64,000 nt of DNA from Haloferax gibbonsii ATCC 33959 (GTDB lineage Archaea > Halobacteriota > Halobacteria > Halobacteriales > Haloferacaceae): positions 26,267 to 90,266 of the forward strand of contig NZ_AOLJ01000011.1 in assembly GCF_000336775.1 (NCBI RefSeq), in the 5' to 3' direction. Within the stretch, counting starts at the first letter, position 1; every line of letters starts with the position of its first letter. This document shows positions 1 to 64,000 of the stretch, piece after piece. The position numbers and the translations under genes were made by a program. The notes below the pieces were generated by a model, which was given only the letters and a program-made list of their open reading frames with translations, was not told the DNA's origin and ran no database searches.

Positions 1-946
1 TGAGGAGGCCCTGCGGCCTCGTCAGGAGGACGATGGCCGCGATGGCGTACAGGCCGACCTGCGACCACGCGGGCGCGAAGGAGACGAGCGCGGCGGTCGT
101 GAGGCCGAAGACGATGCCGCCGAGGACCGCGCCGGCGATGCTTCCGACCCCGCCGATGACGACCGTCAGGAACGCCGGGACGAGGATGTTCGTCCCGATG
201 GTCGGGTTGACGACGTTCAGCGGGCCGCCGACGACGCCCGCCACCCCGGCGAGCGCCGCGCCGATACCGAAGACCACGATGTACGGGCGGGTGATTTTGA
301 TGCCGAGGAGTCGGACCATCTCGGCGTCGCGGGTGCCGGCGCGAACGACGAGACCGAAGTCGGTGTACTCGACGAGCAGGTACACGAGCGCCACGAGGAC
401 GGCCGTGATACCGATGACCCAGAGCCGCCACTGCGGGAAGTTACCCACGATGGGCAGCGCTATCGGGCCGGAGACGGGGATGCCGGCGAACGAGCCGACA
501 GAGAGGATTCGCTCGGGCTGTTCGAACGGCAGGCTGTTGCTGCCGAACAGGACGCGGAACAGCTCCTGGACGACGATTGCGAGGCCGAACGTGACGAGAA
601 TCTGGTCGGTGTCGGGACGGTCGTAGAACGCTCGCGCGAGGTACCGCTCCATCAGCAGGCCGACCCCGAAGACGAAAAGCGGGACGAAAAGCAGGGCGGC
701 CAGAAAGCCGATGTCGAGCCCGAAGCTCGAAAAGCCCCACTCGGCCAGTTTCCCGTTCGAAAGCGGGACGTTCAGCGCGACGAACAGCCCCGCGTACGTG
801 CCGACGAGATACAGCGCGCCGTGCGCGAAGTTGACGAACTTGAGCGTGCCGAGGATGATGGAGAGACCGACCGCCAAGAGGACGTAGATAGCCCCCTGCT
901 GCAGCCCGTTGAGCAGGATGACGAGTACGTCCGACAGAAGGCTCAT
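1..946 (-). CDS. livH: Branched-chain amino acid ABC transporter permease LivH (3' end outside window)
   Basis: The frame opens at an ATG ending at 946 and stays open to the left edge, so about 315 residues are visible and the C-terminus is missing. It begins MSLLSDVLVILLNGLQQGAI and contains the LivH hallmark NFAHGALYLVGTYAG, followed by a series of hydrophobic segments and the conserved stretch GGVGSIAGAVLGG near the visible end. LivH is one of the two membrane subunits of the high-affinity branched-chain amino acid or amide importer in the cytoplasmic membrane. The solute-binding lipoprotein lies just upstream on the same strand (about 120 bp gap), as usual for this importer. LivM and the ATPases would be expected further left. 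The exact substrate cannot be read from sequence. Confidence 0.93.
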   Translation of the reverse strand, partial: MSLLSDVLVILLNGLQQGAIYVLLAVGLSIILGTLKFVNFAHGALYLVGTYAGLFVALNVPLSNGKLAEWGFSSFGLDIGFLAALLFVPLFVFGVGLLMERYLARAFYDRPDTDQILVTFGLAIVVQELFRVLFGSNSLPFEQPERILSVGSFAGIPVSGPIALPIVGNFPQWRLWVIGITAVLVALVYLLVEYTDFGLVVRAGTRDAEMVRLLGIKITRPYIVVFGIGAALAGVAGVVGGPLNVVNPTIGTNILVPAFLTVVIGGVGSIAGAVLGGIVFGLTTAALVSFAPAWSQVGLYAIAAIVLLTRPQGLL

Positions 947-1070
947 CGCCCCCCACCTCCGCCTCGGATGTTCGAAGCGCGAACTACCATGGGTATGCTA
1001 AACTTACTCATTTACGTGTGCGTGGTTGTCTGCGATTAACTTTCATTAAGATAACGGTGGGGGTGAGTGT

Positions 1071-2459
1071 CTACTCGTAGGACCCGAGTTCACACTCGGC
1101 CGCCGGCCCGGCGTCGCACGCGTAGCCGAGGTCGTCGCGGCTGGTGATGTTGACGATGTTGAAGTACGTCCCCTCGCTCTGCTCGGAGGCGGGAAGCCCC
1201 TGGACGACCGGCACGTCTCGCTGCGCCTGGTGGTCACAGCCGCGCATCGTCTCCGAGCCCATCCCGATGTTGTCGTACTCGTAGTCTTCGAGTTGCTTGA
1301 TGACCTCCGGCGGGTAGAACGTGCCCGCGCGCTCGACGGCGGCCGCGTACTGGAGCGTCTGTGCGTACGCCAGTTGAGCGGGGCCCGATGGCGTCCGGTC
1401 GTACTCGTCTCGGAACGCCTGCGTGAACTCCTGCGACGGCGTGTTGTCTATCTGCGAGTCCCACGCGACGGTGCCGTAGATTCCCTCTATCGCACCGCCC
1501 GCCGCCTCCGCCATCGGGCGGTTGTACAGCGGAACGATGATTTCCATGTCCTCGTCGATGCCGGCGTCGATGGCCTGCTGCATGGAGTTCGCGCCGTCGA
1601 GGCCGTAGTGGTTCAAGATGAGCACGTCCGCACCGGAGCTCTGTGCCTCCGAGAGGTACGTCGAGTAGTCGGACGTTCCGAGCGGGGTCGCGACCGACTC
1701 GATCTGCTCCCCCCCGGCCACGTCCGTCATGAACTGCTCCATCGACGCCTGCTGGGTCTGCCCCCAACTATAGTCGGCGTAGAGCTGGTAGAACTGCAGG
1801 CCCTCTCCGTAGGCGTCGCGGACGACCGGTGCGAGCGCCTGCCCCGTCATGTAGGCGTTGAACATCTCGCGGAAGGAGTAGCGGACGCAGTCTTTTCCGG
1901 TGGTGTCGTTCGAGTGCGTCAGACAGCACATGAACATGACTTTCTCGTTTTGACACAGCCCCTGCACCGCGATGGCGACCGCCGAGGACGACCCGCCCGA
2001 AATCATGATGGCGTCGTCGCGCTGAATCATCCCCGAGGCGGACTGCCGCGCCTGGTCCGCGTCCGTGGCCGTGTCCCCGTCCACGTGGTCGATGGTGTAG
2101 CCGAGGACGCCGTCGCCGGAGAGGTCGTCGAACTGCGAGTCGACCCAGCCGCCGCCCTCGTTGAGGTGCTTCACCGCGAGCTGATAGGCCCGAAGCTCGT
2201 CTTCACCCTCCGAGGCGTACGGTCCCGACTGCGGGACGTTGAAGCCGAACGTGGCCGTGTCACCCTCGATGGGGAAGTTGCCCAGCGCCGGATACTCGTC
2301 GTCTCCGCCGCCACCCCCTCCACCGCCGCTTCCGTCGCCACCGTTACTCCCGTCGCCGCCGCCGGTGCACCCCGCCAGCCCTGCCAAGCCAGCGGTCCCA
2401 ACAGCACCAGTCGCCTTCAGCACGTCTCGTCGATTTAGAGACTTGTTATCCCGTGCCAT
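1071..2459 (-). CDS. ABC transporter substrate-binding lipoprotein (LivJ-type, periplasmic-binding fold I)
   Basis: This is a 462-residue protein starting at the ATG ending at 2459; an upstream in-frame extension exists but would bury the export signal. The N-terminus has a twin-arginine motif (LNRRDVLKATG, Arg10-Arg11) and a lipobox with Cys31 (LAGLAGC), then a Gly/Ser/Asp-rich tether, so it should be exported folded by Tat and lipid-anchored outside the cell. The rest resembles Leu/Ile/Val or amide-binding receptors: GFNVPQSGPYASEGE near the start, the mid-domain segment MISGGSSSAVAIA, and YAQTLQYAAAVERAG near the C-terminus. It sits directly upstream of livH and probably captures a branched-chain amino acid, amide or related ligand. 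The annotated length suits the family; ligand identity is unknown. Confidence 0.92.
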   Translation of the reverse strand: MARDNKSLNRRDVLKATGAVGTAGLAGLAGCTGGGDGSNGGDGSGGGGGGGGDDEYPALGNFPIEGDTATFGFNVPQSGPYASEGEDELRAYQLAVKHLNEGGGWVDSQFDDLSGDGVLGYTIDHVDGDTATDADQARQSASGMIQRDDAIMISGGSSSAVAIAVQGLCQNEKVMFMCCLTHSNDTTGKDCVRYSFREMFNAYMTGQALAPVVRDAYGEGLQFYQLYADYSWGQTQQASMEQFMTDVAGGEQIESVATPLGTSDYSTYLSEAQSSGADVLILNHYGLDGANSMQQAIDAGIDEDMEIIVPLYNRPMAEAAGGAIEGIYGTVAWDSQIDNTPSQEFTQAFRDEYDRTPSGPAQLAYAQTLQYAAAVERAGTFYPPEVIKQLEDYEYDNIGMGSETMRGCDHQAQRDVPVVQGLPASEQSEGTYFNIVNITSRDDLGYACDAGPAAECELGSYE

Positions 2460-2945
2460 AGACACATCGGCGGATACATCGTTAATAATAGTTATGTATG
2501 GATTCCCTATTACTTGTATTAACAATAATGATAGAATCGGGTCGTCTACGGGATAGTACAAGGGGCCACCAGCCGGAGGCACCGGTGGAGCGGGCGCTTC
2601 GTTACGTCCCACGCGTTGCAGACGTAAAATACGCGCCGGTGGCGGACTTGCTCGCCACGTTCGTCCCCCTTAGGCCGGTCGTCGAAGGCGGTAAACAGAG
2701 CCAACGAACTCGATTCAGTGGGGGCGCTGCGCCCGCGAGTCCGCAGCGTCGCCGACCGCGTGGGCGGGTCGACTATCGGTTCACAACTATCAGAATACTA
2801 GATATATATACGCGGATTCCACCGTTTCAACGTGATTCTCCCGGTTCGACAGCGACCGTTAAGCTCCCGCCCTTCGTGAATGTCCGATTTATAACTAACC
2901 CGGCAAAGCGCAAATAATGCATCAGCCACCCTCCGTGGCACTACT
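2460..2945. promoter_or_regulatory. Divergent intergenic region, no convincing gene
   Basis: This 486-bp gap separates the binding-protein gene (leftward) from the Tat-exported protein gene (rightward). It is AT-rich at both ends and GC-rich in the middle. On the right side a TATA-like tttataa lies at 2888-2894, which would put a transcription start near 2916 and give a leader of about 30 nt. Inside that leader a 5-bp hairpin (gccac at 2925-2929, gtggc at 2935-2939) sits just before the ATG. A second AT-rich run (agatatatata) is near 2800. The open frame at 2498-2917 has basic, low-complexity composition unlike halophilic proteins and is rejected. Confidence 0.5.
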
Positions 2946-3548
2946 ATGACAGACGACACGAACGACGGATTCAAACCGACAAGACGCTCCGTGCTCCGAC
3001 TCGGCGCGATGTCGGCGCTCGGCATCGGTATCGGCATCCCCGCGGTTTCCGGCTCCGTGGCAGCGACCATGTGTCCCAAGACGCCCGGCTACTGGGCGAA
3101 CCACGCGGAGTACAGCGACCCCGAAGACAACTGGGCGGTTCTCGGCGAGGGACCCAACTCGGAATACACCCTCCGCGGCGTCACCAAGACCCACGACGAG
3201 TGGCGCGAGTTCCTCGTCGCGCCCACGAAGGGCGATAAGGCGAATATCATGGCGAAACACTACCTCGCCATCATCCTCAACCTCCGGAACAGACCGGGTA
3301 ACGACCCGGGATGCACGAGTGGCGGCGCGACTATCCAGTACGGCTACTACGCGGGCTACACCATCGAGGAAGTCAAGAACATGGCCGGCACGTGGCTCAG
3401 CAACTCTAGCTGGGGAAGCAACGGCAACGGAAAACAGACGAGCTGGTACGCCGGCGGCGTCGACGGCGAGAAGCTCAAAGACACCCTCGACGCGTTCAAC
3501 AACAACCCGGGTTCCCTCGGCCTCGACTGCCCCTGCAACGACCGCTGA
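2946..3548 (+). CDS. Tat-exported protein with a Cys-PKTPGYWANH motif, function unknown
   Basis: This is a 200-residue protein. The N-terminus is a Tat signal (TRRSVLRLGAMSALGIGI, twin Arg at 13-14), with likely cleavage after SVAA near residue 40. The mature protein opens with CPKTPGYWANHAEY, which matches the GYWKNH-type motif found near the start of many secreted bacterial and archaeal proteins. The body has few charged patches, an Asn/Gly/Ser-rich stretch (SNSSWGSNGNGK), and a Cys pair near the C-terminus (LDCPCNDR). With the Cys in the GYW motif and CTSGG in the middle, there are four cysteines, so disulfides outside the cell are plausible. It stands alone with its own promoter region. 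I do not know its function. Confidence 0.85.
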   Translation: MTDDTNDGFKPTRRSVLRLGAMSALGIGIGIPAVSGSVAATMCPKTPGYWANHAEYSDPEDNWAVLGEGPNSEYTLRGVTKTHDEWREFLVAPTKGDKANIMAKHYLAIILNLRNRPGNDPGCTSGGATIQYGYYAGYTIEEVKNMAGTWLSNSSWGSNGNGKQTSWYAGGVDGEKLKDTLDAFNNNPGSLGLDCPCNDR

Positions 3549-3632
3549 ACCGCGCACGCCCTCCAAACGAGACCCCGCGGCCGCGGTTAAGAGTCGGCTA
3601 CCCGCAGAAATGCGGACTTAACGCGGTCGTTC

Positions 3633-5255
3633 CTATCCTTCCCCGACCATCCGCCCCTCGTCTTCCCACTCCCGCTCGCGCAGTTCGTACTTCTGAATCT
3701 TCCCGGTCGCGGTCTTCGGGAGTTCGGCGACGAACTCGATTTCCTTCGGCACCTTGTACGTCGCGATGCGCTCCCGACAGAACTCGATGAGCGCCTCGGC
3801 GGTGACGCCCGGCGCGTCGGGGTCACCGCTCGTCGGCACGACGAACGCCTTCGGCGACTCGCCCCACTCGTCGGACGGGACGGGGATGACCGCCACGTCG
3901 GCGACCTCGTCGTGGTCGAACAGCGTGTCCTCCAGTTCGATGCTGGAGATGTTCTCGCCGCCGGAGATGATGATGTCCTTCTTGCGGTCCTGGATGCTGA
4001 TGAAGCCGTTCTCGTCGACGACCGCGAGGTCACCCATGTGGTAGTAGCCCTCCAGCCGCGCCGAGAAGGCCTCCTCCGTCTCCTCGGGTTTGTTCCAGTA
4101 CTTCTCCATCACCTGGTTGCCCGCGACGACGATTTCGCCGATGGACTGGTCGTCTCTCGGCACGTCGTTTCCGTCCTCGTCGACGACGCGAACGTCGGTG
4201 CCGAGGTAGCCGATACCCTGTTTCTTCTTCACGCCGAAACGGTCGTCGCCGTCCCCCAGGTAGCGACCGGCCTCCGAGGTCGTGATGAGCGGGCCGGTCT
4301 CGGTGGCCCCGTAGACGTGCATGAGCCGCCAGCCGAACTCGTCTTCGACGGTCCGAATCGTCGCCTCCGGCGGGGCCGCGCCCGCGGTCGCCGCCCGGAC
4401 GGGGCTCGCGCCGGTCGTCTCGACACCGCCTTCCTCGCGGTAGTGTTTCATCAGGATGTTCAGCACCGTCGGCGCGGCGCAGAGATACGACACGTCCTCG
4501 TCGCGGATGGCGTCCAACACGGTCTCGGCGTCGACCCCGCGGGTGCAGACGTGCTTCGCGCCGTGTCCGGTAATCGCGTAGATGTGCCCCCAGCCGTTGA
4601 CGTGGAACATCGGGAGCGTCCAGAGGTAGACGTCGTCGTCGGCGATGTCCTGGTGCATCGAGACGAGGTAGGCGTGAATCGTCTCCGCGCGGTGGGTCCG
4701 ACAGACGCCCTTCGGGTCGCCGGTCGTCCCCGAGGTGTAGTTGATGGTGACGATGTCGTCTTCATCCATCTCCGGGCGCTCGTAGTCGGTCGACTCCGCG
4801 ACCAACTCGTCGAAGTCGAGCCACTCGCTGTCGGTCGATTCGGCGGCCTTCTCGGGGTCGTTCGTGACGAAGATCTCCGTCGGAATCTCGTCGCGGACCT
4901 CGTCTATCTTCTCGGCGAAGGCGTAGTCGGCGTAGACGGCCGTCACGTCCGCGTCGTTCAGCATGTACTCGAAGTCGGCCGGGACGAGCCGGTAGTTCAG
5001 CGGCATGTGGACGGCTCCGAGCTGCATCGACCCGTAGGCGGCTTCGAGGTGGTAGTGGGTGTTCGGGTCGAGCACCGCAACCCGGTCTCCCTTCTCGACG
5101 CCGCGGGACTGGAGCGCCGCCGAGAAGCCGTCGGCGCGCTCGCCGAGTTCGTCGTAGGTAAAGCGCTCGCCGGTCGTCGCCACGACCGCCTCCTCGTCCC
5201 CGTAGTACCGCCGCGCGCGGTCGAGGAACTCCGTCACCAGGAGTGGTTTCTTCAT
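3633..5255 (-). CDS. AMP-dependent acyl-CoA synthetase (fatty-acid--CoA ligase family)
   Basis: This 540-residue member of the ANL adenylating superfamily should convert a carboxylic acid, ATP and CoA to acyl-CoA, AMP and PPi in the cytosol. Visible motifs are the phosphate-binding loop YTSGTTGDPKG (about residue 172), the A5-type motif HVYGATETGPL, the hinge region YYHMGDLAVVDENGF followed by DRKKDIIISGGENIS, and the C-terminal catalytic lysine motif PKTATGKIQKYELRE. Length and the GGENISS motif suit medium-, branched- or aromatic-acid CoA ligases rather than acetyl-CoA synthetase. The neighbouring acetyl-CoA synthetase and acyl-CoA mutase suggest a short or branched acid substrate, but that is inference. 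The ATG at 5255 is followed by KKPLLVTEFLDRARRYY, a normal family start. Confidence 0.93.
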   Translation of the reverse strand: MKKPLLVTEFLDRARRYYGDEEAVVATTGERFTYDELGERADGFSAALQSRGVEKGDRVAVLDPNTHYHLEAAYGSMQLGAVHMPLNYRLVPADFEYMLNDADVTAVYADYAFAEKIDEVRDEIPTEIFVTNDPEKAAESTDSEWLDFDELVAESTDYERPEMDEDDIVTINYTSGTTGDPKGVCRTHRAETIHAYLVSMHQDIADDDVYLWTLPMFHVNGWGHIYAITGHGAKHVCTRGVDAETVLDAIRDEDVSYLCAAPTVLNILMKHYREEGGVETTGASPVRAATAGAAPPEATIRTVEDEFGWRLMHVYGATETGPLITTSEAGRYLGDGDDRFGVKKKQGIGYLGTDVRVVDEDGNDVPRDDQSIGEIVVAGNQVMEKYWNKPEETEEAFSARLEGYYHMGDLAVVDENGFISIQDRKKDIIISGGENISSIELEDTLFDHDEVADVAVIPVPSDEWGESPKAFVVPTSGDPDAPGVTAEALIEFCRERIATYKVPKEIEFVAELPKTATGKIQKYELREREWEDEGRMVGEG

Positions 5256-5431
5256 ACGCGCTATCCTTCACTAACGTTCAAAATAAATGTGCGGGCTGGT
5301 ACCGCGGCGCGGATAATTGAGAACTATTCGCACACCGAGCCACAATATCCCACGACTCGCGCCGCGAGAGACTATATTACTACACAAACTATGCAGGAAA
5401 ATACCTTATTCGAGGAGTCCGTAGCGCGCGT

Positions 5432-5677
5432 ATGGCGCTTTCAGACTACACCGGGCGCTCGCCGACGGGCCGGGACGAGACCATCGTTCGCGTCGTCCCC
5501 CATCGGCTGTGGCGGCCGGGCGACGAGCGAATCGAACCCTGTACCTACAGCGGCGAGGAGATTCGGCTCTCCGAGAAACACCTCCTCGCCGTGGTCGAAC
5601 GAGACGGCGTCCGGGAACGACTGTACTTCCGCGACGAGCCGTCGCTGTCGGCGTGGGTCGAAGAAAAGCCGCGATAG
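5432..5677 (+). CDS. Small conserved-looking protein, 81 aa, function unknown
   Basis: This 81-residue protein has typical haloarchaeal codon use and acidic/basic balance. It has no export signal, membrane segment or metal-binding Cys cluster; there is a single Cys in EPCTYSGEEI. Predicted alternation suggests a small beta-rich domain (VRVVPHRLWRPGDERIEPCT, then LLAVVERDGVRERLYF). It lies between the divergent CoA ligase and the convergent acetyl-CoA synthetase, with an AT-rich promoter region just upstream, so it is probably transcribed alone. The ATG at 5432 has little leader room, which fits a leaderless transcript. I do not recognise the family. Confidence 0.7.
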   Translation: MALSDYTGRSPTGRDETIVRVVPHRLWRPGDERIEPCTYSGEEIRLSEKHLLAVVERDGVRERLYFRDEPSLSAWVEEKPR

Positions 5678-5706
5678 GACGGGGCCGACGGTGGTGGAGC
5701 CGGTGG

Positions 5707-7695
<1,989 letters not shown>

Positions 7696-7880
7696 AGTAC
7701 GTGCTAACTACACCAATCCTCCATGATAAATCTATGTAGTCCAGCAGTCCGAGCGGGGACTCTCGCCGCGGGCGGTCACCGGTCCGTCGGTCGGTTACGC
7801 GAGCCGGCGGCGCGCGTTCCAGTCAGCTAACGTTCATGTCATCCCCAACATTTCGGGCGGGTTCGCCGCGCCGGCGACTC

Positions 7881-9581
<1,701 letters not shown>

Positions 9582-9803
9582 GCTCGTGAATCCGTATGGA
9601 CGATGATTAAGGATTCGGGTCGAAGTCGACCCGCCGGACGGCACGGGTCCGCCCCCGGGGCTTCGACGGACAGACCATCGCGCATATCACCCCCCGAAGA
9701 CCTAGCCACCGGCATGTACGACCGCGCGACAGGCAGGGGGCACCTCGACGCGGCGGCTCACCCCGCCGGGGTCCCCGCATCCGACGGGGTCGGGCGCTGA
9801 CCG

Positions 9804-11729
9804 ATGGCGCTCGTCACGCCCGAGACGACCCGCTGGGTCGCCGCCGCGACGGCGCTCGTCTTCGTCCTCGCGAGCGTCTCCTTCGTCGTCCCCGCCTCGG
9901 GCTCCGTCGCGCCGGTCCCCTTCGACGACACCGTCAAGACCGGCGGCACGTCGGTCGACGTTCGCACGGCCGAAGTCGAGGGCTTCGAAGTCCCGCTCGC
10001 GCAGGTCCACTTCTCGCGGTACCGCTTCATCATCGGCTACTACGACGTGACCACGGCCGCCGCGGACGTGTCCACGGCCGAGAGCGCCCGCCAGTTCGGC
10101 GACCCGCTCGCGGTGTTCGTCACCGACTACGCGACGGTCTCGCCCGCGCTCGACGACGACGGCTACCTCCGAACCGAACACAACCGCAACCCCGGCTGGA
10201 CGAAGGCGTCCGAGGCGTCGTTCGTCGTGGACGCCGGCGCGCGAGTCCCCTCCGGGCCGATTGCCGTCCCGTTTTCCGACGCCGACGCGGCGCGCTCGTT
10301 CGCTGACGCCCACGGCGGCACGGTCGTCGATTGGGCGACGCTCCGCGACCGCGCCGGCGACCCGCTTTCGTCACGGCTCGACGCCTTCGAGTCGTCGGTC
10401 GCCGCCCACCACGAGTGGGCGAACCAGACCACCGCTGCGAGTGATGCGCTGTTCGACAGGCCCGTCTCGACCGTCGTCGGCGAGGACGCGCCGACCGTCG
10501 AAGCCGCCGTCGCGTCGGCCCCCGCGAACACGACCGTCTACGTCCCCCCGGGCACCTACTCGGTCGACGCGGTCGGACTGAACCGCTCGGTTACGCTCCT
10601 CGGAGCCGGACCCGAAACGCGGCTCGTCGGCGACGGAAACGGCAGCGTCGTCCACCTCCGCGCCGACCGGAGCGCGGTCGGGAACCTCTCTATCGCCGGG
10701 GTCGGCGAGACCGGGACCCGCCGGGTCCGCGCCAGCAACGAGTCCGTCGACTGGGACACCCGCGTCGAACTCGCCTACGGCCGCGGCGACGCCGGTGTCG
10801 TCCTCGACGGCGCGAACCAGTCGGCCGTCCGCGGGGTCGAAATCGACACGCCCGCGAGCGGCATCATCGCCCGCGAGAGCGCCGACAGCGTCGTCGACGG
10901 CGTGACCGTCCGCGGGGCCGACGAGCCCTCGGAGGGCTTCATGGGCGTCGTCCTCATCGGCGAGCGGTCGGTCGTGCAGGACTCGACGTTCCTCGACGGC
11001 CGCGACGGCGTCTACACCCACCGCGCCGACGGGAGCGTCGTCCGCGACAACCGCATGGAGGACGGTCGCTACGGCGTCCACCAGATGTACACCTCAGACG
11101 CGCTCGTCGCCGACAACGTCGTCCGCGGGGACCGCATCGGCGTCGTCCTCATGACCCGGCCCGTCGGCAACCTCGTCGTCGGAAACGACGTGCGCGAGTC
11201 GGACTTCGGGTTCATGCCCGCCGGGAGCGACACCTACGTCGCTGACAACGTCTTCGCCGGCAACGACTACGGCATGGACGTGAGCGGCGACCGGCAGGTG
11301 TACGTCGGAAACGTCGTCGCCGGAAACGGGGTCGGTATCCGCGGGAGTTCGACGTTCCCGACGAACGTCGTCGTTCGAAACGACATCGTGGACAACGACG
11401 TGCGCGTCGAGTCGTCGCTCGGCCCGATGCGGACGTGGACCGCCGGCGGCGAGGGCAACTACTGGGGCGACCTCCCGCTCGAAGACGCCGACGGCGACGG
11501 GGTCTACGACCGAGCGTACCAACCCTCCGGGGCGGTCGACGCCGAACTCGGCCGGGAACCCGGCGCGCTCGCGCTCTCGGAGTCGCCCGCGGTGCGCGCG
11601 CTCCGCCGCGCCCGCGACGCGGTGTCCGGCCTCCGCGGGTCCGGCGTCGTCGACGCCGCGCCGCGGGCCGAACCGGTCCGCCCCGAGACGCTCGCCGCCC
11701 TGAACGCGACGGAGGAGACCGATGGCTGA
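9804..11729 (+). CDS. nosD: NosD-type beta-helix protein with N-terminal NosL-like domain
   Basis: This 641-residue protein has a hydrophobic export segment at about 10-32. Residues about 35-175 resemble NosL: PLAQVHFSRYRF, FVTDYATV, then VPSGPIAVPFSDADAARSF and AHGGTVVDWATL. The canonical NosL copper ligands (N-terminal CxxCGM, Met in GPMG) are missing; this region has no Cys. Residues about 225-600 are a parallel beta-helix of carbohydrate-binding/CASH repeats (many NxV, GVxL, DN turns), as in NosD. NosD acts outside the membrane in maturing the copper centre of N2O reductase or in supplying parts with NosFY. Its stop overlaps the start of the ATPase gene by 8 bp. A NosL-NosD fusion is unusual. 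No nosZ is visible nearby. Confidence 0.88.
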   Translation: MALVTPETTRWVAAATALVFVLASVSFVVPASGSVAPVPFDDTVKTGGTSVDVRTAEVEGFEVPLAQVHFSRYRFIIGYYDVTTAAADVSTAESARQFGDPLAVFVTDYATVSPALDDDGYLRTEHNRNPGWTKASEASFVVDAGARVPSGPIAVPFSDADAARSFADAHGGTVVDWATLRDRAGDPLSSRLDAFESSVAAHHEWANQTTAASDALFDRPVSTVVGEDAPTVEAAVASAPANTTVYVPPGTYSVDAVGLNRSVTLLGAGPETRLVGDGNGSVVHLRADRSAVGNLSIAGVGETGTRRVRASNESVDWDTRVELAYGRGDAGVVLDGANQSAVRGVEIDTPASGIIARESADSVVDGVTVRGADEPSEGFMGVVLIGERSVVQDSTFLDGRDGVYTHRADGSVVRDNRMEDGRYGVHQMYTSDALVADNVVRGDRIGVVLMTRPVGNLVVGNDVRESDFGFMPAGSDTYVADNVFAGNDYGMDVSGDRQVYVGNVVAGNGVGIRGSSTFPTNVVVRNDIVDNDVRVESSLGPMRTWTAGGEGNYWGDLPLEDADGDGVYDRAYQPSGAVDAELGREPGALALSESPAVRALRRARDAVSGLRGSGVVDAAPRAEPVRPETLAALNATEETDG

Positions 11730-12558
11730 CCGCGAATCGGCGGAGCCAGCGACTGACGAACCCACCACGATGTCGAACCCCGAACCCACGACGACGGCCG
11801 AGACGGATTCCGACGAATCGACGGGCGAGAGCGCCGCCGCCGCGGCCGCCGACCGACCGGCTATCGCCGCGACCGACCTCAGCCACGCCTTCGGCGACGT
11901 GCGCGTCCTCGACGGCGTCTCGCTGTCGGTCGCCCCCGGCGAAATCGTCGCGCTCGTCGGCCCCAACGGCTCGGGGAAGTCCACGCTCCTGCGGTTTCTC
12001 GCGCGGGTCCGCGCGCCCGACGAGGGAACGGTCACCATCGGAGCCAGTGACGGGCGCGCCCGCGTGGGCTACCTCCCGCAACAGCCCGGCTTCCGCGCCG
12101 GCTTCTCCGCGACCGACACGCTCGAATTCTACGCGCAGTTCGTGGACGACCACGTGGACGTGGCCGACGTGTTGGAGCGAGTCGGCCTCGCGGACGCCGC
12201 CGACCGCCGGGTCGACGCGCTCTCCGGCGGGATGACGCGCCTGCTCGGCCTCGGGCGGGCGCTCGTCGGCGACCCGGCCGTGGTCGTCCTCGACGAACCG
12301 GCCAGCGGCCTCGACCCCGGCATGGTCGAACGGCTGTTCGACATCGTCTCCGACCTCGCCGACGCGGGCGTCGCGGTCGTCCTCTCGTCGCACAACCTCG
12401 GCCCCGTCGAGCGGACCGCCGACCGCGTGGTCGTCCTCGACGGCGGGCGATTCGTCGCCGACGGCGACCCGCGAGCGGTGGTCGAATCGGTCGGCGCGGC
12501 CGACCTCCAGACCGCCTTCGGCGACCTCGTGGCGACCGAGGAGGTGACGGGGAGATGA
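11722..12558 (+). CDS. nosF: NosF-type ABC transporter ATPase
   Basis: This 278-residue ATPase has a poorly conserved Thr/Glu-rich N-terminal 45 residues followed by a standard ABC domain: Walker A GPNGSGKST at about 80-88, Q-loop GYLPQQPGF, signature ALSGGMTRLLGLGRAL, Walker B VVVLDEPASGLDPG, and switch His in VLSSHNLGP. It energises the NosY permease. The start codon overlaps the nosD stop by 8 bp and a GGAGGAG stretch lies just upstream; an internal Met at residue 17 is a possible alternative start. Its stop overlaps the nosY start (ATGA), so the three genes form one translationally coupled operon. Confidence 0.92.
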   Translation: MADRESAEPATDEPTTMSNPEPTTTAETDSDESTGESAAAAAADRPAIAATDLSHAFGDVRVLDGVSLSVAPGEIVALVGPNGSGKSTLLRFLARVRAPDEGTVTIGASDGRARVGYLPQQPGFRAGFSATDTLEFYAQFVDDHVDVADVLERVGLADAADRRVDALSGGMTRLLGLGRALVGDPAVVVLDEPASGLDPGMVERLFDIVSDLADAGVAVVLSSHNLGPVERTADRVVVLDGGRFVADGDPRAVVESVGAADLQTAFGDLVATEEVTGR

Positions 12559-13376
12559 GCGCCGGCGGCCGCGACGGCCTCGGCGACCTGTTCGCCATCG
12601 CGGCGCGCGAGCTTCGGACGGTCGTCAGGACCCCCGCGGTCGTCGCGCTCTCGGTCGTCTTCGCGCTGACCGTCGTCGCGGTCGCGGCCGCGGGCTCCGG
12701 CGCGCGCGGCGGGTACGTCCCGCTGGTGCTGGATTTGGTCCCGTTCGTGGAGGCGCTCGTCCCGCTTCTCGCCGTCGCGCTCTGCTACCGGGCGGTGCTC
12801 TCGGACCGCGAGTCGGGCGAACTCGACGTGCTCAGGACGTTCGACGTGTCTCGCCCGGCCTACGTCGGCGGCGTCTACCTCGGCCGCGGGCTCGCGCTCG
12901 TGTTCGTCGTCTTCGGGTCGCTGCTCGCCGCGGGCGCGACCGTCCCCGTCCTCTCGCCGCCGGACCCGACGTTCCTCGCGCTGAACGAGGCCGCCGACTC
13001 GCCGGTCGCGTTCCTCCGGTTTTCGGTCCTCGCCGTCCTGTTCGCCCTCGCGGTCGCGGCCGTCGCGCTCGCCGTCTCGGCCGCCGCGCGGACCGCCCGG
13101 CAGGCAATCGCGCTCGCCGTCGGCCTGCTCGTCGCCTTCGTCGTCGGCGTCGACGCCGCCGCCGTCGCCGGACTGGCCTCGGGGAGTCTCGGCATCGACG
13201 CGGTCCCGCTCGTCCTCGCGGCGAGCCCGAACGGCGCGTTTCGGTCGCTCGTCCTCGGCGTCGCCGTCGAGACCGGCGGTTCGACCTCGCCGGGCGCGGC
13301 GCTCGCGGGGCTCGTCGGGTGGGTCGCCGTCGCGCTCGCGGTCGCGGTGCTGACGGCGTGGCGACCGGTAGAATAG
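12555..13376 (+). CDS. nosY: NosY-type ABC-2 membrane permease
   Basis: This 273-residue integral membrane protein has about six hydrophobic segments: near 25-47, 55-75, 110-130, 155-180, 185-205 and 245-268. It shows the NosY/ABC-2 pattern IAARELRTVVRTPAVV at the N-terminus and YRAVLSDRESGELDVLRTFDVSRPAYVGGVYLGR after the second segment. In the Nos system it pairs with NosF as the exporter that supports NosD-dependent assembly of N2O reductase. It begins inside the nosF stop (ATGA overlap) and ends 50 bp before a convergent flavoprotein gene. Function here depends on whether N2O reductase exists elsewhere in the genome. Confidence 0.9.
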   Translation: MSAGGRDGLGDLFAIAARELRTVVRTPAVVALSVVFALTVVAVAAAGSGARGGYVPLVLDLVPFVEALVPLLAVALCYRAVLSDRESGELDVLRTFDVSRPAYVGGVYLGRGLALVFVVFGSLLAAGATVPVLSPPDPTFLALNEAADSPVAFLRFSVLAVLFALAVAAVALAVSAAARTARQAIALAVGLLVAFVVGVDAAAVAGLASGSLGIDAVPLVLAASPNGAFRSLVLGVAVETGGSTSPGAALAGLVGWVAVALAVAVLTAWRPVE

Positions 13377-13427
13377 TGCTGGGCAGTGCTGGACAGCGCT
13401 GGGCGGGCGGGCAGGCGGTCGAAGCGC

Positions 13428-14072
13428 CTACCCGAAGTTCTCGACTTTCGCCGCGTCGGCGTCGCCGCCGGCCGCTTCGACCGCGTCGGTCGCGCGCTCG
13501 ACGAAGTCGGCGAAGCCGTAGACGAACACCTGCTCGCCCTCGTCGCCGGTGAGCGCGTCGGAGACGGCGTCGGCGAGGGCGGACTCGTCGCCGGTGACGA
13601 CGACGCTCGCGCCGTCGTCCCGGAGCGCGGAGAGCCGGTCTTCGTGCGCGGGCGCGTCGTCGAGGTAGACCACGGCGGCCTCGTTGCCGTCGGCGACCGC
13701 GGCCTCGGCGATGCCGACCGCGGGGCCGACGCCGGGGCCGCCCGCGAGGACGACCACGCGCGACTCGCCGTCGTAGTAGCTCTGACCGAACGGCCCGGAA
13801 ATCTCGATGTCGTCGCCGGCGGCGAGCGAGTCGAGGTGCTGGCTGAACGCCCCGGCCTCCTCGGGGTCGATGCCGACGGTCACCTCGAACGTGTCGCCGA
13901 CGCCGGGCGACGAGAGCGTGTAGAACCGCGCGTACGACTCGCCGTCGACCTCGGCGGAGAGCTTGACGAACTGGCCCGGTTCGGCCTCGAAGCCGTCGGG
14001 CGTCTCGAACTCGATGGCGACCGTTCCGGGGCCGACGTCGCGGACCGCGGCGACGGTGACGATTGCGTCCAT
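13428..14072 (-). CDS. FAD/NAD(P)-binding oxidoreductase (ferredoxin-NADP reductase family)
   Basis: This compact 214-residue protein has an N-terminal FAD barrel (residues 1-95, with PGQFVKLSAEVDG and the RxYS-type motif ARFYTLSSP) and a C-terminal nucleotide-binding domain (VVVLAGGPGVGPAVGIAEAAV). It ends in KVENFG, with no ferredoxin domain. Proteins of this type move electrons between NAD(P)H and flavin, ferredoxin or other carriers in the cytosol. It lies 306 bp upstream of, and divergent from, the 2-oxoacid:ferredoxin oxidoreductase genes, so re-oxidation of reduced ferredoxin is an attractive but unproven role. Confidence 0.85.
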   Translation of the reverse strand: MDAIVTVAAVRDVGPGTVAIEFETPDGFEAEPGQFVKLSAEVDGESYARFYTLSSPGVGDTFEVTVGIDPEEAGAFSQHLDSLAAGDDIEISGPFGQSYYDGESRVVVLAGGPGVGPAVGIAEAAVADGNEAAVVYLDDAPAHEDRLSALRDDGASVVVTGDESALADAVSDALTGDEGEQVFVYGFADFVERATDAVEAAGGDADAAKVENFG

Positions 14073-14378
14073 GCGAGCGGCTTGGTCGCAGGCTCACAAG
14101 GGCCTTGCCTTCCCGGACGCGTGCGCCGGAGAGCAGGACAAACCGTCCCGGCCGTGCACATAGTGTGAACCGGAAAGAATTGCCACGAGAGGGCAAAACA
14201 CACCTTGATTGGATGTTCGTCCAGTTATTTCCCACATAGGCGGCCCCTTATTTCACATAACCATCTCAATTAGCGCCTCTAAAACTTGTTCGTTAAATTT
14301 CTATATGTTACCGGTACCGTCGTTTAACACCAATTTTCAGAAGGCTTTTGACCCGGCTATGGGTAGATTTCACTCAGC
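14073..14378. promoter_or_regulatory. Divergent promoter region between flavoprotein and korA
   Basis: This 306-bp region contains no gene. It is clearly more AT-rich than its surroundings from about 14160 onward. A TATA-like aaatttctatatg lies near 14296-14308, roughly 70 nt before the korA ATG, and the leftward flavoprotein would use signals near 14080-14150. Several short AT blocks suggest more than one start site for korAB. No clear operator dyad was found by eye. Confidence 0.5.
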
Positions 14379-16139
14379 ATGCCTGCGGACTTCAACTGGG
14401 CCATCGGCGGCGAGGCTGGCGATGGCATCGACTCCACGGGGAAGATTTTCGCTCAGGCGCTATCCCGGGCTGGACGCCACGTGTTCACCTCTAAGGACTT
14501 CGCTTCGCGAATCCGGGGCGGATACACCGCGTACAAGGTTCGGACTGCCATCGACCCCGTACAGAGCGTCGTCGACCGACTCGACGTGCTCATCGCACTC
14601 ACACAACGAACAATCGACGAGAACCTCGACGAACTGCACGAGGGCTCCGTCATCATCTACGACGGCGACCGCTCGACGATGGCGGACGTCGAAATCCCCG
14701 AGGGAATGGTCGGGCTGGACATCCCCCTCAAGGCGCTCGCCGAGGAGGCGGGCGGCGCTATCATGCGCAACGTCGTCGCGCTCGGCGCGGCGTGCGCCGT
14801 CGCGGACTTCCCCATCGAGAACCTCGACAGCGCGCTGCAGAAGCGCTTCGGCGGGAAGGGCGAGGCCATCGTCGAGAACAACAAGAAGGCGGCTCGCGCG
14901 GGCCTCGAATACGTCCACGACGAGTACGACCACGAGTTCGACTACGACCTCGAGACGACCGACGAGGACTACGTGCTCATCAACGGCGACCAGGCCATCG
15001 GCATGGGCGCCATCGCCGCCGGTTGCCGCTTCTACGCCGGCTACCCCATCACGCCCGCGACGGACGTGATGGAGTATCTCACCGGCCGCATCGAACGCTA
15101 CGGCGGTCACGTCGTACAGGCGGAAGACGAACTCGCGGCCATCAACCTCGCGCTCGGTGCGGCACGCGCCGGCGCGCGGTCGATGACCGCGACGTCCGGT
15201 CCGGGTATCGACCTGATGACCGAGACGTTCGGTCTCGTCGCCACCTCGGAGACGCCGCTCGTCATCGTCGACGTGATGCGCTCCGGTCCCTCGACGGGGA
15301 TGCCGACCAAGCAGGAACAGGGCGACCTCAACATGATGCTCTACGGCGGCCACGGCGAGATTCCGCGCTTCGTCGTCGCGCCGACGAGCATCGACGAGTG
15401 CTTCTGGAAGACCGTCGAAGCGTTCAACTTCGCCGAGAAGTACCAGGTTCCGGTCTACGTCGCGGCCGACCTCGCGATGGCGGTCACGGAACAGACGTTC
15501 TCCCCCGAGGCGTTCGACATGGACGAAGTCGAAATCGACCGCGGCAAGGTCGTCGACGACGACTCCATCGACGAGTGGCTCGACGAGGAAGGTCGCTTCC
15601 AGCCGCACGCGCTCACTGACGACGGCGTCAGCCCGCGCGCGTTCCCCGGCACGGAACAGGGCGCACACATGTCGACCGGTCTCGAACACGACGAACTCGG
15701 TCGGCGGACCGAAGACCGGTCGATGCGCGTCGAGCAGGTCGACAAGCGCGACCGGAAGGTCGAGACCGCAAAGGAGACCGAGGACTTCTCGCCGCGCGAG
15801 TTCGGTGACGCCGATTCGGACACGCTCATCCTCTCGTGGGGCTCCAACGAGGGCGCGCTCGTCGAGGCGCTCGACTTCCTCGAAGAGGACGGCATCGACG
15901 TTCGCTTCCTGTCGGTCCCGTACATGTTCCCGCGGCCGGACCTCACCGAGGAAATCGAGGCGGCAGACGAGGTCATCGTCGTCGAGTGTAACGCGACGGG
16001 GCAGTTCGCCAACGTCGTCGAGCACGACACATTGACCCGTGTCAAGCGCATTAACAAGTACGACGGCGTCCGCTTCAAGGCGGACGAACTCGCAGACGAA
16101 ATCAAAGCCACCCTCGACGCAGAGGAGGTCTCAGCATGA
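14379..16139 (+). CDS. korA: 2-oxoacid:ferredoxin oxidoreductase, fused gamma/alpha subunit
   Basis: This 586-residue protein fuses the gamma domain (residues 1 to about 190, starting FNWAIGGEAGDGIDSTGKI, with RIRGGYTAYKVR) to the alpha domain (about 205 to 586). The alpha part has the diagnostic YPITPATDVMEYL and the GPSTGMPTKQEQGDLN segment. It oxidatively decarboxylates a 2-oxoacid with CoA, giving acyl-CoA, CO2 and reduced ferredoxin in the cytosol. Its stop overlaps the start of the beta subunit (ATGA). Haloarchaea carry several such enzymes (pyruvate-, 2-oxoglutarate- and possibly branched-chain-specific). The symbol korA follows common haloarchaeal usage, but the substrate cannot be fixed from sequence alone. 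Confidence 0.92.
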   Translation: MPADFNWAIGGEAGDGIDSTGKIFAQALSRAGRHVFTSKDFASRIRGGYTAYKVRTAIDPVQSVVDRLDVLIALTQRTIDENLDELHEGSVIIYDGDRSTMADVEIPEGMVGLDIPLKALAEEAGGAIMRNVVALGAACAVADFPIENLDSALQKRFGGKGEAIVENNKKAARAGLEYVHDEYDHEFDYDLETTDEDYVLINGDQAIGMGAIAAGCRFYAGYPITPATDVMEYLTGRIERYGGHVVQAEDELAAINLALGAARAGARSMTATSGPGIDLMTETFGLVATSETPLVIVDVMRSGPSTGMPTKQEQGDLNMMLYGGHGEIPRFVVAPTSIDECFWKTVEAFNFAEKYQVPVYVAADLAMAVTEQTFSPEAFDMDEVEIDRGKVVDDDSIDEWLDEEGRFQPHALTDDGVSPRAFPGTEQGAHMSTGLEHDELGRRTEDRSMRVEQVDKRDRKVETAKETEDFSPREFGDADSDTLILSWGSNEGALVEALDFLEEDGIDVRFLSVPYMFPRPDLTEEIEAADEVIVVECNATGQFANVVEHDTLTRVKRINKYDGVRFKADELADEIKATLDAEEVSA

Positions 16140-16999
16140 GCTCAAACGTCCGCTTCACCGACTTCAAGTCAGACAAACAACCGACCTGGTGTCCCGGCTG
16201 TGGGGACTTCGGGACGATGAACGGCATCATGAAAGCCCTCGCCAACTCCGGCACCGACCCCGACAACACGTTCATGGTCGCCGGTATCGGCTGTTCCGGG
16301 AAAATCGGGACGTACATGCACTCGTACGCCATCCACGGCGTCCACGGGCGCTCGCTCCCGGTCGCCGCCGGCGTCAAGCTGGCGAACCCCGACCTGACCG
16401 TCGTCGCCGCCGGCGGCGACGGTGACGGCTACTCCATCGGTGCGGGTCACTTCATCCACGCCGTCCGCCGCAACGTGGACATGGCCTACACCGTCATGGA
16501 CAACCGCATCTACGGCCTCACGAAGGGGCAGGCCTCGCCGACCTCGCGCGAGGACTTCGAGACCTCGACGACCCCCGAGGGACCGAAGCAGCCCCCGGTC
16601 AACCCGCTCGCGCTGTCGCTCGCGGCCGGCGGCACGTTCATCGCGCAGTCGTTCGCGACGGACCACAAGCGCCACGCGGAAATCGTCCAGGAGGCCATCG
16701 AGCACGACGGCTTCGGCTTCGTGAACGTGTTCAGTCCCTGTGTCACGTTCAACGACGTGGACACCTACGACTACTTCCGCGACAACCTCGTGGACCTCGC
16801 GGACACCGACCACGACCCGACCGACTACGACGCGGCCAAAGAGAAGATTCTCGACTCGTCGAAGGAGTACGAGGGCGTCATCTACAAGGACGAAAGCTCC
16901 GTCTCCTACGAGGAGAAGTTCGGCGTCGACCAGAACATGTCGGACATCCCGTCGGGCGCGCCCGACGACGCGATGGACCTCGTCCGCGAGTTCTACTAA
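16136..16999 (+). CDS. korB: 2-oxoacid:ferredoxin oxidoreductase beta subunit
   Basis: This 287-residue thiamine-diphosphate subunit has CPGCGDFG (residues 19-26), GIGCSGKIG, the ThDP/Mg motif GGDGDGYSIGAGHFIHAVRRN and VMDNRIYGLTKGQASPTS. A further Cys in FSPCVTFN completes the four cysteines that hold the single [4Fe-4S] cluster in two-subunit enzymes. With KorA it forms the active alpha/beta complex. It is translationally coupled to korA by a 4-bp overlap and followed by a convergent lipoprotein gene. Electrons leave through ferredoxin, encoded elsewhere. Confidence 0.94.
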   Translation: MSSNVRFTDFKSDKQPTWCPGCGDFGTMNGIMKALANSGTDPDNTFMVAGIGCSGKIGTYMHSYAIHGVHGRSLPVAAGVKLANPDLTVVAAGGDGDGYSIGAGHFIHAVRRNVDMAYTVMDNRIYGLTKGQASPTSREDFETSTTPEGPKQPPVNPLALSLAAGGTFIAQSFATDHKRHAEIVQEAIEHDGFGFVNVFSPCVTFNDVDTYDYFRDNLVDLADTDHDPTDYDAAKEKILDSSKEYEGVIYKDESSVSYEEKFGVDQNMSDIPSGAPDDAMDLVREFY

Positions 17000-17032
17000 C
17001 GCCGAACTCGCGGTCGACGCCGCGCCGCCCGC

Positions 17033-17743
17033 TCATCGAACTTCGACCGTTCTTTCGACCGTCCCCGGATGCTCGACAGCGCCCGCGAGCGCCGCGACCG
17101 CCTCGGTCTCGTCCACGTCCGCCCCGTGGACCGCGAGGACGACCACCACGTCGCCGTCGTGTTCGACCGTCGCGAGGTGGAGTTTCACTTCGGCCGTCCC
17201 GCCCTCGTAGGCGACCGTCTCGCCGTCGACTGCGGTCTCACCGGCTTCGACTTCGACCGTGCCAGCGTAGGTGACGAGTTCCGTCTCCGACCCGAGCATC
17301 GTGACGTTTCGCGCACCGACCTCGCGGACGCCGTTGACCTCGGGGACGTTTCCGAGCGCCTGCGCGTCGGCCAGCAAGTCGAGACCGGCCGCGACGAGCT
17401 CGCGGTTGCCGAGGTTCGAAAGCGGGTTGACCGACTGGCCGGCGACCTCGGCGTTCGGCGACGAGACGACCACGAGCGCCGTGATATCGTCGTCGTCGGT
17501 CGTCTTTGAGTATCCGGACACCCAGACGTCCGCGCCGACGGAGCGGGAGGCGGGACCGACGCCGACGTCGTACGAAAGCGGGACGACGGTGCTGTTGCCG
17601 TGGACGTAACCGTGTGCCTCGTAGGTCGACGCGGGAATCGTCGCGGGCTGGGCCGCGAACGTGGTCGAGCCGCCGAGTCCACCGAGGCATCCCGCGAGCG
17701 CGACGACGAGCGCGAGCGCGAGGGCTGTGCGTAGTTGAGGCAT
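17033..17743 (-). CDS. Secreted haloarchaeal lipoprotein (DUF6517-like), function unknown
   Basis: This is a 236-residue protein. The start at 17743 gives a clean signal peptide and lipobox: MPQLRTALALALVVALAGC with Cys19, then Gly-rich GGLGG. A longer upstream frame of basic residues is rejected. The mature part is a beta-rich domain with YDVGVGPASRSVGADVWVSGYSK, ITALVVVSSPNAEVAGQSVNPL and MLGSETELVTYAGTVEVEAGETAVDGE. This overall pattern reminds me of haloarchaeal lipoproteins annotated DUF6517, but I am not certain. It should be anchored on the outer face of the membrane. It converges with korB and has no functional neighbours. Confidence 0.82.
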   Translation of the reverse strand: MPQLRTALALALVVALAGCLGGLGGSTTFAAQPATIPASTYEAHGYVHGNSTVVPLSYDVGVGPASRSVGADVWVSGYSKTTDDDDITALVVVSSPNAEVAGQSVNPLSNLGNRELVAAGLDLLADAQALGNVPEVNGVREVGARNVTMLGSETELVTYAGTVEVEAGETAVDGETVAYEGGTAEVKLHLATVEHDGDVVVVLAVHGADVDETEAVAALAGAVEHPGTVERTVEVR

Positions 17744-17862
17744 GCCACCTAGAGGCGCTCTGAGAGTATGACAGTCTCGCCGCCGCGGAGAAAACCGGCC
17801 GGGCGAATCGAGGCGAACGGGTCGAACTGGGACCGTCGCCGGGACGCCCGCCAACCCGCTCG

Positions 17863-18060
17863 TTACTCTACCGACTCGACGTGGAGTCGGTAGCGCGTCC
17901 CGCAATCGAGACACCGGGCGTCGTCGGATTCGATGAGTTCCGTCACCAACACCTCGCCGAACTCGCAGTTCGGACACTCGTAGACGAGCGAGTCACCCGC
18001 GATGCGGTGTGCGAACGCGTTCGTGTTCTCTTCTGTCAAGGGTTCTGATGCGGACGACAT
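17863..18060 (-). CDS. Small zinc-ribbon protein, 65 aa
   Basis: The protein starts MSSASEPLTEENTNAF at 18060, the ATG that follows an AT-rich promoter (agtttatgtg on this strand). Two CxxC pairs, CPNC and CLDC, are separated by 18 residues and make a single zinc ribbon of about 35 residues; the remainder is an acidic N-terminus. The pairs are joined by FGEVLVTELIESDDAR and followed by GTRYRLHVESVE, a typical ribbon beta-hairpin. Such small zinc fingers are abundant in haloarchaea and usually act as regulators or protein-binding modules. The partner is unknown. Confidence 0.82.
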   Translation of the reverse strand: MSSASEPLTEENTNAFAHRIAGDSLVYECPNCEFGEVLVTELIESDDARCLDCGTRYRLHVESVE

Positions 18061-18222
18061 TCCTGACCACCGTTCAGATATGCTACCACATGTCACATAA
18101 ACTATCCGCCGCGGGACGTCGAAAGGTGTGAGACGCCGTGTGACACACTCTCAGGCCGTGAAAGCCGGAAATTCGCCCGCCCTTTCGGAACGTCTTTTCA
18201 ACTCGCGGCCCACGGTTCGCCC

Positions 18223-19053
18223 ATGACGGAGAACGCCGCTTCAGCGGACGACGCACCGCGGGCGAACGGGATGCCGATGCTCGGGCTCGGGACGTGGCAG
18301 AACACGAACGCCGACGAGTGTCGCAACGCGGTGCAGACGGCGCTGGAGATGGGCTACCGCCACATCGACACCGCCCAAGCGTACGAGAACGAAGCGGAGG
18401 TCGGCGAGGGCATCGCCGCCGCCGACGTCGACCGCGACGAGGTGTTCCTCGCGACGAAGGTGTGGGCCGACAAGCTGTCCCACGACGACGTCATCGAGAG
18501 CACCGAAGAGAGCCTCGAAAAGCTCGGCGTGGACTACGTCGACCTCCTGTACGTCCACTGGCCGTCCCGCGAGTACGACGCCGAAGAGACCCTCGCGGCG
18601 TTCGACGAACTCGTCGAACGCGGGCTGACAAAGCGCGTCGGCATCTCCAACTTCGAGCCCGAGCAGGTCCGCGAGGCCGTCGAACTGTCCGAGTCGGGCG
18701 CCTTCGCCAACCAGATCGAGATGCACCCGCTCCTCCAGCAGGAAGAGCTCCGCGAGGTCTGCGCCGAGGAGGACATCGAAATCGTCGCGTACTCGCCGCT
18801 CGCCCGCGGGAACGTCTTCGACGTCGACGTGCTGTCCGACATCGCCGAGAAGCACGACGCGAGCGAGGCGCAGGTGTCCTTGGCGTGGCTCCGCGAGAAG
18901 GGGGTCACCGCGATTCCGAAGGCGACGAGCGAGGGCCACATCCGCGACAACTGGGAGTCGCTCGCGCTCGACCTCGACGACGAAGACGTGGCCGCCATCG
19001 ACGCCATCGAGACCGAAGAGCGCTGCATCGACCCCGACTTCGCGCCCTGGTAA
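18223..19053 (+). CDS. Aldo/keto reductase
   Basis: This 276-residue member of the AKR superfamily reduces aldehydes or ketones with NAD(P)H in the cytosol. The catalytic tetrad is visible: Asp and Tyr in YRHIDTAQAYENEAEVG, Lys in LATKVWADKL, and His in LLYVHWPS. Other family motifs are VGISNFEPEQVREA, NQIEMHPLLQQEEL, SPLARGNVF and the coenzyme-phosphate region VTAIPKATSEGHIRDN. Length is normal. The neighbouring methylglyoxal synthase is 6 kb away and not in the same operon, so a link to methylglyoxal detoxification is only a possibility. Confidence 0.94.
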   Translation: MTENAASADDAPRANGMPMLGLGTWQNTNADECRNAVQTALEMGYRHIDTAQAYENEAEVGEGIAAADVDRDEVFLATKVWADKLSHDDVIESTEESLEKLGVDYVDLLYVHWPSREYDAEETLAAFDELVERGLTKRVGISNFEPEQVREAVELSESGAFANQIEMHPLLQQEELREVCAEEDIEIVAYSPLARGNVFDVDVLSDIAEKHDASEAQVSLAWLREKGVTAIPKATSEGHIRDNWESLALDLDDEDVAAIDAIETEERCIDPDFAPW

Positions 19054-19141
19054 GCGACTGAACCCGCGTTTTTCCGGTTCGCCTCTCGATTCGCCGTCGG
19101 AAGCCGCAACGGATTTGTCGAACGAGTCCCGACAGAATCGC

Positions 19142-19333
19142 ATGGAATTCGACCTCCCCAAGACAGTCGCGTTGCTCGTCGCGCTCGTCGTCGTCGGAAC
19201 CGCGGCCCTCGTCGGGATGGGCGTCATGGCCACGAGTACCGTACTGATGATGGTGACGCCCGCGATGCTCGTCTTCGGGGCTGTCTGTCTCGCCATCGGC
19301 GTCAAGCACGGCGAGTACCGAGCGGCGAACTAA
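19142..19333 (+). CDS. Small two-helix membrane protein, 63 aa
   Basis: This 63-residue protein starts at the ATG at 19142 (MEFDLPKTVALL). Two hydrophobic helices, at about 8-28 and 31-52, contain an unusual run of Met residues (GMGVMATSTVLMMVTPAM). It ends in the short charged tail VKHGEYRAAN. A longer in-frame start 27 bp upstream would overlap poorly with the promoter. It is separated from the aldo/keto reductase by about 90 bp and converges with the DUF373 gene. I do not recognise the family; similar small Met-rich membrane proteins are common in haloarchaea. Confidence 0.72.
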   Translation: MEFDLPKTVALLVALVVVGTAALVGMGVMATSTVLMMVTPAMLVFGAVCLAIGVKHGEYRAAN

Positions 19334-19370
19334 CGGCGCGGAGCGAAGCGACAAAGCGGCGCGGAAGACC

Positions 19371-20507
19371 TCAGCTCTCGTTTTCTCGCGGCGTGTCGAC
19401 CACGTCTTCGAGCGTCTCGTCCGAGACGCTCGCCGAGATGCGGACGCCCACGACGCTCACGACGATGCCGGCGACGATGAACATCGCCAGCCGCTGGACC
19501 GGCGTGAGCGCGAGCCGCCCGAGCAGTTCGAGGTTCGGCAACTCCCCCTGTCGTTCGAGGAGGAAACCGGCGAACCCGCGGACGACCAGCCCGATGGCGA
19601 CGACGCCGAACGGGAGGTTCATGTACGACGTGGAGACGCGCTCGCTCCCGATGAGCTCGTCCAAGAGACGGCCCGCGCTCGCGGTCAGCGCGGCGAGCGC
19701 CAGCCACGGGACGCTGTGGTAGACGAACAGGAGCGACGGGACGAGCACCTCCTCGCTCCCGCCGACGCCCGGCGTCCGGATGGCCAGCGCGCCGAGGAAC
19801 AGCCCGACGATGGCCAGCCCCGCGGCGACCGCGTAGGTGACGACCGACACCTGTCCGGAGTAGAGGGCGTCGCGAATCTGGTCGGGCGCGTCCGAGAGGA
19901 ACTCGTCGATAGCGAGCCCCTTGTAGAGGAGCACCGCGCCCATCAGGGCGGCGAGCCCGGCCATCGCGACGGCGGGAGTGAACTGGACGAGAAGCAGCGG
20001 GACGAGGAGCAGTCCGACGCCGAGCGGGACGAGTATCGTCGAGCGAAGCTCCTCGTCGCCGAGGAACTGCTTGAGCAGGTAGTACGTCGACTCGATGTCG
20101 TGGGCCTGTCGGACCACCACGCGGTCGACCGCGTCGACCCGGAACCGGCTCTCGACGACGGGGACGAGCCGCTCGTCCTCCGCGCTGTCGATGACGACGA
20201 CCGCGGACTCGACGTCGTAGCGCTCGGCGAGGTCGTCGAGCTGTCGCGCGACGGCGCGGTCGGCTCCGACGGGGCTGTCGCTCGTTCCCGAGATGACCGC
20301 GATTTCGGCGTCCTCGCGCTCGTCCCTGAGTTCGCGCGTCGTCCGAAGCGCCGCGAGAAGGCAGTTGACGCTCGAATCCTCGGGGTCCGCGAGGCCCACG
20401 TCGGTGACGAGCGACCGAACCGCTTCCCAGCCGACGACGGGCGTCGAGAGCCCGGTCTTGCGGCCGATGTCGTTCGCCCGGTCGACACAGAGGACGAGCG
20501 TTGTCAC
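19371..20507 (-). CDS. DUF373 family membrane protein
   Basis: This 378-residue protein uses a GTG start. The N-terminal soluble part (1 to about 150) has the archaeal DUF373 pattern LVLCVDRANDIGRKTG and NCLLAALRTTREL, plus AVISGTSDSPVGADR and VVVIDSAEDERLVP. The C-terminal half has roughly six membrane segments from residue 160 to 365. DUF373 proteins are widespread in archaea and of unknown function; the Asp-rich N-terminal domain looks like a Rossmann or DHH-like sensor, but that is my guess. It lies on the same strand as, and upstream-adjacent to, nothing obvious; sppA follows 40 bp further right on the same strand and reads toward it, so the two may be cotranscribed. Confidence 0.88.
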   Translation of the reverse strand: MTTLVLCVDRANDIGRKTGLSTPVVGWEAVRSLVTDVGLADPEDSSVNCLLAALRTTRELRDEREDAEIAVISGTSDSPVGADRAVARQLDDLAERYDVESAVVVIDSAEDERLVPVVESRFRVDAVDRVVVRQAHDIESTYYLLKQFLGDEELRSTILVPLGVGLLLVPLLLVQFTPAVAMAGLAALMGAVLLYKGLAIDEFLSDAPDQIRDALYSGQVSVVTYAVAAGLAIVGLFLGALAIRTPGVGGSEEVLVPSLLFVYHSVPWLALAALTASAGRLLDELIGSERVSTSYMNLPFGVVAIGLVVRGFAGFLLERQGELPNLELLGRLALTPVQRLAMFIVAGIVVSVVGVRISASVSDETLEDVVDTPRENES

Positions 20508-20550
20508 GTCGAAGACGAACGCGGGCGCGGGCTAAAAAGCCTCCCAGTCG

Positions 20551-21552
20551 TCAGAACCGAAACGAAAAGCCGTCGTCCGGTTCGACCGACGAGGCGACCC
20601 CCGCGCCGAAGGCGTACGCCGCGCCCTCGACGCCGCCGCGGAGCCGGTCGGTGAGGCCGACCTCGGGGGTGAACTCCCTGACCGAGACCTCGTCGCGGCC
20701 GAGGAGTTCGGCGAGTCGGTCTTCCACGTCGTCGCGGGTGCCCAGCGAGTCGACCAGTCCGAGTTCGTGCGCCTCCTCGCCGAGGTAGACGCGGGCCTCC
20801 GTGTCGCGGACGACCTGCGGGTCCATGTCCCGGCCCTCGGCCACCCGTTCGACGAAGTCGTCGTAGTAGTCGTCGATGAGCCCCTGGAGGTACTCGCGTT
20901 CGTCCTCGGTCGGCTCCTTAAGCGCCATCCCGGCGTCCTTGTACTTCCCCGCGGCGAACCGCTCGTAGGAGAGCCCGACCTTGTCGGCCAGTTCCGAGGC
21001 GTTGACCGACGAGCCGATGACGCCGATGGAGCCGACGACGCTCACGTCGTGGGACCACAGCTCGTCGCAGCCGCTGGCGATCCAGTAGCCGCCCGAGGCG
21101 CAGGTGTCCGTGGCGTACGCGACCGTCGGCCCGTCGAAGTCGGCGGCCGCTCGGCGGATGTCGTCGCTCGGCAGCACCTCGCCGCCGGGCGTGTTCAGTT
21201 TGACGAGGAGCGCGTCGACGTTCTCGTCGTCGGCCGCGGCGTCGATCTGTTCGACGATGTCGTCGGCGGGCGTCCCGCCGCCGCGACCCGGAACGGGACC
21301 ACCGCCGCCGTCGCGGGAAATTGCCCCTTCGACGGCGACCTCGGCCACGTCGTAGTCGGGGAAGGCCGCGGCGGCGAGCCTACCGCCGACGCGGAGCGCG
21401 GCGACGACGGTTCCGATGACCAAGAGGAGCCCCGCGAGGTCCGCGAGCGTGTCGGGGACGCGGTAGAACAGGATCCAGCCGACCGCCGCCGCGACGACGG
21501 CGAGGACGACCACGATAGCCAACCGGTAGATGCGCGTGAAGCTGTCGGTCAC
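20551..21552 (-). CDS. sppA: Signal peptide peptidase SppA (S49 serine protease)
   Basis: This 333-residue protein uses a GTG start. Two hydrophobic segments (about 8-28 and 35-58) anchor it in the membrane. The protease domain has the nucleophile Ser in DTCASGGYWIASG (about residue 154) and the general-base Lys in FAAGKYKDAG, plus VKLNTPGGEVLPSDDI and VVGSIGVIGSSV typical of archaeal S49 enzymes. It cleaves remnant signal peptides or other membrane peptides. The C-terminal part ends with an amphipathic stretch (GVEGAAYAFGAGVASSVEPD). It precedes the DUF373 gene by 43 bp on the same strand, so a two-gene operon is likely. Confidence 0.94.
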   Translation of the reverse strand: MTDSFTRIYRLAIVVVLAVVAAAVGWILFYRVPDTLADLAGLLLVIGTVVAALRVGGRLAAAAFPDYDVAEVAVEGAISRDGGGGPVPGRGGGTPADDIVEQIDAAADDENVDALLVKLNTPGGEVLPSDDIRRAAADFDGPTVAYATDTCASGGYWIASGCDELWSHDVSVVGSIGVIGSSVNASELADKVGLSYERFAAGKYKDAGMALKEPTEDEREYLQGLIDDYYDDFVERVAEGRDMDPQVVRDTEARVYLGEEAHELGLVDSLGTRDDVEDRLAELLGRDEVSVREFTPEVGLTDRLRGGVEGAAYAFGAGVASSVEPDDGFSFRF

Positions 21553-21642
21553 GGTGAATCACTCATGGCTGTCGCTGGGGCTTCGAACGGGATAAAAATG
21601 ATACGTCGCAAGCGCGACGAAGAGAGAGAAAGTGACCGGGGT

Positions 21643-22566
21643 TTAGAGCAGACCGGACTTCTGAAGCTTCATCAGGTCCTCGGTCTCGAGGGTCTCGCCT
21701 TCCTTGAACTTCTGGTAGATTTCCTCGGCCTCGGCCTTGGCGGCTTCGCGCTCCTCGGCGCGGGAGTCCTTGCGCTGGCGCTCTTCCTTCTTGTCCAGCT
21801 CGCGGAGGCGCTTCTGGACGCGGACGAAGTCCTCGTGGTGACGGTCGGCCGCTTCCTGGGCTTCGACGAAGAGCTCGTGCATCTCGTCGGCCTTGTCGCG
21901 GATGTCGTCGGCCTCGCGGTAGGCCTCGATCATCTGGTTGTGGTGTTCCTGGGCGTCGTCGGCCAGCTCGGTCACCTTCTGGTGGTGCTGGGACGCCTCG
22001 GAGCGGACCTCTTCTGCCTCTTCGATGAGTTCTTCGAGGTCACCGCTCTCTTCGACCTTGTCCTTTTTTTGGCGAAGTTCTTCGCGCTTGTTCTCGATCT
22101 TCTCGATGAGCTCGCGCTCGTCTTCTGTCGAGAGGACTTCGGTCTGCTGGCGGAACTCGAGTTGCTCGATCTCCTCTTTGAGCTCGTCGATGTCCTTGCC
22201 GTCATCGAGCTCGAGGTCGCTTTTCATCTCGTCGACCTCGTCGAAGAGCTCGTTGGCCTTCGCGTTGAGCTCGTTGCGGCTCTGCTTGTGTTCCTGCACC
22301 TGCGAGTTCATTTCGTCGCGCTTCTCGCGGTGCTTCTGGGCTTCGTCGACCTTCTCGCGAGTCATCGCGTTGAGGTCGTCGCGCTTGGATGCGCGCTCAG
22401 AAGCCATCTGGTTTAGTTCATTGCGGCGGTCACGGAGTTGACCGGCGAGTTTGATGAGTTCGCCTTTCGAGCCGCTCTCGAGCTTTTCGTCTGGGAGATC
22501 GATGTTTCGTGCCTCGTCGAGTTCCTGCACGTCGAACTCGCTAAGTACTTCCTGCTTCGTTACCAT
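21643..22566 (-). CDS. Archaeal coiled-coil protein (COG1340-like)
   Basis: This 307-residue, highly charged protein is almost entirely alpha-helical. Heptad-like runs of Glu, Lys, Arg and Leu extend from about residue 35 to 280 (for example RDRRNELNQMASERASKR and QKDKVEESGDLEELIEE spans), with short non-helical ends. It ends with KFKEGETLETEDLMKLQKSG, a pattern I associate with the archaeal coiled-coil family COG1340. It has no membrane segment or export signal, so it is cytosolic. The poly-T run near 22069 on the plus strand simply encodes Lys codons on this strand. It stands alone, with a 300-bp promoter region shared with DUF371. Role unknown; scaffolding or chromosome organisation are possibilities only. 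Confidence 0.87.
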   Translation of the reverse strand: MVTKQEVLSEFDVQELDEARNIDLPDEKLESGSKGELIKLAGQLRDRRNELNQMASERASKRDDLNAMTREKVDEAQKHREKRDEMNSQVQEHKQSRNELNAKANELFDEVDEMKSDLELDDGKDIDELKEEIEQLEFRQQTEVLSTEDERELIEKIENKREELRQKKDKVEESGDLEELIEEAEEVRSEASQHHQKVTELADDAQEHHNQMIEAYREADDIRDKADEMHELFVEAQEAADRHHEDFVRVQKRLRELDKKEERQRKDSRAEEREAAKAEAEEIYQKFKEGETLETEDLMKLQKSGLL

Positions 22567-22865
22567 GCGTAATCAATCCTCGATACCATCACCACTCCGT
22601 GCGTGGCGGCTGCTCGTGGGAGTGCGACCGACCGTGGATAAGAATTCCCGATCATTCTGCGTGCGATGCCGCCGGAACGCCGGAGGCGCTCAGGTACATA
22701 CACATACAGGCGACCAGTTAATAAATACTTCGGTGGAAATTCGGGTGAAAACAGTTACCACACCGCTCGTATCGACCGTATTCGCCATGTCAGTGTTTGC
22801 CATGGTCGTATATAAATGGGATGCGAACCGTGGGGGCTAAACCGAGTCGGGTCGGATGCCACGCC
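22567..22865. promoter_or_regulatory. Divergent promoter region, coiled-coil gene and DUF371 gene
   Basis: This 299-bp gap contains no convincing gene. For the rightward DUF371 gene a clear TATA element, tatataaa, is at 22809-22816, which predicts a start near 22840 and a leader of about 26 nt. For the leftward coiled-coil gene an AT-rich block, ttaataaatact, at about 22718-22729 would give a leader of more than 100 nt. In-frame Met codons upstream of 22866 would place translation across the TATA element, so the later ATG was preferred. Confidence 0.6.
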
Positions 22866-23291
22866 ATGAGAGAAGTCATCCGCGCACGCGGCCACGAGCA
22901 CGTGCGCGCCGAGCACGCGAGCACGTTCGAGGTGACGAGCGACGACTGGCTCACCCCCGCGGGCGACTGCATCATCGGCGTCGAGGCCGACCGTACCCCC
23001 GCCGACTTCGACCCGGCGTTCGTCGAGGCCTGTCAGTCCCACGACGCCACTATCGACGTGCGCGTCCGCGTGGACGCGGACGGCGACACCTACGAACAGA
23101 CGGTCCGCGCCCGGGGACACCCGGACCTCTCCTTCGAGGGCGACCGCAGCGTCGTCTTCCGCACGAGCGACTACGTGGACGACCGGACGGGTGCGGTCGG
23201 CGCGGCCCACGCCGCCGCGGGCTTCGACCGCGACCTCGTCTCGGCGCTCGCCGACGGCGCGGAACTGACGGTCACCATCGAAGTCGAATAG
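22866..23291 (+). CDS. DUF371 family protein
   Basis: This is a 141-residue protein. The start at 22866 (MREVIRARGHEHVRAEHAST) was chosen because the TATA box lies just before it. The family pattern is clear: HEHVRAEHASTFEVTSDDWLTP followed by GDCIIGVEADRTP, and GHPDLSFEGDRSVVFRTSDYV. DUF371 (COG2090) is an archaeal family of small soluble beta-rich proteins of unknown biochemical role. It has no membrane segment. A GC-rich gap of 75 bp separates it from the next gene, so they may be cotranscribed. Confidence 0.9.
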   Translation: MREVIRARGHEHVRAEHASTFEVTSDDWLTPAGDCIIGVEADRTPADFDPAFVEACQSHDATIDVRVRVDADGDTYEQTVRARGHPDLSFEGDRSVVFRTSDYVDDRTGAVGAAHAAAGFDRDLVSALADGAELTVTIEVE

Positions 23292-23366
23292 TCCCGCGCG
23301 GACGGCGGACCGACGCGAGCCGACCGACGGAATGCGCTTTTCACCGCGCGGTCGTAACCTTCGGGC

Positions 23367-24173
23367 ATGCCCGAAGAACCCTCCGAGAACATCAGCGGCG
23401 GCGCGAGCGGCGGCGGTCGAGAGACGGCGTTCGACCCCGCCGACCCCGAGACCGCGACGCGCGCCGAGGTCGTCGTCGACCGACTCGGCGAACGCTACTG
23501 GCGGAAGGCCTACGGCGGACAGGGCGGCTTCGAGTGCCTCGTCCGGACGATTCTGAGTCAGAACACGAGCGACAAGGCGAGCCAGCCCGCCCACGACCAA
23601 CTCATGGCGCAGTACGGCGGCGGCGACCTCGCCGAGTCGCTGGCGGCGGCCGACCGCGAGGGCATCGTCGAGGCCATCCGCTCCGGCGGGCTCTACAACC
23701 AGAAGTCGAAGCTCATCCAAGGCGTCGCCGAGGACGTGCTGGCCGACTTCGGGAGCGAGGCCGGTTTCGACCGCTACGTCCGCGAGGAAGACCCCTCGAC
23801 GGTCCGCGACCGGCTCCTAGAGATGAAAGGCGTCGGCCCGAAGACCGCCGACTGCGTCCTCCTCTTTGCGGGCGGCCGCGGCGGCGTCTTCCCGGTCGAT
23901 ACGCACGTCCACCGCATCGCTCGGCGAATCGGACTCGCGCCGGCCGACGCCGACCACGAGGGCGTTCGCGCGGCGCTCGAACGCGACATTCCCGACGAAA
24001 AATGCGGCTTCGGCCACACCGCGATGATTCAGTTCGGTCGCGAGTTCTGCACGGCCCGCAAACCCGCGTGTCTCGACGGCCCCGAGGCGTGCCCGATGGC
24101 CGACGTGTGCGACATGGTCGGCGTCGACGCGGCGGCGCAGTCCGTCACCGACCCCGCGGCCGCGGACGACTGA
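23367..24173 (+). CDS. Endonuclease III-like DNA glycosylase (HhH-GPD) with atypical cluster spacing
   Basis: This 268-residue protein has a disordered N-terminal 30 residues and then an HhH-GPD fold: LVRTILSQNTSDKAS, the helix-hairpin-helix MKGVGPKTADCVLL with the catalytic Lys position, and the catalytic Asp in FPVDTHVHRIARRIG. The C-terminal cysteines read C-x6-C-x6-C-x5-C (CTARKPAC, then EACPMADVC) rather than the canonical C-x6-C-x2-C-x5-C. Such enzymes remove oxidised or mismatched bases and nick abasic DNA. It differs from the canonical endonuclease III at 60581-61264 and is probably a paralog with another lesion preference. Its stop codon directly abuts the convergent stop of the next gene. 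Confidence 0.88.
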   Translation: MPEEPSENISGGASGGGRETAFDPADPETATRAEVVVDRLGERYWRKAYGGQGGFECLVRTILSQNTSDKASQPAHDQLMAQYGGGDLAESLAAADREGIVEAIRSGGLYNQKSKLIQGVAEDVLADFGSEAGFDRYVREEDPSTVRDRLLEMKGVGPKTADCVLLFAGGRGGVFPVDTHVHRIARRIGLAPADADHEGVRAALERDIPDEKCGFGHTAMIQFGREFCTARKPACLDGPEACPMADVCDMVGVDAAAQSVTDPAAADD

Positions 24174-24605
24174 TTAACAGGACTTCGTTTTGAGCCCGCT
24201 GACCGGCGAGCCGTCGTCCTCGTAGCTCGATTCGATACCCGAGTCGGCGAACATCGGGAGGTTCATCGAGTAGTCGTAGACGACGCTGAACCGCGAGAAG
24301 GGGTTCGAGAGGAACGCCGACGCGGGGCCGACGCCGTCGAACGCGACGCCCGCCCGGAGCTGGACGACGGAGTCGTTGCCGACGGAGCCGCTGGCTTCCA
24401 TCCCGAAGCCGCCCTCGCCGCCGAGGTTCTCGAAGACCGAGAGGAAGACCACGAGGTCGATGCCCGCGCCCTCGCCGCCGATGTCGAATTGGTGGCCCTC
24501 GCCGGGGAAACACGGCGAGGTCGGGCCGGTCGCGGCGGCGACCGGGGCGGTCGCGACGGCGAGAATCACGGCGAGCGTCAGGGACGCGCGGGTCGCGGCG
24601 TTCAT
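24174..24605 (-). CDS. Secreted protein, 143 aa, function unknown
   Basis: This 143-residue protein has a clear Sec-type signal peptide (ATRASLTLAVILAVATAPVAAA, cleavage near residue 25). The mature part is Gly-rich and beta-like: GEGHQFDIGGEGAGIDLVVF, FGMEASGSVGNDSVVQLRAG and SRFSVVYDYSMNLPMF. It has only two Cys, one near the mature N-terminus (SPCFPGEG) and one as the last residue (KTKSC), which could form a disulfide closing the chain. It has no membrane anchor. The gene converges exactly on the HhH-GPD gene. I do not recognise it with certainty. Confidence 0.75.
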   Translation of the reverse strand: MNAATRASLTLAVILAVATAPVAAATGPTSPCFPGEGHQFDIGGEGAGIDLVVFLSVFENLGGEGGFGMEASGSVGNDSVVQLRAGVAFDGVGPASAFLSNPFSRFSVVYDYSMNLPMFADSGIESSYEDDGSPVSGLKTKSC

Positions 24606-24710
24606 ACCGTCGCCTCCGGCGCGCTGGTAATTAAGGATACGCCGCGGTTCTCAGGGATGATACCGTGTGTCGAAGCAAACGAAACCGCGGACGCAACTCG
24701 GACCCGGCGG

Positions 24711-25094
24711 TTACTCCTCGCCGTCGAGCTGTCTGATGAGTTCGTCGAGGACGGCGTCCGCGCTGGCGAGGTTGGTCGCCAGCGGCGTCTGGTGCACGTC
24801 ACAGATGCGGAGCAGCGCGGTGATGTCCGGCTCGTGGGGCTGGGCGGTCAGCGGGTCGCGGAGGAAGATGACGCCGTCGCAGGTCTCGCTGGCTATCTCC
24901 GCGCCGATCTGCATGTCGCCGCCGAGCGGCCCGGACTGCTTGCGCTCGATGTCGAGGCCCGTGGCGTCGATGAGTCGCTGACCGGTCGTCCCCGTCGCCA
25001 TGAGCTCGAAGCGTTCGAGGTCGGCCTGTCGCTCCTCGGCGAACGAGATGAGGTCCGGCTTCTTCTCGTCGTGAGCAATAAGTGCGAGACGCAT
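24711..25094 (-). CDS. mgsA: Methylglyoxal synthase
   Basis: This 127-residue protein starts [15 protein letters not shown] at 25094; an upstream Met three codons earlier is less likely. The MGS-like fold is clear: [15 protein letters not shown], then [17 protein letters not shown] and the catalytic Asp region [18 protein letters not shown], ending with [13 protein letters not shown]. It converts dihydroxyacetone phosphate to methylglyoxal and phosphate, bypassing lower glycolysis. Haloarchaea with this enzyme can use it as an overflow route when phosphate is low. It is preceded on its strand by a promoter region shared with fttA downstream of it. Confidence 0.95.
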
Positions 25095-25206
25095 GGCAAA
25101 CACTCGTTCGAGCGTCGTGATTAATCTTCGCCCGGAAGCCGTCCGTGAGAAATCGTCGCGCGGCGGGGGATTGACGCGCCGGTGTGGTCGCCGTGGACGA
25201 GAGTCG

Positions 25207-27129
25207 TTACTTGAAGCGGAACGTCTCGAGGTTCTTCGGCGCGAACGTCCGCATGTTGTAGTCGTGGTAGAGCGCCGACGAGAGGTCCTGCACGGAGCGC
25301 TCGTCGCCGTGGACGCACAGCACCTTCTCCGGGCGCGGGTTCATCGTCTTGACGAAGTTCTCGAGGCCCTGCCGGTCGGCGTGACCGGAGAAGCCGTCGA
25401 CGGTCTCGACGTCCATCTCGAGTTTCAGCGTGTCAGACCGGCCCATGCCGTCGCGGCCGTTGACCGGAATCTCGTCCCAGCCGTTCTGGATGCGGCGGCC
25501 GAGCGTCCCCTGGGCCTGGTAGCCGACGAAGACCAGCCGGGACTTCGGGTCGGGGCCGACGTGGCGGAGCCACGACATGATGGGGCCGCCGGTGACCATC
25601 CCGGAGGTCGAGAGGATGATGGCCTGGTCGCCGTCGGCGACGTCCTGTCGCTCCTCTTCGCCGCCGTCGATGTGGTTGAACTCCTCGGCGAGGAACGGGT
25701 TTTCGTCCTCGTGGAAGATGCGGTCGCGGAGGTCGTCGCGGAGGTACTCGGGGTAGGTCGTGTGGATGGCCGTCGCCTCCCAGATCATCCCGTCGAGGTG
25801 GACGGGCATCTCCGGAATCTTACCGGAGCGCATCGCCTCTTCGAGGACCAGCATGATCTCCTGGGAGCGACCGACAGCGAACGCCGGGATGACGACCTTC
25901 CCGCCGCGGTCGTACGTCTCGTTTATGACCTCGATGAGGCGCTTTTCGGAGTCCTGCTGGTCGGTCTGGTAGTCGTTGCGGCCGCCGTAGGTCGATTCGA
26001 GGACGAGCGTCTCCACGCGCGGGAAGTCGTTGACCGCGCCGTTGAACAGGCGGGTGTCCTCGTAGTGGATGTCGCCGGAGAACGCGACGTTGTAGAGGCC
26101 GTCGCCGATGTGGAAGTGCGAGACGGCGGAGCCGAGGATGTGGCCCGCGTTGTGGAAGGTGAGCTTCACGTCGGGCGCGATGTCGGTCACGTCGCCGTAC
26201 TCCAGCGGGATGGTGTGCTTGATGGCCTCGCGGACCATCTCGGACTCGTACGGCGGGGTGCGACCTTCCTTCGAGGCGACGTCGAGGTAGTCGAGCGTGA
26301 GCAGGCCCATGAGGTCGCGGGTCGGCTCGGTCGTGTAGATGGGACCGTCGTAGCCGTACTTGAACAGAAGCGGGATGAGCGCCGAGTGGTCGAGGTGGGC
26401 GTGGGTGAGAACGACCGCGTCGAGCGAGTTCGCGCCCGACCCGAGCGCCTCGGGGACCTGCAGATACGGCACGTCGTCGGAGCCGGGCTTGTCGCCGCAG
26501 TCGACGAGGATGCGGGTCTCGGGCGTCGAGACGATGAAGGACGCGCGGCCGACCTCGCGGCAGCAGCCGAGGGTCGTGATGCGGACCCACTCGTCGTCCG
26601 AGAGCTGTTCGCGGTGAATCTGCCGACCGGTCCGTTCGAGGATGCGGCGGCGGTCCTCGCGTTCCTGCTTCAGGAAGTTGCGGACGTTCGAGACCGTCGA
26701 GGACTCGATGGGCGGGGTGCGGACGACTTCGGGCGTCCAACCGACTTTCTGCGTAATCTCGCGGAGCGTCGAGCCGTGGCGACCGATGACCATGCCCGGT
26801 TTCTCGGCCTCGATGACGACTTCGCCGGTGTCGATGTGGAAGTCGAGGTCGGTGACGCCGGCCTCCTCGGGGATGACGCTCAGAATCTTGGGTTCGGCCT
26901 CTCGGGGGTCGGACAGCACGTCCGGGTCCGGGCGAACCGTGATTCGCTTTCGGAGCTTACTCGCGAGTTTCCGGATGAGGTCGCCGTTCTGAGCGAACTT
27001 CTTCGGGTCGCGCGTGTAGACGACGAGTTCGGGACCCTCGTACTTGACGTCGGAAACCGAGATGTCGCGGGGGAGTTCGTTCGTAATCTCTGCCTTCAAA
27101 TTCTCGAGTTGTTTATCTACGGAGCTCAT
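25207..27129 (-). CDS. fttA: aCPSF1/FttA: KH-domain metallo-beta-lactamase/beta-CASP ribonuclease and transcription terminator
   Basis: The protein is 640 residues, the normal length. The N-terminal 150 residues hold two KH-like domains ([20 protein letters not shown] is the second GxxG loop). The MBL domain has HAHLDH (about residue 243) and [10 protein letters not shown]; the beta-CASP part has [18 protein letters not shown] and ends [14 protein letters not shown] and CVHGDERS. This is the archaeal factor for 3'-end cleavage and termination of transcription, acting on U-rich RNA at gene ends with RNA polymerase and Spt4/5. It is well conserved across archaea. It has its own promoter region upstream (27130-27377). 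It should be essential. Confidence 0.96.
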
Positions 27130-27329
27130 AGTTACGAGCGACCCGTCCGGTCCTGCGCCGGCAGGTCTCGGGAACCCCTACCTCAGGAGCGTCGACACGA
27201 GACGGTCCACGTGTACGAGTGCCAGTCTCGGCCAACTGCGGAGAGAGCATAGTGAACTGAATACGGTGGTATCTCGACTGCGGGAAGAGGCAGGGAAAAC
27301 CCGCTTACCCGACAGTACCATGTCGCCAG

Positions 27330-27336
27330 TATAAAA
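27330..27336 (+). promoter_or_regulatory. TATA element for the 27378 gene
   Basis: The sequence tataaaa is preceded by purine-rich/GC sequence and lies about 42-48 nt before the ATG at 27378. A transcription start near 27360 and a short leader are expected. It is in the 248-bp divergent region shared with fttA, which contains no other gene. Confidence 0.6.
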
Positions 27337-27377
27337 CCCTTCGCAAAGTCGAAGCGTCTCGGGGGCGACCGACGACC

Positions 27378-27857
27378 ATGGAACTCACACCGGCGGCCGT
27401 CTCGGCGGAACACGATTGGGTTCGAGAGCGCGCGGACGTGGTCGTCCCGCTCATCAACGAGACGCGGACCCGACTCGGCGAGCAGTTCGACACGCGCGTC
27501 GGCGAGGTCGACGACGCGGCCTACCTCGACGCGGTCGACGCGGTGTTCGCCGACGGCGAGGTCGGCGTCAACGTCGCGGCCTACGTGCGCATCCTCAAAC
27601 AGTTGGACGTGCAGGACGACTATCCGGGGTTCGTCGTGGACGAGGTGCTCGGCCGCGAACTCGCGGCGACCATCGCCGGCGGCGAACCGCTTCGACTGCT
27701 CGCGCAGGCGACGTTCCACTTCGCGGACGTGGCCGTCCACACCGACGGTCCCGCCGGACGCGACGACCTCGACGCCGCCCTCGCCGCGGGGTTTCAGACC
27801 CGCCTGCCGGGGTGGTCGTGGCGCGAGGGCGACTCACCGTTCGACAGCCGGCGCTGA
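27378..27857 (+). CDS. Haloarchaeal protein of unknown function, 159 aa
   Basis: This 159-residue acidic, mostly helical soluble protein has no Cys, no membrane segment and no export signal. Visible features are the N-terminal helix PAAVSAEHDWVRERADVVVPLI, an Asp-rich middle VGEVDDAAYLDAVDAVFADG, and a C-terminal part with LLAQATFHFADVAVH and LPGWSWREGDSPFDS. Codon use is typical of the chromosome. It converges with the next gene with a 41-bp gap. I do not recognise the family, but composition and a good promoter say it is real. Confidence 0.72.
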   Translation: MELTPAAVSAEHDWVRERADVVVPLINETRTRLGEQFDTRVGEVDDAAYLDAVDAVFADGEVGVNVAAYVRILKQLDVQDDYPGFVVDEVLGRELAATIAGGEPLRLLAQATFHFADVAVHTDGPAGRDDLDAALAAGFQTRLPGWSWREGDSPFDSRR

Positions 27858-27898
27858 CGACGGGGCGGTGTCGCCGGAAAAAACCGTGTTCGGACCGC

Positions 27899-28396
27899 TT
27901 ACCACTCGATTCGGACGCGCTCCGACGACTGCTCGGACTCGCGTTCGGCCTGGGAATCGAGGTCGCTGAGACGTCCGCGGAACGCACCGATACACTCCTC
28001 GCACGCGGTCACGTGCGCGAGAACGCCGTCCTCGTACTCCGCCATGACCGCCCGCGGGGTCCGCCGCGTCGGTCGTTCCGGTCCCATCCGGCCGATGCCG
28101 CGCACCTCGGGGTCGCCTAACCCCGCCAAGCGCTCGCCGCGCGTCGCCGCCCACCGCGCGTACGACGCGAGTCGGTCGCGGGCGCGGCGCTCGCGCGGGC
28201 TCAACTTGCCGGAAAGGTCCACGAATCGGTCCCACGTCTCGACCGTGTACTCCGAGACGAGGCCGCGTTCGGCGATATCGTCCAGTCGCTCGATGACCGG
28301 TGTGAACTCCGCGCGCCGGCCGCTCGGAACCCACAGTTCGATTCGGACCGCCTCCTCCCGAGGAGTCGGCCGCTCGTCGCTCACAATTGTGTCCAT
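27899..28396 (-). CDS. Haloarchaeal protein with N-terminal HTH-like domain and C-terminal CxxC motif
   Basis: The protein has 165 residues, starting at 28396 (MDTIVSDERPTPREE); the longer frame would add 12 unlikely residues. The first 80 residues have a beta strand then helix pattern (VRIELWVPSGRR, IERLDDIAERGLVSEYTVETW), seen in several haloarchaeal proteins annotated as HTH domain proteins. A later segment, YEDGVLAHVTACEECIGAF, has a CxxC with a preceding His, similar to the zinc-binding motif of anti-sigma-like proteins. It ends in a strongly charged tail. A role as DNA-binding regulator is plausible but not shown. It is divergent from proS with 160 bp between them. Confidence 0.72.
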   Translation of the reverse strand: MDTIVSDERPTPREEAVRIELWVPSGRRAEFTPVIERLDDIAERGLVSEYTVETWDRFVDLSGKLSPRERRARDRLASYARWAATRGERLAGLGDPEVRGIGRMGPERPTRRTPRAVMAEYEDGVLAHVTACEECIGAFRGRLSDLDSQAERESEQSSERVRIEW

Positions 28397-28559
28397 TGTT
28401 AGCACGCCAACCACCACGTTCTGGTAGGACACCCGACGATATGTATCTATGCGTCCGCCGGAGTCGCCGAACGTCGTCGGCGAAAGACGGTCCGTGCGGC
28501 GGGGCGGCCCGCCGGCACCTTCGGGGCGTTTAAGGGTTCGCTGCGGCTACCGATGGGCA

Positions 28560-30026
28560 ATGAGCGACGAGCAGGAACTCGGTATCACCGAGTCGAAGCA
28601 GTACAACACCGGCGAGTGGTACGCCGAGGTCGTCCAGAAGGCGGGCCTCGCGAACTACGGCCCGGAGGGGATGAGCGGCTTCATCGTGACCCGCCCGCGC
28701 GGCTACGCGCTGTGGGAGTCCATCCAGAACTACCTCGACGGCGAGTTCAAGAAGACGGGCGTCCAGAACGCGTACTTCCCGCTGTTTATCCCCGAGAGCT
28801 ATCTCGAACGCGAGAAGGACATCGTCGAGGGCTTCGACCCCGAGGTCGCGTGGGTCACCCACGGCGGCCACGAGGAACTCGAAGAGCGCCTCGCCGTCCG
28901 CCCGACCTCCGAGTCCATCATCGCGCCCTACATGGCCCGGTGGGTCCGTAGCCACCGCGACCTCCCGCTCCGCGTGAACCAGTGGGCCTCCGTCGTGCGC
29001 TGGGAGGCCACGGAGACGAAGCCGTTCTTCCGCACCAAGGAGTTCCTCTGGCAGGAGGGCCACACGGCCCACGAGACCCGCGACGGCGCGTGGGACGAGA
29101 CGATGACTCGCCTCTCGCAGTACCGGTCGCTCTACGAGGACGTGCTCGCCATCCCCGTGCTCCGCGGCGCGAAGCCGGAACACGACAAGTTCCCCGGGGC
29201 GGACACGACGACGACCGTCGAGGCGCTCATGCCCGACGGCAAGTCCGTGCAGGCCGGCACCTCCCACTACCTCGGCACCTCCTTCGCCGAGGCGTTCGAC
29301 CTCACCTACACGACCGAAGACGAGGACGAAGAGCCCGCCCACACGACCTCGTGGGGCCTGTCGTGGCGCTCGCTCGGCGCGCTCATCATGACGCACTCCG
29401 ACGACCAGGGCCTCGTCCTGCCGCCGACCATCGCGCCCGAGCAGGTCGTCATCGTCCCCATCTGGCAGGCCGACACGCAGGAGAAGGTCCTCGAGTACGC
29501 CGAGGACATCGCCGACGAGCTCGAAGACGCCGGCGTCCGCGTCGAACTCGACGCCCGCGACGAGCGCAACCCCGGGTTCAAGTTCAACGAGTGGGAGCTC
29601 AAGGGCGTCCCCGTGCGCTTCGAAATCGGCCCGAACGAGGTCGACGACGACGTCGTCACCGCCGTCCACCGACCCGACGGCGAGTCGGTCGAACTCGACC
29701 GCGAGAACATCGCCGAGGCCGTCCAAGAGCAGTTCGACGAGGTGTACGCGAAGCTCTACGCCGCCGCCGAGGAGAACCTCGAAGAGAACGTCCGCGAGGC
29801 GTCCGCCCGCAACGAGATTCTCGGCACCATCGGCCAGCACGGCGGCTACGTGAAAGCGCCGTGGTGCGGTGACGAGGCCTGCGAGGACGAGATTAAAGAC
29901 CAGATCGCCGCCGAAATCGTCATGGTTCCCCTGAACGACGAGGACGCGGAGATTCACGACGGCGAGGACTGCGCGGTCTGCGGCGACGACGCCGAGGAGA
30001 CCGCGTACTTCGCGAAGTCCTACTGA
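28560..30026 (+). CDS. proS: Prolyl-tRNA synthetase (archaeal/eukaryal type)
   Basis: This 488-residue class II aminoacyl-tRNA synthetase charges tRNA-Pro with proline. The ATG at 28560 (MSDEQELGITESKQYNTGEW) is right; a longer frame is basic and unrelated. Class II motif 2 (RTKEFLWQEGHTAHET), the proline-binding TSHYLGTSFA and motif 3 region (GALIMTHSDDQGLVLPP) are all clear. The C-terminal domain has the four Cys of the archaeal zinc site (WCGDEACEDEI and DCAVCGDD) and the conserved terminal Tyr (AKSY), so this is the shorter archaeal form without the editing insertion. It stands alone between divergent and tandem promoters. Confidence 0.96.
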   Translation: MSDEQELGITESKQYNTGEWYAEVVQKAGLANYGPEGMSGFIVTRPRGYALWESIQNYLDGEFKKTGVQNAYFPLFIPESYLEREKDIVEGFDPEVAWVTHGGHEELEERLAVRPTSESIIAPYMARWVRSHRDLPLRVNQWASVVRWEATETKPFFRTKEFLWQEGHTAHETRDGAWDETMTRLSQYRSLYEDVLAIPVLRGAKPEHDKFPGADTTTTVEALMPDGKSVQAGTSHYLGTSFAEAFDLTYTTEDEDEEPAHTTSWGLSWRSLGALIMTHSDDQGLVLPPTIAPEQVVIVPIWQADTQEKVLEYAEDIADELEDAGVRVELDARDERNPGFKFNEWELKGVPVRFEIGPNEVDDDVVTAVHRPDGESVELDRENIAEAVQEQFDEVYAKLYAAAEENLEENVREASARNEILGTIGQHGGYVKAPWCGDEACEDEIKDQIAAEIVMVPLNDEDAEIHDGEDCAVCGDDAEETAYFAKSY

Positions 30027-30186
30027 GCCGCCCGCCCCACAGTTCCACACGATTATTCATATTTTTCGTCGTGCGTCGAATCATCATTAGTCGACATACT
30101 ATGTATGGATACATCCTTATATGACATTGTAACACCCTTATGGTTTCAGGAAAAGTTGCTTATGGTGGTAGCTGTACCATTGGCGT

Positions 30187-33100
30187 ATGACCAAGCCACA
30201 CATAGACGCACCCTTCGCTCAGGGCGGGTTAGCCGACCCGACCGACGAGCGGTCGAACTGCGGCGTTGGGGCCGTCGTAGACCTTGAAAACGGCGCCTCG
30301 CACCGAGTCGTCGCAGACAGCCTCGAACTCCTGGAGAACCTCGAGCACCGCGGCACCACGGGCGCCGAGGAGAACACCGGAGACGGGGCGGGTATCCTGT
30401 TCCAGCGACCGGACGAATTCTTCGAAGCAGTCCTCGAAACCGAGCTTCCGGACCGTTACGCGGCCGGTTCGGTGTTCATGCCGACCGACGACGAGGTCCG
30501 CGAGCGCGTTTCGGCGGTTGTCGAGGATTCGCTGGCCGACCACGGGCTGTCCGTGTTCGACTGGCGCGACGTGCCGACCGACAACTCCGAACTCGGCGCG
30601 ACCGCGCTCGAATCGGAACCCGACGTCTGGCAACTGTTCGTCGAGCCGGCCGACGAGATGACCGCAGACGAGTTCGACCGGGCGCTCTACCTCGCCCGTC
30701 GCGCCGCCGAGAAGGCGGTCGATACCCTCGCCATCGAGGGCGCAGGCCGGTTCTACGTCTGCTCGCTCGACCGCAAGACCATCGTCTACAAGGGGCTGCT
30801 CACGGCCGAACAGCTCCCGAACTACTACCCCGACCTCGGCGACGAGCGGATGGTGACCGAACTCGCGCTCGTTCACGCGCGCTTCTCAACCAACACGCTG
30901 GGCGCGTGGCACCTCGCCCACCCGTACCGCCAGGTCATCCACAACGGCGAGATAAACACCATCCGCGGTAACGTCAACTGGATGCGCGCCCGCGAGACGG
31001 ACCTCCAGCACGAGGCCTTCGGCGACGACATCGAGACGCTCAGGCCCATCACGAAGGCCGACCAGTCCGACACCGCGAGCGTCGACAACGCGGTCGAACT
31101 GCTCCTCAAGGGCGGCCGCGAACTCCCGCACGTCCTGCGGATGCTCATCCCCGAGGCGTACCGCAACGACGACGCGATGGACCAGGCGCGCCGCGACTGG
31201 TACGACTTCCACGCCTCGCTGGTCGAGCCGTGGGACGGCCCCGCGCTCGTCGCGGCGACCGACGGCGACCGCATCGCCGCCGTCCTCGACCGCAACGGAC
31301 TCCGGCCGTGCCGCTACGAGGTGACGACCGACGGTCGCCTCATCGTCGCCAGCGAGGTCGGCGCGCTCGACACCGACCCCGCGGAAATCGAGTCCCGCGG
31401 CCGCCTCCAACCCGGCGAGATTTTCATGGCCGACCCCGACGAGGGCCGCGTCATCCCCGACGCCGAGGTGTTCGACTCCCTCACCGACGAGAAGTACGGC
31501 GAGTGGCTCGACGAACAGCAGCGCCACCTCGACGAGCTCGCCGGCGACGCGGACTCCACCTCGCGCGGACAGGTCGAGTCGCTCCGGGCGACGCAGGCGG
31601 CGTTCGGCTACACGCACGACCAGCTCAACCACATGATAGAGCCGATGGCCCGCGACGGCAAGGACCCCGTCGGCTCGATGGGCGACGACACGCCGCTTTC
31701 GGTGCTGTCGGACCTCAACCGCCCGCTGTTCACCTACTTCAAGCAGCTGTTCGCGCAGGTGTCGAACCCGCCTATCGACTACATCCGCGAGAAGCTCGTG
31801 ACGAGCCTGGAGTCGCGGCTCGGCTTCCAGCGTAACCTGCTCGACGAGTCGGCCGACCACGCGCGCCAGCTCGTCCTCGACTCGCCCGTCCTCACGGACG
31901 CCGAGACGGCCGCCATCAAGGACCTCGACGACGACATGCGCAGCGCCGTCGTCGACATCACCTACGAGCAGGGCGGCGACCTCCGCGAGGCCATCGAGGC
32001 CGTCCGCGACGAGGCCAAGGCGGTCATCGAAGACGGCGCGGATATCGTCGTCCTCTCCGACCGCAACGTCGGCTCCGAGCGGGTCGCCATCCCGAGCCTG
32101 CTCGCGACGGGCGCGGTCCACCACAGCCTCGTCCGCAACGGCCTGCGGAACCACGCCGGGCTCGTCGTCGAATCCGGCGACCCCCGCGAGGTCCACCACC
32201 TCGCCACGCTCGTCGGCTACGGCGCGGGCGCGGTGAACCCCTACCTCGCCTACCAGACTATCGAGGACATCGTCGCCGGCCCCGACGGGGCCGACGAGGG
32301 CGAGGCCATCGACGCGTACGTTCACGCGCTCGAAGACGGCCTGCTCAAGACGATGGCCAAGATGGGCATCTCGACGGTCGAGAGCTACCGCGGCGCGCAG
32401 ATCTTCGAAGCCGTCGGCCTCGCCTCCGACTTCGTCGCCGAGTACTTCGAGGGCACCGAAATCCGCACCGAGGGTATCGGACTCGACGTCATCGAAGAGG
32501 ACCTGCTGACCCGCCACGCCGCCGCCTTCGGCGCGGACCCGAAGCTCGAACGGCAGGGCGAGTACGAGAACCGCTCGGCCGGCATCCACCACGGCTGGAA
32601 CCCCCAGACCGTCGGCACGCTCCAGCAGTCGGTCCGCGCCGGCGACTACGAGAAGTACAAGGAGTTCGCCGAGCTGGTCAACGACCAGTCGGAGCAGCTG
32701 AAGGCGCTCCGCGGCCTGCTCGAGTTCGACTCCGACCGCGAGCCCGTGGACATCGACGAGGTCGAACCCGTCGAGGACATCGTCAAGCGCTTCTCGACGG
32801 CCGCGATGTCGCTCGGCAGCCTCTCGCCGGAGGCCCACGAGAACAACTCCATCGCGATGAACCGCATCGGCGGCAAGTCCAACTCCGGCGAGGGCGGCGA
32901 ACCGCCGGAGCGCTTCGGCACCGAAAAGGAGTGTAACGTCAAGCAGGTCGCCTCCGGCCGCTTCGGCGTCACCTCGCATTACCTCTCGTCGGCCGACGAG
33001 ATTCAGATCAAGATGGCGCAGGGCTCGAAGCCCGGCGAGGGCGGCCACCTCCCCGGCAAGAAGGTCAACGAGATGATCGCCCACGTCCGCTACGCGACGC

Positions 33101-34722
33101 CGGGCGTCGGCCTCATCTCGCCGCCGCCGCTGCACGACATCTACTCCATCGAGGACCTCAAACAGCTCATCTTCGACCTGAAGTCGGCCAACCCCGACGC
33201 CGACATCAACGTCAAGCTCGTCTCCGAGGCCGGTATCGGCACCATCGCCGCCGGCGTCTCGAAGGCGAAAGCCGACGTGGTCCACATCTCCGGCCACGAC
33301 GGCGGCACCGGCGCGTCGCCGAAGACCTCCATCAAGAACGCGGGCCTCCCGTGGGAACTCGGCCTCGCCGAGGCCAACCAGATGCTCCGCGCGACGGGGC
33401 TTCGCTCCCGCATCCGTGTCTCCGTCGACGGCGGCATGAAGACCGGCCGCGACGTGGCAATCGCCGCCCTCCTCGGCGGCGAGGAGTACATCTTCGGGAC
33501 CGCGTCGCTCGTCACCTCGGGCTGCGTGATGGCCCGCCAGTGCCACGAGAACACCTGTCCGGTCGGCGTCGCCACGCAGGACGAGAACCTGCGCCGCCGC
33601 TTCCCCGGCGAGCCCGACCACGTCATCAACTACATGACGTTCATCGCGGAGGAACTCCGCGAGATCATGGCCGACCTCGGCTTCACCTCGCTCGACGAGA
33701 TGATCGGTCGTCCGTCCCTGCTCCGGCAGATAGAGACGGACCACGAGAAGGCCAAGCACCTCGACCTCTCGTCGGTGCTGGCCGAGCCCAAGACGGGCGC
33801 GCGCCGCAAGACCGAAGAGCAGGTCCACGCGGACATCGGGACGCACGTCGACCACAAGCTCATCGACGAGGCCGCGGAGGCAATCGAGGACCGCGAGTCG
33901 GTCGTCATCCGCCGCGACCTCTCGAACGTCGACCGCGCGGTCGGCGCGATGCTCTCGAACCGCATCTCGAACGCCCACGGCGGCGAGGGCCTGCCGGACG
34001 ACACCATCCGCTGCGAGTTCGACGGTATCGCCGGCCAGACGTTCGGCGGCTTCCTCGCCCGCGGCGTCACGATGCGGCTCACCGGGGCCGCGAACGACTA
34101 CGTCGGCAAGGGCCTCTCCGGCGGCCGCGTCATCGTCAACACGCCCGCCGAGGCCAACTACGAGGCCGCAGAGAACATCCTCATCGGCAACGTCGCCCTC
34201 TACGGCGCGACGCAGGGCGAATGTTACGTCAACGGCCTCGCCGGCGAGCGCTTCGGCGTCCGCAACTCCGGCGTGAAGGCGGTCGTCGAAGGCGTCGGCG
34301 ACCACGGCTGCGAGTACATGACCGGCGGCGTCGTCGCCGTACTCGGCGAGACGGGGCGCAACTTCGCCGCGGGCATGTCCGGCGGCGTGGCCTACGTCTA
34401 CGACCCCGACGACGAGTTCGCCGCGAAGGCGAACACCGAGATGGTGACGCTCGAAACCCACCTCGACGACAAGGACGAGGCGATGCTCACCCGACTCGTC
34501 GAGAACCACCTCGCGTACACCGAGTCCGACCGCGCGGCCGAACTGCTCGACGACTGGCAGTCGGTGCTCGGCGACTTCGTGAAGGTGATGCCCGACGCGT
34601 ACGCCGAGGTCATCGCCGAGGACGGCCGCGAGGACGTGCGTAACGAACTTCCGGCGAAGGCGGGCGCAATCGTCGACGCCGGTACCGACAGAGTCGGCGC
34701 AGCGACGACGAGCGACGACTGA
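30187..34722 (+). CDS. gltB: Glutamate synthase, large (GltB-type) subunit
   Basis: This 1511-residue enzyme converts glutamine and 2-oxoglutarate to two glutamate. Domains in order: glutaminase with nucleophile Cys25 (SNCGVGAVVDL; the leader of 24 residues would be removed), central linker, FMN-binding domain (AAMSLGSLSPEAHE, GTGASPKTSIKN), the [3Fe-4S] cysteines in CVMARQCHENTCPVG, and the C-terminal GxGxG beta-helix. No small NAD(P)H subunit (GltD) is next to it, so electrons may come from ferredoxin or from a GltD elsewhere. A TATA-like ttgcttatgg about 30 nt before the ATG suggests a leaderless mRNA. Together with glutamine synthetase it is the main ammonium assimilation route. Confidence 0.96.
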   Translation: MTKPHIDAPFAQGGLADPTDERSNCGVGAVVDLENGASHRVVADSLELLENLEHRGTTGAEENTGDGAGILFQRPDEFFEAVLETELPDRYAAGSVFMPTDDEVRERVSAVVEDSLADHGLSVFDWRDVPTDNSELGATALESEPDVWQLFVEPADEMTADEFDRALYLARRAAEKAVDTLAIEGAGRFYVCSLDRKTIVYKGLLTAEQLPNYYPDLGDERMVTELALVHARFSTNTLGAWHLAHPYRQVIHNGEINTIRGNVNWMRARETDLQHEAFGDDIETLRPITKADQSDTASVDNAVELLLKGGRELPHVLRMLIPEAYRNDDAMDQARRDWYDFHASLVEPWDGPALVAATDGDRIAAVLDRNGLRPCRYEVTTDGRLIVASEVGALDTDPAEIESRGRLQPGEIFMADPDEGRVIPDAEVFDSLTDEKYGEWLDEQQRHLDELAGDADSTSRGQVESLRATQAAFGYTHDQLNHMIEPMARDGKDPVGSMGDDTPLSVLSDLNRPLFTYFKQLFAQVSNPPIDYIREKLVTSLESRLGFQRNLLDESADHARQLVLDSPVLTDAETAAIKDLDDDMRSAVVDITYEQGGDLREAIEAVRDEAKAVIEDGADIVVLSDRNVGSERVAIPSLLATGAVHHSLVRNGLRNHAGLVVESGDPREVHHLATLVGYGAGAVNPYLAYQTIEDIVAGPDGADEGEAIDAYVHALEDGLLKTMAKMGISTVESYRGAQIFEAVGLASDFVAEYFEGTEIRTEGIGLDVIEEDLLTRHAAAFGADPKLERQGEYENRSAGIHHGWNPQTVGTLQQSVRAGDYEKYKEFAELVNDQSEQLKALRGLLEFDSDREPVDIDEVEPVEDIVKRFSTAAMSLGSLSPEAHENNSIAMNRIGGKSNSGEGGEPPERFGTEKECNVKQVASGRFGVTSHYLSSADEIQIKMAQGSKPGEGGHLPGKKVNEMIAHVRYATPGVGLISPPPLHDIYSIEDLKQLIFDLKSANPDADINVKLVSEAGIGTIAAGVSKAKADVVHISGHDGGTGASPKTSIKNAGLPWELGLAEANQMLRATGLRSRIRVSVDGGMKTGRDVAIAALLGGEEYIFGTASLVTSGCVMARQCHENTCPVGVATQDENLRRRFPGEPDHVINYMTFIAEELREIMADLGFTSLDEMIGRPSLLRQIETDHEKAKHLDLSSVLAEPKTGARRKTEEQVHADIGTHVDHKLIDEAAEAIEDRESVVIRRDLSNVDRAVGAMLSNRISNAHGGEGLPDDTIRCEFDGIAGQTFGGFLARGVTMRLTGAANDYVGKGLSGGRVIVNTPAEANYEAAENILIGNVALYGATQGECYVNGLAGERFGVRNSGVKAVVEGVGDHGCEYMTGGVVAVLGETGRNFAAGMSGGVAYVYDPDDEFAAKANTEMVTLETHLDDKDEAMLTRLVENHLAYTESDRAAELLDDWQSVLGDFVKVMPDAYAEVIAEDGREDVRNELPAKAGAIVDAGTDRVGAATTSDD

Positions 34723-34789
34723 GGACCGACTCGACCGTCAGCGACTGACGGTTCGGTCGCAGTCCCGCGTTTTCTTGCTGTTCGGTGTG

Positions 34790-34795
34790 TTTTTT
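34790..34795 (+). terminator. Poly-U terminator after gltB
   Basis: Six consecutive T residues follow a GC-rich stretch about 70 bp after the gltB stop, on the coding strand. Archaeal RNA polymerase stops at such U-tracts, with FttA assistance. No stable hairpin is needed. Confidence 0.45.
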
Positions 34796-34861
34796 CGGAC
34801 TGTTTCGTATCACTTACCGAACAGATAATGATGAGCCGTCCGGGGCCATGTCGGCGTGGAC

Positions 34862-36613
34862 ATGACCCGAGATTACTCGCGCCGGACAGTCCTCGCCACG
34901 CTCGGTGCCCTCACGGCATCCGGCGTGGCCGGCACCTCGCTCGCGGACAGTCACTCGACGGCAGAATCGGACACGGTCACGACCGAGGATTGGTCGCAGT
35001 CTCGTGCCGAACCGGGACGCACCGGTGCAGTCGCTCCCGAATCGGCGCCCGACGACGAGTACGCCGCCCTGTCGTGGCTGGACGGAACGTGGCATAAGAC
35101 CAGCGCGAACGAGGTACTCGTCGACGACGGGGCCGTCTTCCAGACGTTCTACACCAACGACAGCACGTTCCGCGGGGGCGTCGTCGCCTACGAGGTCGAC
35201 ACGGGCGAAGAACGTTGGAAATACATCGCACCGGAGTACGGGGCGTCAGAGCCCGGAATCGGCCGGGTGACCGACACTCCAGCCGTGGCAGAAGGGACGC
35301 TCTTCGTGACGAGCGAGGCAGGATACACCGATTCGGACGTCAAATACGGTGGCCTCCACGCGCTCGACTTGGATACCGGCGAAATTAATTGGCAGAAGAC
35401 ACCAGCGGACTACGCAAGTCCGGACGAGGAGTGGCTCGGGACGCCGCTCATCGCCGACGGCTCCCTCTACGTCCAGCACCTGACAAACGCCAGCGCAGAC
35501 CCGGACCAACAGGAGTCGGTCGTCGCGGAACTCGACCCCGAGAGCGGCGAAGTCGTGTGGCGCTCCGACGCGTCGTACCGGTCCTATCCCTACATTGGCG
35601 ACGACGAGACGCTCTACGGGATGGCGACGTACACCGACGCGGCGAACGAACTCGTCGCGTGGAACTCCAACGACGGGAGCAGGCGGTGGACGGCGGTGCT
35701 GGAAGACGGTGTGAACTTCGTCGACTCGGCCCACAAAAACGGTCGCATCTACCGTTCCTCCGGGAATCGGTTCCGCACGGACGAGATAAACCGAGTCGTC
35801 GCACACAGCGACGAGGACGGGAGCATCGAGTGGGAGACGAGACTCACACCCGACGGCGAGGAGTCGGCGCGGTTCATCAGCGCACCGGCCGTCGCCGACG
35901 GCACCGTCTACGTCACCACCGCGCTCGACGTGGACTCGGTGGCCGAGGAGGGTATCCTCTCGACGGTCTACGCGCTCGACGCCGACACCGGAGACGTGCT
36001 GTGGACGCACGACACCTCGACCGAACTCCACGGCGACCCGAGCGTCGCCGGCGACACCGTCTACCTCGGCGGGAGCGCCATCCCCAAGTCCGTCGGCGAG
36101 TTCGAACGCGAACGCCGACACCCCACGATACACGCGCTCTCGACCGAAGACGGGTCCCCACAGTGGTCCTATCTGGTTCGACACGAGCAGGGCGCACCGT
36201 CCCGAAAAGCATCGACGCCGGCACTCGCGGGCGGACGAATCTTCGCCGGCTATCTGGAAGAAGAGTCCACCGAGCAGGCCGGGGTGTTCGCCCTCGAAGG
36301 GAGTCCCACCGCCCCCGATTCGAGGAATCTCCCGCGCTCCTCGGATGCCCCGGTCGCCCGCATCGTCACCGACCCCGAAGACGCCGACTCGACGGACCTC
36401 GATTCCGGGACCACCGTCGGCCTCGACGGAACCGCGTCGACGGGTGAGGTGGCGACCTACGAGTGGCAGTTCGGCGAGGGCGCATCGTTCGAAGAACGCG
36501 GTTCGACGACAGAGATCACGCTCGACTTCTGTGGCACACTCGACGTGACGCTCCGCGTCACCGGGCCGGATGGGAACCGGAGCACCGACACCGTCAGTCT
36601 CTCGACCGACTGA
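34862..36613 (+). CDS. Tat-exported PQQ-like beta-propeller protein with C-terminal PKD domain
   Basis: The ATG at 34862 (MTRDYSRRTVLATLGALTA) gives a Tat signal; the frame is open a little further upstream to a GTG two codons earlier. About seven PQQ-enzyme-type repeats follow, each ending in a pattern like GGLHALDLDTGEINWQ or VYALDADTGDVLWTH, forming a beta-propeller (about residues 60-480). The last 90 residues are a PKD-like immunoglobulin fold (STGEVATYEWQFGEG, DFCGTLDVTLRVTGPDG). No obvious cofactor ligand or lipobox is visible. It should be soluble outside the cell or loosely wall-associated, as a binding or structural protein. It follows the gltB terminator and has its own promoter (ttaccgaacagataatg region). 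Confidence 0.88.
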   Translation: MTRDYSRRTVLATLGALTASGVAGTSLADSHSTAESDTVTTEDWSQSRAEPGRTGAVAPESAPDDEYAALSWLDGTWHKTSANEVLVDDGAVFQTFYTNDSTFRGGVVAYEVDTGEERWKYIAPEYGASEPGIGRVTDTPAVAEGTLFVTSEAGYTDSDVKYGGLHALDLDTGEINWQKTPADYASPDEEWLGTPLIADGSLYVQHLTNASADPDQQESVVAELDPESGEVVWRSDASYRSYPYIGDDETLYGMATYTDAANELVAWNSNDGSRRWTAVLEDGVNFVDSAHKNGRIYRSSGNRFRTDEINRVVAHSDEDGSIEWETRLTPDGEESARFISAPAVADGTVYVTTALDVDSVAEEGILSTVYALDADTGDVLWTHDTSTELHGDPSVAGDTVYLGGSAIPKSVGEFERERRHPTIHALSTEDGSPQWSYLVRHEQGAPSRKASTPALAGGRIFAGYLEEESTEQAGVFALEGSPTAPDSRNLPRSSDAPVARIVTDPEDADSTDLDSGTTVGLDGTASTGEVATYEWQFGEGASFEERGSTTEITLDFCGTLDVTLRVTGPDGNRSTDTVSLSTD

Positions 36614-36652
36614 TTTCGGGGGAAAGACCTCCGTCACCCCTCTGCCGTCCCA

Positions 36653-36658
36653 TTTTTT
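36653..36658 (+). terminator. Poly-U terminator after the PQQ-propeller gene
   Basis: Six T residues lie 40 bp after the stop of the PQQ-propeller gene and before the next start. This is typical for archaeal termination. Confidence 0.4.
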
Positions 36659-36682
36659 CACCGACCGTCCGAACTCGACGAT

Positions 36683-36994
36683 ATGCCCCGCGAGTACGAC
36701 AAACTCGTCCGCGACGACATTCCACGAATCATCCGCGAATCGGGCGAGACACCGGCCGTCCACATTGCAGACGACGAAGAGTTCGACCAGCGGCTGCGCG
36801 AGAAACTGGTCGAAGAGGCCGAGGAGTTCGCCGAATCGGGACGCCTCGAAGAACTCGCAGACGTGTTCGCCGTCGTGGACGCGGTTCTCGACCGGTGCGA
36901 CGAGGACTGGGAGTGGGTCGAGACGGTGGCGAGAGAGAAGGCGGCCGAGCGCGGTGGATTCGAGGACGGCGTGGTACTCGAACGGGTGGAGTGA
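36683..36994 (+). CDS. Phosphoribosyl-ATP pyrophosphohydrolase-like/MazG-type NTP hydrolase
   Basis: This 103-residue protein has the small all-alpha NTP-PPase pattern: PREYDKLVRDDIPRIIRESG at the start, EKLVEEAEEFAESGRLEELAD and VFAVVDAVLD as the metal-binding helix pair with EExxE and ExxD acidic residues, and a short tail AEERGGFEDGVVL. It matches the archaeal and bacterial house-cleaning pyrophosphatase group related to HisE. It probably hydrolyses a non-canonical or damaged nucleoside triphosphate. It is not in a histidine operon, which argues against HisE itself. Confidence 0.85.
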   Translation: MPREYDKLVRDDIPRIIRESGETPAVHIADDEEFDQRLREKLVEEAEEFAESGRLEELADVFAVVDAVLDRCDEDWEWVETVAREKAAERGGFEDGVVLERVE

Positions 36995-37075
36995 GACACC
37001 CACGAATAGCGCGGGTCCCCGGAACCCACCGCCGATTCTCCCACGTTTTTCACCGCGCGCGCCTTCGACCGAGAC

Positions 37076-38065
37076 ATGGACAACGCACTCGTCATCGGCG
37101 GCACGCGGTTCATCGGCCGCCACCTCGTCTCGGAACTCCTCGACAGCGGCTACGCCGTGACCATCTTCAACCGCGGGAACCACGACAACCCCTTCGAGGA
37201 CGACCCGCGCGTCCAGCACGTCCAGGGCGACCGAACGGACGACGAGGCGCTTCGGACCGCGAAGCTGACCGTCGACCCCGACGCCGTCTTCGACTGCGTG
37301 GCGTACAAGCCCGCCGAGGTCGCCTCCGCGGTCGACATCTTCGCCGACGTGGACGCCTACGTCTACATCTCCAGCGGCGCGGCCTACGGAAGCGAGGTCA
37401 TCCCGAAGCGCGAAAACGAGACGCCGCTGTGCGACTGCACCGACGAGCAGGCGGCAGACGACTCGGGCGCGAGCTACGGCCCGCGGAAGGCCGAGGGCGA
37501 CCGCGTCGTCTTCGAGGCGGCCTCGCGGGGCATCAACGCGATGTCCGTCCGCCCGTGTATCGTCTACGGCCCCGAGGACTACACCGAGCGCCTCGACTAC
37601 TGGATCGACCGCGTGCTGAACTACGACCGCGTCGTCGTCCCCGGCGACGGGACGAACGTCTGGCACCGCGCCTACGTCGAGGACGTGGCGAGCGCGATGC
37701 GCGTCGTCGCCGAGGAGGGCGAGGCCGGCGAGGCCTACAACGTCGGCGACAGGCGGCTCGTCACGCTCGAAGAGATGGTTCAGGTCATCGCCGACGCCGC
37801 GGGCACCGACGTCGAGGTGGTCCACGCGGGCGAGCGCGAACTCGCCGCGACGGACCTCTCGATGGACGATTTCATCCTCTACCGCGACTACCCGCACGTC
37901 CTCGCGACGGACAAACTCGCCCGTCTCGGGTGGGAGTCCACCCCCGTCGAGGAGGCGATGCGCCGGTCGGTCGCGGACCACCGCGACAGCGACCGCGACG
38001 GCTCCGAACACGACCCCGGCCGCGACGCCGAAGAACGCGTACTGTCGATTCTCGATACGCTCTGA
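37076..38065 (+). CDS. NAD-dependent epimerase/dehydratase (extended SDR)
   Basis: This 329-residue protein has an N-terminal Rossmann fold with the glycine motif in ALVIGGTRFIGRHL, and the catalytic Tyr-Lys pair as ASYGPRKAEGDRV (YxxxK). The substrate-binding half has MSVRPCIVYGPEDYTERL and WHRAYVEDVASAM. The fingerprint resembles the CSP41/atypical SDR group as well as sugar-nucleotide epimerases. The substrate is unknown; nucleotide-sugar conversion for glycosylation is possible. It is not clustered with glycosyltransferases here. Confidence 0.9.
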   Translation: MDNALVIGGTRFIGRHLVSELLDSGYAVTIFNRGNHDNPFEDDPRVQHVQGDRTDDEALRTAKLTVDPDAVFDCVAYKPAEVASAVDIFADVDAYVYISSGAAYGSEVIPKRENETPLCDCTDEQAADDSGASYGPRKAEGDRVVFEAASRGINAMSVRPCIVYGPEDYTERLDYWIDRVLNYDRVVVPGDGTNVWHRAYVEDVASAMRVVAEEGEAGEAYNVGDRRLVTLEEMVQVIADAAGTDVEVVHAGERELAATDLSMDDFILYRDYPHVLATDKLARLGWESTPVEEAMRRSVADHRDSDRDGSEHDPGRDAEERVLSILDTL

Positions 38066-38077
38066 GAGCGCCGGCGT

Positions 38078-38770
38078 TCAGCCGCTGAACTGGCCGTCGT
38101 GGTCCATCTCGGGGACCTCGTCTTCGAGCCACTCGCGGAACCACTTGACGCGCTTGAGCCGCTGGTGAGCGAAGCTCTGGGCCGTGTCGGTCTCGAGACG
38201 CGCGGACGCGTCGCGGCCGCGCTCGAAGACGCGCTCGACCATCTCGGCGGCGTCCATGTGCGTCCGCGCCTCGTAGCCCATCCGCAGGAGCATCAGCGCG
38301 GTGCCGTTCGCGCCGATCTTGTCGAGGATGTCGGCCTCGATGAGACAGCGCGTCTCCAGCGACACGTCCGTCAGCGGGCCCTGATACGAGTGGTCGGAGA
38401 CGACCTGACACACCTGGTCGACGAAGGACTCGGGGTAGTCGCCGTGGGTGCTGAGGAACTCGCGGGCGACGCGAGCGCCCTCCTCGGCGTGGACCTCCTG
38501 GTCGGCTTCGAGCTTCGAGATGTCGTGAAAGAGCGCGGCGACGCGGACGACGTCGACGTCAGCGCCCTCGCGGTCGGCGATGCGCGTCGCGAGGTCGACG
38601 ACGTTGAGGATGTGGTTGAACCGGTACTCCGCGGAGTGCCACGGGTACCAGCGCATCCGCCCGCCGTCGTCTTCGTTTTCGACGCTCGCAGAGAGATAGT
38701 CCGAGACGAAACGCTTCATATCCTCGAACTCCGCGTCGGAGACGGCCGACTCTTTGATTTCAACGCCCAC
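38078..38770 (-). CDS. HD-domain metal-dependent phosphohydrolase
   Basis: This 230-residue protein carries the HD pattern: His in RFNHILNVVDLA, the HD pair in AALFHDISKLEADQ, a further His in EVHAEEGARVA and Asp in EADILDKIGANG. HD domains hydrolyse nucleotides or cyclic nucleotides using Mn, Mg or Fe. An N-terminal region of about 40 residues precedes the HD core, and the C-terminal 60 residues are helical (RVFERGRDASARLETDTAQ). It converges with the epimerase gene with a 12-bp gap. Its substrate is unknown. Confidence 0.9.
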   Translation of the reverse strand: MGVEIKESAVSDAEFEDMKRFVSDYLSASVENEDDGGRMRWYPWHSAEYRFNHILNVVDLATRIADREGADVDVVRVAALFHDISKLEADQEVHAEEGARVAREFLSTHGDYPESFVDQVCQVVSDHSYQGPLTDVSLETRCLIEADILDKIGANGTALMLLRMGYEARTHMDAAEMVERVFERGRDASARLETDTAQSFAHQRLKRVKWFREWLEDEVPEMDHDGQFSG

Positions 38771-38965
38771 GGCAGAACCTCCGTAGGTGTTGGCACGTGC
38801 GTATTCTCATTACACGGAATGAGGGTCGTTCCACTCTTAGGCGTTACGACCACCCTGAGTCGCGCGAACCGGGCTCTCGGGCGACCAGACCGGGTCTCGT
38901 GGCCGGCGGTGTGACTCGGTGCCACATCGGCGGGAGTTAACTCGAACGACCGCGTCGTCCCCGCC

Positions 38966-39700
38966 GTGACCGAAGCACGATACCTCGACGACGCGACGAC
39001 ACACGAGTTCGAGGCGACCGTCGAGACGGTCCGCGGAAGCGACCGCGTCGTCCTCGACCGGACCTATTTCTACCCGACCGGCGGCGGCCAACCGAACGAC
39101 ACGGGCACCCTATCGAGAGACGGCGAGAGCGGCGACGGCGAGACGTGGGACGTGACGGACGTGCGGAAACGCGACCGAATCGAACACGTCGTCGCGGGCG
39201 ACGCCCCCGAGCCGGGAACGGCCGTCTTCGGACGCGTCGACGCGGCGCGGCGGCGGGCACACAGCCGCTACCACACGGCCCAGCATCTCCTCTCTGCGGT
39301 CCTCCTCGACGAGTTCGACGCCGAGACGACCGGTAACCAGCTGTACGCCGACCACGCGCATCTCGACTGCGCCTACGACCGCTTCGACGGCGACGACCTC
39401 CGGACCATCGAGACGCGCCTGAACGACCTCGTCGCGTCCGACCTCCCCGTTCGGTGGTACGGCCTCGACCGCGACGAGGCCGAGGCGACGCTCGACCCCG
39501 AGCGCACCCGACTGCACCTGCTTCCGGACTCGATTCGAGAGGTCCGAATCGTCGAAATCGGCGACCCGGACGACCCCTTCGACCGGACCGCCTGCGCGGG
39601 GACGCACGTCTCGGCGACGGGCGACATCGGCACGGTCTCCGTCACCGGCCGGACCACCCAGGGCTCGGCTCACGAGCGCGTGAACTTCGTCCTCGAATAG
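38966..39700 (+). CDS. alaX: Alanyl-tRNA editing protein AlaX
   Basis: This 244-residue protein starts with a GTG at 38966. It has the AlaRS editing-domain motifs: the zinc site HxxxH in HSRYHTAQHLLSAVLL and CxxxH in ACAGTHVSATGDIG, plus TYFYPTGGGQPNDTG near the N-terminus. AlaX hydrolyses mischarged Ser- or Gly-tRNA-Ala in trans. Length fits the AlaX-M/L type with the Gly-rich N-terminal domain. It stands between a 195-bp gap to the left and the convergent FkbM methyltransferase. Confidence 0.94.
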   Translation: MTEARYLDDATTHEFEATVETVRGSDRVVLDRTYFYPTGGGQPNDTGTLSRDGESGDGETWDVTDVRKRDRIEHVVAGDAPEPGTAVFGRVDAARRRAHSRYHTAQHLLSAVLLDEFDAETTGNQLYADHAHLDCAYDRFDGDDLRTIETRLNDLVASDLPVRWYGLDRDEAEATLDPERTRLHLLPDSIREVRIVEIGDPDDPFDRTACAGTHVSATGDIGTVSVTGRTTQGSAHERVNFVLE

Positions 39701-39739
39701 CCGATTCGACCCCGACCGAACCCGACTGACCGCCCGCGA

Positions 39740-40516
39740 CTACGCCGACTGGGCCGCCTCGGTCCGCGCCCGCGGCTCGCACACCCAACCTTCCTTGACC
39801 GGGACCAGTTCGTAGCCCGCCTCCCTGAGCAGGGCCTTCGCCGCCGCCTCGTCGTGGCTCCCGCGGGCGTCGTGCAGTTCGAAATACACCGTCGGCCGGT
39901 ACTCGCGGAGGACCGTTTCCGCCCCCCGGAGCACGTTCAGACCGAACCCCTCTACGTCCACCTTCAGGTGGTCCGGCGGCGGAACCGTCCCGGAATCGAC
40001 GAGCGAGTCGAGCCGCCGCATCGACACCGACGCCGTGTCGACGACCTGCGCTTCCCACGCGCTCGCGTGGTCCCGCGAGAACGAACCCAACTCGTCGTAA
40101 CTCGACAGGTGGAACTCCCGCGACTCGTCGGCCTCGCCGAGGCCGCACTCGAGAAGGTCCACCCGGTCGTCGAAGTCATTGACCTCGACGTTCGCCCGCA
40201 ACTGGCCGACGACTTCGGGATGCGGTTCGACGGCGACCACCCGCGCGGAGGACTCGCTGGCCGCGGTTGCGAGCGTGTAGGTTCCCGTGTTCGCGCCCAC
40301 GTCGACCACGACGTCATCGTCGTCGAGACCGAGCAACAGCGCCTGCAGGAGCACGTCGTTGCCGTGGCGGTTGTACAGTTCGTAGCTCCTGAAACTCGTG
40401 CGCCCGACGTGCTTCTTCGTGGCGACGAACCGTCGTTCGTAGTTCGCCCGAACGAGCGCGTAGTGGAGGGAGTACGCGAGGTGGCGAGCGGTCGACACCG
40501 GGTGCAGCAGAGACAC
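39740..40516 (-). CDS. FkbM-family methyltransferase
   Basis: This 258-residue SAM-dependent methyltransferase shows motif I in VVVDVGANTGTYTLATAA, motif II region ARVVAVEPHPEVVGQL, and the FkbM-type LKVDVEGFGLNVLRGAE. The first 60 residues (TARHLAYSLHYALVRANYERRF) are basic and helical and may contact the membrane or a substrate. FkbM enzymes O-methylate sugars or secondary metabolites; the substrate here is unknown. It is the last gene of the GC-rich core before the AT-rich accessory patch to its right. Confidence 0.88.
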   Translation of the reverse strand: MSLLHPVSTARHLAYSLHYALVRANYERRFVATKKHVGRTSFRSYELYNRHGNDVLLQALLLGLDDDDVVVDVGANTGTYTLATAASESSARVVAVEPHPEVVGQLRANVEVNDFDDRVDLLECGLGEADESREFHLSSYDELGSFSRDHASAWEAQVVDTASVSMRRLDSLVDSGTVPPPDHLKVDVEGFGLNVLRGAETVLREYRPTVYFELHDARGSHDEAAAKALLREAGYELVPVKEGWVCEPRARTEAAQSA

Positions 40517-40948
40517 GTTAGTATACTGTCATTGTCCGGTATTAAAAATCGCTCGGCGACGAAATGATTCGGCGTGTCGTGTTTTTGAATCAGGACTATA
40601 TTAGGTGACTACCGTCTTAGAAGTTCGTCAGATACTTCTCCGCTGTACTTTTCTTAGCGGACCTGTCTTTTCAGAGCAGCAAATAAACACCGCTGCATCA
40701 CGTATCTATCTCCGGATCATCCGCACCTAATCACGATCTAATTGAGGGACCGTATAGAGCAAGAGAATGAGACAATTTATCGACATGGTGAGGTCGTGAT
40801 TCTTTGTCTCAAAACCAGAAAGCACGAGCACCAAACGAGGCAAGAGTAGTTCAAGAGCACACGACACCCCCTGTTCCACGCTTAGCTCATAACAACCGCT
40901 TCATCAGAGAAGAGATACAGAAAGCAAACGCTCGTTCTTCACCTTGTT
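40517..40948. other. AT-rich non-coding gap at the left edge of the accessory patch
   Basis: This 432-bp stretch has no supported gene. Its base composition drops sharply to AT-rich compared with the flanking methyltransferase gene. The stretch at about 40770-40880 (atgagacaatttatcgacat onward) can be translated for several codons in two frames but stops occur quickly; a decayed transposase or gene relic is possible but I cannot support it. Promoter signals for the leftward methyltransferase must lie at its left edge. Confidence 0.5.
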
Positions 40949-41596
40949 TTAATTTTCTCCGCCATCTTTCTGGGTGAACTTACGTAGGATTTTTCTGGCT
41001 TGTCTCTTTCCAGGTGGAGTCAATTTGACTGTTGCGGAGGGCCCCCTGCCTGCTCTATTGAAGTATCGATCTCCTTCGCCCTGATACATATTTGCCATTC
41101 CTGAAGAAGAGATACTAGACAATTCAAGCGCATCCTTGAGCTTTGACGACTTTACACGGTTTGCCTCGTAGCACTCATGCCACACATACAGCAGTATTAG
41201 TGAAGCGACCCGTTGTCGGTCTGTTTGTCTTTTTCCAATCTTTCCTAATTCTTCGGAATACAATACTGGCATTTCGTCGTCATCAGGGTTTACGTGGAGA
41301 AATCTCTCAAGTTGACTCTCAGATACATGAAGTTGTGATGCAATTGAGTGCAATGGCCCCGGTTCTGTATTCTCTTCTTCAACTCCATTCTGAGCAAAGG
41401 ATTCCAAAGAAGTGCTTTCAGTTTTATCCGACTCTATTTCCGGAGACACTTGATCCACGCCGAATTCATTGAACTGGTCTTGATTATTCTCGATGAATTG
41501 CATGAGGTCAAGGACCTCTTCTTGGTAATCTTCGTCGTTTAGAGCGTGAATCTCTACAGTCATCGGCCCATATTCGAATGTCACAGTAGTTTCCAT
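40949..41596 (-). CDS. Unknown protein of the accessory patch, 215 aa, C-terminal winged-helix-like domain
   Basis: This is a 215-residue protein with AT-rich codons unlike the core genes. The N-terminal half is acidic and starts METTVTFEYGPMTVEIHALN; a linker rich in Glu, Ser and Thr follows (residues about 55-80). The C-terminal 130 residues look like a domain with helices (RQRVASLILLYVWHECYEANR) and a winged-helix-like end (YFNRAGRGPSATVKLTPPG). It is 11 bp downstream of the 78-aa gene, so they are one operon. I do not recognise it; a DNA-binding or defence-related function is speculation. Confidence 0.75.
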   Translation of the reverse strand: METTVTFEYGPMTVEIHALNDEDYQEEVLDLMQFIENNQDQFNEFGVDQVSPEIESDKTESTSLESFAQNGVEEENTEPGPLHSIASQLHVSESQLERFLHVNPDDDEMPVLYSEELGKIGKRQTDRQRVASLILLYVWHECYEANRVKSSKLKDALELSSISSSGMANMYQGEGDRYFNRAGRGPSATVKLTPPGKRQARKILRKFTQKDGGEN

Positions 41597-41607
41597 TTCT
41601 ATCTCAT

Positions 41608-41844
41608 TCAGTCGAGTTCTGCAGACATAATTCTTTCCCAGAGATGAAAAATATCTCTGGATTTTTTGATAACAGGTGTTTCTAAACTATGCTGCATTTC
41701 CTTGTGAGCCATGATTCGGGATGCTTGTGGCACAAAGACGGTCAGTATTGACACAGAAGATGATCCAGTCATATATCCCAGGAATTCTAATATAGGTTTG
41801 AAACCCATATTCTCGGAGTAATACTTATATGTCGTCGCACGCAT
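41608..41844 (-). CDS. Unknown small protein of the accessory patch, 78 aa
   Basis: This 78-residue AT-rich gene encodes a protein with no Cys, no clear export signal and one mildly hydrophobic stretch (PILEFLGYMTGSSSVSILTVFV, residues about 17-38) that could be a short membrane or buried helix. The C-terminal half is basic (IMAHKEMQHSLETPVIKKSRD). It starts at 41844 and ends 11 bp before the 215-aa gene, so the pair is cotranscribed. Two-gene small plus larger arrangements occur in toxin-antitoxin and immunity modules, but nothing in the sequence proves this. Confidence 0.65.
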   Translation of the reverse strand: MRATTYKYYSENMGFKPILEFLGYMTGSSSVSILTVFVPQASRIMAHKEMQHSLETPVIKKSRDIFHLWERIMSAELD

Positions 41845-41899
41845 GTTACATCAAACGTCGTAGTTCACGACCTAATCAATGTGAGAAACGCAGTAAGTT

Positions 41900-42033
41900 C
41901 GGTCCGCGGAACCTGCCAGGGAACCGCGCGGACCGATTGTGCAGCCCCTTCAACACCCCTATCTGGCCGAAGGGACTTGGGGTCCCTGCGACACGGTAGG
42001 CTATCAGGGCTTATCTATATCTAGATTAGCCTA
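41900..42033. ncRNA. Hairpin-rich non-coding segment, candidate structured RNA
   Basis: In the 232-bp gap between divergent genes I find three inverted repeats in 134 bp: a perfect 9-bp stem, cggtccgcg (41900-41908) with cgcggaccg (41927-41935); a perfect 6-bp stem with 5-nt loop, agggac (41971-41976) with gtccct (41982-41987); and taggct (41997-42002) with agccta (42028-42033). The segment is GC-richer than its surroundings. It ends about 44 bp before the next gene's start and could be a 5' leader structure, a small RNA, or a protein-binding region. No family is recognised. Confidence 0.35.
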
Positions 42034-42076
42034 AGCAAATAGTTTACCCATGTCGCTATCGGTCGGATGCGGCACA

Positions 42077-42652
42077 ATGAGCTCTACCACAGACTCAAAC
42101 ACCACCACCGACCATACGCCGTGGGATGAACTCACCCCGGCACGACAGCGAGTAGCAAAGACCGTTGCCTACGTCAACGGACCTCAAACGTTCGAACGTC
42201 CAAACCTTCACGACGACGTGAAGGAATCGACAGCCGTCGAGGATGTCATCGACGACAAAGACCGTGTACTCACCTCGCTGAAGTACACTCGGTTGCTGAA
42301 CGACCTCGTCGACGACGGCTATCTCACCCTGGAATTTCAAGGGGGGACAAACCCCATCATCTTGGATGTCGAGTACGACTCGACCCGAGACACCCGAAAC
42401 GCAGCACCTTGGGGCGACGCAAGTGCTCTTCACACGCTAGTTAGTCAGGTGTGTGACCGCGAGGGTATCACACGAGACCTACTCAGCGAGGTAGAGAATC
42501 CGTACGATGTCAACCAAGTCAGGCAGAAGGTGAACGAAGCCGTAGGCCGGACCGTGCTGCTCCCGTACGCCGACCCAAGTGAATATCGCTTCACCAAAGA
42601 GACCTACTCACTCGTCAGTGAGAAGGTTCAGGCGGAGAAAGAAGAGCAGTAG
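42077..42652 (+). CDS. Unknown protein of the accessory patch, 191 aa
   Basis: This 191-residue protein starts at the ATG at 42077 (MSSTTDSNTTTDHTPWDEL); an ATG 27 bp earlier is a possible alternative. An acidic, Thr-rich N-terminus precedes a helix PWDELTPARQRVAKTVAYVNG resembling the first helix of a winged-helix domain, then ERPNLHDDVKESTAVEDVI and TRLLNDLVDDGYLTLEFQG, again wing-like. The C-terminal half has ALHTLVSQVCDREGITRDLL and a basic/acidic end KVQAEKEEQ. It has no membrane segment. Composition is less GC-biased than the core. It could be a regulator, but I do not recognise it. A T-run follows it at 42678-42683. Confidence 0.72.
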   Translation: MSSTTDSNTTTDHTPWDELTPARQRVAKTVAYVNGPQTFERPNLHDDVKESTAVEDVIDDKDRVLTSLKYTRLLNDLVDDGYLTLEFQGGTNPIILDVEYDSTRDTRNAAPWGDASALHTLVSQVCDREGITRDLLSEVENPYDVNQVRQKVNEAVGRTVLLPYADPSEYRFTKETYSLVSEKVQAEKEEQ

Positions 42653-42677
42653 GCTGCAGTTCTAGCCTCGGTTTACC

Positions 42678-42683
42678 TTTTTT
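42678..42683 (+). terminator. Poly-U terminator after the 42077 gene
   Basis: Six T residues lie 26 bp after the stop, in an AT-rich context, on the coding strand. Confidence 0.45.
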
Positions 42684-42737
42684 AGATTGTCAGTTGGCAC
42701 TCACCACCTCAAAGCGGTGTGTCTATGGCTGTGCGGG

Positions 42738-42799
42738 CAACCCACTACAGACCTGAACTCGTAGGGTTGTAGAACGAACCGGAACCGGACAACACCGGT
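42738..42799. other. Inverted repeats downstream of tRNA-Gln
   Basis: Two inverted repeats lie 3' of the tRNA on the minus strand. The first pairs caaccc...tac (42738-42748) with gta-gggttg (42761-42769), nine pairs with a two-base bulge. The second pairs accgg (42784-42788) with ccggt (42795-42799) around a 6-nt loop. They may be a terminator, a processing signal or part of a small RNA. No open frame covers them convincingly. Confidence 0.3.
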
Positions 42800-42828
42800 C
42801 CCAGTCAGGATTAGAACGCTTGAGGTAG

Positions 42829-42932
42829 TAGTCCCGGGCGGATTCGAACCGCCGTCAGCGGCTGTCTTCTCGGCACGCATTGAACCGAACCAATCCAAAG
42901 GCCGCTATGATTGGCCACTACACCACGGGACT
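42829..42932 (-). tRNA. tRNA-Gln (anticodon TTG) with a 31-nt intron
   Basis: Read on the minus strand, the acceptor stem AGTCCCG (42932-42926) pairs with CGGGACT (42836-42830), the discriminator A is at 42829 and CCA is not encoded. D-arm GTG/CAT, anticodon stem GCGGC/GCCGC (42905-42901 and 42862-42858) and T-arm GGCGG-TTCGAAT-CCGCC all form. The spliced loop reads CTTTGGA, anticodon TTG. The intron (42894-42864, 31 nt) sits after position 37, the standard archaeal site recognised by the splicing endonuclease. Mature length is 73 nt. A 31-nt intron in this tRNA is what I recall for Haloferax volcanii. Confidence 0.93.
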
Positions 42933-42988
42933 TCGGTCACGTCGTTCACTCGTCCCCTGTGCCTCGCAATCTCTTCGAGATTGCTCAC

Positions 42989-43000
42989 CACCACGGGACT
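42989..43000 (-). repeat. 12-bp direct repeat of the tRNA-Gln 5' end
   Basis: The string caccacgggact recurs exactly: inside the tRNA gene at 42921-42932 and again at 42989-43000, 68 bp upstream of the tRNA. This copies the first 12 nt of the tRNA (AGTCCCGTGGTG). It may be a remnant of a duplicated tRNA end from integration or a chance/processing feature. Integrase att sites normally copy the 3' end, so an att role is doubtful. Confidence 0.4.
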
Positions 43001-43065
43001 GCGCACTCGTCGGTTATCCGCTGGTAAATGAAAACGCTTCGGTTCCGGCCGGTCGCCGGCGGCGA

Positions 43066-43518
43066 TTAATCGGCGACTTCCGTCTCCGTCTCGGGTTCCG
43101 CGCCGCACACCTCGAGATACTCGCAGGCGTCCGTCTCAGGGTCGAAACAGTCGGGGCACTCGGAGTTGCGGTCGATGATGGTGTCGAGTCGCTCCGCGAT
43201 CATCCCGTCGATGACGGGTTCGAGTTCGCGGGCCTCCGCGCGGAACTCCTCGACGTCGAGGACGTTCGAGAGGAAGCGCTCGATGATGCAGTAGGTCTGG
43301 AGCGCGTCGCGAGCGCGGACGATACCCTCGTCGGTGAGGGTGACGCCCTTGTACTTCTCGTGTTCGGCGAGGCCGCGGGATTCGAGTTTGCCGATCATCT
43401 CGTTCGCGCTCGCCGGGCTCACCTCCATCATGTCCGCGAGCGCGCCGGTGGCTGCCGGGCCGTTCTCCATCTCCTGCAGCAGGTAAATCGCCTTGACGTA
43501 TTGGTCTGCCGTGTTCAT
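43066..43518 (-). CDS. DtxR/SirR-family metal-dependent regulator with C-terminal Cys cluster
   Basis: This 150-residue protein has an N-terminal winged helix (NTADQYVKAIYLLQEMENG, VSPASANEMIGKLESRGL, GVTLTDEGI) and a dimerisation/metal domain (TYCIIERFLSNVLDVEEF, ELEPVIDGMIAERLD). It lacks the third SH3-like FeoA domain. The last 35 residues carry four Cys as C-x2-C-x7-C-x5-C (CPDCF to CEYLEVC), which is not part of every DtxR-type protein and could bind zinc or an iron-sulfur cluster. It is 4 bp downstream of the ferritin-like gene, so an iron-responsive repressor of the neighbouring genes is the natural reading. Confidence 0.88.
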   Translation of the reverse strand: MNTADQYVKAIYLLQEMENGPAATGALADMMEVSPASANEMIGKLESRGLAEHEKYKGVTLTDEGIVRARDALQTYCIIERFLSNVLDVEEFRAEARELEPVIDGMIAERLDTIIDRNSECPDCFDPETDACEYLEVCGAEPETETEVAD

Positions 43519-43522
43519 CGTT

Positions 43523-44065
43523 TCACTCGCGGTCTTCCATGATTCGCGTTACTTCTTCTACGCCCTCGGCTTCCTCCTCGCGAATCGCCGACAGCGTCGC
43601 GACGAGTTCCTCGCGGTCGATAGAGAACTGTGCGTCGCTCGCCTCGATGGCCTCGATGACGTCGTCGTAGAACTTGTAGGCGGTCTCCTCGTTACAGAGT
43701 TGGTCGTAGAGAACGCCGTCGAAGTCCTCGGGTTTCGTCTGGCCGTACTGGGCTTCGACCAGCGCCTCTATCTCCTCGAAGGGGACGCTGTCGACCTCCA
43801 GCCGGTCGATGACGGCTTCGAGGCGTTCGCGGTGGTCGGCAGACTCCTCGGCGGCGTGCGAAAGAAGGGCTCGAACCTCCTCGTCGAGCGCGTCTTCGCC
43901 GAGTTCCTCGTGGTGGTGGTAGGCGCGCGCCTCCACGACCTCTTCGAGGACGATACCGATCTGGAGGAGTCGGGCGAGCTGGTGGTCCGAGGTGACCTGA
44001 TACCCGACGCTCACGGACTCGTCCCCCTCGACGTTCGAAGACACGGTCCCACGACGTACATACAC
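43523..44065 (-). CDS. Ferritin-like domain protein
   Basis: This 180-residue all-alpha protein is consistent with a ferritin-like four-helix bundle: ARLLQIGIVLEEVVEARAYHHHEE, LLSHAAEESADHRERLEAVID, and YDQLCNEETAYKFYDDVIEAIE. Metal-ligand Glu and His residues sit as ExxH pairs (EESADHRE), typical of diiron carriers. The frame given starts at a GTG at 44065 preceded by ggagagg; another GTG at 44044 would give a start VSSNVEGDESVSV and is an equally good choice. It precedes the DtxR-like gene by 4 bp and follows sufD by about 90 bp, which supports a job in iron storage or supply. Confidence 0.82.
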   Translation of the reverse strand: MYVRRGTVSSNVEGDESVSVGYQVTSDHQLARLLQIGIVLEEVVEARAYHHHEELGEDALDEEVRALLSHAAEESADHRERLEAVIDRLEVDSVPFEEIEALVEAQYGQTKPEDFDGVLYDQLCNEETAYKFYDDVIEAIEASDAQFSIDREELVATLSAIREEEAEGVEEVTRIMEDRE

Positions 44066-44157
44066 ACCTCTCCGGGAGTAACCGACTTAAGCGGTTCCCT
44101 CGCGGGTCGGCGGGACGAGAAAAACGGTCGTCGAAGCCGCGCCGCGGAGCGGTCTGC

Positions 44158-45366
44158 CTACCGCAGGCGGGCCGCGATGAGTTCCTCGAGGTCGTCGCGG
44201 AACTCGTCGACTTCGATCTCTTCGAGGACGGGGACGAAGAAGCCCTCCACGAGCATGTTACGGGCCTGTTCTTCGGGGATGGACCGAGAGACCATGTAGA
44301 ACAGGTCCTCGGCGTCGACCTGCCCGACGGAGGCGGCGTGAGACGCCTCGGTGTCGTGGTTGTTGATGATGAGCTTCGGCGACGCGTCGGCCTCGGACTG
44401 GTCCGAGAGCATCAGCGTGTTCTCGCGCTGGTAGGAGTTCGTACTCCACGCGTCGCGGCCGACGTCCTGGACGCCCTCGTACACCGAGCGCGCCTCGTCG
44501 TCGAGGACGCCGCGGGTCACGAGGTCGGCCGTCGTGTTCTCGGCCTTGTGCCAGACGCGGGCGTTGACGTCGAGGTGCTGGTCGTCGTGACCGAAGAACG
44601 CGCCGACGATTTTCGTCTCCGACGCTTCGCCGTTGAGTTCGGTCTCGACGTCGCTGCGGGTGAGCCGCGAGCCGAGGTTCCCCTCGATCCAGTTGACGGT
44701 CGAGTAGGTGTCGGCGTCGGCGCGCTTGAGCGAGTACGTGTACGTCTCCTCGTCGAGGTTCTGCAGGGAGCCGTACTGGACGTACGAGTTCTCGCCCGCG
44801 TCGATCTCGACGAGGTTCGAGAAGTACCGCGCGTCGTCGACGCTGTCGCCGGACTCGACGGCTTCGAGGATGGTGACCGACGAGGACTTCTCGGTGACGA
44901 CGAGCGTGTGGCTGAACAGCGACCGAGAGTTCATCTCGGCGCGAATCTTCACGTCCTCGGCGTCGACGCCCTCGGGGACGTAGATGAACGTGCCCGTCGT
45001 GAACAGCGCCGCCGAGAGGGCGGTGAGGTAGTTCGACTGGGGGTCGACGACGGAGCCGAAGCGCTCCTCGATGAGGTCGCCGTACTCGGAGAGCGCCTCC
45101 GTGAAGGGGAGGACGACGACGCCCTCGGGCGACTCGCGGGTCGTCTCGTCGGCCTGGTTCAGCGGGTCGACGAGCGACTCGAAGTCGAGCGCTTCGAGGT
45201 TCGTCCAGCGGCGACCGGGCGTCTGGATGACGTCCGGCAGTTCGAGCTCGTCGAGTGCTTCGAGGGCCTCGAGTCGGGTCTCGAGGAGCCACTCCGGCTC
45301 GTCCCGTGCGTCCGAAATCTCTCGTACCGTCTCTGCGGACAGGTTTGCGGGAAGTTGCGCACTCAT
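44158..45366 (-). CDS. sufD: Fe-S cluster assembly protein SufD
   Basis: This 402-residue SufBD-family protein is the right length for SufD. The N-terminal helical part (ISDARDEPEWLLETRLEALEAL) is followed by the beta-helix core with EGVDAEDVKIRAEMNSRSLF and SSSVTILEAVESGD, and the C-terminal HAASVGQVDAEDLFYMVSRSI is diagnostic. It forms the SufBC2D scaffold complex in the cytosol. It starts 3 bp after the sufB stop, in the order sufC-sufB-sufD. Confidence 0.95.
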   Translation of the reverse strand: MSAQLPANLSAETVREISDARDEPEWLLETRLEALEALDELELPDVIQTPGRRWTNLEALDFESLVDPLNQADETTRESPEGVVVLPFTEALSEYGDLIEERFGSVVDPQSNYLTALSAALFTTGTFIYVPEGVDAEDVKIRAEMNSRSLFSHTLVVTEKSSSVTILEAVESGDSVDDARYFSNLVEIDAGENSYVQYGSLQNLDEETYTYSLKRADADTYSTVNWIEGNLGSRLTRSDVETELNGEASETKIVGAFFGHDDQHLDVNARVWHKAENTTADLVTRGVLDDEARSVYEGVQDVGRDAWSTNSYQRENTLMLSDQSEADASPKLIINNHDTEASHAASVGQVDAEDLFYMVSRSIPEEQARNMLVEGFFVPVLEEIEVDEFRDDLEELIAARLR

Positions 45367-45369
45367 TGG

Positions 45370-46800
45370 TTATCCGAGGCTACCCTCCATCTCGAGTTCG
45401 ACGAGTCGGTTGAGTTCGACCGCGTACTCGATGGGCAGTTCCTCCGTGATGGGTTCGATGAACCCGGAGACGATCATCTGCTTCGCGTCGTCGTCGTCGA
45501 GACCGCGCGACTGGAGGTAGAAGATGTCCTCGTCGCCGATCTTGCCGACGGTCGCCTCGTGGGCGACGTCCACCGTGGACTCGTTGATCTCCATGTACGG
45601 CATCGTGTCCGAGGTGGACTCGTTGTCGAACATGAGCGCGTCACACTCGACCGCGGTCGAGGAGTTCTTCGCGCCGTTGGCGATGTGGACGAGACCCCGG
45701 TAGTTCGTGCGGCCGCCGTCCTTCGAGATGGACTTCGACTCGATGGTCGACTTCGTCTCGGGGGCGTTGTGGTACACCTTCGCGCCGGTGTCGATGTTCT
45801 GGCCCTCGCCCGCGAAGGCGATGGTGATGTGGTTGTCGGAGGCGCCGCGGCCCTTCAGAATCGAGGCCGGGTACAGCATGGTGGCCTTCGAGCCCATCGA
45901 GCCCGAAATCCACTCCATTCGGCCGCCCTTCTCGACGATGGCGCGCTTGGTGTTGAGGTTGTAGGTGTTCTTCGACCAGTTCTGAACGGTCGAGTACTGG
46001 ACGTGGGCGTCCTCGCCGACGAACACTTCGACGCCGCCGGAGTGGAGGTTGAACGCGGAGTACTTGGGAGCCGAACAGCCCTCGATGTAGTGGACTTCGG
46101 AGCCCTTCTCCGCGACGATGAGCGTGTGCTCGAACTGGCCCATGCCCTCGGAGTTCATGCGGAAGTACGCCTGGACCGGCATCTCGACCGTCACGTCCTC
46201 GGGGACGTAGACGAACGAGCCGCCGGACCAGATAGCGCCGTGAAGCGCCGCGAACTTGTTGTCGCTCGGGGGGACGCACTTCGTCATGAAGTACTCCTTG
46301 ACGATGTCTTCGTGCTCCTGGACCGCCTGGTCCATGTTCATGAAGACGACGCCTTTCTCCTCCCAGCGCTCCTGCATGTTCTGGTAGACGACTTCGGACT
46401 CGTACTGGGCGCCGACGCCCGAGAGGGCGTTCTTCTCGGCTTCCGGGATACCCAGTTTGTCGAAGGTGTCCTTGATGTCGTCCGGCAGGTCGCGCCAGTC
46501 GTCGACGCCGCCGCGGACTTCCACGTCGGGTCGGATGTACGGGACGATTTCGTCCACGTTGACCTCGGAGAGGTCAGGCTGGCCGGGCCAGTCGGTCGGC
46601 ATCGGCATCTTCTGGTACTGCTTGAGCGCGCGAAGGCGGCGCTCGAGCATCCATTCGGGCTCGTCTTTGTCCTCCGAGATAACGCGGATGGTCTCTTCGG
46701 TGAGACCCTTCTCGGCCACGAACGCGGCCTTCTGCTCCTTCTTGAACTCGAAGCGAGCTTCCGTGTCTGTCTCTTTGAGGTGGTCTTGGTCGGAACTCAT
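45370..46800 (-). CDS. sufB: Fe-S cluster assembly scaffold SufB
   Basis: This 476-residue scaffold carries EDKDEPEWMLERRLRALKQ near the N-terminus, GVVFMNMDQAVQEHEDIVKE, SEVHYIEGCSAPKYSAFNL, HVQYSTVQNWSKNTYN and the C-terminal HEATVGKIGDEDIFYLQSRGL. It is the scaffold on which [4Fe-4S] or [2Fe-2S] clusters are built from sulfur delivered by SufS/SufE-type donors, which are not in this window. The gene is 12 bp downstream of sufC and 3 bp upstream of sufD, a tight operon. Confidence 0.97.
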   Translation of the reverse strand: MSSDQDHLKETDTEARFEFKKEQKAAFVAEKGLTEETIRVISEDKDEPEWMLERRLRALKQYQKMPMPTDWPGQPDLSEVNVDEIVPYIRPDVEVRGGVDDWRDLPDDIKDTFDKLGIPEAEKNALSGVGAQYESEVVYQNMQERWEEKGVVFMNMDQAVQEHEDIVKEYFMTKCVPPSDNKFAALHGAIWSGGSFVYVPEDVTVEMPVQAYFRMNSEGMGQFEHTLIVAEKGSEVHYIEGCSAPKYSAFNLHSGGVEVFVGEDAHVQYSTVQNWSKNTYNLNTKRAIVEKGGRMEWISGSMGSKATMLYPASILKGRGASDNHITIAFAGEGQNIDTGAKVYHNAPETKSTIESKSISKDGGRTNYRGLVHIANGAKNSSTAVECDALMFDNESTSDTMPYMEINESTVDVAHEATVGKIGDEDIFYLQSRGLDDDDAKQMIVSGFIEPITEELPIEYAVELNRLVELEMEGSLG

Positions 46801-46812
46801 GATGTTGGGGGA

Positions 46813-47718
46813 TTACGCGGCTTCGTACACTTCCTCACGGACCCAGTCGTAGCCCTTGTCTTCGAGGTCGGACGCGAGCGAGGCGTCGCCGCTCTTGACG
46901 ACCTTGCCGTCCAGCATGATGTGGACGTGGTCCGGCTCGACGTATTCGAGGATACGCTGGTAGTGAGTGATCTGGAGGATACCGGTGCCCTGCTCGTCGC
47001 GCAGCGCGTTGATACCCTTCGAGACGTCCTGCAGGCGGTCGATGTCGAGACCGGAGTCGATCTCGTCGAGAACCGCAATCGACGGTTCGAGAATCGCGGC
47101 CTGAAGGACCTCGTTTTGTTTCTTCTCGCCGCCGGAGAACCCGGCGTTGAGGTAGCGCTGCATGAACTTCTCGTCCATGTCGAGGAGGTCCATCTTCTCC
47201 TTGAGGAGCTTCTGGAACTCGGCGACGCCGACTTCGCCGTCGTCGACGTTACCCTCCATCGGGGAGGTGTCGTAGCCGGCTTCCTCTTCTTCTTCCTCGT
47301 CGTCCTCGCCGAAGAGGAGCTCCTCGCGCTCGTCGATCTTCGCGTTGAGCGCGGTGCGGAGGAAGTTCGTCATGGTGACGCCCTCGATTTCCGCGGGGTA
47401 CTGGAAGCCGAGGAAGATGCCGAGCGCGGCGCGCTCGTTCGGCTCCAGTTCCAGAAGGTTCCACGTGCGGGCGTCGTCCGGAATTTCGAGGTCGCCGAAG
47501 TCGTCGTCCTCCAGGTGGAGGAGGATTTCGCCGTCGGTTACCTCGTAGGCGGGGTGCCCGGCGATGATTTTAGAAGTCGTAGACTTGCCGGACCCGTTGG
47601 GACCCATCAGTGCGTGGATCTCGCCGGATTTGACTTCCAGGTCGACACCTCGCAGAATCTGCTCACCGTCTTCCTCCGCGACACGTGCGTGGAGGTTCTT
47701 GATCTCGAGAGTTGCCAT
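46813..47718 (-). CDS. sufC: Fe-S cluster assembly ATPase SufC with acidic insertion
   Basis: This 301-residue protein starts at 47718 (MATLEIKNLHARVAEEDGEQ); the longer frame adds 24 unrelated residues. ABC motifs are Walker A MGPNGSGKSTTSK, Q-loop GFQYPAEI, signature AGFSGGEKKQNEVLQ (SufC form) and Walker B IAVLDEIDSGLDID. Between Q-loop and signature an acidic insertion (GEDDEEEEEEAGYD...GNVDDGE) of about 30 residues makes it longer than the roughly 250-aa bacterial SufC. It powers the SufBD scaffold. It is the first gene of the suf operon; the promoter lies in 47719-47936, a gap with no other gene. Confidence 0.97.
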   Translation of the reverse strand: MATLEIKNLHARVAEEDGEQILRGVDLEVKSGEIHALMGPNGSGKSTTSKIIAGHPAYEVTDGEILLHLEDDDFGDLEIPDDARTWNLLELEPNERAALGIFLGFQYPAEIEGVTMTNFLRTALNAKIDEREELLFGEDDEEEEEEAGYDTSPMEGNVDDGEVGVAEFQKLLKEKMDLLDMDEKFMQRYLNAGFSGGEKKQNEVLQAAILEPSIAVLDEIDSGLDIDRLQDVSKGINALRDEQGTGILQITHYQRILEYVEPDHVHIMLDGKVVKSGDASLASDLEDKGYDWVREEVYEAA

Positions 47719-47915
47719 CGTTGGTTCGTTGCCTCGTACTCGAAGGGTGGGGAGTATCGCCCATAATGCTTGCGCATTCACCCCCGCCACCTTTTGTAGA
47801 AAGAAAATTTGTTTTCAAAACCGCAAAGAATCACGGCAGTTCGGAACACTCGTCCGGGTTTCGGACAGCCGAACGACGTTACGGTATCGCCATCTACGTA
47901 ACTGAATTTGGTTTC

Positions 47916-47928
47916 ATCACCTGGTGAT
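47916..47928. other. 13-bp perfect dyad (atcacctggtgat) between suf and polB
   Basis: The dyad ATCACC-T-GGTGAT lies 8 bp after the polB stop codon, in the 218-bp gap upstream of sufC. A one-base centre is too tight for an RNA hairpin, so this is more like a protein site; it could control suf or be chance. Confidence 0.3.
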
Positions 47929-47936
47929 ACGACCGG

Positions 47937-50900
47937 TCACATGAAGCTCCCGAGGCCGGTCTGTTCCTGACCGCTTTTCACCTCGTCCCACGACATCCCG
48001 AGCGCCTCGATGACGCGGGAGATGGGCCCTTCGAGCGTCTTGGTGAGCATCGTGTCCCAGTCGACCTCGAACGCCTCTGGAATCTGGTCGGCGTACTCGA
48101 AGCAGATGACGTCGGGGTCGCGCTTGAACTCGCGGTAGAGGTCGTCGACCTGCGGGTCGAACTCGCCGGTCTCCATCTCGCGGAACCACGACGGGTGGAC
48201 CTTCCTGAGGTAGACCCGCTTCGGCTTCGAGCCCCGCCCGAAGTTCGTCCCGAGGAAGGCGTTGGCGTACTGCGCCCCGCGGACGTGCGCGGTCGGCGTC
48301 TCGTACGCCGAGAGGCGCTTGCCGATGCCGCCGGGGATGCCGGCCTGTTCGAGCGGCAGGTTCCCCGACTCGAAGTCGGTGATGATGTCGTGGAGGTAGT
48401 CTTTGATGACTTCCGTCTCCTCGCCGTGGACGATCATGTCGATGACGTTCTTCTGGACCTCCTTCGTTATCTGCGCGATGTCCGAGCGCTTGTACTCGAA
48501 CCCCGTGATGTCGATGTCGTCGACGTCCTTGCCCTCCTTCCAGACGATGTGGCCCGCATAGCGCTTCTTCTTCCCCGCCTGGAAGAACCGCCGGTACAGC
48601 TTCTCGAACTCGATTTGGAAGCGGTGTTCGTCCGCGCCCAACTCGTCGCGCGCGAAGTCGTCGTAGGCGGCGTTGATGTGCTCCTCGATGTCGAACGACT
48701 GCTCGATGGCCTCCTGTTTCGACACGTCGGGGCCGAGTTCGAGCATGACGCTGTCGGTGTTGTGAAGGACAATACCTCCAACACCGTCGACGAAGTTTTC
48801 GTTTTCTTCGACGCTCAGGTCGTACACGTAGCCGTCGTGGTCGACTTCGGTCAGCACGGGGTCTCGGCCTTCCCGGTAGGAGCTACACGTCCGAATAGTG
48901 TACGAGTCTTTGCTGTCCCGATACTTGAGCGAGTGTTTTTGCCCCCGTTGCGTGAGCAACATCGAGAGACCGGCAGCAAGTTCTCGGCTCGTCGTCTCGA
49001 AGTCGAAGTTTCGCTGTGCGTACGCTTCGGTGTATCGTGGGAATTCGCGAGATCCATCGCCTTCGACGAGCAACGTCAGGAACAAGTCTTGCTTCTCCTC
49101 AGGAAGGTGGAAGACGAATGAGGGGATCCGTTTACCACGCGACGTCTGCCCTGCGAACTCGCGGAAGAACACAGCAGCGAGTTCGTTCATCATCTGCAGT
49201 TTCAGCGTCTCGTCATTGTACGTGACCGACGCACCGCCTGTGTCCGTTTGATACTCGACGGTTCGCTCCGCTCGTCGGTCGCTCGTAATGATACCGGCGG
49301 TCGTGTTCTCGAACAGTCGAGAGTAATCTCGCTGGAGTTGGGCTAGCCACTCACGGTCGGATTCAGCGATACTTGCCCCGAATTTCGACGTCGCCGTCTC
49401 GCCAGTGGATGCGCTTCCTTCAGAGACGTACGCACCGAGGAGCCGAATGAGTGCTGCACCATCTTCGCTGTCGATATCGACGAATCGTTTGACTTTGACG
49501 GTCGAGTCGACGTCTCGGTGGTGCTCGTGGCCGAACCAGACATACTCGTCGTCCGCATGGATTTGTTTCCGCTTCGTTATCGAATTATCGCTCCCGACGC
49601 TCCGTCCGTCCTCGTACTCGCGTTCGTACCCACGAAGGACCTCGTAGACGTCGACCTGCTCGACAGGCTCGACATCGGGTACCCCGGAGACGCGATACGG
49701 CTCCGCCACGTCGTCCGGAGAGACAGTTGTGAGGCCGTCTTCACCGGGGACGACGTACGAGTGGTCTCTCGTCGTCGTCGACTCACCGAACTTGTGTTGG
49801 AGGTTCACCACCGGTTTGTCTGTGTTATGGCGAATCGCCTGCGCAATCGGTTGCCACTCCGCCTCTCCATCTTCGTTCACAGAGAGGGCGTCCCACCCGT
49901 CGAGCGCTCGGCGAGTCTTCCCGGGAGTGGCACTTGCGACGACGTCCCCGTCGGCAGCGATGAGTACCTCAGATTCAGTCGTTCCGCGGGCAAACAAGTC
50001 CTCGATAGGAAGGATTCGAACAGTCCCACCGGGGTCTCTGACGACGACCGGGCGATCTCCCGTCACGCTGTCGCCGTAGGCCACGTCGTAGCCGATTTGG
50101 TTCGCGGCCTGTTCCGTGAACTCGATGACCTTCCGCCCGGTCGCCGTCACCGCCGCGCCCATCTCCTTGTCGTAGAGTCGGAAGCGGTCCCAGCCCAGCA
50201 CGCCGTACAGCGAGTTCATGATGACCTTCACCGCGGCCTGCTGGCGGTCGAACTGTTCGTACTCCGACGAGCCGGGGTCGTGGGAGTTCCGAAGCGACTT
50301 CTTTTCCTCGCGCTCGGTGAGGAGTTCGTCGACCATCTCCCGAATCATGCCGTCGGGTTCCTGCTGGAAGTGCGTCCCGTTGGGCGCGCGGAACATCTCC
50401 CCGTCGTAGCGCTCGGGGTCGACTTTCGTCTCCGGCGACGCGTTGATGGTCACCATGCACATCGGGTACAGCGACTTCAGGTCGAGCACCGTGACGTTCT
50501 CCTTGACGCCGGTGATGGGGTCGAAGACGGCTCCACCCTCGTAGTCTTCCGACTCCTGTTTGCCCTTCGAGGGGAGGGCGAACTCGCCGTGGACCTTGTG
50601 GAGCACGTAGATGTCGACGGTGTCGCCGGGCGTCGGCGCGTCTTCGAGCTTACAGCCGACGAACGTCCGCACCTCGTCCCAGAAGGCGATGATGTCCTGT
50701 TTCCGGTCGATTTCGACGCACAGCTCCACGTCGCGGAGGTTGTATTCGAGCAGGCGCTCGGGGTCTTCCTCCCAGAGGTCGCCGATGTCGCCCGAGTAGC
50801 GCTCCTTGCCCGCGTCGAGTTCGAGTTCGCCCACCGCGTCGAGGCGGTAGGATTCGAGTTCGGTGAACTGGGTGCGCTTGTAGGCGTACAGCAGGTCGAA

Positions 50901-51944
50901 GACGACGCGCCCTTTGATGTCCGGGCCGCCCCAGCCGCCGCGCCAGACCTCGCCGAGCCGCGACATGCGGTTGTAGTCGAGGTTCAGGTCGGTCCTCCTG
51001 TCGACCTCCTCCAACCGGTCGAGGAAGTACGGCGCGTCGAAGTCCTCGAAGTTCCACCCGGTGAGGATGTCGGGGTCGGTCTCCTCGATGTACGAGAGGA
51101 AGGCGTCGAGCATCGCCGCCTCCTCGTCGAACGTCCTGACCTCCACGTCCGCGTCCTCCCCGAGGAACTCGTAGTTCGGCAGCGACTCGGGGCGCTTGCC
51201 GAGGCCCTCGTCGGCGACGGCGTGCCAGACGACGTACTCGTCGCGGTAGGAGTCGTGGCTGGTGAGACAGATAATCGGCTCTTCGCCCTCCTCGGGGAAG
51301 CCGTTCCGGTCGTTGACCTCGATGTCGAAGGTGTTCACCCGAAGGCTCGCGTCGACCGCCGCGGGCGCGACCTCCTGGTGGGGAACCTGAATCGACCCGT
51401 CGTCGAGGCGGCGCTCGGGGACGCGGACGCCGCTTTTGATGTCCTTGTCGATGAGCAGGCGGTTCGGAAAGAGGATGTCCGCCTCGTAGTGGTCGAACTC
51501 GTCGCGAATCTGGCCGACGTCGCGGGGGGTGCGGCCGTAAATCTTCGTTAGCTCCTCGCCGCGGATGCTCTCGTAGCCGTCCTCGGTGCCGGTGATGACG
51601 TCCTTGTCGAGCGCGTCGTCGTCGAGGCTGTCCGTGGGCGCGTAGAAGTACGGCCGGAACCCGAGCACGCGGACGTGTTCGGTCTCGTCGTCCGCCGTCC
51701 GACCGAAGATGTGAATCACCGGGTACTCGTCGCGCCCCGCGCCCTCGATGGTGTAGTCGACCTGCGTGACGGCCAGTTCGACCGTCCCGTCCGGGTCGGG
51801 AAACCGCACCTCGTCCGTGTCGATGACGTCGGAGACGTGCTGGCCGGCGTCGCCGGCGACGATGGCGGCCTCCTCGTCAGGCCGCGCGTCGCCCGCGCCG
51901 TCGGCGTCGTTCCCCCCGAAGTCGGTCAGACCCGTCTGCGTCAT
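47937..51944 (-). CDS. polB: Family B DNA polymerase (PolB) interrupted by an intein
   Basis: The 1335-residue precursor starts at 51944 (MTQTGLTDFGG); a longer frame of 30 residues is rejected because a TATA-like element lies at 51967-51973. The intein covers residues 626-1062; the spliced enzyme is 898 residues. Exonuclease motifs: FDIEVND (near 207), GWNFEDFDAPYF, and EYNLRDVEL. Polymerase motifs: DLKSLYPMCM (A), KVIMNSLYGVLG (B) and, after splicing, YGDTDS (C). This is the main archaeal replicative B-type polymerase with proofreading. Without splicing, motif C is split and the enzyme should be inactive. Confidence 0.97.
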   Translation of the reverse strand: MTQTGLTDFGGNDADGAGDARPDEEAAIVAGDAGQHVSDVIDTDEVRFPDPDGTVELAVTQVDYTIEGAGRDEYPVIHIFGRTADDETEHVRVLGFRPYFYAPTDSLDDDALDKDVITGTEDGYESIRGEELTKIYGRTPRDVGQIRDEFDHYEADILFPNRLLIDKDIKSGVRVPERRLDDGSIQVPHQEVAPAAVDASLRVNTFDIEVNDRNGFPEEGEEPIICLTSHDSYRDEYVVWHAVADEGLGKRPESLPNYEFLGEDADVEVRTFDEEAAMLDAFLSYIEETDPDILTGWNFEDFDAPYFLDRLEEVDRRTDLNLDYNRMSRLGEVWRGGWGGPDIKGRVVFDLLYAYKRTQFTELESYRLDAVGELELDAGKERYSGDIGDLWEEDPERLLEYNLRDVELCVEIDRKQDIIAFWDEVRTFVGCKLEDAPTPGDTVDIYVLHKVHGEFALPSKGKQESEDYEGGAVFDPITGVKENVTVLDLKSLYPMCMVTINASPETKVDPERYDGEMFRAPNGTHFQQEPDGMIREMVDELLTEREEKKSLRNSHDPGSSEYEQFDRQQAAVKVIMNSLYGVLGWDRFRLYDKEMGAAVTATGRKVIEFTEQAANQIGYDVAYGDSVTGDRPVVVRDPGGTVRILPIEDLFARGTTESEVLIAADGDVVASATPGKTRRALDGWDALSVNEDGEAEWQPIAQAIRHNTDKPVVNLQHKFGESTTTRDHSYVVPGEDGLTTVSPDDVAEPYRVSGVPDVEPVEQVDVYEVLRGYEREYEDGRSVGSDNSITKRKQIHADDEYVWFGHEHHRDVDSTVKVKRFVDIDSEDGAALIRLLGAYVSEGSASTGETATSKFGASIAESDREWLAQLQRDYSRLFENTTAGIITSDRRAERTVEYQTDTGGASVTYNDETLKLQMMNELAAVFFREFAGQTSRGKRIPSFVFHLPEEKQDLFLTLLVEGDGSREFPRYTEAYAQRNFDFETTSRELAAGLSMLLTQRGQKHSLKYRDSKDSYTIRTCSSYREGRDPVLTEVDHDGYVYDLSVEENENFVDGVGGIVLHNTDSVMLELGPDVSKQEAIEQSFDIEEHINAAYDDFARDELGADEHRFQIEFEKLYRRFFQAGKKKRYAGHIVWKEGKDVDDIDITGFEYKRSDIAQITKEVQKNVIDMIVHGEETEVIKDYLHDIITDFESGNLPLEQAGIPGGIGKRLSAYETPTAHVRGAQYANAFLGTNFGRGSKPKRVYLRKVHPSWFREMETGEFDPQVDDLYREFKRDPDVICFEYADQIPEAFEVDWDTMLTKTLEGPISRVIEALGMSWDEVKSGQEQTGLGSFM
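48759..50069 (-). mobile_element. 437-residue intein with LAGLIDADG endonuclease in PolB motif C
   Basis: The intein begins with Ser1 directly after YGD (SVTGDRPVVV) and ends VDGVGGIVLHN before TDS of the host. The N-terminal splicing blocks (TTTRDHSYVV, TxxH type) and C-terminal block (YVYDLSVEENENFVDG, then HN) are intact, and the C-extein nucleophile is Thr. A dodecapeptide homing endonuclease is present: LLGAYVSEGS and TLLVEGDGS, both with acidic residues at the expected place. DNA composition is lower in GC than the extein. It should splice out of PolB and may still home. Confidence 0.95.
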
Positions 51945-52025
51945 GCCAGTCGCTTCGATGGCGCGGCTAAAAACCCCGGCGTTTCCGCGAACTGCACCCC
52001 GAACCACGGAAAGACATATATCCAT

Positions 52026-52046
52026 GTGTGACATTCCTTGTCACAC
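52026..52046. promoter_or_regulatory. Perfect 7-7-7 dyad operator overlapping a predicted start site
   Basis: GTGTGAC-N7-GTCACAC spans 52026-52046. A TATA element (atatat, 52016-52021) lies immediately before it and the ATG of a 61-aa gene follows at 52050, so the dyad covers the predicted transcription start. It also sits 80 bp upstream of the divergent polB. This geometry is typical of an archaeal repressor site. Confidence 0.6.
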
Positions 52047-52049
52047 GAT

Positions 52050-52235
52050 ATGACCGACCACGCAACTCCGGAGCGGTGGGATGGCACGATCGACGGCGAC
52101 GGACCGGCTGGTCCGACGGGAGCCGAGACGGTCGAATCCTACGATATCGACGGTGGCGTGGTGTTCTACGACGCGGAGAACCCACTCGCGTGGGTCGAGG
52201 CATCGCGGTCGATGCGCCTCGACGACTGCGCCTGA
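52050..52235 (+). CDS. Small acidic protein, 61 aa
   Basis: The protein starts MTDHATPERWDGTIDG at 52050; an ATG 12 bp earlier would lie inside the dyad. It is 61 residues and acidic, with a single Trp near the N-terminus and WVEASRSMRLDDCA at the end. A GGVVFYDAENPLAW segment suggests a beta-strand. No family is recognised. Because a strong dyad lies exactly at its promoter, it is likely to be regulated by a dedicated repressor. Very short leader, probably leaderless. Confidence 0.75.
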   Translation: MTDHATPERWDGTIDGDGPAGPTGAETVESYDIDGGVVFYDAENPLAWVEASRSMRLDDCA

Positions 52236-52283
52236 CTCGGCCGAAACGGACACTTTTTCTCGGCACGGCGTCTCGACGCGAGC

Positions 52284-52838
52284 GTGACGGACGACGAGCG
52301 ACGCGAGGGAACGCCCGCCGCTGACGCGGAAGACGAAGGCGACGACGCGGAGCGTCCGTCGGCGGACATGGCCTCGAAAATCGACCCCGAAACGCGATGG
52401 GGCGACCCCGAGGCCCGCTGGGGAGACCCGGAAGCCCGCTGGGGGAACCCCGAAAAGGAGCTCCCGACGATTCCCCGCGTTCGCATCCCCGGCGAGGACG
52501 CCGACGAGGATTCGGACGGCGAGAGCGACGGCGACGACGCGCCGGAGTTCTCCCCCGACGTGAACCCCGAGGTAGCCCGCCTGTTCTGGGCGAGCGTCGT
52601 CCTCGCGAACGTCGGCCTCGCGGGAGTCACGGTCGGCCCGATGCTCGCCTACTTCCGCGGCGACACGCTCCTCGGCGCAGGCCTGTTTCTGTTCGGTGTG
52701 GTCGTGCTCGCCCGCGTCTACTCCGTCTACCGAGAGTTCAAGCGAGGGGAGTGGCGGGACGACGAGGACGATGCGAACGATGCGGACGACGGTGATGTAA
52801 GCGACACCGACGAAGACGCTCCCGAGCGCAACCGCTAA
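52284..52838 (+). CDS. Two-helix membrane protein with WG-type tandem repeats
   Basis: This is a 184-residue protein with a GTG start. The N-terminal 85 residues are cytoplasmic-like, acidic and carry three tandem 7-residue repeats (RWGDPEA, RWGDPEA, RWGNPEK) encoded by three near-identical 21-bp units at 52395-52457. Two membrane segments follow (about 97-118 and 127-147), then a basic loop (YREFKRGEWRDDE) and an acidic Asp-rich tail. I do not know a function; the WG-repeat arm may bind a partner. It follows the 61-aa gene by 48 bp and the next gene by 27 bp, so these three are probably one operon. Confidence 0.8.
   Translation: MTDDERREGTPAADAEDEGDDAERPSADMASKIDPETRWGDPEARWGDPEARWGNPEKELPTIPRVRIPGEDADEDSDGESDGDDAPEFSPDVNPEVARLFWASVVLANVGLAGVTVGPMLAYFRGDTLLGAGLFLFGVVVLARVYSVYREFKRGEWRDDEDDANDADDGDVSDTDEDAPERNR
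52395..52457 (+). repeat. Three tandem 21-bp units encoding RWGDPEA
   Basis: The units at 52395-52415, 52416-52436 and 52437-52457 differ by a few synonymous and conservative changes, so the protein repeat is kept by selection or is a recent expansion. The repeat lies in the N-terminal part of the membrane protein. Confidence 0.75.
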
Positions 52839-52865
52839 CAGTCGTCGCGCCCTTCGCCGAGACAT

Positions 52866-53294
52866 ATGCGAACCGTTCGCGGGCCAGACGGCCGGACGTA
52901 CCTCCTCGTCAAGCAGTCGAGCGACGCCAGCCGCGTCCGCGACCCGGAGACCGGCGAGGAGCGACACCTGCCGAACGACGAACTCGAAGCCGTGAGCGGC
53001 GAGTCTCCGCTCGAAACCGCCGCACGAGCCGTTCCCGAGCCGGTCCGGGAGATACTCGTCGCGGTCCCGACCGAGCGCGGACTGGGCTTGCTCGTCGACC
53101 TCGTCGACCGCGGGCCGCTCCCCGCGGTCGACCTCCTCGGGGCCTACGACCTCTGCGAGAGCGACCTCCACGGCCTCCTGACCGAGTTCCGGGTCGCCGG
53201 CCTCGTCGCCGAGACCACGGTCTACGGGGAGCGCGGCTACGAGGCGACTGAGACCGCGAAAGAAGGGGTCGAACTGCTGCGGGCGAGCGAATAG
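52866..53294 (+). CDS. Haloarchaeal winged-helix-like protein upstream of rad50
   Basis: This 142-residue protein has an N-terminal half that is a small beta-rich part (MRTVRGPDGRTYLLVKQSS, RDPETGEERHLPNDEL). The C-terminal part reads like a winged helix: LLVDLVDRGPLPAVDLLGAYDLCESDLHG, FRVAGLVAETT and YGERGYEATETAKEGVELL. It converges with rad50, 28 bp apart. Function unknown; DNA-binding is plausible from fold pattern only. Confidence 0.75.
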   Translation: MRTVRGPDGRTYLLVKQSSDASRVRDPETGEERHLPNDELEAVSGESPLETAARAVPEPVREILVAVPTERGLGLLVDLVDRGPLPAVDLLGAYDLCESDLHGLLTEFRVAGLVAETTVYGERGYEATETAKEGVELLRASE

Positions 53295-53322
53295 GGTCAC
53301 TCGCGGCGGAACCGACCCGCTC

Positions 53323-56004
53323 TCAGTCGTCCGCGAGCGCGCTCTCGACGGTCGGCGCGTCGGTTCGCTCGACCGTCGAGCGGTTCGTCGTCGGGTTCTT
53401 CTCCACGCGGACGAGGTCGTCGGCCGCACCGACCAGCTCGTCGTCGTGGCTGACGATGAGAATCTGCTTGACGCCGCGGTTCTGCATGTCCTCGACGAGG
53501 TCGACCAGCCGCGAGACGTGGCCGTCGTCGAGGAAGACCGTCGGCTCGTCGAGGATGAGCGGCGGGAGCGGTGCCGCGCCGTCGATACCCTCGGCGAGGA
53601 GCCGGTAGATGGCACACCGGAGGCTGAGGTTGAACAGGGCGCGCTCGCCGCCCGAGAGCTGTTCGGGTTCGAGCGCGGTGCCGTCCTTCTGGAACACCGT
53701 CAAGCCGTACTCGCCGTCGAGCCGGATGCGCGAGTAGGCGTCGTTGGCGTAGACGAGGTCGAACGTCTCGTTGAGCATCCGTTCGAGCACCTCGACGTTG
53801 CGCTGGCGAAGCTCCGCCCGGAGGTCGCCGTAGGTCGATTCGAGCGTCGACACCTCCTCGTGGACCGATTCGAGGGCGTCGACGCGCTCGGAGAGGTGTT
53901 CGCGGCGCTCCCGGAGGCCGTCCAACTGTTCGAGTTCGGCCTCGACGCCGCCGACGCGGCTCTGGAGTTCGTCGCGCTTGTCTCGCAGTTCGGGAAGCAC
54001 TTCGTCTTCGACCCGTTCGAGGTACGCCGCGGCGTTCTCCCTGCGCTGTCTCGCCCCCTCGACCGCCTCCTCGTCGACCGTCTCTCGGAGTTCGTCGCGG
54101 CGCTCGCGACGCTCTCGGAGGTGTTCGCGGCGCTCGCGGTTCACGTCTGCGAGCGTCTCGCGCTTCTCGCGGAGCCGGTCCCGCGCGTCGATTTTCTCGG
54201 CTCGCGCGTCGACCAGCGACTCGACGCGGTCGAGTCGGTCGCGCCGCTCGTCGAGTGCTTCGAGGTCCGCTTCGAGCGACTCGACCGTCTCCGCGACCTC
54301 CTCGGCCCGCTCGGCCTGCGTCGTCGCGGCCTCGCGTTTCTCCTCGGCCTCGGCTTCGAGTTCCGCGGCGGCCTCGCGCTTCTCCGCGGCGGCCTCCCGG
54401 CGGCTCTCGACGGTCTCCTCGCGGTCGGCGATGCGTTCTTCGGCGAGGTCGAGTTTGTCGCGCTGAGAGCCCGCGCGGTTCTCGATTTCGACCAGTGCCT
54501 CGGCCGCCTCGACGGCCGCCGAGCGCGACTCGACGTCCGATTCGAGCGAGTCGAGGTCGGCTTCCAGCGATTCGACGGCGGCCTCGCGCTCGCTGATGGC
54601 GTCGACGTGGGGCGAGCCCTCGACCGGCTGCCCGCACTCGGGGCACTTGCCCGCGTCGCGGAGGCGCTCGGCCTCGGCGAGACGCTCGCGCGCGTTCTTC
54701 AGTTCGGTCTCCGTCTCCGCGAGCGACTCGCGGGCGTCGGACCGCGCCTCACGCCGTTTTTCGAGGAGGTCGGCGGCCTCGCCGAGTTCGACGGGGGCGT
54801 CCTCGAACCGCGCTTCGGCGTCGTCGAGCGACGACCGAAGCTCCGCGCGCGTCTCGCGGAACGATTCGAGCTCCCGCTCGGCCTCGGCGGCGGTCTCCGC
54901 GTCGGCCTCGGCGGCCTCGCGTTTCTCCTCGGCGCGCGATTCGAGGTCGGCGGCGCGCTCGGCGAGCCGCTCGGCCTGCGTCTCGAACGCCTGCGCCCGC
55001 GTCCGCGCCTCGGAGAGGTCGTCGCGCAGCCCGGATTCGCGCTCCGAAAGCGCCTCCCGCGCGCCGGCAATCGCCTCGTCGCTCGCGTCGTCGAGGTCGG
55101 CCCGGTCGAGGGCGTCGTCGATGTCGGATTCGAGGTCGTCGGCGGCGGCGTCGAGTTCGCGGACGCGCTCCGAGAGGTCGTCGCGCTTCGTCTCGTCCGT
55201 GGAGATTTTCGCGGTCAGGTCCTCGATTGCCGCCTCGACCTCGTCGAGTCGCTCCCGCTTTTCGGCGTGCTCGTCGAGCGTCGCCTCGGCGGCGTCGAGC
55301 GCCGCCTTCGCCTTGTCGCGCTGGCCCTCGTAGTTCGAAATCTCCTCGTCGAGGGAGTCGAGTTCGGATTCGAGCGCGTTGAGCGTCGCGTGGAGGTCCG
55401 CCTCCTCTTTCGTCTCGATTTGCGACTCGACGTCTTCGAGGACGCTCCGCTTTCTCGTCAGCACGTCTTCGACCCCGAGCCGAGCGTTGCCGGCGCGCTC
55501 GCGGTACGTTTCGAGCTTTCCGAGCTGCAGGAGGTCGTCTATCATGTCCTGGCGCTGGCTCGGCGTCGCGTTGATGAGCTTGTTGACCTCGCCCTGCTGG
55601 ACGTACGCGCAGTTCACGAACGCCTCGGCGTCCATGCGCAGGAGCGACGCGACGTGTCGGCGAACGTCGCGCGCGCCTTCGACGGTCCCCTCGGGGCCTT
55701 CGAGGACGCATTTGGCGGTGGTCGCGCGGTCGCCGGAGACGCGAATCCGACGCTCGATGCGGTACTCGCCGCCGTCGTGGACGAATTCGAGCGCGATTTC
55801 GGCGTCGTCGGCGCCCGTCGTCACCACGTCTTCGAGCGTCCCCGCGAGCGCCTTCGAGCCGTAGAGCGCGAAGAAACACGCTTCGAGGAGCGACGACTTG
55901 CCGCTGCCGTTGACGCCGTGGATGACCGTAACGCCGTCTCTGAGGTCGAGTTCGGCGTCCTCGTAGGGTTTGAAGTTCCGAATGGCGATTCGGGTGAACC
56001 TCAC
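53323..56004 (-). CDS. rad50: DNA double-strand break repair ATPase Rad50
   Basis: This 893-residue SMC-like ATPase has an N-terminal Walker A ([16 protein letters not shown]), long charged coiled coils either side of the zinc hook CPEC (near residue 452), and the C-terminal signature [11 protein letters not shown] with Walker [13 protein letters not shown]. With Mre11 it tethers and processes broken DNA ends. It begins inside the mre11 stop (ATGA-type overlap), so the two are translated together. Many long antisense frames in this region are coding shadows of the Glu/Arg coiled coil. Confidence 0.96.
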
Positions 56005-57344
56005 GCGAAATCACCCAGCGAGCTGTCTTGGCTCGCCGCCGGTTCCGCGGCGGCCTCAGAGTCGGATTCGGTCGTCGTTTCAGCGGTGGTCTCGGTCGTC
56101 GTCCCTGTGTCGGACTCGGCCGCGTCTTCGGCGGCTTCCGCGTCCTCAGCGTCCGCGGCGTCCTCGATGGCCTCCGAATCCTCGGCCTCGACGCCGTCGT
56201 CGCTCTCGAGGTCATCCCCGCTCTCGGCGGCGACGAAGGCTCCCGGGTCGTCGGAGAGCAGCGATTCGACGCGCTCGCGGACCTCGTCGCGGACGTTCGA
56301 GTCGGCGACCTTGCTCGCCCGGACCGTCTCGTCCACGTCGAGGGCGGCGCTCGACAGGCCCATCTCGCGGACCCGCTCGCGCACCGCGTCGTCGGGGTCG
56401 GCGAAGCTCACGTCGGTCGCCAGTTCCGCGCCGTCGTCGATATCGCGCTTGTCGTTGACGCGGGCGACGAGCGCGCCCTCCTCGACGGCGAACGACTCGA
56501 CCGCCGCGGGCGTGACGGCGTCGCCCTCGCCTCGCAGTTCGACGATGACGACCGCGTCTTCGAGGTCGAACTCGCGGACCCGCTGGCGGACGCGCTCGAT
56601 GCCCTCGTCGCCGGCGAGGTCGACCTCGACGAAGGCGAACGGTCGCGTTTCGAGGGTGCGCCGACGGATGTCGACCTCGTCGGGCCCGAACTGAACGAGG
56701 TTGTACCCGCGCGGGTCGCGCTCGCTCGCGCTCGCGCGCTCGGTCGACCCGCAGTAGGTCACCCACGTCCCGTCGAGTTCGGCGGTGTCGGGGACGTGGT
56801 TGTCGCCGAGGAGGACCGCGTCGAAGTCGACGTTCGACTCGGCGAGGACGGTTTCGGTCTCCCAGTCGGCGTGCGCGAAGGGCGTGAACAGACCGTGGGC
56901 GACGAGCACCGCGCGCTCGGCGTCGTGCGGTTCGAACTGGTAGTCGAGTTCGTCTCGGCGCGAGCGCGGGACGTGGTCGAGCCCGTAGAACGCCACGTCG
57001 CCGACGACGTGGGGGTCGCGTCCGAGTCTCGTCGCCAGTCCGAGGCGCTCGAAGAGGTCGAGCCACTGGCCCCCGCGGGTCGACTCGTGGTTGCCGACGA
57101 TGGCGAGGAAGGGAATCCCGGCGTCGTCGAGGCGGCGGAGCGCGGCGAGCGTCCCGAGGAGGTCGGGGAGTTCGGGACGGCGGTCGTGGTAGAGGTCGCC
57201 GGCGTGGACGACGGCGTCCACGTCTCCGTCGAGCGCGTCCGCGACGACCCGCTCGAAGGCGTCGAGGAAGTCCTGTCGGCGCTCCGGCGAGTGGTACTGC
57301 TGATACCCGATGTGGGTGTCGCCGGTGTGTATCACCCGTGTCAT
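56001..57344 (-). CDS. mre11: DNA double-strand break repair nuclease Mre11
   Basis: The 447-residue protein has the phosphoesterase motifs [36 protein letters not shown] and YCGSTERAS. It forms the Mn-dependent endo/exonuclease of the Mre11-Rad50 complex. The last 90 residues are an Ala/Glu/Asp/Thr-rich low-complexity tail ([13 protein letters not shown], then [10 protein letters not shown]), common in haloarchaea and absent from other Mre11; the final SSLGDFA may be a functional end. Its start overlaps the stop of the upstream 138-aa gene by 4 bp, and its stop overlaps rad50. Confidence 0.96.
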
Positions 57345-57757
57345 CTATCAACCGGTTCGCCACCGCCGCTGAAAACGGTTGTGCGACCGGAGCGGAAGTG
57401 GTCGGCGTCCCGCGGTCGTCGCTGTGCGGTTCGGGAGCGCCGATTCGACACCTCGGTCGCGCCCGCGTCGACGAGCGCGCCGCGCAGGCGGTCGAGGTCC
57501 GCGAGGAGCGCCCGACCGGTGCGCGCGCACTCGCGGTGTCCGCACCGGGCGGCCTCGCCGACCGCTCGGCGGAGCGTTAGTTCGCCTCCGTCGGAGAGAA
57601 ACTGGGCGGCAGAACGGAGCGACTCGAAGGCGTTTCGCGCCTCGGCGACGACTTCGGCGGGCGGGCGCGACTCGTAGTCGGGGATACCGGCGTCAGCGTC
57701 GGCGTCGGCGAGCGCGGCGAGCGCGCGGCCGACGTCGTCGGGAGCGGGCGAAGACAT
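57341..57757 (-). CDS. Unknown protein translationally coupled to mre11, 138 aa
   Basis: The protein starts MSSPAPDDVGRALAALADAD at 57757, which gives 138 residues; a longer in-frame start adds a basic arm from the neighbouring gene and is rejected. The sequence is helical and Ala/Glu/Arg-rich (AEVVAEARNAFESLRSAAQFL), with two Cys in ARCGHRECARTG (CGHREC). The C-terminal end is basic and Arg/Ser-rich. Its stop overlaps mre11 (ATGA). The overlap makes it likely to act with Mre11-Rad50, but I do not recognise a domain. Confidence 0.78.
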   Translation of the reverse strand: MSSPAPDDVGRALAALADADADAGIPDYESRPPAEVVAEARNAFESLRSAAQFLSDGGELTLRRAVGEAARCGHRECARTGRALLADLDRLRGALVDAGATEVSNRRSRTAQRRPRDADHFRSGRTTVFSGGGEPVDR

Positions 57758-57783
57758 GCGGCGACGTGGCCGCGCGTTCGGAT

Positions 57784-58053
57784 TTAAATGTTGAGCGTGT
57801 AGAGGCGCTTGCGCGCGTCGGAGAACGAAAATCGGGAGTCGACCGCGCCCTCGTCTTCCAGCCGGGAGAGCGCGTAGCGGACGGTACGCGGGGGGAGAAG
57901 CGATTCTTCGGCGATTTGGCTCTGGGTGAGCGTGTCCTCGTAATCGAGAATCTTCGCGACCAACTTCGCGCTCGGGGGCATGTCCCGAACCGATTCCCAC
58001 CGGTCGTCTGACTGGGGCTCGGACTCGCGTTCGACTGCTTCCGTGGTGCTCAT
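57784..58053 (-). CDS. Small winged-helix transcriptional regulator, 89 aa
   Basis: The protein starts at 58053 (MSTTEAVERESEPQSDD). The core is a classic wHTH: LVAKILDYEDTLTQSQIAEESLLP, PRTVRYALSRLEDEGAVDSRFSF and a wing RKRLYTLNI at the very end. The family resembles small haloarchaeal MarR/TrmB-like regulators with a single domain. It lies 26 bp before the mre11 operon on the same strand and may be the first gene of it, or control it; an AT-rich promoter lies upstream at 58060-58110. Confidence 0.86.
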   Translation of the reverse strand: MSTTEAVERESEPQSDDRWESVRDMPPSAKLVAKILDYEDTLTQSQIAEESLLPPRTVRYALSRLEDEGAVDSRFSFSDARKRLYTLNI

Positions 58054-58221
58054 CGTACGAGGTACCATGCAATGCTATTAGATAATATTTGCTATCCAGA
58101 TTTATTACTATGGGGAATTTATGTGACGCGCGTCAGACTCGTCATCCGGGCGGCAGACGGGCCCTAGGCGGCGAATCCCTCACACACCCGAAGCCTCTTA
58201 TGAACCTGCACCCTATGCCGG

Positions 58222-59442
58222 ATGATGACCGATACTGTGGACGACGTCGACCTCCCCTACGATAAGGACTCGGCGTCGCAGCAGGAGAAGATCACCGCCC
58301 TTCAAGAGCGGCTCGAAGTTCTCGAAACGCAGAACGAGGAGATGCGCGACAAGCTCCTCGACACGAACGCCGAGAACAACAAGTATCAACAGAAGCTCGA
58401 GCGGCTTACCCACGAGAACAAGAAGCTCAAGCAGTCGCCGCTCTTCGTTGCGACGGTTCAGGAAATCACCGACGAGGGGGTCATCATCAAGCAGCACGGT
58501 AACAACCAAGAGGCCCTCACCGAAGTGACAGACGAGATGCGCGAGGAGCTCGAACCCGACGCGCGCGTCGCCGTGAACAACTCCCTCTCTATCGTCAAGC
58601 GACTCGACAAGGAGACGGACGTCCGGGCTCGCGTGATGCAGGTCGAACACAGCCCCGACGTGACCTACGAGGACATCGGCGGACTCGAAGAGCAGATGCA
58701 GGAGGTCCGCGAGACGGTCGAGATGCCGCTCGACCGCCCCGAGATGTTCGAGAAGGTCGGCATCGACCCGCCGTCCGGCGTGCTCCTCTACGGCCCGCCG
58801 GGGACCGGCAAGACGATGCTCGCGAAGGCCGTCGCCAACCAGACGAACGCCTCGTTCATCAAGATGGCCGGCTCCGAGCTGGTGCACAAGTTCATCGGCG
58901 AGGGCGCGAAGCTCGTCCGCGACCTGTTCGAGGTCGCCCGCGAGAACGAGCCCGCCGTCATCTTCATCGACGAGATAGACGCCATCGCCTCGAAGCGCAC
59001 GGACTCGAAGACCTCCGGCGACGCCGAGGTCCAGCGCACGATGATGCAGCTGCTCGCCGAGATGGACGGCTTCGACGAGCGCGGTAACATCCGCATCATC
59101 GCGGCGACCAACCGCTTCGACATGCTCGACCCCGCGATTCTCCGGCCGGGGCGGTTCGACCGCCTCATCGAGGTGCCCAAGCCGAACGAGGACGGCCGCG
59201 AGATAATCTTCCAGATTCACACCCGGAAGATGAACGTCTCCGACGACGTGGACTTCGTCGAACTCGCCGAGATGGCCGACAACGCCTCCGGTGCCGACAT
59301 CAAGGCCGTCTGTACGGAAGCGGGGATGTTCGCCATCCGCGACGACCGCACGGAGATATACATGCAGGACTTCCTCGACGCCTGGGAGAAGATTCAGCAG
59401 GAAGCCTCGGACGAGACGGAAGTCTCCCGCGCGTTCGCGTAA
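58222..59442 (+). CDS. panA: Proteasome-activating nucleotidase (PAN)
   Basis: This 406-residue AAA ATPase has an N-terminal coiled coil (about 18-75: ITALQERLEVLETQNEEM, then ENNKYQQKLERL), an OB-like domain, and one AAA domain with Walker A GPPGTGKT (about residue 190), Walker B IFIDEIDAIASKR (about 246) and the second region of homology ATNRFDMLDPAILRPGRFDR. It unfolds proteins for the 20S proteasome. The C-terminus is SRAFA: the Hb-Y-X gate-opening motif of other PANs (Tyr in the second-last place) is replaced by Ala-Phe-Ala, so docking may differ. Haloferax carries two PAN paralogs. Confidence 0.95.
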   Translation: MMTDTVDDVDLPYDKDSASQQEKITALQERLEVLETQNEEMRDKLLDTNAENNKYQQKLERLTHENKKLKQSPLFVATVQEITDEGVIIKQHGNNQEALTEVTDEMREELEPDARVAVNNSLSIVKRLDKETDVRARVMQVEHSPDVTYEDIGGLEEQMQEVRETVEMPLDRPEMFEKVGIDPPSGVLLYGPPGTGKTMLAKAVANQTNASFIKMAGSELVHKFIGEGAKLVRDLFEVARENEPAVIFIDEIDAIASKRTDSKTSGDAEVQRTMMQLLAEMDGFDERGNIRIIAATNRFDMLDPAILRPGRFDRLIEVPKPNEDGREIIFQIHTRKMNVSDDVDFVELAEMADNASGADIKAVCTEAGMFAIRDDRTEIYMQDFLDAWEKIQQEASDETEVSRAFA

Positions 59443-59513
59443 CCGACGCGAGTCGCGTTTCGTTTCGGTTTCGATTCTACTTCGCTTTTCGCGCGACGCC
59501 GACCGCCGAGTGG

Positions 59514-59648
59514 CTACGCGGCGAACGCGAAGTACGGCAGGACGAACAGCGCGAGGAACATCGCGGCGAGGATGAGACCGTACCCGCCGAGCGTCGCGGC
59601 CGCGGTCAACCACGATTCGCGCCGGCCGGGAAGTTCGAGCGCGGACAT
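59514..59648 (-). CDS. Very small single-span membrane protein, 44 aa
   Basis: This frame encodes 44 residues: MSALELPGRRESWL, then one long hydrophobic helix (about 16-43, TAAATLGGYGLILAAMFLAL and beyond), ending FAFAA. Its ATG is 40 bp downstream of the stop of the DUF998 gene on the same strand, suggesting cotranscription. The composition is typical coding, with no charge in the helix and a positively charged N-terminus, so it would sit with the N-terminus inside. I do not recognise it. Such tiny membrane proteins are often subunits of larger complexes. Confidence 0.7.
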   Translation of the reverse strand: MSALELPGRRESWLTAAATLGGYGLILAAMFLALFVLPYFAFAA

Positions 59649-59688
59649 ACTCGGTCGGTCGCGGTCGTGAATGATAAATCGTCGGTAT

Positions 59689-60420
59689 TCACGCGGCCGA
59701 ATCGGTCGGGTCGGGGAGGGCCGTCTCCGACGCGGACCCCATCAGGTAGCCGCCGAACCCGATGAACCACAGGAGCACCGGGTAGGCGACGTAGCGCTCG
59801 ATACCACCCGCGCCGAGGAACGAAAGCGGGTGCGGGAGGCCGAGGAGGCCGAACGCGAAGATGCTCGCCAGGAGGGCGAGGACGAACCCGCCCACCGCGA
59901 CCGAGAGATACCGGAACGGGGTCTCGATGACCCGCGCGGCGACGACCGCGGAGAGGCCGCCGGCGAAGAACGTCAGGAGGGCGAACAGCCCGTGCATCGG
60001 GGCTTCGCTCCCGTCGAAGACGCCCACGCCGAGGATGCCCACGCCGAGCATCGCGACGGCGGCGGTGACGACGCGGTCGCGGAGCCCCCGGTGCGCGAAG
60101 TAGCTCGCGCCGAGGACCAACAGCCCCGAAAGCACCATCGTCGCGTTGAAAATCGTCGCCGACGGCTGAAGGATGATGCTGTTTGGCGGCCTGGTCGCGC
60201 CGAGGTCGCTTATCTCCTGTACGCCCGCGTTGTAGCCGGGGTAGAACGCCTCGGCGGTGATGATTCCCATGAACGCGAGCAGGCCGAACGCGAACAGCAT
60301 CGCGCCGGCGACGAACCGGTCGCGCCGGCGGTCGTGTGCGCCCGGCGTCTCGGCGATTCGTTCGGGTCGCGTCTCGGTCGGCGGACTGCCGTCCCGTCGG
60401 GAGTCGGTGGTTGGTGTCAT
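59689..60420 (-). CDS. DUF998 family integral membrane protein
   Basis: This is a 243-residue protein; the start at 60420 (MTPTTDSRRDGSP) is preferred, and an in-frame Met 13 codons earlier is possible. The N-terminal 35 residues are disordered; six membrane helices follow: about 38-60, 85-105, 110-130, 138-160, 165-190 and 200-225. DUF998 hallmarks visible are FYPGYNAGVQEISDLGATRPP and SATIFNATMVLSGLLVL. The role is unknown; DUF998 proteins are widespread in archaea and actinobacteria. It is followed by the 44-aa membrane gene. Confidence 0.87.
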   Translation of the reverse strand: MTPTTDSRRDGSPPTETRPERIAETPGAHDRRRDRFVAGAMLFAFGLLAFMGIITAEAFYPGYNAGVQEISDLGATRPPNSIILQPSATIFNATMVLSGLLVLGASYFAHRGLRDRVVTAAVAMLGVGILGVGVFDGSEAPMHGLFALLTFFAGGLSAVVAARVIETPFRYLSVAVGGFVLALLASIFAFGLLGLPHPLSFLGAGGIERYVAYPVLLWFIGFGGYLMGSASETALPDPTDSAA

Positions 60421-60580
60421 CGTGCTCACTCCGTCCGTATAGACGACTGACGCGTCCATAACACCGAACGCTGGCTCTTAAACCGCGAGAATCCGGACGG
60501 TCAGGAATCCGGACGGTCAGGAATCCGCACCCCTCGCCCCAACCCGAACGACTGAAACCGACCGGGTCGCACCCACAGGT

Positions 60581-61264
60581 ATGGGCACGCCACTCGAAAG
60601 CCGCGAGGCGCAAGCCGAGGAGGTCTTCGACCGACTGTACGAGGAGTACCCCGACACCACTATCTCGCTTTCCTACTCGAACCGCCTCGAACTGCTCATC
60701 GCCGTCATGCTCTCGGCGCAGTGTACCGACGAGCGCGTCAACAAGGTCACCGCGGAGCTGTTCGAGAAGTACGACGGCGCCGCGGACTACGCCGCCGCCG
60801 ACCAAGAGGAGTTAGCCGACGACATCAGCTCCATCACCTACTACAACAACAAGGCGAAGTACATCCGCTCCGCGTGCGCGGACATCATCGAGAAGCACGA
60901 CGGCGAGGTTCCGGACACCATGTCGGCGCTGACCGACCTCGCCGGCGTCGGCCGGAAGACCGCGAACGTCGTCCTCCAGCACGGCCACGACATCGTGGAG
61001 GGAATCGTCGTCGACACCCACGTCCAGCGGCTCTCGCGCCGCCTCGGGCTGACAGAAGAGGAGTACCCCGAGCGAATCGAAGAGGACCTGATGCCGGTCG
61101 TCCCCGAGCGCGACTGGCAGCAGTTCACCCACCTGTTCATCAGTCACGGGCGGGCCGTCTGCGACGCGCGCAACCCCGACTGCGACGCCTGCGTGCTCGA
61201 AGACGTCTGCCCCTCGTCGAAGCTCGACCACGAGGTCGACCTCGCCAGCGGCGAGGCGTGGTGA
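60581..61264 (+). CDS. nth: Endonuclease III
   Basis: This 227-residue enzyme carries the HhH-GPD motif LAGVGRKTANVVL with the catalytic Lys, the catalytic Asp in VVDTHVQRLSRRLG, and the canonical iron-sulfur ligands C-x6-C-x2-C-x5-C (CDARNPDCDACVLEDVC). It excises oxidised pyrimidines and cuts the abasic site. It also carries SYSNRLELLIAVMLSAQCTDERVNK, typical of Nth. It converges with the next gene (5 bp gap). Compare the divergent paralog at 23367-24173. Confidence 0.96.
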   Translation: MGTPLESREAQAEEVFDRLYEEYPDTTISLSYSNRLELLIAVMLSAQCTDERVNKVTAELFEKYDGAADYAAADQEELADDISSITYYNNKAKYIRSACADIIEKHDGEVPDTMSALTDLAGVGRKTANVVLQHGHDIVEGIVVDTHVQRLSRRLGLTEEEYPERIEEDLMPVVPERDWQQFTHLFISHGRAVCDARNPDCDACVLEDVCPSSKLDHEVDLASGEAW

Positions 61265-61268
61265 GCGC

Positions 61269-61751
61269 TCAGACGAACACGTAACCGCTCAGGTAGCGGT
61301 AGATACCGAGCAGCCACGCGAACACCCAGAAGATGACGTAGCCGAAGACGCCGACGCGGAGGCGGCCGCGCCACGCGCCCATGTTCTCGTGGAGGTCGTC
61401 GAGCGACACGTCCTGGTCCGGGTCGCGGTAGAGGTCGGCCTCCCACTTGGCCTGGAAGATGCGGACGATTCCCGTGAGCGCGAAGATGAGCATCGCGTAC
61501 GCCTGCAGGCCGAGAATCGCGTGGAGGGCGCTGAGCCCGTTGAGCTGCTGAAAGAGCCGGGGGAGCATCCACGTGACGACCGGGACCGTGTTCAACACGA
61601 GCCCGGGGAAGATGATTTTGAGGTGGTAGACGAGCACGTCCCACGACACCGTCTCGGCGTCGATCATTATCCACGCGCCGTAGATGTAGAACGGGAAGCT
61701 GGCCGTGACGGTAATCGCGGCGAGCGTGGCGAGCGTCGTCTCGTCTGCCAT
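61269..61751 (-). CDS. Four-helix membrane protein, possible heme protein
   Basis: This 160-residue membrane protein has four hydrophobic helices (about 6-30, 43-66, 75-101 and 134-160) and a hydrophilic loop DLYRDPDQDVSLDDLHENM. His residues lie at or near helix ends (VYHLKIIFP and SALHAILGLQAY), which resembles DUF420 or b-type cytochrome subunits. I do not recognise a named family. Placed beside the respiratory gene cluster that starts at 62.9 kb, a subunit of an oxidase or bc-type complex is plausible, but the cluster is on the other strand. Confidence 0.75.
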   Translation of the reverse strand: MADETTLATLAAITVTASFPFYIYGAWIMIDAETVSWDVLVYHLKIIFPGLVLNTVPVVTWMLPRLFQQLNGLSALHAILGLQAYAMLIFALTGIVRIFQAKWEADLYRDPDQDVSLDDLHENMGAWRGRLRVGVFGYVIFWVFAWLLGIYRYLSGYVFV

Positions 61752-61995
61752 CGCACGGCGTTAGCACCCGGTCGGCCTAAAGGGACCGATGCGCCGCGTC
61801 CCGTTCGAGCGCTAGACCACGCGACAGGAGCTAAACGTCGGCCGCGACCGCCGGGATTCGAGCACCGGACCACCGCCGTTCGAGCGCTGGACCAGCGAGC
61901 GGTCGCGTCCGATGGGCGGCTCGTGGCCGACCGCCCGCGACGAACGCGGTTCGGGGTCGGAACACGTTTACCGGCGTGGACCCTACTCCGTGGCG

Positions 61996-62826
61996 ATGTC
62001 AGACTCGTCTTCCGCCCCGGCCGACGACGGCTCGTCACCGGACGCGGACGCCGACGCCGCGATGTCCGACGCGGAGCTCGCGGCCCTCCGCGAGGAGGTC
62101 GAAGCCAAGTACGACTTCGAGAACTTCGGCCCGGCCGACATGGCGAAGATGACCCCCGAAGAGTGGGACGCCGCGTTCGACCCCGACTCGTGGGTTGTCG
62201 GCGAGGAGTTGCTCGACCGCGTCGAACAGGAACTCCGCTACCGCGTCGCGATTCGCGAAGTGTTCGCCGTCCTCGAACGCGTGACGGAAAACGGCGAGCC
62301 ACGGATTCTCGCGTACTCCGACGAGGGCTACGCCGTCGTCTACCCGGACGGGAGCGTCGAGGGCGAGGGGACCGTCCTCCGCGACGTGAAACCGACCGTC
62401 GCGCTCTGTTCGATGGAGGACTTCGAGGTGAACGACGCGCCCGAGACCGTCAGGCTCCCCGAACCCGAAGAGGTCGCACAGGGGACCGGCGACTTCGGCA
62501 ACCGAATGCTCCAAATCGTCGCGTTCGGGCAGCTACTCGGCGGGTTCGCGCTCATCGGCGCGTGGCTCGTCCTCCCCGACCTCGATTCGATTATCGCGCC
62601 GCTGGCCGGGCTGGGCTTTCTCGTCATCGGCTTTTTCCTCTTCGTCGTCGTGGCGAACGCCCGGCTCTCGGACCGCTTCCGCGCCGAGGAGTACCGAGAC
62701 AGGCTCCGCGTCATGGGTCTCGAAGGCGGGTCGCGCCCCGAGTTCGTCCCGACGTTCGACGGGGACGAGAACGTCGCGTCCTTGGTCGAGGCCCCCGAGG
62801 GAGACGCCCTCAGTTCTGAGGGCTGA
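61996..62826 (+). CDS. Haloarchaeal membrane protein linked to the respiratory cluster, 276 aa
   Basis: The protein starts MSDSSSAPADDGSSP at 61996; an earlier in-frame ATG would add 28 Arg-rich residues and is rejected. The first 175 residues are acidic and soluble, with a domain containing REEVEAKYDFENFGPADMAKM and RYRVAIREVFAVLERVTENG. Two membrane segments follow (about 198-220 and 226-248), then a charged tail ending EGDALSSEG. It is directly upstream of the halocyanin gene, 85 bp apart, and likely in the same transcript. I do not recognise the family. Confidence 0.8.
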   Translation: MSDSSSAPADDGSSPDADADAAMSDAELAALREEVEAKYDFENFGPADMAKMTPEEWDAAFDPDSWVVGEELLDRVEQELRYRVAIREVFAVLERVTENGEPRILAYSDEGYAVVYPDGSVEGEGTVLRDVKPTVALCSMEDFEVNDAPETVRLPEPEEVAQGTGDFGNRMLQIVAFGQLLGGFALIGAWLVLPDLDSIIAPLAGLGFLVIGFFLFVVVANARLSDRFRAEEYRDRLRVMGLEGGSRPEFVPTFDGDENVASLVEAPEGDALSSEG

Positions 62827-62911
62827 GACCGGCGCGCGCTCACCTCGCAAACACCCTCCGTGACGGCATAGTCGGTGGGTTTAAGCGCGTCCCATCCTGA
62901 CGAACGACCGT

Positions 62912-63550
62912 ATGAAAAGGCGGGAGTTTCTCCGAACGGCTGGCGGTGCGACAGCCGCCGCGACCGCTGCCGCCGGGACCGCTGCTGCGCAGGAAGGCGG
63001 CGGTGGAGCGCAGGTTCAACCCGACTTCGGTGGCTACCTCGACGGCATCGACGGAGGCTACGAAGACCTCCGCGGTCAGAGCGAAGTCACCATCGAGGTC
63101 GGCGCGTCCGGCAACGGAGGTAACCTTGCGTTCGGACCGGCTGGCATCTGGATCGACCCCGGCACGACCGTGACGTGGGAGTGGACCGGCGAAGGCGGCG
63201 GCCACAACGTCGTCGCGAGCGAGGGCGCGTCGCTCGACTCCGGCGCGTCCGTCTCCGAGGCCGGAACGACCTACGAGTTCACGTTCGAGAACGGTGGCAT
63301 CACGAAGTACCACTGCGTGCCCCACGAGGCGCTCGGCATGCTCGGCGCGGTCGCCGTCGGCGACGACGTGGCGACTATCAGCACCGGCGGTGGCGGCGAG
63401 AAGGAACTGCACGAACTCGGCGTCCCGATTCAGGCCCACTGGGTCGGCTCGGCGACGATTCTGGGCATCCTCGTCACCATCATCTACACGTTCTTCATCT
63501 TGAAGTACGGCGAGTCCCCAAATACGGGTAACACCGGAGGTGGCGAATAA
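62912..63550 (+). CDS. Halocyanin-type blue copper protein with C-terminal membrane anchor
   Basis: This 212-residue protein has a Tat signal (KRREFLRTAGGATAAATAA; RR at 3-4). The plastocyanin-like domain has all four copper ligands: His in GGGHNVVASEG, then Cys, His and Met in YHCVPHEALGML. The mature protein ends with a membrane helix (SATILGILVTIIYTFFILKYG, about residues 175-195) and a Gly-rich tail. It should carry electrons outside the membrane, probably between a cytochrome bc-type complex and an oxidase. Anchored by the C-terminal helix rather than by a lipobox, which distinguishes it from many halocyanins. Its stop overlaps the next start by one base. Confidence 0.93.
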   Translation: MKRREFLRTAGGATAAATAAAGTAAAQEGGGGAQVQPDFGGYLDGIDGGYEDLRGQSEVTIEVGASGNGGNLAFGPAGIWIDPGTTVTWEWTGEGGGHNVVASEGASLDSGASVSEAGTTYEFTFENGGITKYHCVPHEALGMLGAVAVGDDVATISTGGGGEKELHELGVPIQAHWVGSATILGILVTIIYTFFILKYGESPNTGNTGGGE

Positions 63551-63939
63551 TGTCTTCGACCGGCAGCACATACGGCGATATTCACCGATACGAACCGGCG
63601 CGCGAGAGCACCGCAGCGGCCATCGCAATCGTCCTCCTGACGATTATCGAGGTCGTGTTCGTGTTCCTCTTCACCTACGGCTTCGTCTCCGGGTGGGGCC
63701 TGACGGACACGGGGAACATGTTCCTCGGCGGCGTCCTCGCCGTCATCTTCGTGGACCTCGCGTTCATCCTCGCGCTGTACCGCAAGGAGTTCCTCCCCGA
63801 CGTGATGATCGTGAAAAAGCGGCGTCGCAAGTGGGAAGACCTCTACGTCCGCGAGGAGGACGTCGACGGTGTCACCTTCAGCAGCGACGACGCGTGGGAA
63901 CAGGTCAAACGCGCGGTGTACCCCTACTACAAGCGATAA
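63550..63939 (+). CDS. Two-helix membrane protein of the respiratory cluster
   Basis: This 129-residue protein overlaps the halocyanin stop by one base (TAATG). It has two hydrophobic helices (about 24-46 and 57-77: AIVLLTIIEVVFVFLFTYGF and MFLGGVLAVIFVDLAFILAL) and a highly basic loop after them (YRKEF, VKKRRRKWED). The C-terminal 50 residues are soluble. Its position between halocyanin and the following gene suggests a small subunit of a bc1-like complex. No family is recognised with certainty. Confidence 0.78.
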   Translation: MSSTGSTYGDIHRYEPARESTAAAIAIVLLTIIEVVFVFLFTYGFVSGWGLTDTGNMFLGGVLAVIFVDLAFILALYRKEFLPDVMIVKKRRRKWEDLYVREEDVDGVTFSSDDAWEQVKRAVYPYYKR

Positions 63940-63942
63940 ACC

Positions 63943-64000
63943 ATGAGTCTCGAACGCAAAGACGACTACGACCACAAGGCCTGGATGAAAAAGAAGGACC
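63943..64000 (+). CDS. Partial gene, N-terminus only (probably cytochrome b-type subunit)
   Basis: An ATG at 63943 follows the previous stop by 3 bp and reads MSLERKDDYDHKAWMKKKD to the right edge. This hydrophilic start, with the gene order halocyanin, two-helix protein, resembles the beginning of the haloarchaeal cytochrome b of a bc-type complex as I remember it. Only 19 residues are visible, so the identification rests on context. Confidence 0.5.
   Translation, partial: MSLERKDDYDHKAWMKKKD

Follow-up and report, generated by a model that had tools for sequence, protein, structure and literature searches.

The window analyzed here, a stretch of 64,000 nucleotides from Haloferax gibbonsii ATCC 33959, contains beside a tRNA gene a patch of 2,238 bp that holds two conserved protein genes, P0001 and P0003, a further open reading frame, P0002, and a structured RNA (Table 1). 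The initial annotation had described the patch as an AT-rich accessory region, to be checked by base composition and codon usage, by comparison of related strains and by profile searches. The drop in composition was confirmed: GC content is 0.484 in the patch and 0.657 in the window, no stretch of equal length elsewhere in the window (in steps of 10) is as GC-poor, the lowest per-kb value within the patch is 0.45, and GC3, at 0.417 in P0001 and 0.661 in P0003, falls short of the 0.874-0.923 seen in three neighboring genes. The accessory status of the patch was upheld as well, since P0001 and P0003 are present in only two of 15 genomes of the genus Haloferax, the other carrier being the sister genome G007; a patch shared by the whole genus and having normal codon usage, which would have spoken against the proposal, is thus not what was observed. 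The patch occupies the same chromosomal place in the two species. Near-empty sites were identified in G002, G011 and G004, where 65, 71 and 94 bp, respectively, separate shared flanks that end at window positions 40589, 40580 and 40558 and pick up again at 42827, and relics of a tRNA 3' end are present in seven further genomes.

Table 1. Features of the patch and its border, with window coordinates. A1, sequence-only alignment; A12, model-fitted alignment; percentages refer to alignment cells that pair and fractions to pairs changed on both sides.
Feature	Position	Strand	Basis or remarks
Accessory patch; compared with near-empty sites, an insertion or replacement	40590..42827	.	Flank comparison, GC
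P0001, 215-aa conserved protein	40949..41596	-	Homologs in 17 of 391 class genomes
P0002, 78-aa ORF, probably no gene	41608..41844	-	Unconserved
TATA-like box for the RNA	41824..41830	+	By eye
Structured leader RNA, ~229 nt	41848..42076	+	Covariance model R1, 196.5 bits (training sequence)
Helix P1	41857-41861 with 41867-41871	+	A1: 92%, 3/5; A12: 4/5
Helix P2, near-palindromic hairpin	41899-41907 with 41928-41936	+	A1: 90-94%, 7/9
Helix a, crosses d and e	41943-41947 with 42007-42011	+	A1: 89%, 1/5
Helix b, pseudoknot across c and d	41955-41959 with 41979-41983	+	A1: 90%, 1/4
Long-range helix d	41961-41970 with 42059-42068	+	A1: 62%, 6/10; A12: 68%, 9/10
Helix c, hairpin	41972-41976 with 41982-41986	+	A1: 81%, 3/4; A12: 4/4
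Helix e	41990-42004 with 42039-42054	+	A1: 72%, 4/14
Apical helix f	42008-42017 with 42022-42031	+	Weakest in A1: upper part 57%
P0003, 191-aa winged-helix-like protein	42077..42652	+	Start at Met10 of longest ORF
tRNA with intron, tRNA-Gln (label of the initial annotation)	42829..42932	-	Rfam RF00005, 50.2 bits

The three open reading frames had been regarded as encoding proteins of no recognizable family, and the profile searches agree with this: no Pfam or NCBIfam match was obtained for any of them, none matches an integrase, and matches to PHROGs and to the PADLOC defense profiles are weak (for PADLOC, best E of 0.0023 over 43 residues for P0001 and of 0.018 over 24 residues for P0002, none for P0003). 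Searches against PDB sequence profiles gave best E values of 0.5 and 0.3 for P0001 and P0003. A viral origin was considered and rejected, as neither P0001 nor P0003 yielded a tblastn match in 50,697 phage records or, by pattern search, relatives in viral contigs. The AlphaFold2 model of P0001 has a mean pLDDT of 72.3, with most of the C-terminal half at 85-95, and this half, judged by eye, appears DNA-binding-like. Of the 391 class genomes, 21 have a P0003 homolog; the three lowest-ranking matches (G236, G396 and G272; E of 1e-4 to 7e-4) were left out of later analyses. Because homologs align from position 42077, nine codons past the start of the longest open reading frame, this is most likely where P0003 begins. 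The P0003 model (pLDDT 85.8) gave no Foldseek hit at E 0.001; a VIA search placed STIV F93 first (Z 9.0) and returned a RosR variant of H. salinarum at Z 8.4, and since ranks 2 and 3 (Z 8.7) are other kinds of protein, only the common winged-helix arrangement is claimed for P0003.

P0001 and P0002 had been read as a two-gene operon. P0001 is conserved (598 of 648 bases identical in G007), but the reading frame of P0002 is not kept: only 174 of 236 bases are identical in G007, the tblastn matches fall in two different frames, and no match at E 0.01 was obtained in the other five paired loci searched. P0002 was accordingly rejected as a gene, and the proposed operon was not confirmed. The initial annotation had also referred to non-coding stretches and had implied that the patch lacks a coherent unit. 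The segment preceding P0003, however, is far from empty, since it encodes a structured RNA that is the most conserved part of the patch (211 of 212 bases shared with G007). P0001, the RNA and P0003 are conserved together as a single module of a regulator-like gene, a structured RNA and another regulator-like gene.

The 3' end of the RNA abuts the likely start codon of P0003, and the RNA lies directly upstream of all 13 close P0003 homologs. These 13 loci, out of 18 with P0003 homologs, make up the sequence-only alignment (A1), from which L032-L036 were omitted, their upstream DNA being unalignable. Loci L104 and L107, which also give an antisense partial match, were omitted from A10/R2 and from the model-fitted alignment (A12), which keeps one antisense row of L128. 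Covariance models identified a further locus, in G502, that belongs to neither training set (120.1 bits with R2 and 147.6 with R1) and that, when checked afterwards, proved to have a P0003 homolog (77%) immediately downstream and a divergent P0001 homolog (64%). A match in G330 scored 37.8 bits. With R1, G249 and G206:C3 score 22.9 and 22.1 bits, no better than three R2 matches at 23.4-23.6 bits that mark the noise, and both assignments consequently depend on position and on helices recognized by eye; G249 was retained because it shares neighbors with G330, and G206:C3 because helices b-f are readable. R2 matches of about 23 bits in G427, G133 and G462 were discarded for having no leader context, that in G133 falling within a coding gene and those in G427 and G462 fitting chiefly the 5' part of the model. 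The RNA is distributed over no fewer than 12 genera (the 13 training genomes represent 11, and G502 adds one), or 14 if the two loci with ubiquitin-like operons described below are added. No Rfam 15 family matches the RNA, the loci giving only the tRNA and two sub-threshold matches elsewhere, and a known RNA family was accordingly rejected as the identity of the leader. A TTAAGT/TTATGT-like box is visible by eye at a similar upstream position in all 13 class-1 loci inspected. A putative second structured RNA, unrelated in sequence and unmatched by R2, precedes the distant P0003 homologs of L033-L036 (class 2); its alignment is thin, comprising four sequences of which L036 lacks the 3' part. 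A supposed resemblance of the 432-aa partner protein in class-2 loci to tRNA-guanine transglycosylases (CxCxxC...H) was dropped for want of Pfam or PDB profile support.

The secondary structure of the RNA is conserved with compensatory change in both A1 and A12. Of the 696 cells in A1, 77.9% are paired, a share that falls to 39-51% in controls with slid partners; both-side changes that preserve pairing affect 28 of the 56 named pairs (shuffle mean 18.6, with none of 500 shuffles as high), cells changed on both sides number 66 versus 30.0 in shuffles, and covariation is 0.302 versus 0.188. Four of five measures exceed all 500 shuffles, the exception being further standard pair types, which are not in excess (68 versus 64.3, with 78 of 500 shuffles as high). 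Folding energy gives a z of -3.5 on each strand and does not distinguish them, the strand test comparing G-U with A-C failed (78 and 43, versus 100.7 and 63.4 expected from column composition), and none of three cut fragments folded above its own shuffles. Two helices, a and b, form pseudoknots. The pairing of helix a is largely an invariant GCCC/GGGC, and it shares one GGGC with helix f, while helix b, by eye, appears among RNAs as ACCCC/GGGGU, UCCCAA/UUGGGA, AUCCCA/UGGGAU or AGCC/GGCU. The resulting strand order (a, b, d, c, b', c', e, a', f, f', e', d') differs from that of the nested double pseudoknot in HDV-like self-cleaving ribozymes, and no Rfam ribozyme matches the RNA.

The position of this fold relative to the following gene is constant. 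In all 16 loci compared, a set that omits L128, helix d ends 8-13 nt ahead of the start codon, the start codons having been chosen by homology (two are TTG). By eye, no Shine-Dalgarno-like sequence was seen before these start codons, and no upstream ORF is shared by the 16 RNAs. In three of the 16 loci the downstream genes are unrelated to P0003, and in two of these they form ubiquitin-like operons, a type judged from Pfam matches. In G330 the RNA directly precedes a Multiubiquitin gene (1e-7), with a ThiF protein (1.2e-27) further on; in G249 it precedes a Prok-E2_E gene (7.9e-11) followed by a ThiF protein (4.6e-28). JAB is weak in G249 (0.003) and was recognized only by eye in G330. Both genomes possess the RNA, yet lie outside the 21 genomes with a P0003 match.

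The initial annotation had further raised the possibility of a tiny or decayed element associated with the tRNA gene, and had seen no integrase. The 3' end of the window tRNA, which ARAGORN in bacterial mode misses, faces the patch. As had been noted, no integrase is apparent, with none in the window among the best 7 of 11 matches in its genome and none at G007 among what was examined. Considering the better matches of each genome, an integrase (PF00589) is encoded no more than about 2 kb from the unit in G161, G288, G362, G391 and G502 and at about 5.5 kb in G058. Beyond the unit, the tRNA 3' end is repeated exactly (17-28 nt) in all six integrase loci with an ARAGORN tRNA (L041, L042, L043, L044, L048 and L128), whereas a 17-nt copy occurred in 7 of 1,500 random stretches from five of these loci. 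In L044, from Natrialba aegyptia, the relative is 4.7 kb long and extends from a tRNA-Val to positions 13044-13071 of the locus. In the same six loci, and in G007, the tRNA has its 3' end toward the unit; around the units of L119 and L120 no tRNA-end copy was found. Together with the near-empty sites, these bounded units support a tRNA-associated element, the patch probably being what is left of a small mobile one. That it has decayed is argued from its relatives, because a repeat of the tRNA 3' end was found neither in the window nor at G007.

We consider it reasonably probable that the patch is the relic of an integrative element and carries a structured leader RNA acting in cis. A small integrative element would have inserted next to the tRNA-Gln gene, on its 3' side, leaving as its surviving core the divergent regulator-like genes P0001 and P0003 and the pseudoknotted RNA between them. 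A TATA-type promoter of its own would drive the RNA, which would form the 5' leader of the P0003 messenger, and its fold would set the end of the closing helix d just ahead of the start codon. The leader most likely gates translation of whichever gene comes next; in most elements this is a winged-helix-like regulator, and in two genomes a ubiquitin-like operon. The conserved fold, its site before the start codon at fixed spacing and its place in elements bounded by integrase and tRNA are computational results; action in cis, an effect on translation and control of the element by P0003 are inferences. A bolder extension, which is conceivable but which we hold as doubtful, is that pseudoknotted leaders of this kind are a new archaeal class of portable trigger, common to integrative elements and ubiquitin-like operons, that silences the downstream gene until a signal of infection or mobilization refolds it; refolding would then proceed through competition of helices a and f for their common GGGC, and the class-2 RNA would be a sister class.

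The element itself could be denied, the patch being instead an old chromosomal region lost from most Haloferax species. The failure to find an integrase or a second tRNA 3' end in the window, and the identical location in two species, are compatible with this, but the composition lies far below that of the chromosome, near-empty sites and tRNA relics are found in other genomes, and elsewhere the P0001-RNA-P0003 unit sits in elements bounded by tRNA 3'-end copies, which makes simple loss quite improbable. Different readings of the conserved segment must also be weighed. It might be a trans-acting non-coding RNA, or part of a ribonucleoprotein with P0003 or P0001, transcribed ahead of P0003 by chance; its large and complex pseudoknotted fold, the nucleic-acid-binding-like fold of P0003 and its occurrence before ubiquitin-like operons would all suit such an RNA. 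A trans-acting RNA, however, has no need of a constant spacing between helix d and the start codon, which holds even in the three loci with unrelated genes, and partnership with P0003 is at odds with G330 and G249, so that we regard this reading as unlikely. It would be more surprising still, and we judge it very improbable, if the segment were a DNA control region of divergent operators and promoters whose inverted repeats are protein-binding sites. Its location between two divergent regulator-like genes, the near-perfect palindrome of helix P2, which the model also matches on the other strand in two loci, and energy and G-U counts that do not favor the RNA strand are what such a region might produce; helices a and b nevertheless interlock with c, d and e, the pairing of helix d, with its compensatory changes, bridges about 100 nt, and the slid controls fail. 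Interlocked pairing of this kind is not known to serve any purpose in DNA operators.

A relic element with a leader RNA thus remains our preferred reading, and the RNA, which is uncatalogued, may control P0003. If so, a pseudoknotted leader of about 229 nt carried on mobile elements would allow natural RNA-based control in haloarchaea to be tested in a genus amenable to experiments, and may throw light on what activates archaeal integrative elements or ubiquitin-like operons. In the portions of the literature drawn on here, only one natural archaeal riboswitch is described as shown experimentally (PMC8241225), structured leaders are called "not typical" in haloarchaea, whose messages are regarded as mostly leaderless, and 72% of H. 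volcanii messages are leaderless, with 97 having leaders of 150-250 nt (PMC4983044); a kodakarensis fluoride riboswitch is named, and mention is made of a cyclic di-AMP-like one predicted for Halobacterium salinarum. With cis-regulatory leaders in general, both riboswitches and protein-binding ones, the RNA shares a covarying fold directly before a start codon, an upstream promoter-like box and more than one downstream gene family, but it differs in having no Rfam family match. Archaeal tRNA-targeting elements with tyrosine integrases share the tRNA 3' end as target and its copy at the far border, and the integrase likeness extends to all six genomes with a nearby integrase; the window differs in that neither an integrase nor a second tRNA 3' end was found, and the sections of PMC8371274 considered do not mention an RNA-regulator module for such elements. 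The phiCh1 Rep and the repressors of integrase-encoding pleolipoviruses resemble the module as regulators in integrating haloarchaeal elements, with a possible role in remaining integrated, and no structured leader is described for them in the same sections (PMC8371274); P0001 and P0003 differ from them in lacking matches among phage records and viral contigs. Prokaryotic ubiquitin-like operons (multiubiquitin, E2, ThiF/E1, JAB), of which the window has none, are linked to the module through the RNA that directly precedes them in G330 and G249.

The lowest GC content in the window falls in the stretch between the methyltransferase gene, which ends at 40516, and the tRNA gene. Per kb, GC drops to 0.45 in the patch, and 1-kb windows clear of it range from 0.577 to 0.754. 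GC3 is likewise low in the two larger open reading frames of the patch (P0001, 0.417; P0003, 0.661; 0.874-0.923 in three neighbouring genes). Of the 15 genomes of the genus, two carry P0001 and P0003, that of the window (G000) and a sister (G007); all 15 share the flank that holds the tRNA and, as identified by eye, a DtxR-like gene. The left flank in G002, G011 and G004 runs to window positions 40589, 40580 and 40558, and the tRNA 3' end follows after only 65, 71 and 94 bp, respectively. The initial annotation, which had proposed an accessory AT-rich patch and a tiny or decayed tRNA-associated element, described a real feature (overall GC 0.484; two genomes of 15) and guessed its kind correctly. 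Its main content, a structured RNA family without an Rfam entry, goes beyond that reading. The intron-containing archaeal tRNA was overlooked by ARAGORN in bacterial mode and detected by Rfam.

Coordinates of features in the window and in extracted loci (L numbers; source genome in brackets)
Feature	Locus	Position	Strand	Remark
AT-rich patch	window	40590-42827		
P0001	window	40949-41596	-	
P0002	window	41608-41844	-	78-aa ORF
Structured leader candidate (RNA)	window	41848-42076	+	
RNA core	window	41855-42066		
P0003	window	42077-42652	+	
tRNA with intron	window	42829-42932	-	Rfam tRNA 50.2 bits; tRNA-Gln is the label of the initial annotation
Extra DNA 5' of intron-bearing tRNA	L040 (G007)	10953-11777		~0.8 kb; encodes 243-aa protein with zinc-finger-like motifs
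Partial tRNA 3'-end copies near tRNA	L084, L086, L088, L089, L091, L094, L096			23-28 nt; seven other genomes of the genus
Protein with QWICWR N-terminus	L041	11346-12572		in or near element
Protein with QWICWR N-terminus	L118 (G330)	4153-5295		in or near element
Recurrent cluster	L098	6466-11286		similar in L099, L100
Ubiquitin-like operon	L118 (G330)	7391-12157		Multiubiquitin + ThiF; RNA directly 5' of first gene
Ubiquitin-like operon	L119 (G249)	7784-12819		E2 + ThiF; RNA directly 5' of first gene

The 230 bases preceding the P0003 start codon could be aligned in 13 of 13 close homologues, and DNA farther upstream could not. Between G000 and G007 the RNA core (211/212 identical positions) is better preserved than P0003 (566/573), P0001 (598/648) or the P0002 stretch (174/236), and a comparison of loci found no conservation of P0002. 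RNAalifold returned 25 pairs, 13 of them with changes on both sides. Helices were named from the sequences by reading. They are the hairpins P1, P2 and c, the helices a (GCCC/GGGC), b (CCCC/GGGG) and e, the last bearing the apical helix f, and the long-range helix d; the loop of c provides the 3' strand of b. The crossing of c, d or e by helices a and b makes the fold pseudoknotted. These helices were then scored on a sequence-only alignment of 13 loci, in which 77.9% of 696 cells are paired versus 39-51% in slid controls, both-side changes occur in 28 of 56 pairs (shuffle mean 18.6, with 0 of 500 shuffles as high) and in 66 cells (shuffle mean 30.0), and covariation scores 0.302 versus 0.188. 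Counts of further pair types, the fifth measure, showed no excess (68 versus 64.3; 78 of 500 shuffles as high). Per helix, the share of paired cells is highest in P1, P2, a and b (89-94%), followed by c (81%), e (72%), d (62%) and f (57%). A model-fitted alignment, biased to structure by construction, gave 78.1% paired cells and both-side changes in 36 of 49 pairs and 98 cells. Variants of helix b identified by eye include ACCCC/GGGGU, UCCCAA/UUGGGA, AUCCCA/UGGGAU and AGCC/GGCU. Folding energy did not distinguish the strands (z -3.5 each), and G-U wobbles were not enriched in the RNA. The existence of the RNA and its folding are nearly certain.

A first covariance model (R1) searched against 391 genomes of the class found 15, of which 13 were its training set; the new places were in G330 (37.8 bits), in G249 (22.9 bits) and at a second site in G206 (G206:C3, 22.1 bits). 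A second model (R2) recovered G502 at 120.1 bits (147.6 bits with R1) among 170 genomes of the window's family, this genome being absent from both training sets. There, a P0003 homologue (77%) directly follows the RNA and a P0001 homologue (64%) is divergent. No new RNA was found by R2 among 125 genomes of the family of G206. As R2 matches without leader context reach 23.4-23.6 bits (three among 146 genomes of the family of G330), the loci at 22-23 bits rest on context: G249 shares its gene order with G330, and helices b-f are readable by eye at G206:C3. Separately, L033-L036 (G115, G210, G197, G350) carry a long structured-looking RNA directly upstream of distant P0003 homologues, about 200 nt before the gene, with a GACCCGUUUGCA...GCCGGGUC hairpin and a long-range GCCCGA/UCGGGC pairing discerned by eye. 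It has no sequence relation to the window RNA and no R2 match, and is possibly a sister class. In the recurrent cluster of L098-L100, a P0003-like protein with an upstream RNA is accompanied by three others: a SocA/Panacea antitoxin-like protein (matched by Pfam at 3.1e-7 in L098), one of 138 aa, and one of 432 aa that has CxCxxC...H and no family assignment. The L098 cluster contains an integrase match.

A TTAAGT/TTATGT-like box, identified by eye, lies upstream of the RNA in 13 loci, and the position of this predicted TATA-like element would put the transcription start near the first RNA base. In every one of 16 loci, 8-13 nt separate the end of the helix d 3' strand from the start codon downstream, as picked by homology (ATG in 14, TTG in L109 and L112). 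This spacing is also kept before unrelated genes, namely a Multiubiquitin gene in G330 (PF14452, 1e-7; ThiF protein farther on, 1.2e-27), a Prok-E2_E gene in G249 (7.9e-11; then a ThiF protein, 4.6e-28, with a weak JAB match) and a gene for a 121-aa protein at G206:C3. No upstream ORF common to the 16 RNAs was seen by eye. From the box, the spacing, the varied next genes and the lack of a common upstream ORF, we read the RNA as a putative cis-acting leader; that it controls P0003 in cis is the best reading, which we consider moderately probable. The operons of L118 and L119 are accompanied by a divergent ArsR-like winged-helix gene and a 468-aa protein without known family.

Relatives of P0001 and P0003 were found in 17 and 21 of the 391 genomes, respectively. 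They form a divergent pair, ~480-545 bp apart, in eight genomes (G000, G007, G161, G058, G288, G362, G273 and G502), which include a Halorubrum (G161) and Natrialba aegyptia (G362); P0003 alone occurs, among other loci, on plasmids of Halobaculum magnesiiphilum and Natrarchaeobaculum sulfurireducens. Because the divergent partner varies, being DUF6293/HFX_2341 regulator-like by eye in three of the P0003-only loci, L046-L048 (Pfam 4.9e-39 in L046, the one tested), and a McrB-like AAA protein in L049, what stays constant is the leader-regulator half. The predicted structure of P0003 (mean pLDDT 85.8) resembles winged-helix proteins, matching STIV F93 (VIA Z 9.0, rmsd 2.6, 86 aligned) and a RosR variant of H. 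salinarum (VIA Z 8.4); values of this size are common, two proteins of other kinds reaching 8.7, and the claim is therefore restricted to fold type. For P0001 (mean pLDDT 72.3) the C-terminal half is confident.

An integrase (PF00589) lies within ~2 kb of the unit in G161, G288, G362, G391 and G502, and ~5.5 kb away in G058, among the matches listed; in G502 it lies past the P0001 homologue (4.1e-9). In each of the six loci of class 1, with an RNA of the window type before a close P0003 homologue, that have an ARAGORN tRNA (tRNA-Phe in G161, G058, G288 and G502, tRNA-Val in G362, tRNA-Lys in G391), the tRNA gene points its 3' end at the unit, and the far side of the unit carries a perfect copy, 17-28 nt long, of that end; in G502 the 27-nt copy is at the integrase. 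As a control, 7 of 1,500 random 30-nt stretches from five of the six loci had a 17-nt copy within their own locus. The N. aegyptia element spans ~4.7 kb from the tRNA-Val 3' end to its 28-nt copy. In the window and G007 the tRNA 3' end likewise faces the unit, yet no far copy was found, nor an integrase among the matches listed and the patch ORFs examined, so that the patch is best read as a remnant keeping a regulator-RNA-regulator core, a reading we regard as likely. Copies of the tRNA 3' end, 89-100% identical and ~100 bp from the gene, in G001, G003, G005, G006, G009, G012 and G014 are relics of earlier or other insertions at this site. The QWICWR proteins, judged by eye, are perhaps replication primase-like.

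Among the matches listed, no earlier description of the window RNA was recognised in the open-access literature, as represented by titles and the beginnings of abstracts, and a prior description is possible in subscription papers or preprints. By main-text word search, PMC2864571 has no word starting with "halo" and PMC9067536 names haloarchaea solely in a reference. Archaeal integration into tRNA genes and haloviral repressors are among the subjects of PMC8371274. Leaderless messages make up 72% in H. volcanii according to PMC4983044, which also counts 97 messages whose leaders are 150-250 nt long and considers structured leaders untypical of haloarchaea, and PMC8241225 names the T. kodakarensis fluoride riboswitch as the sole experimentally determined natural archaeal one, alongside a cyclic di-AMP-like riboswitch predicted in Halobacterium salinarum.
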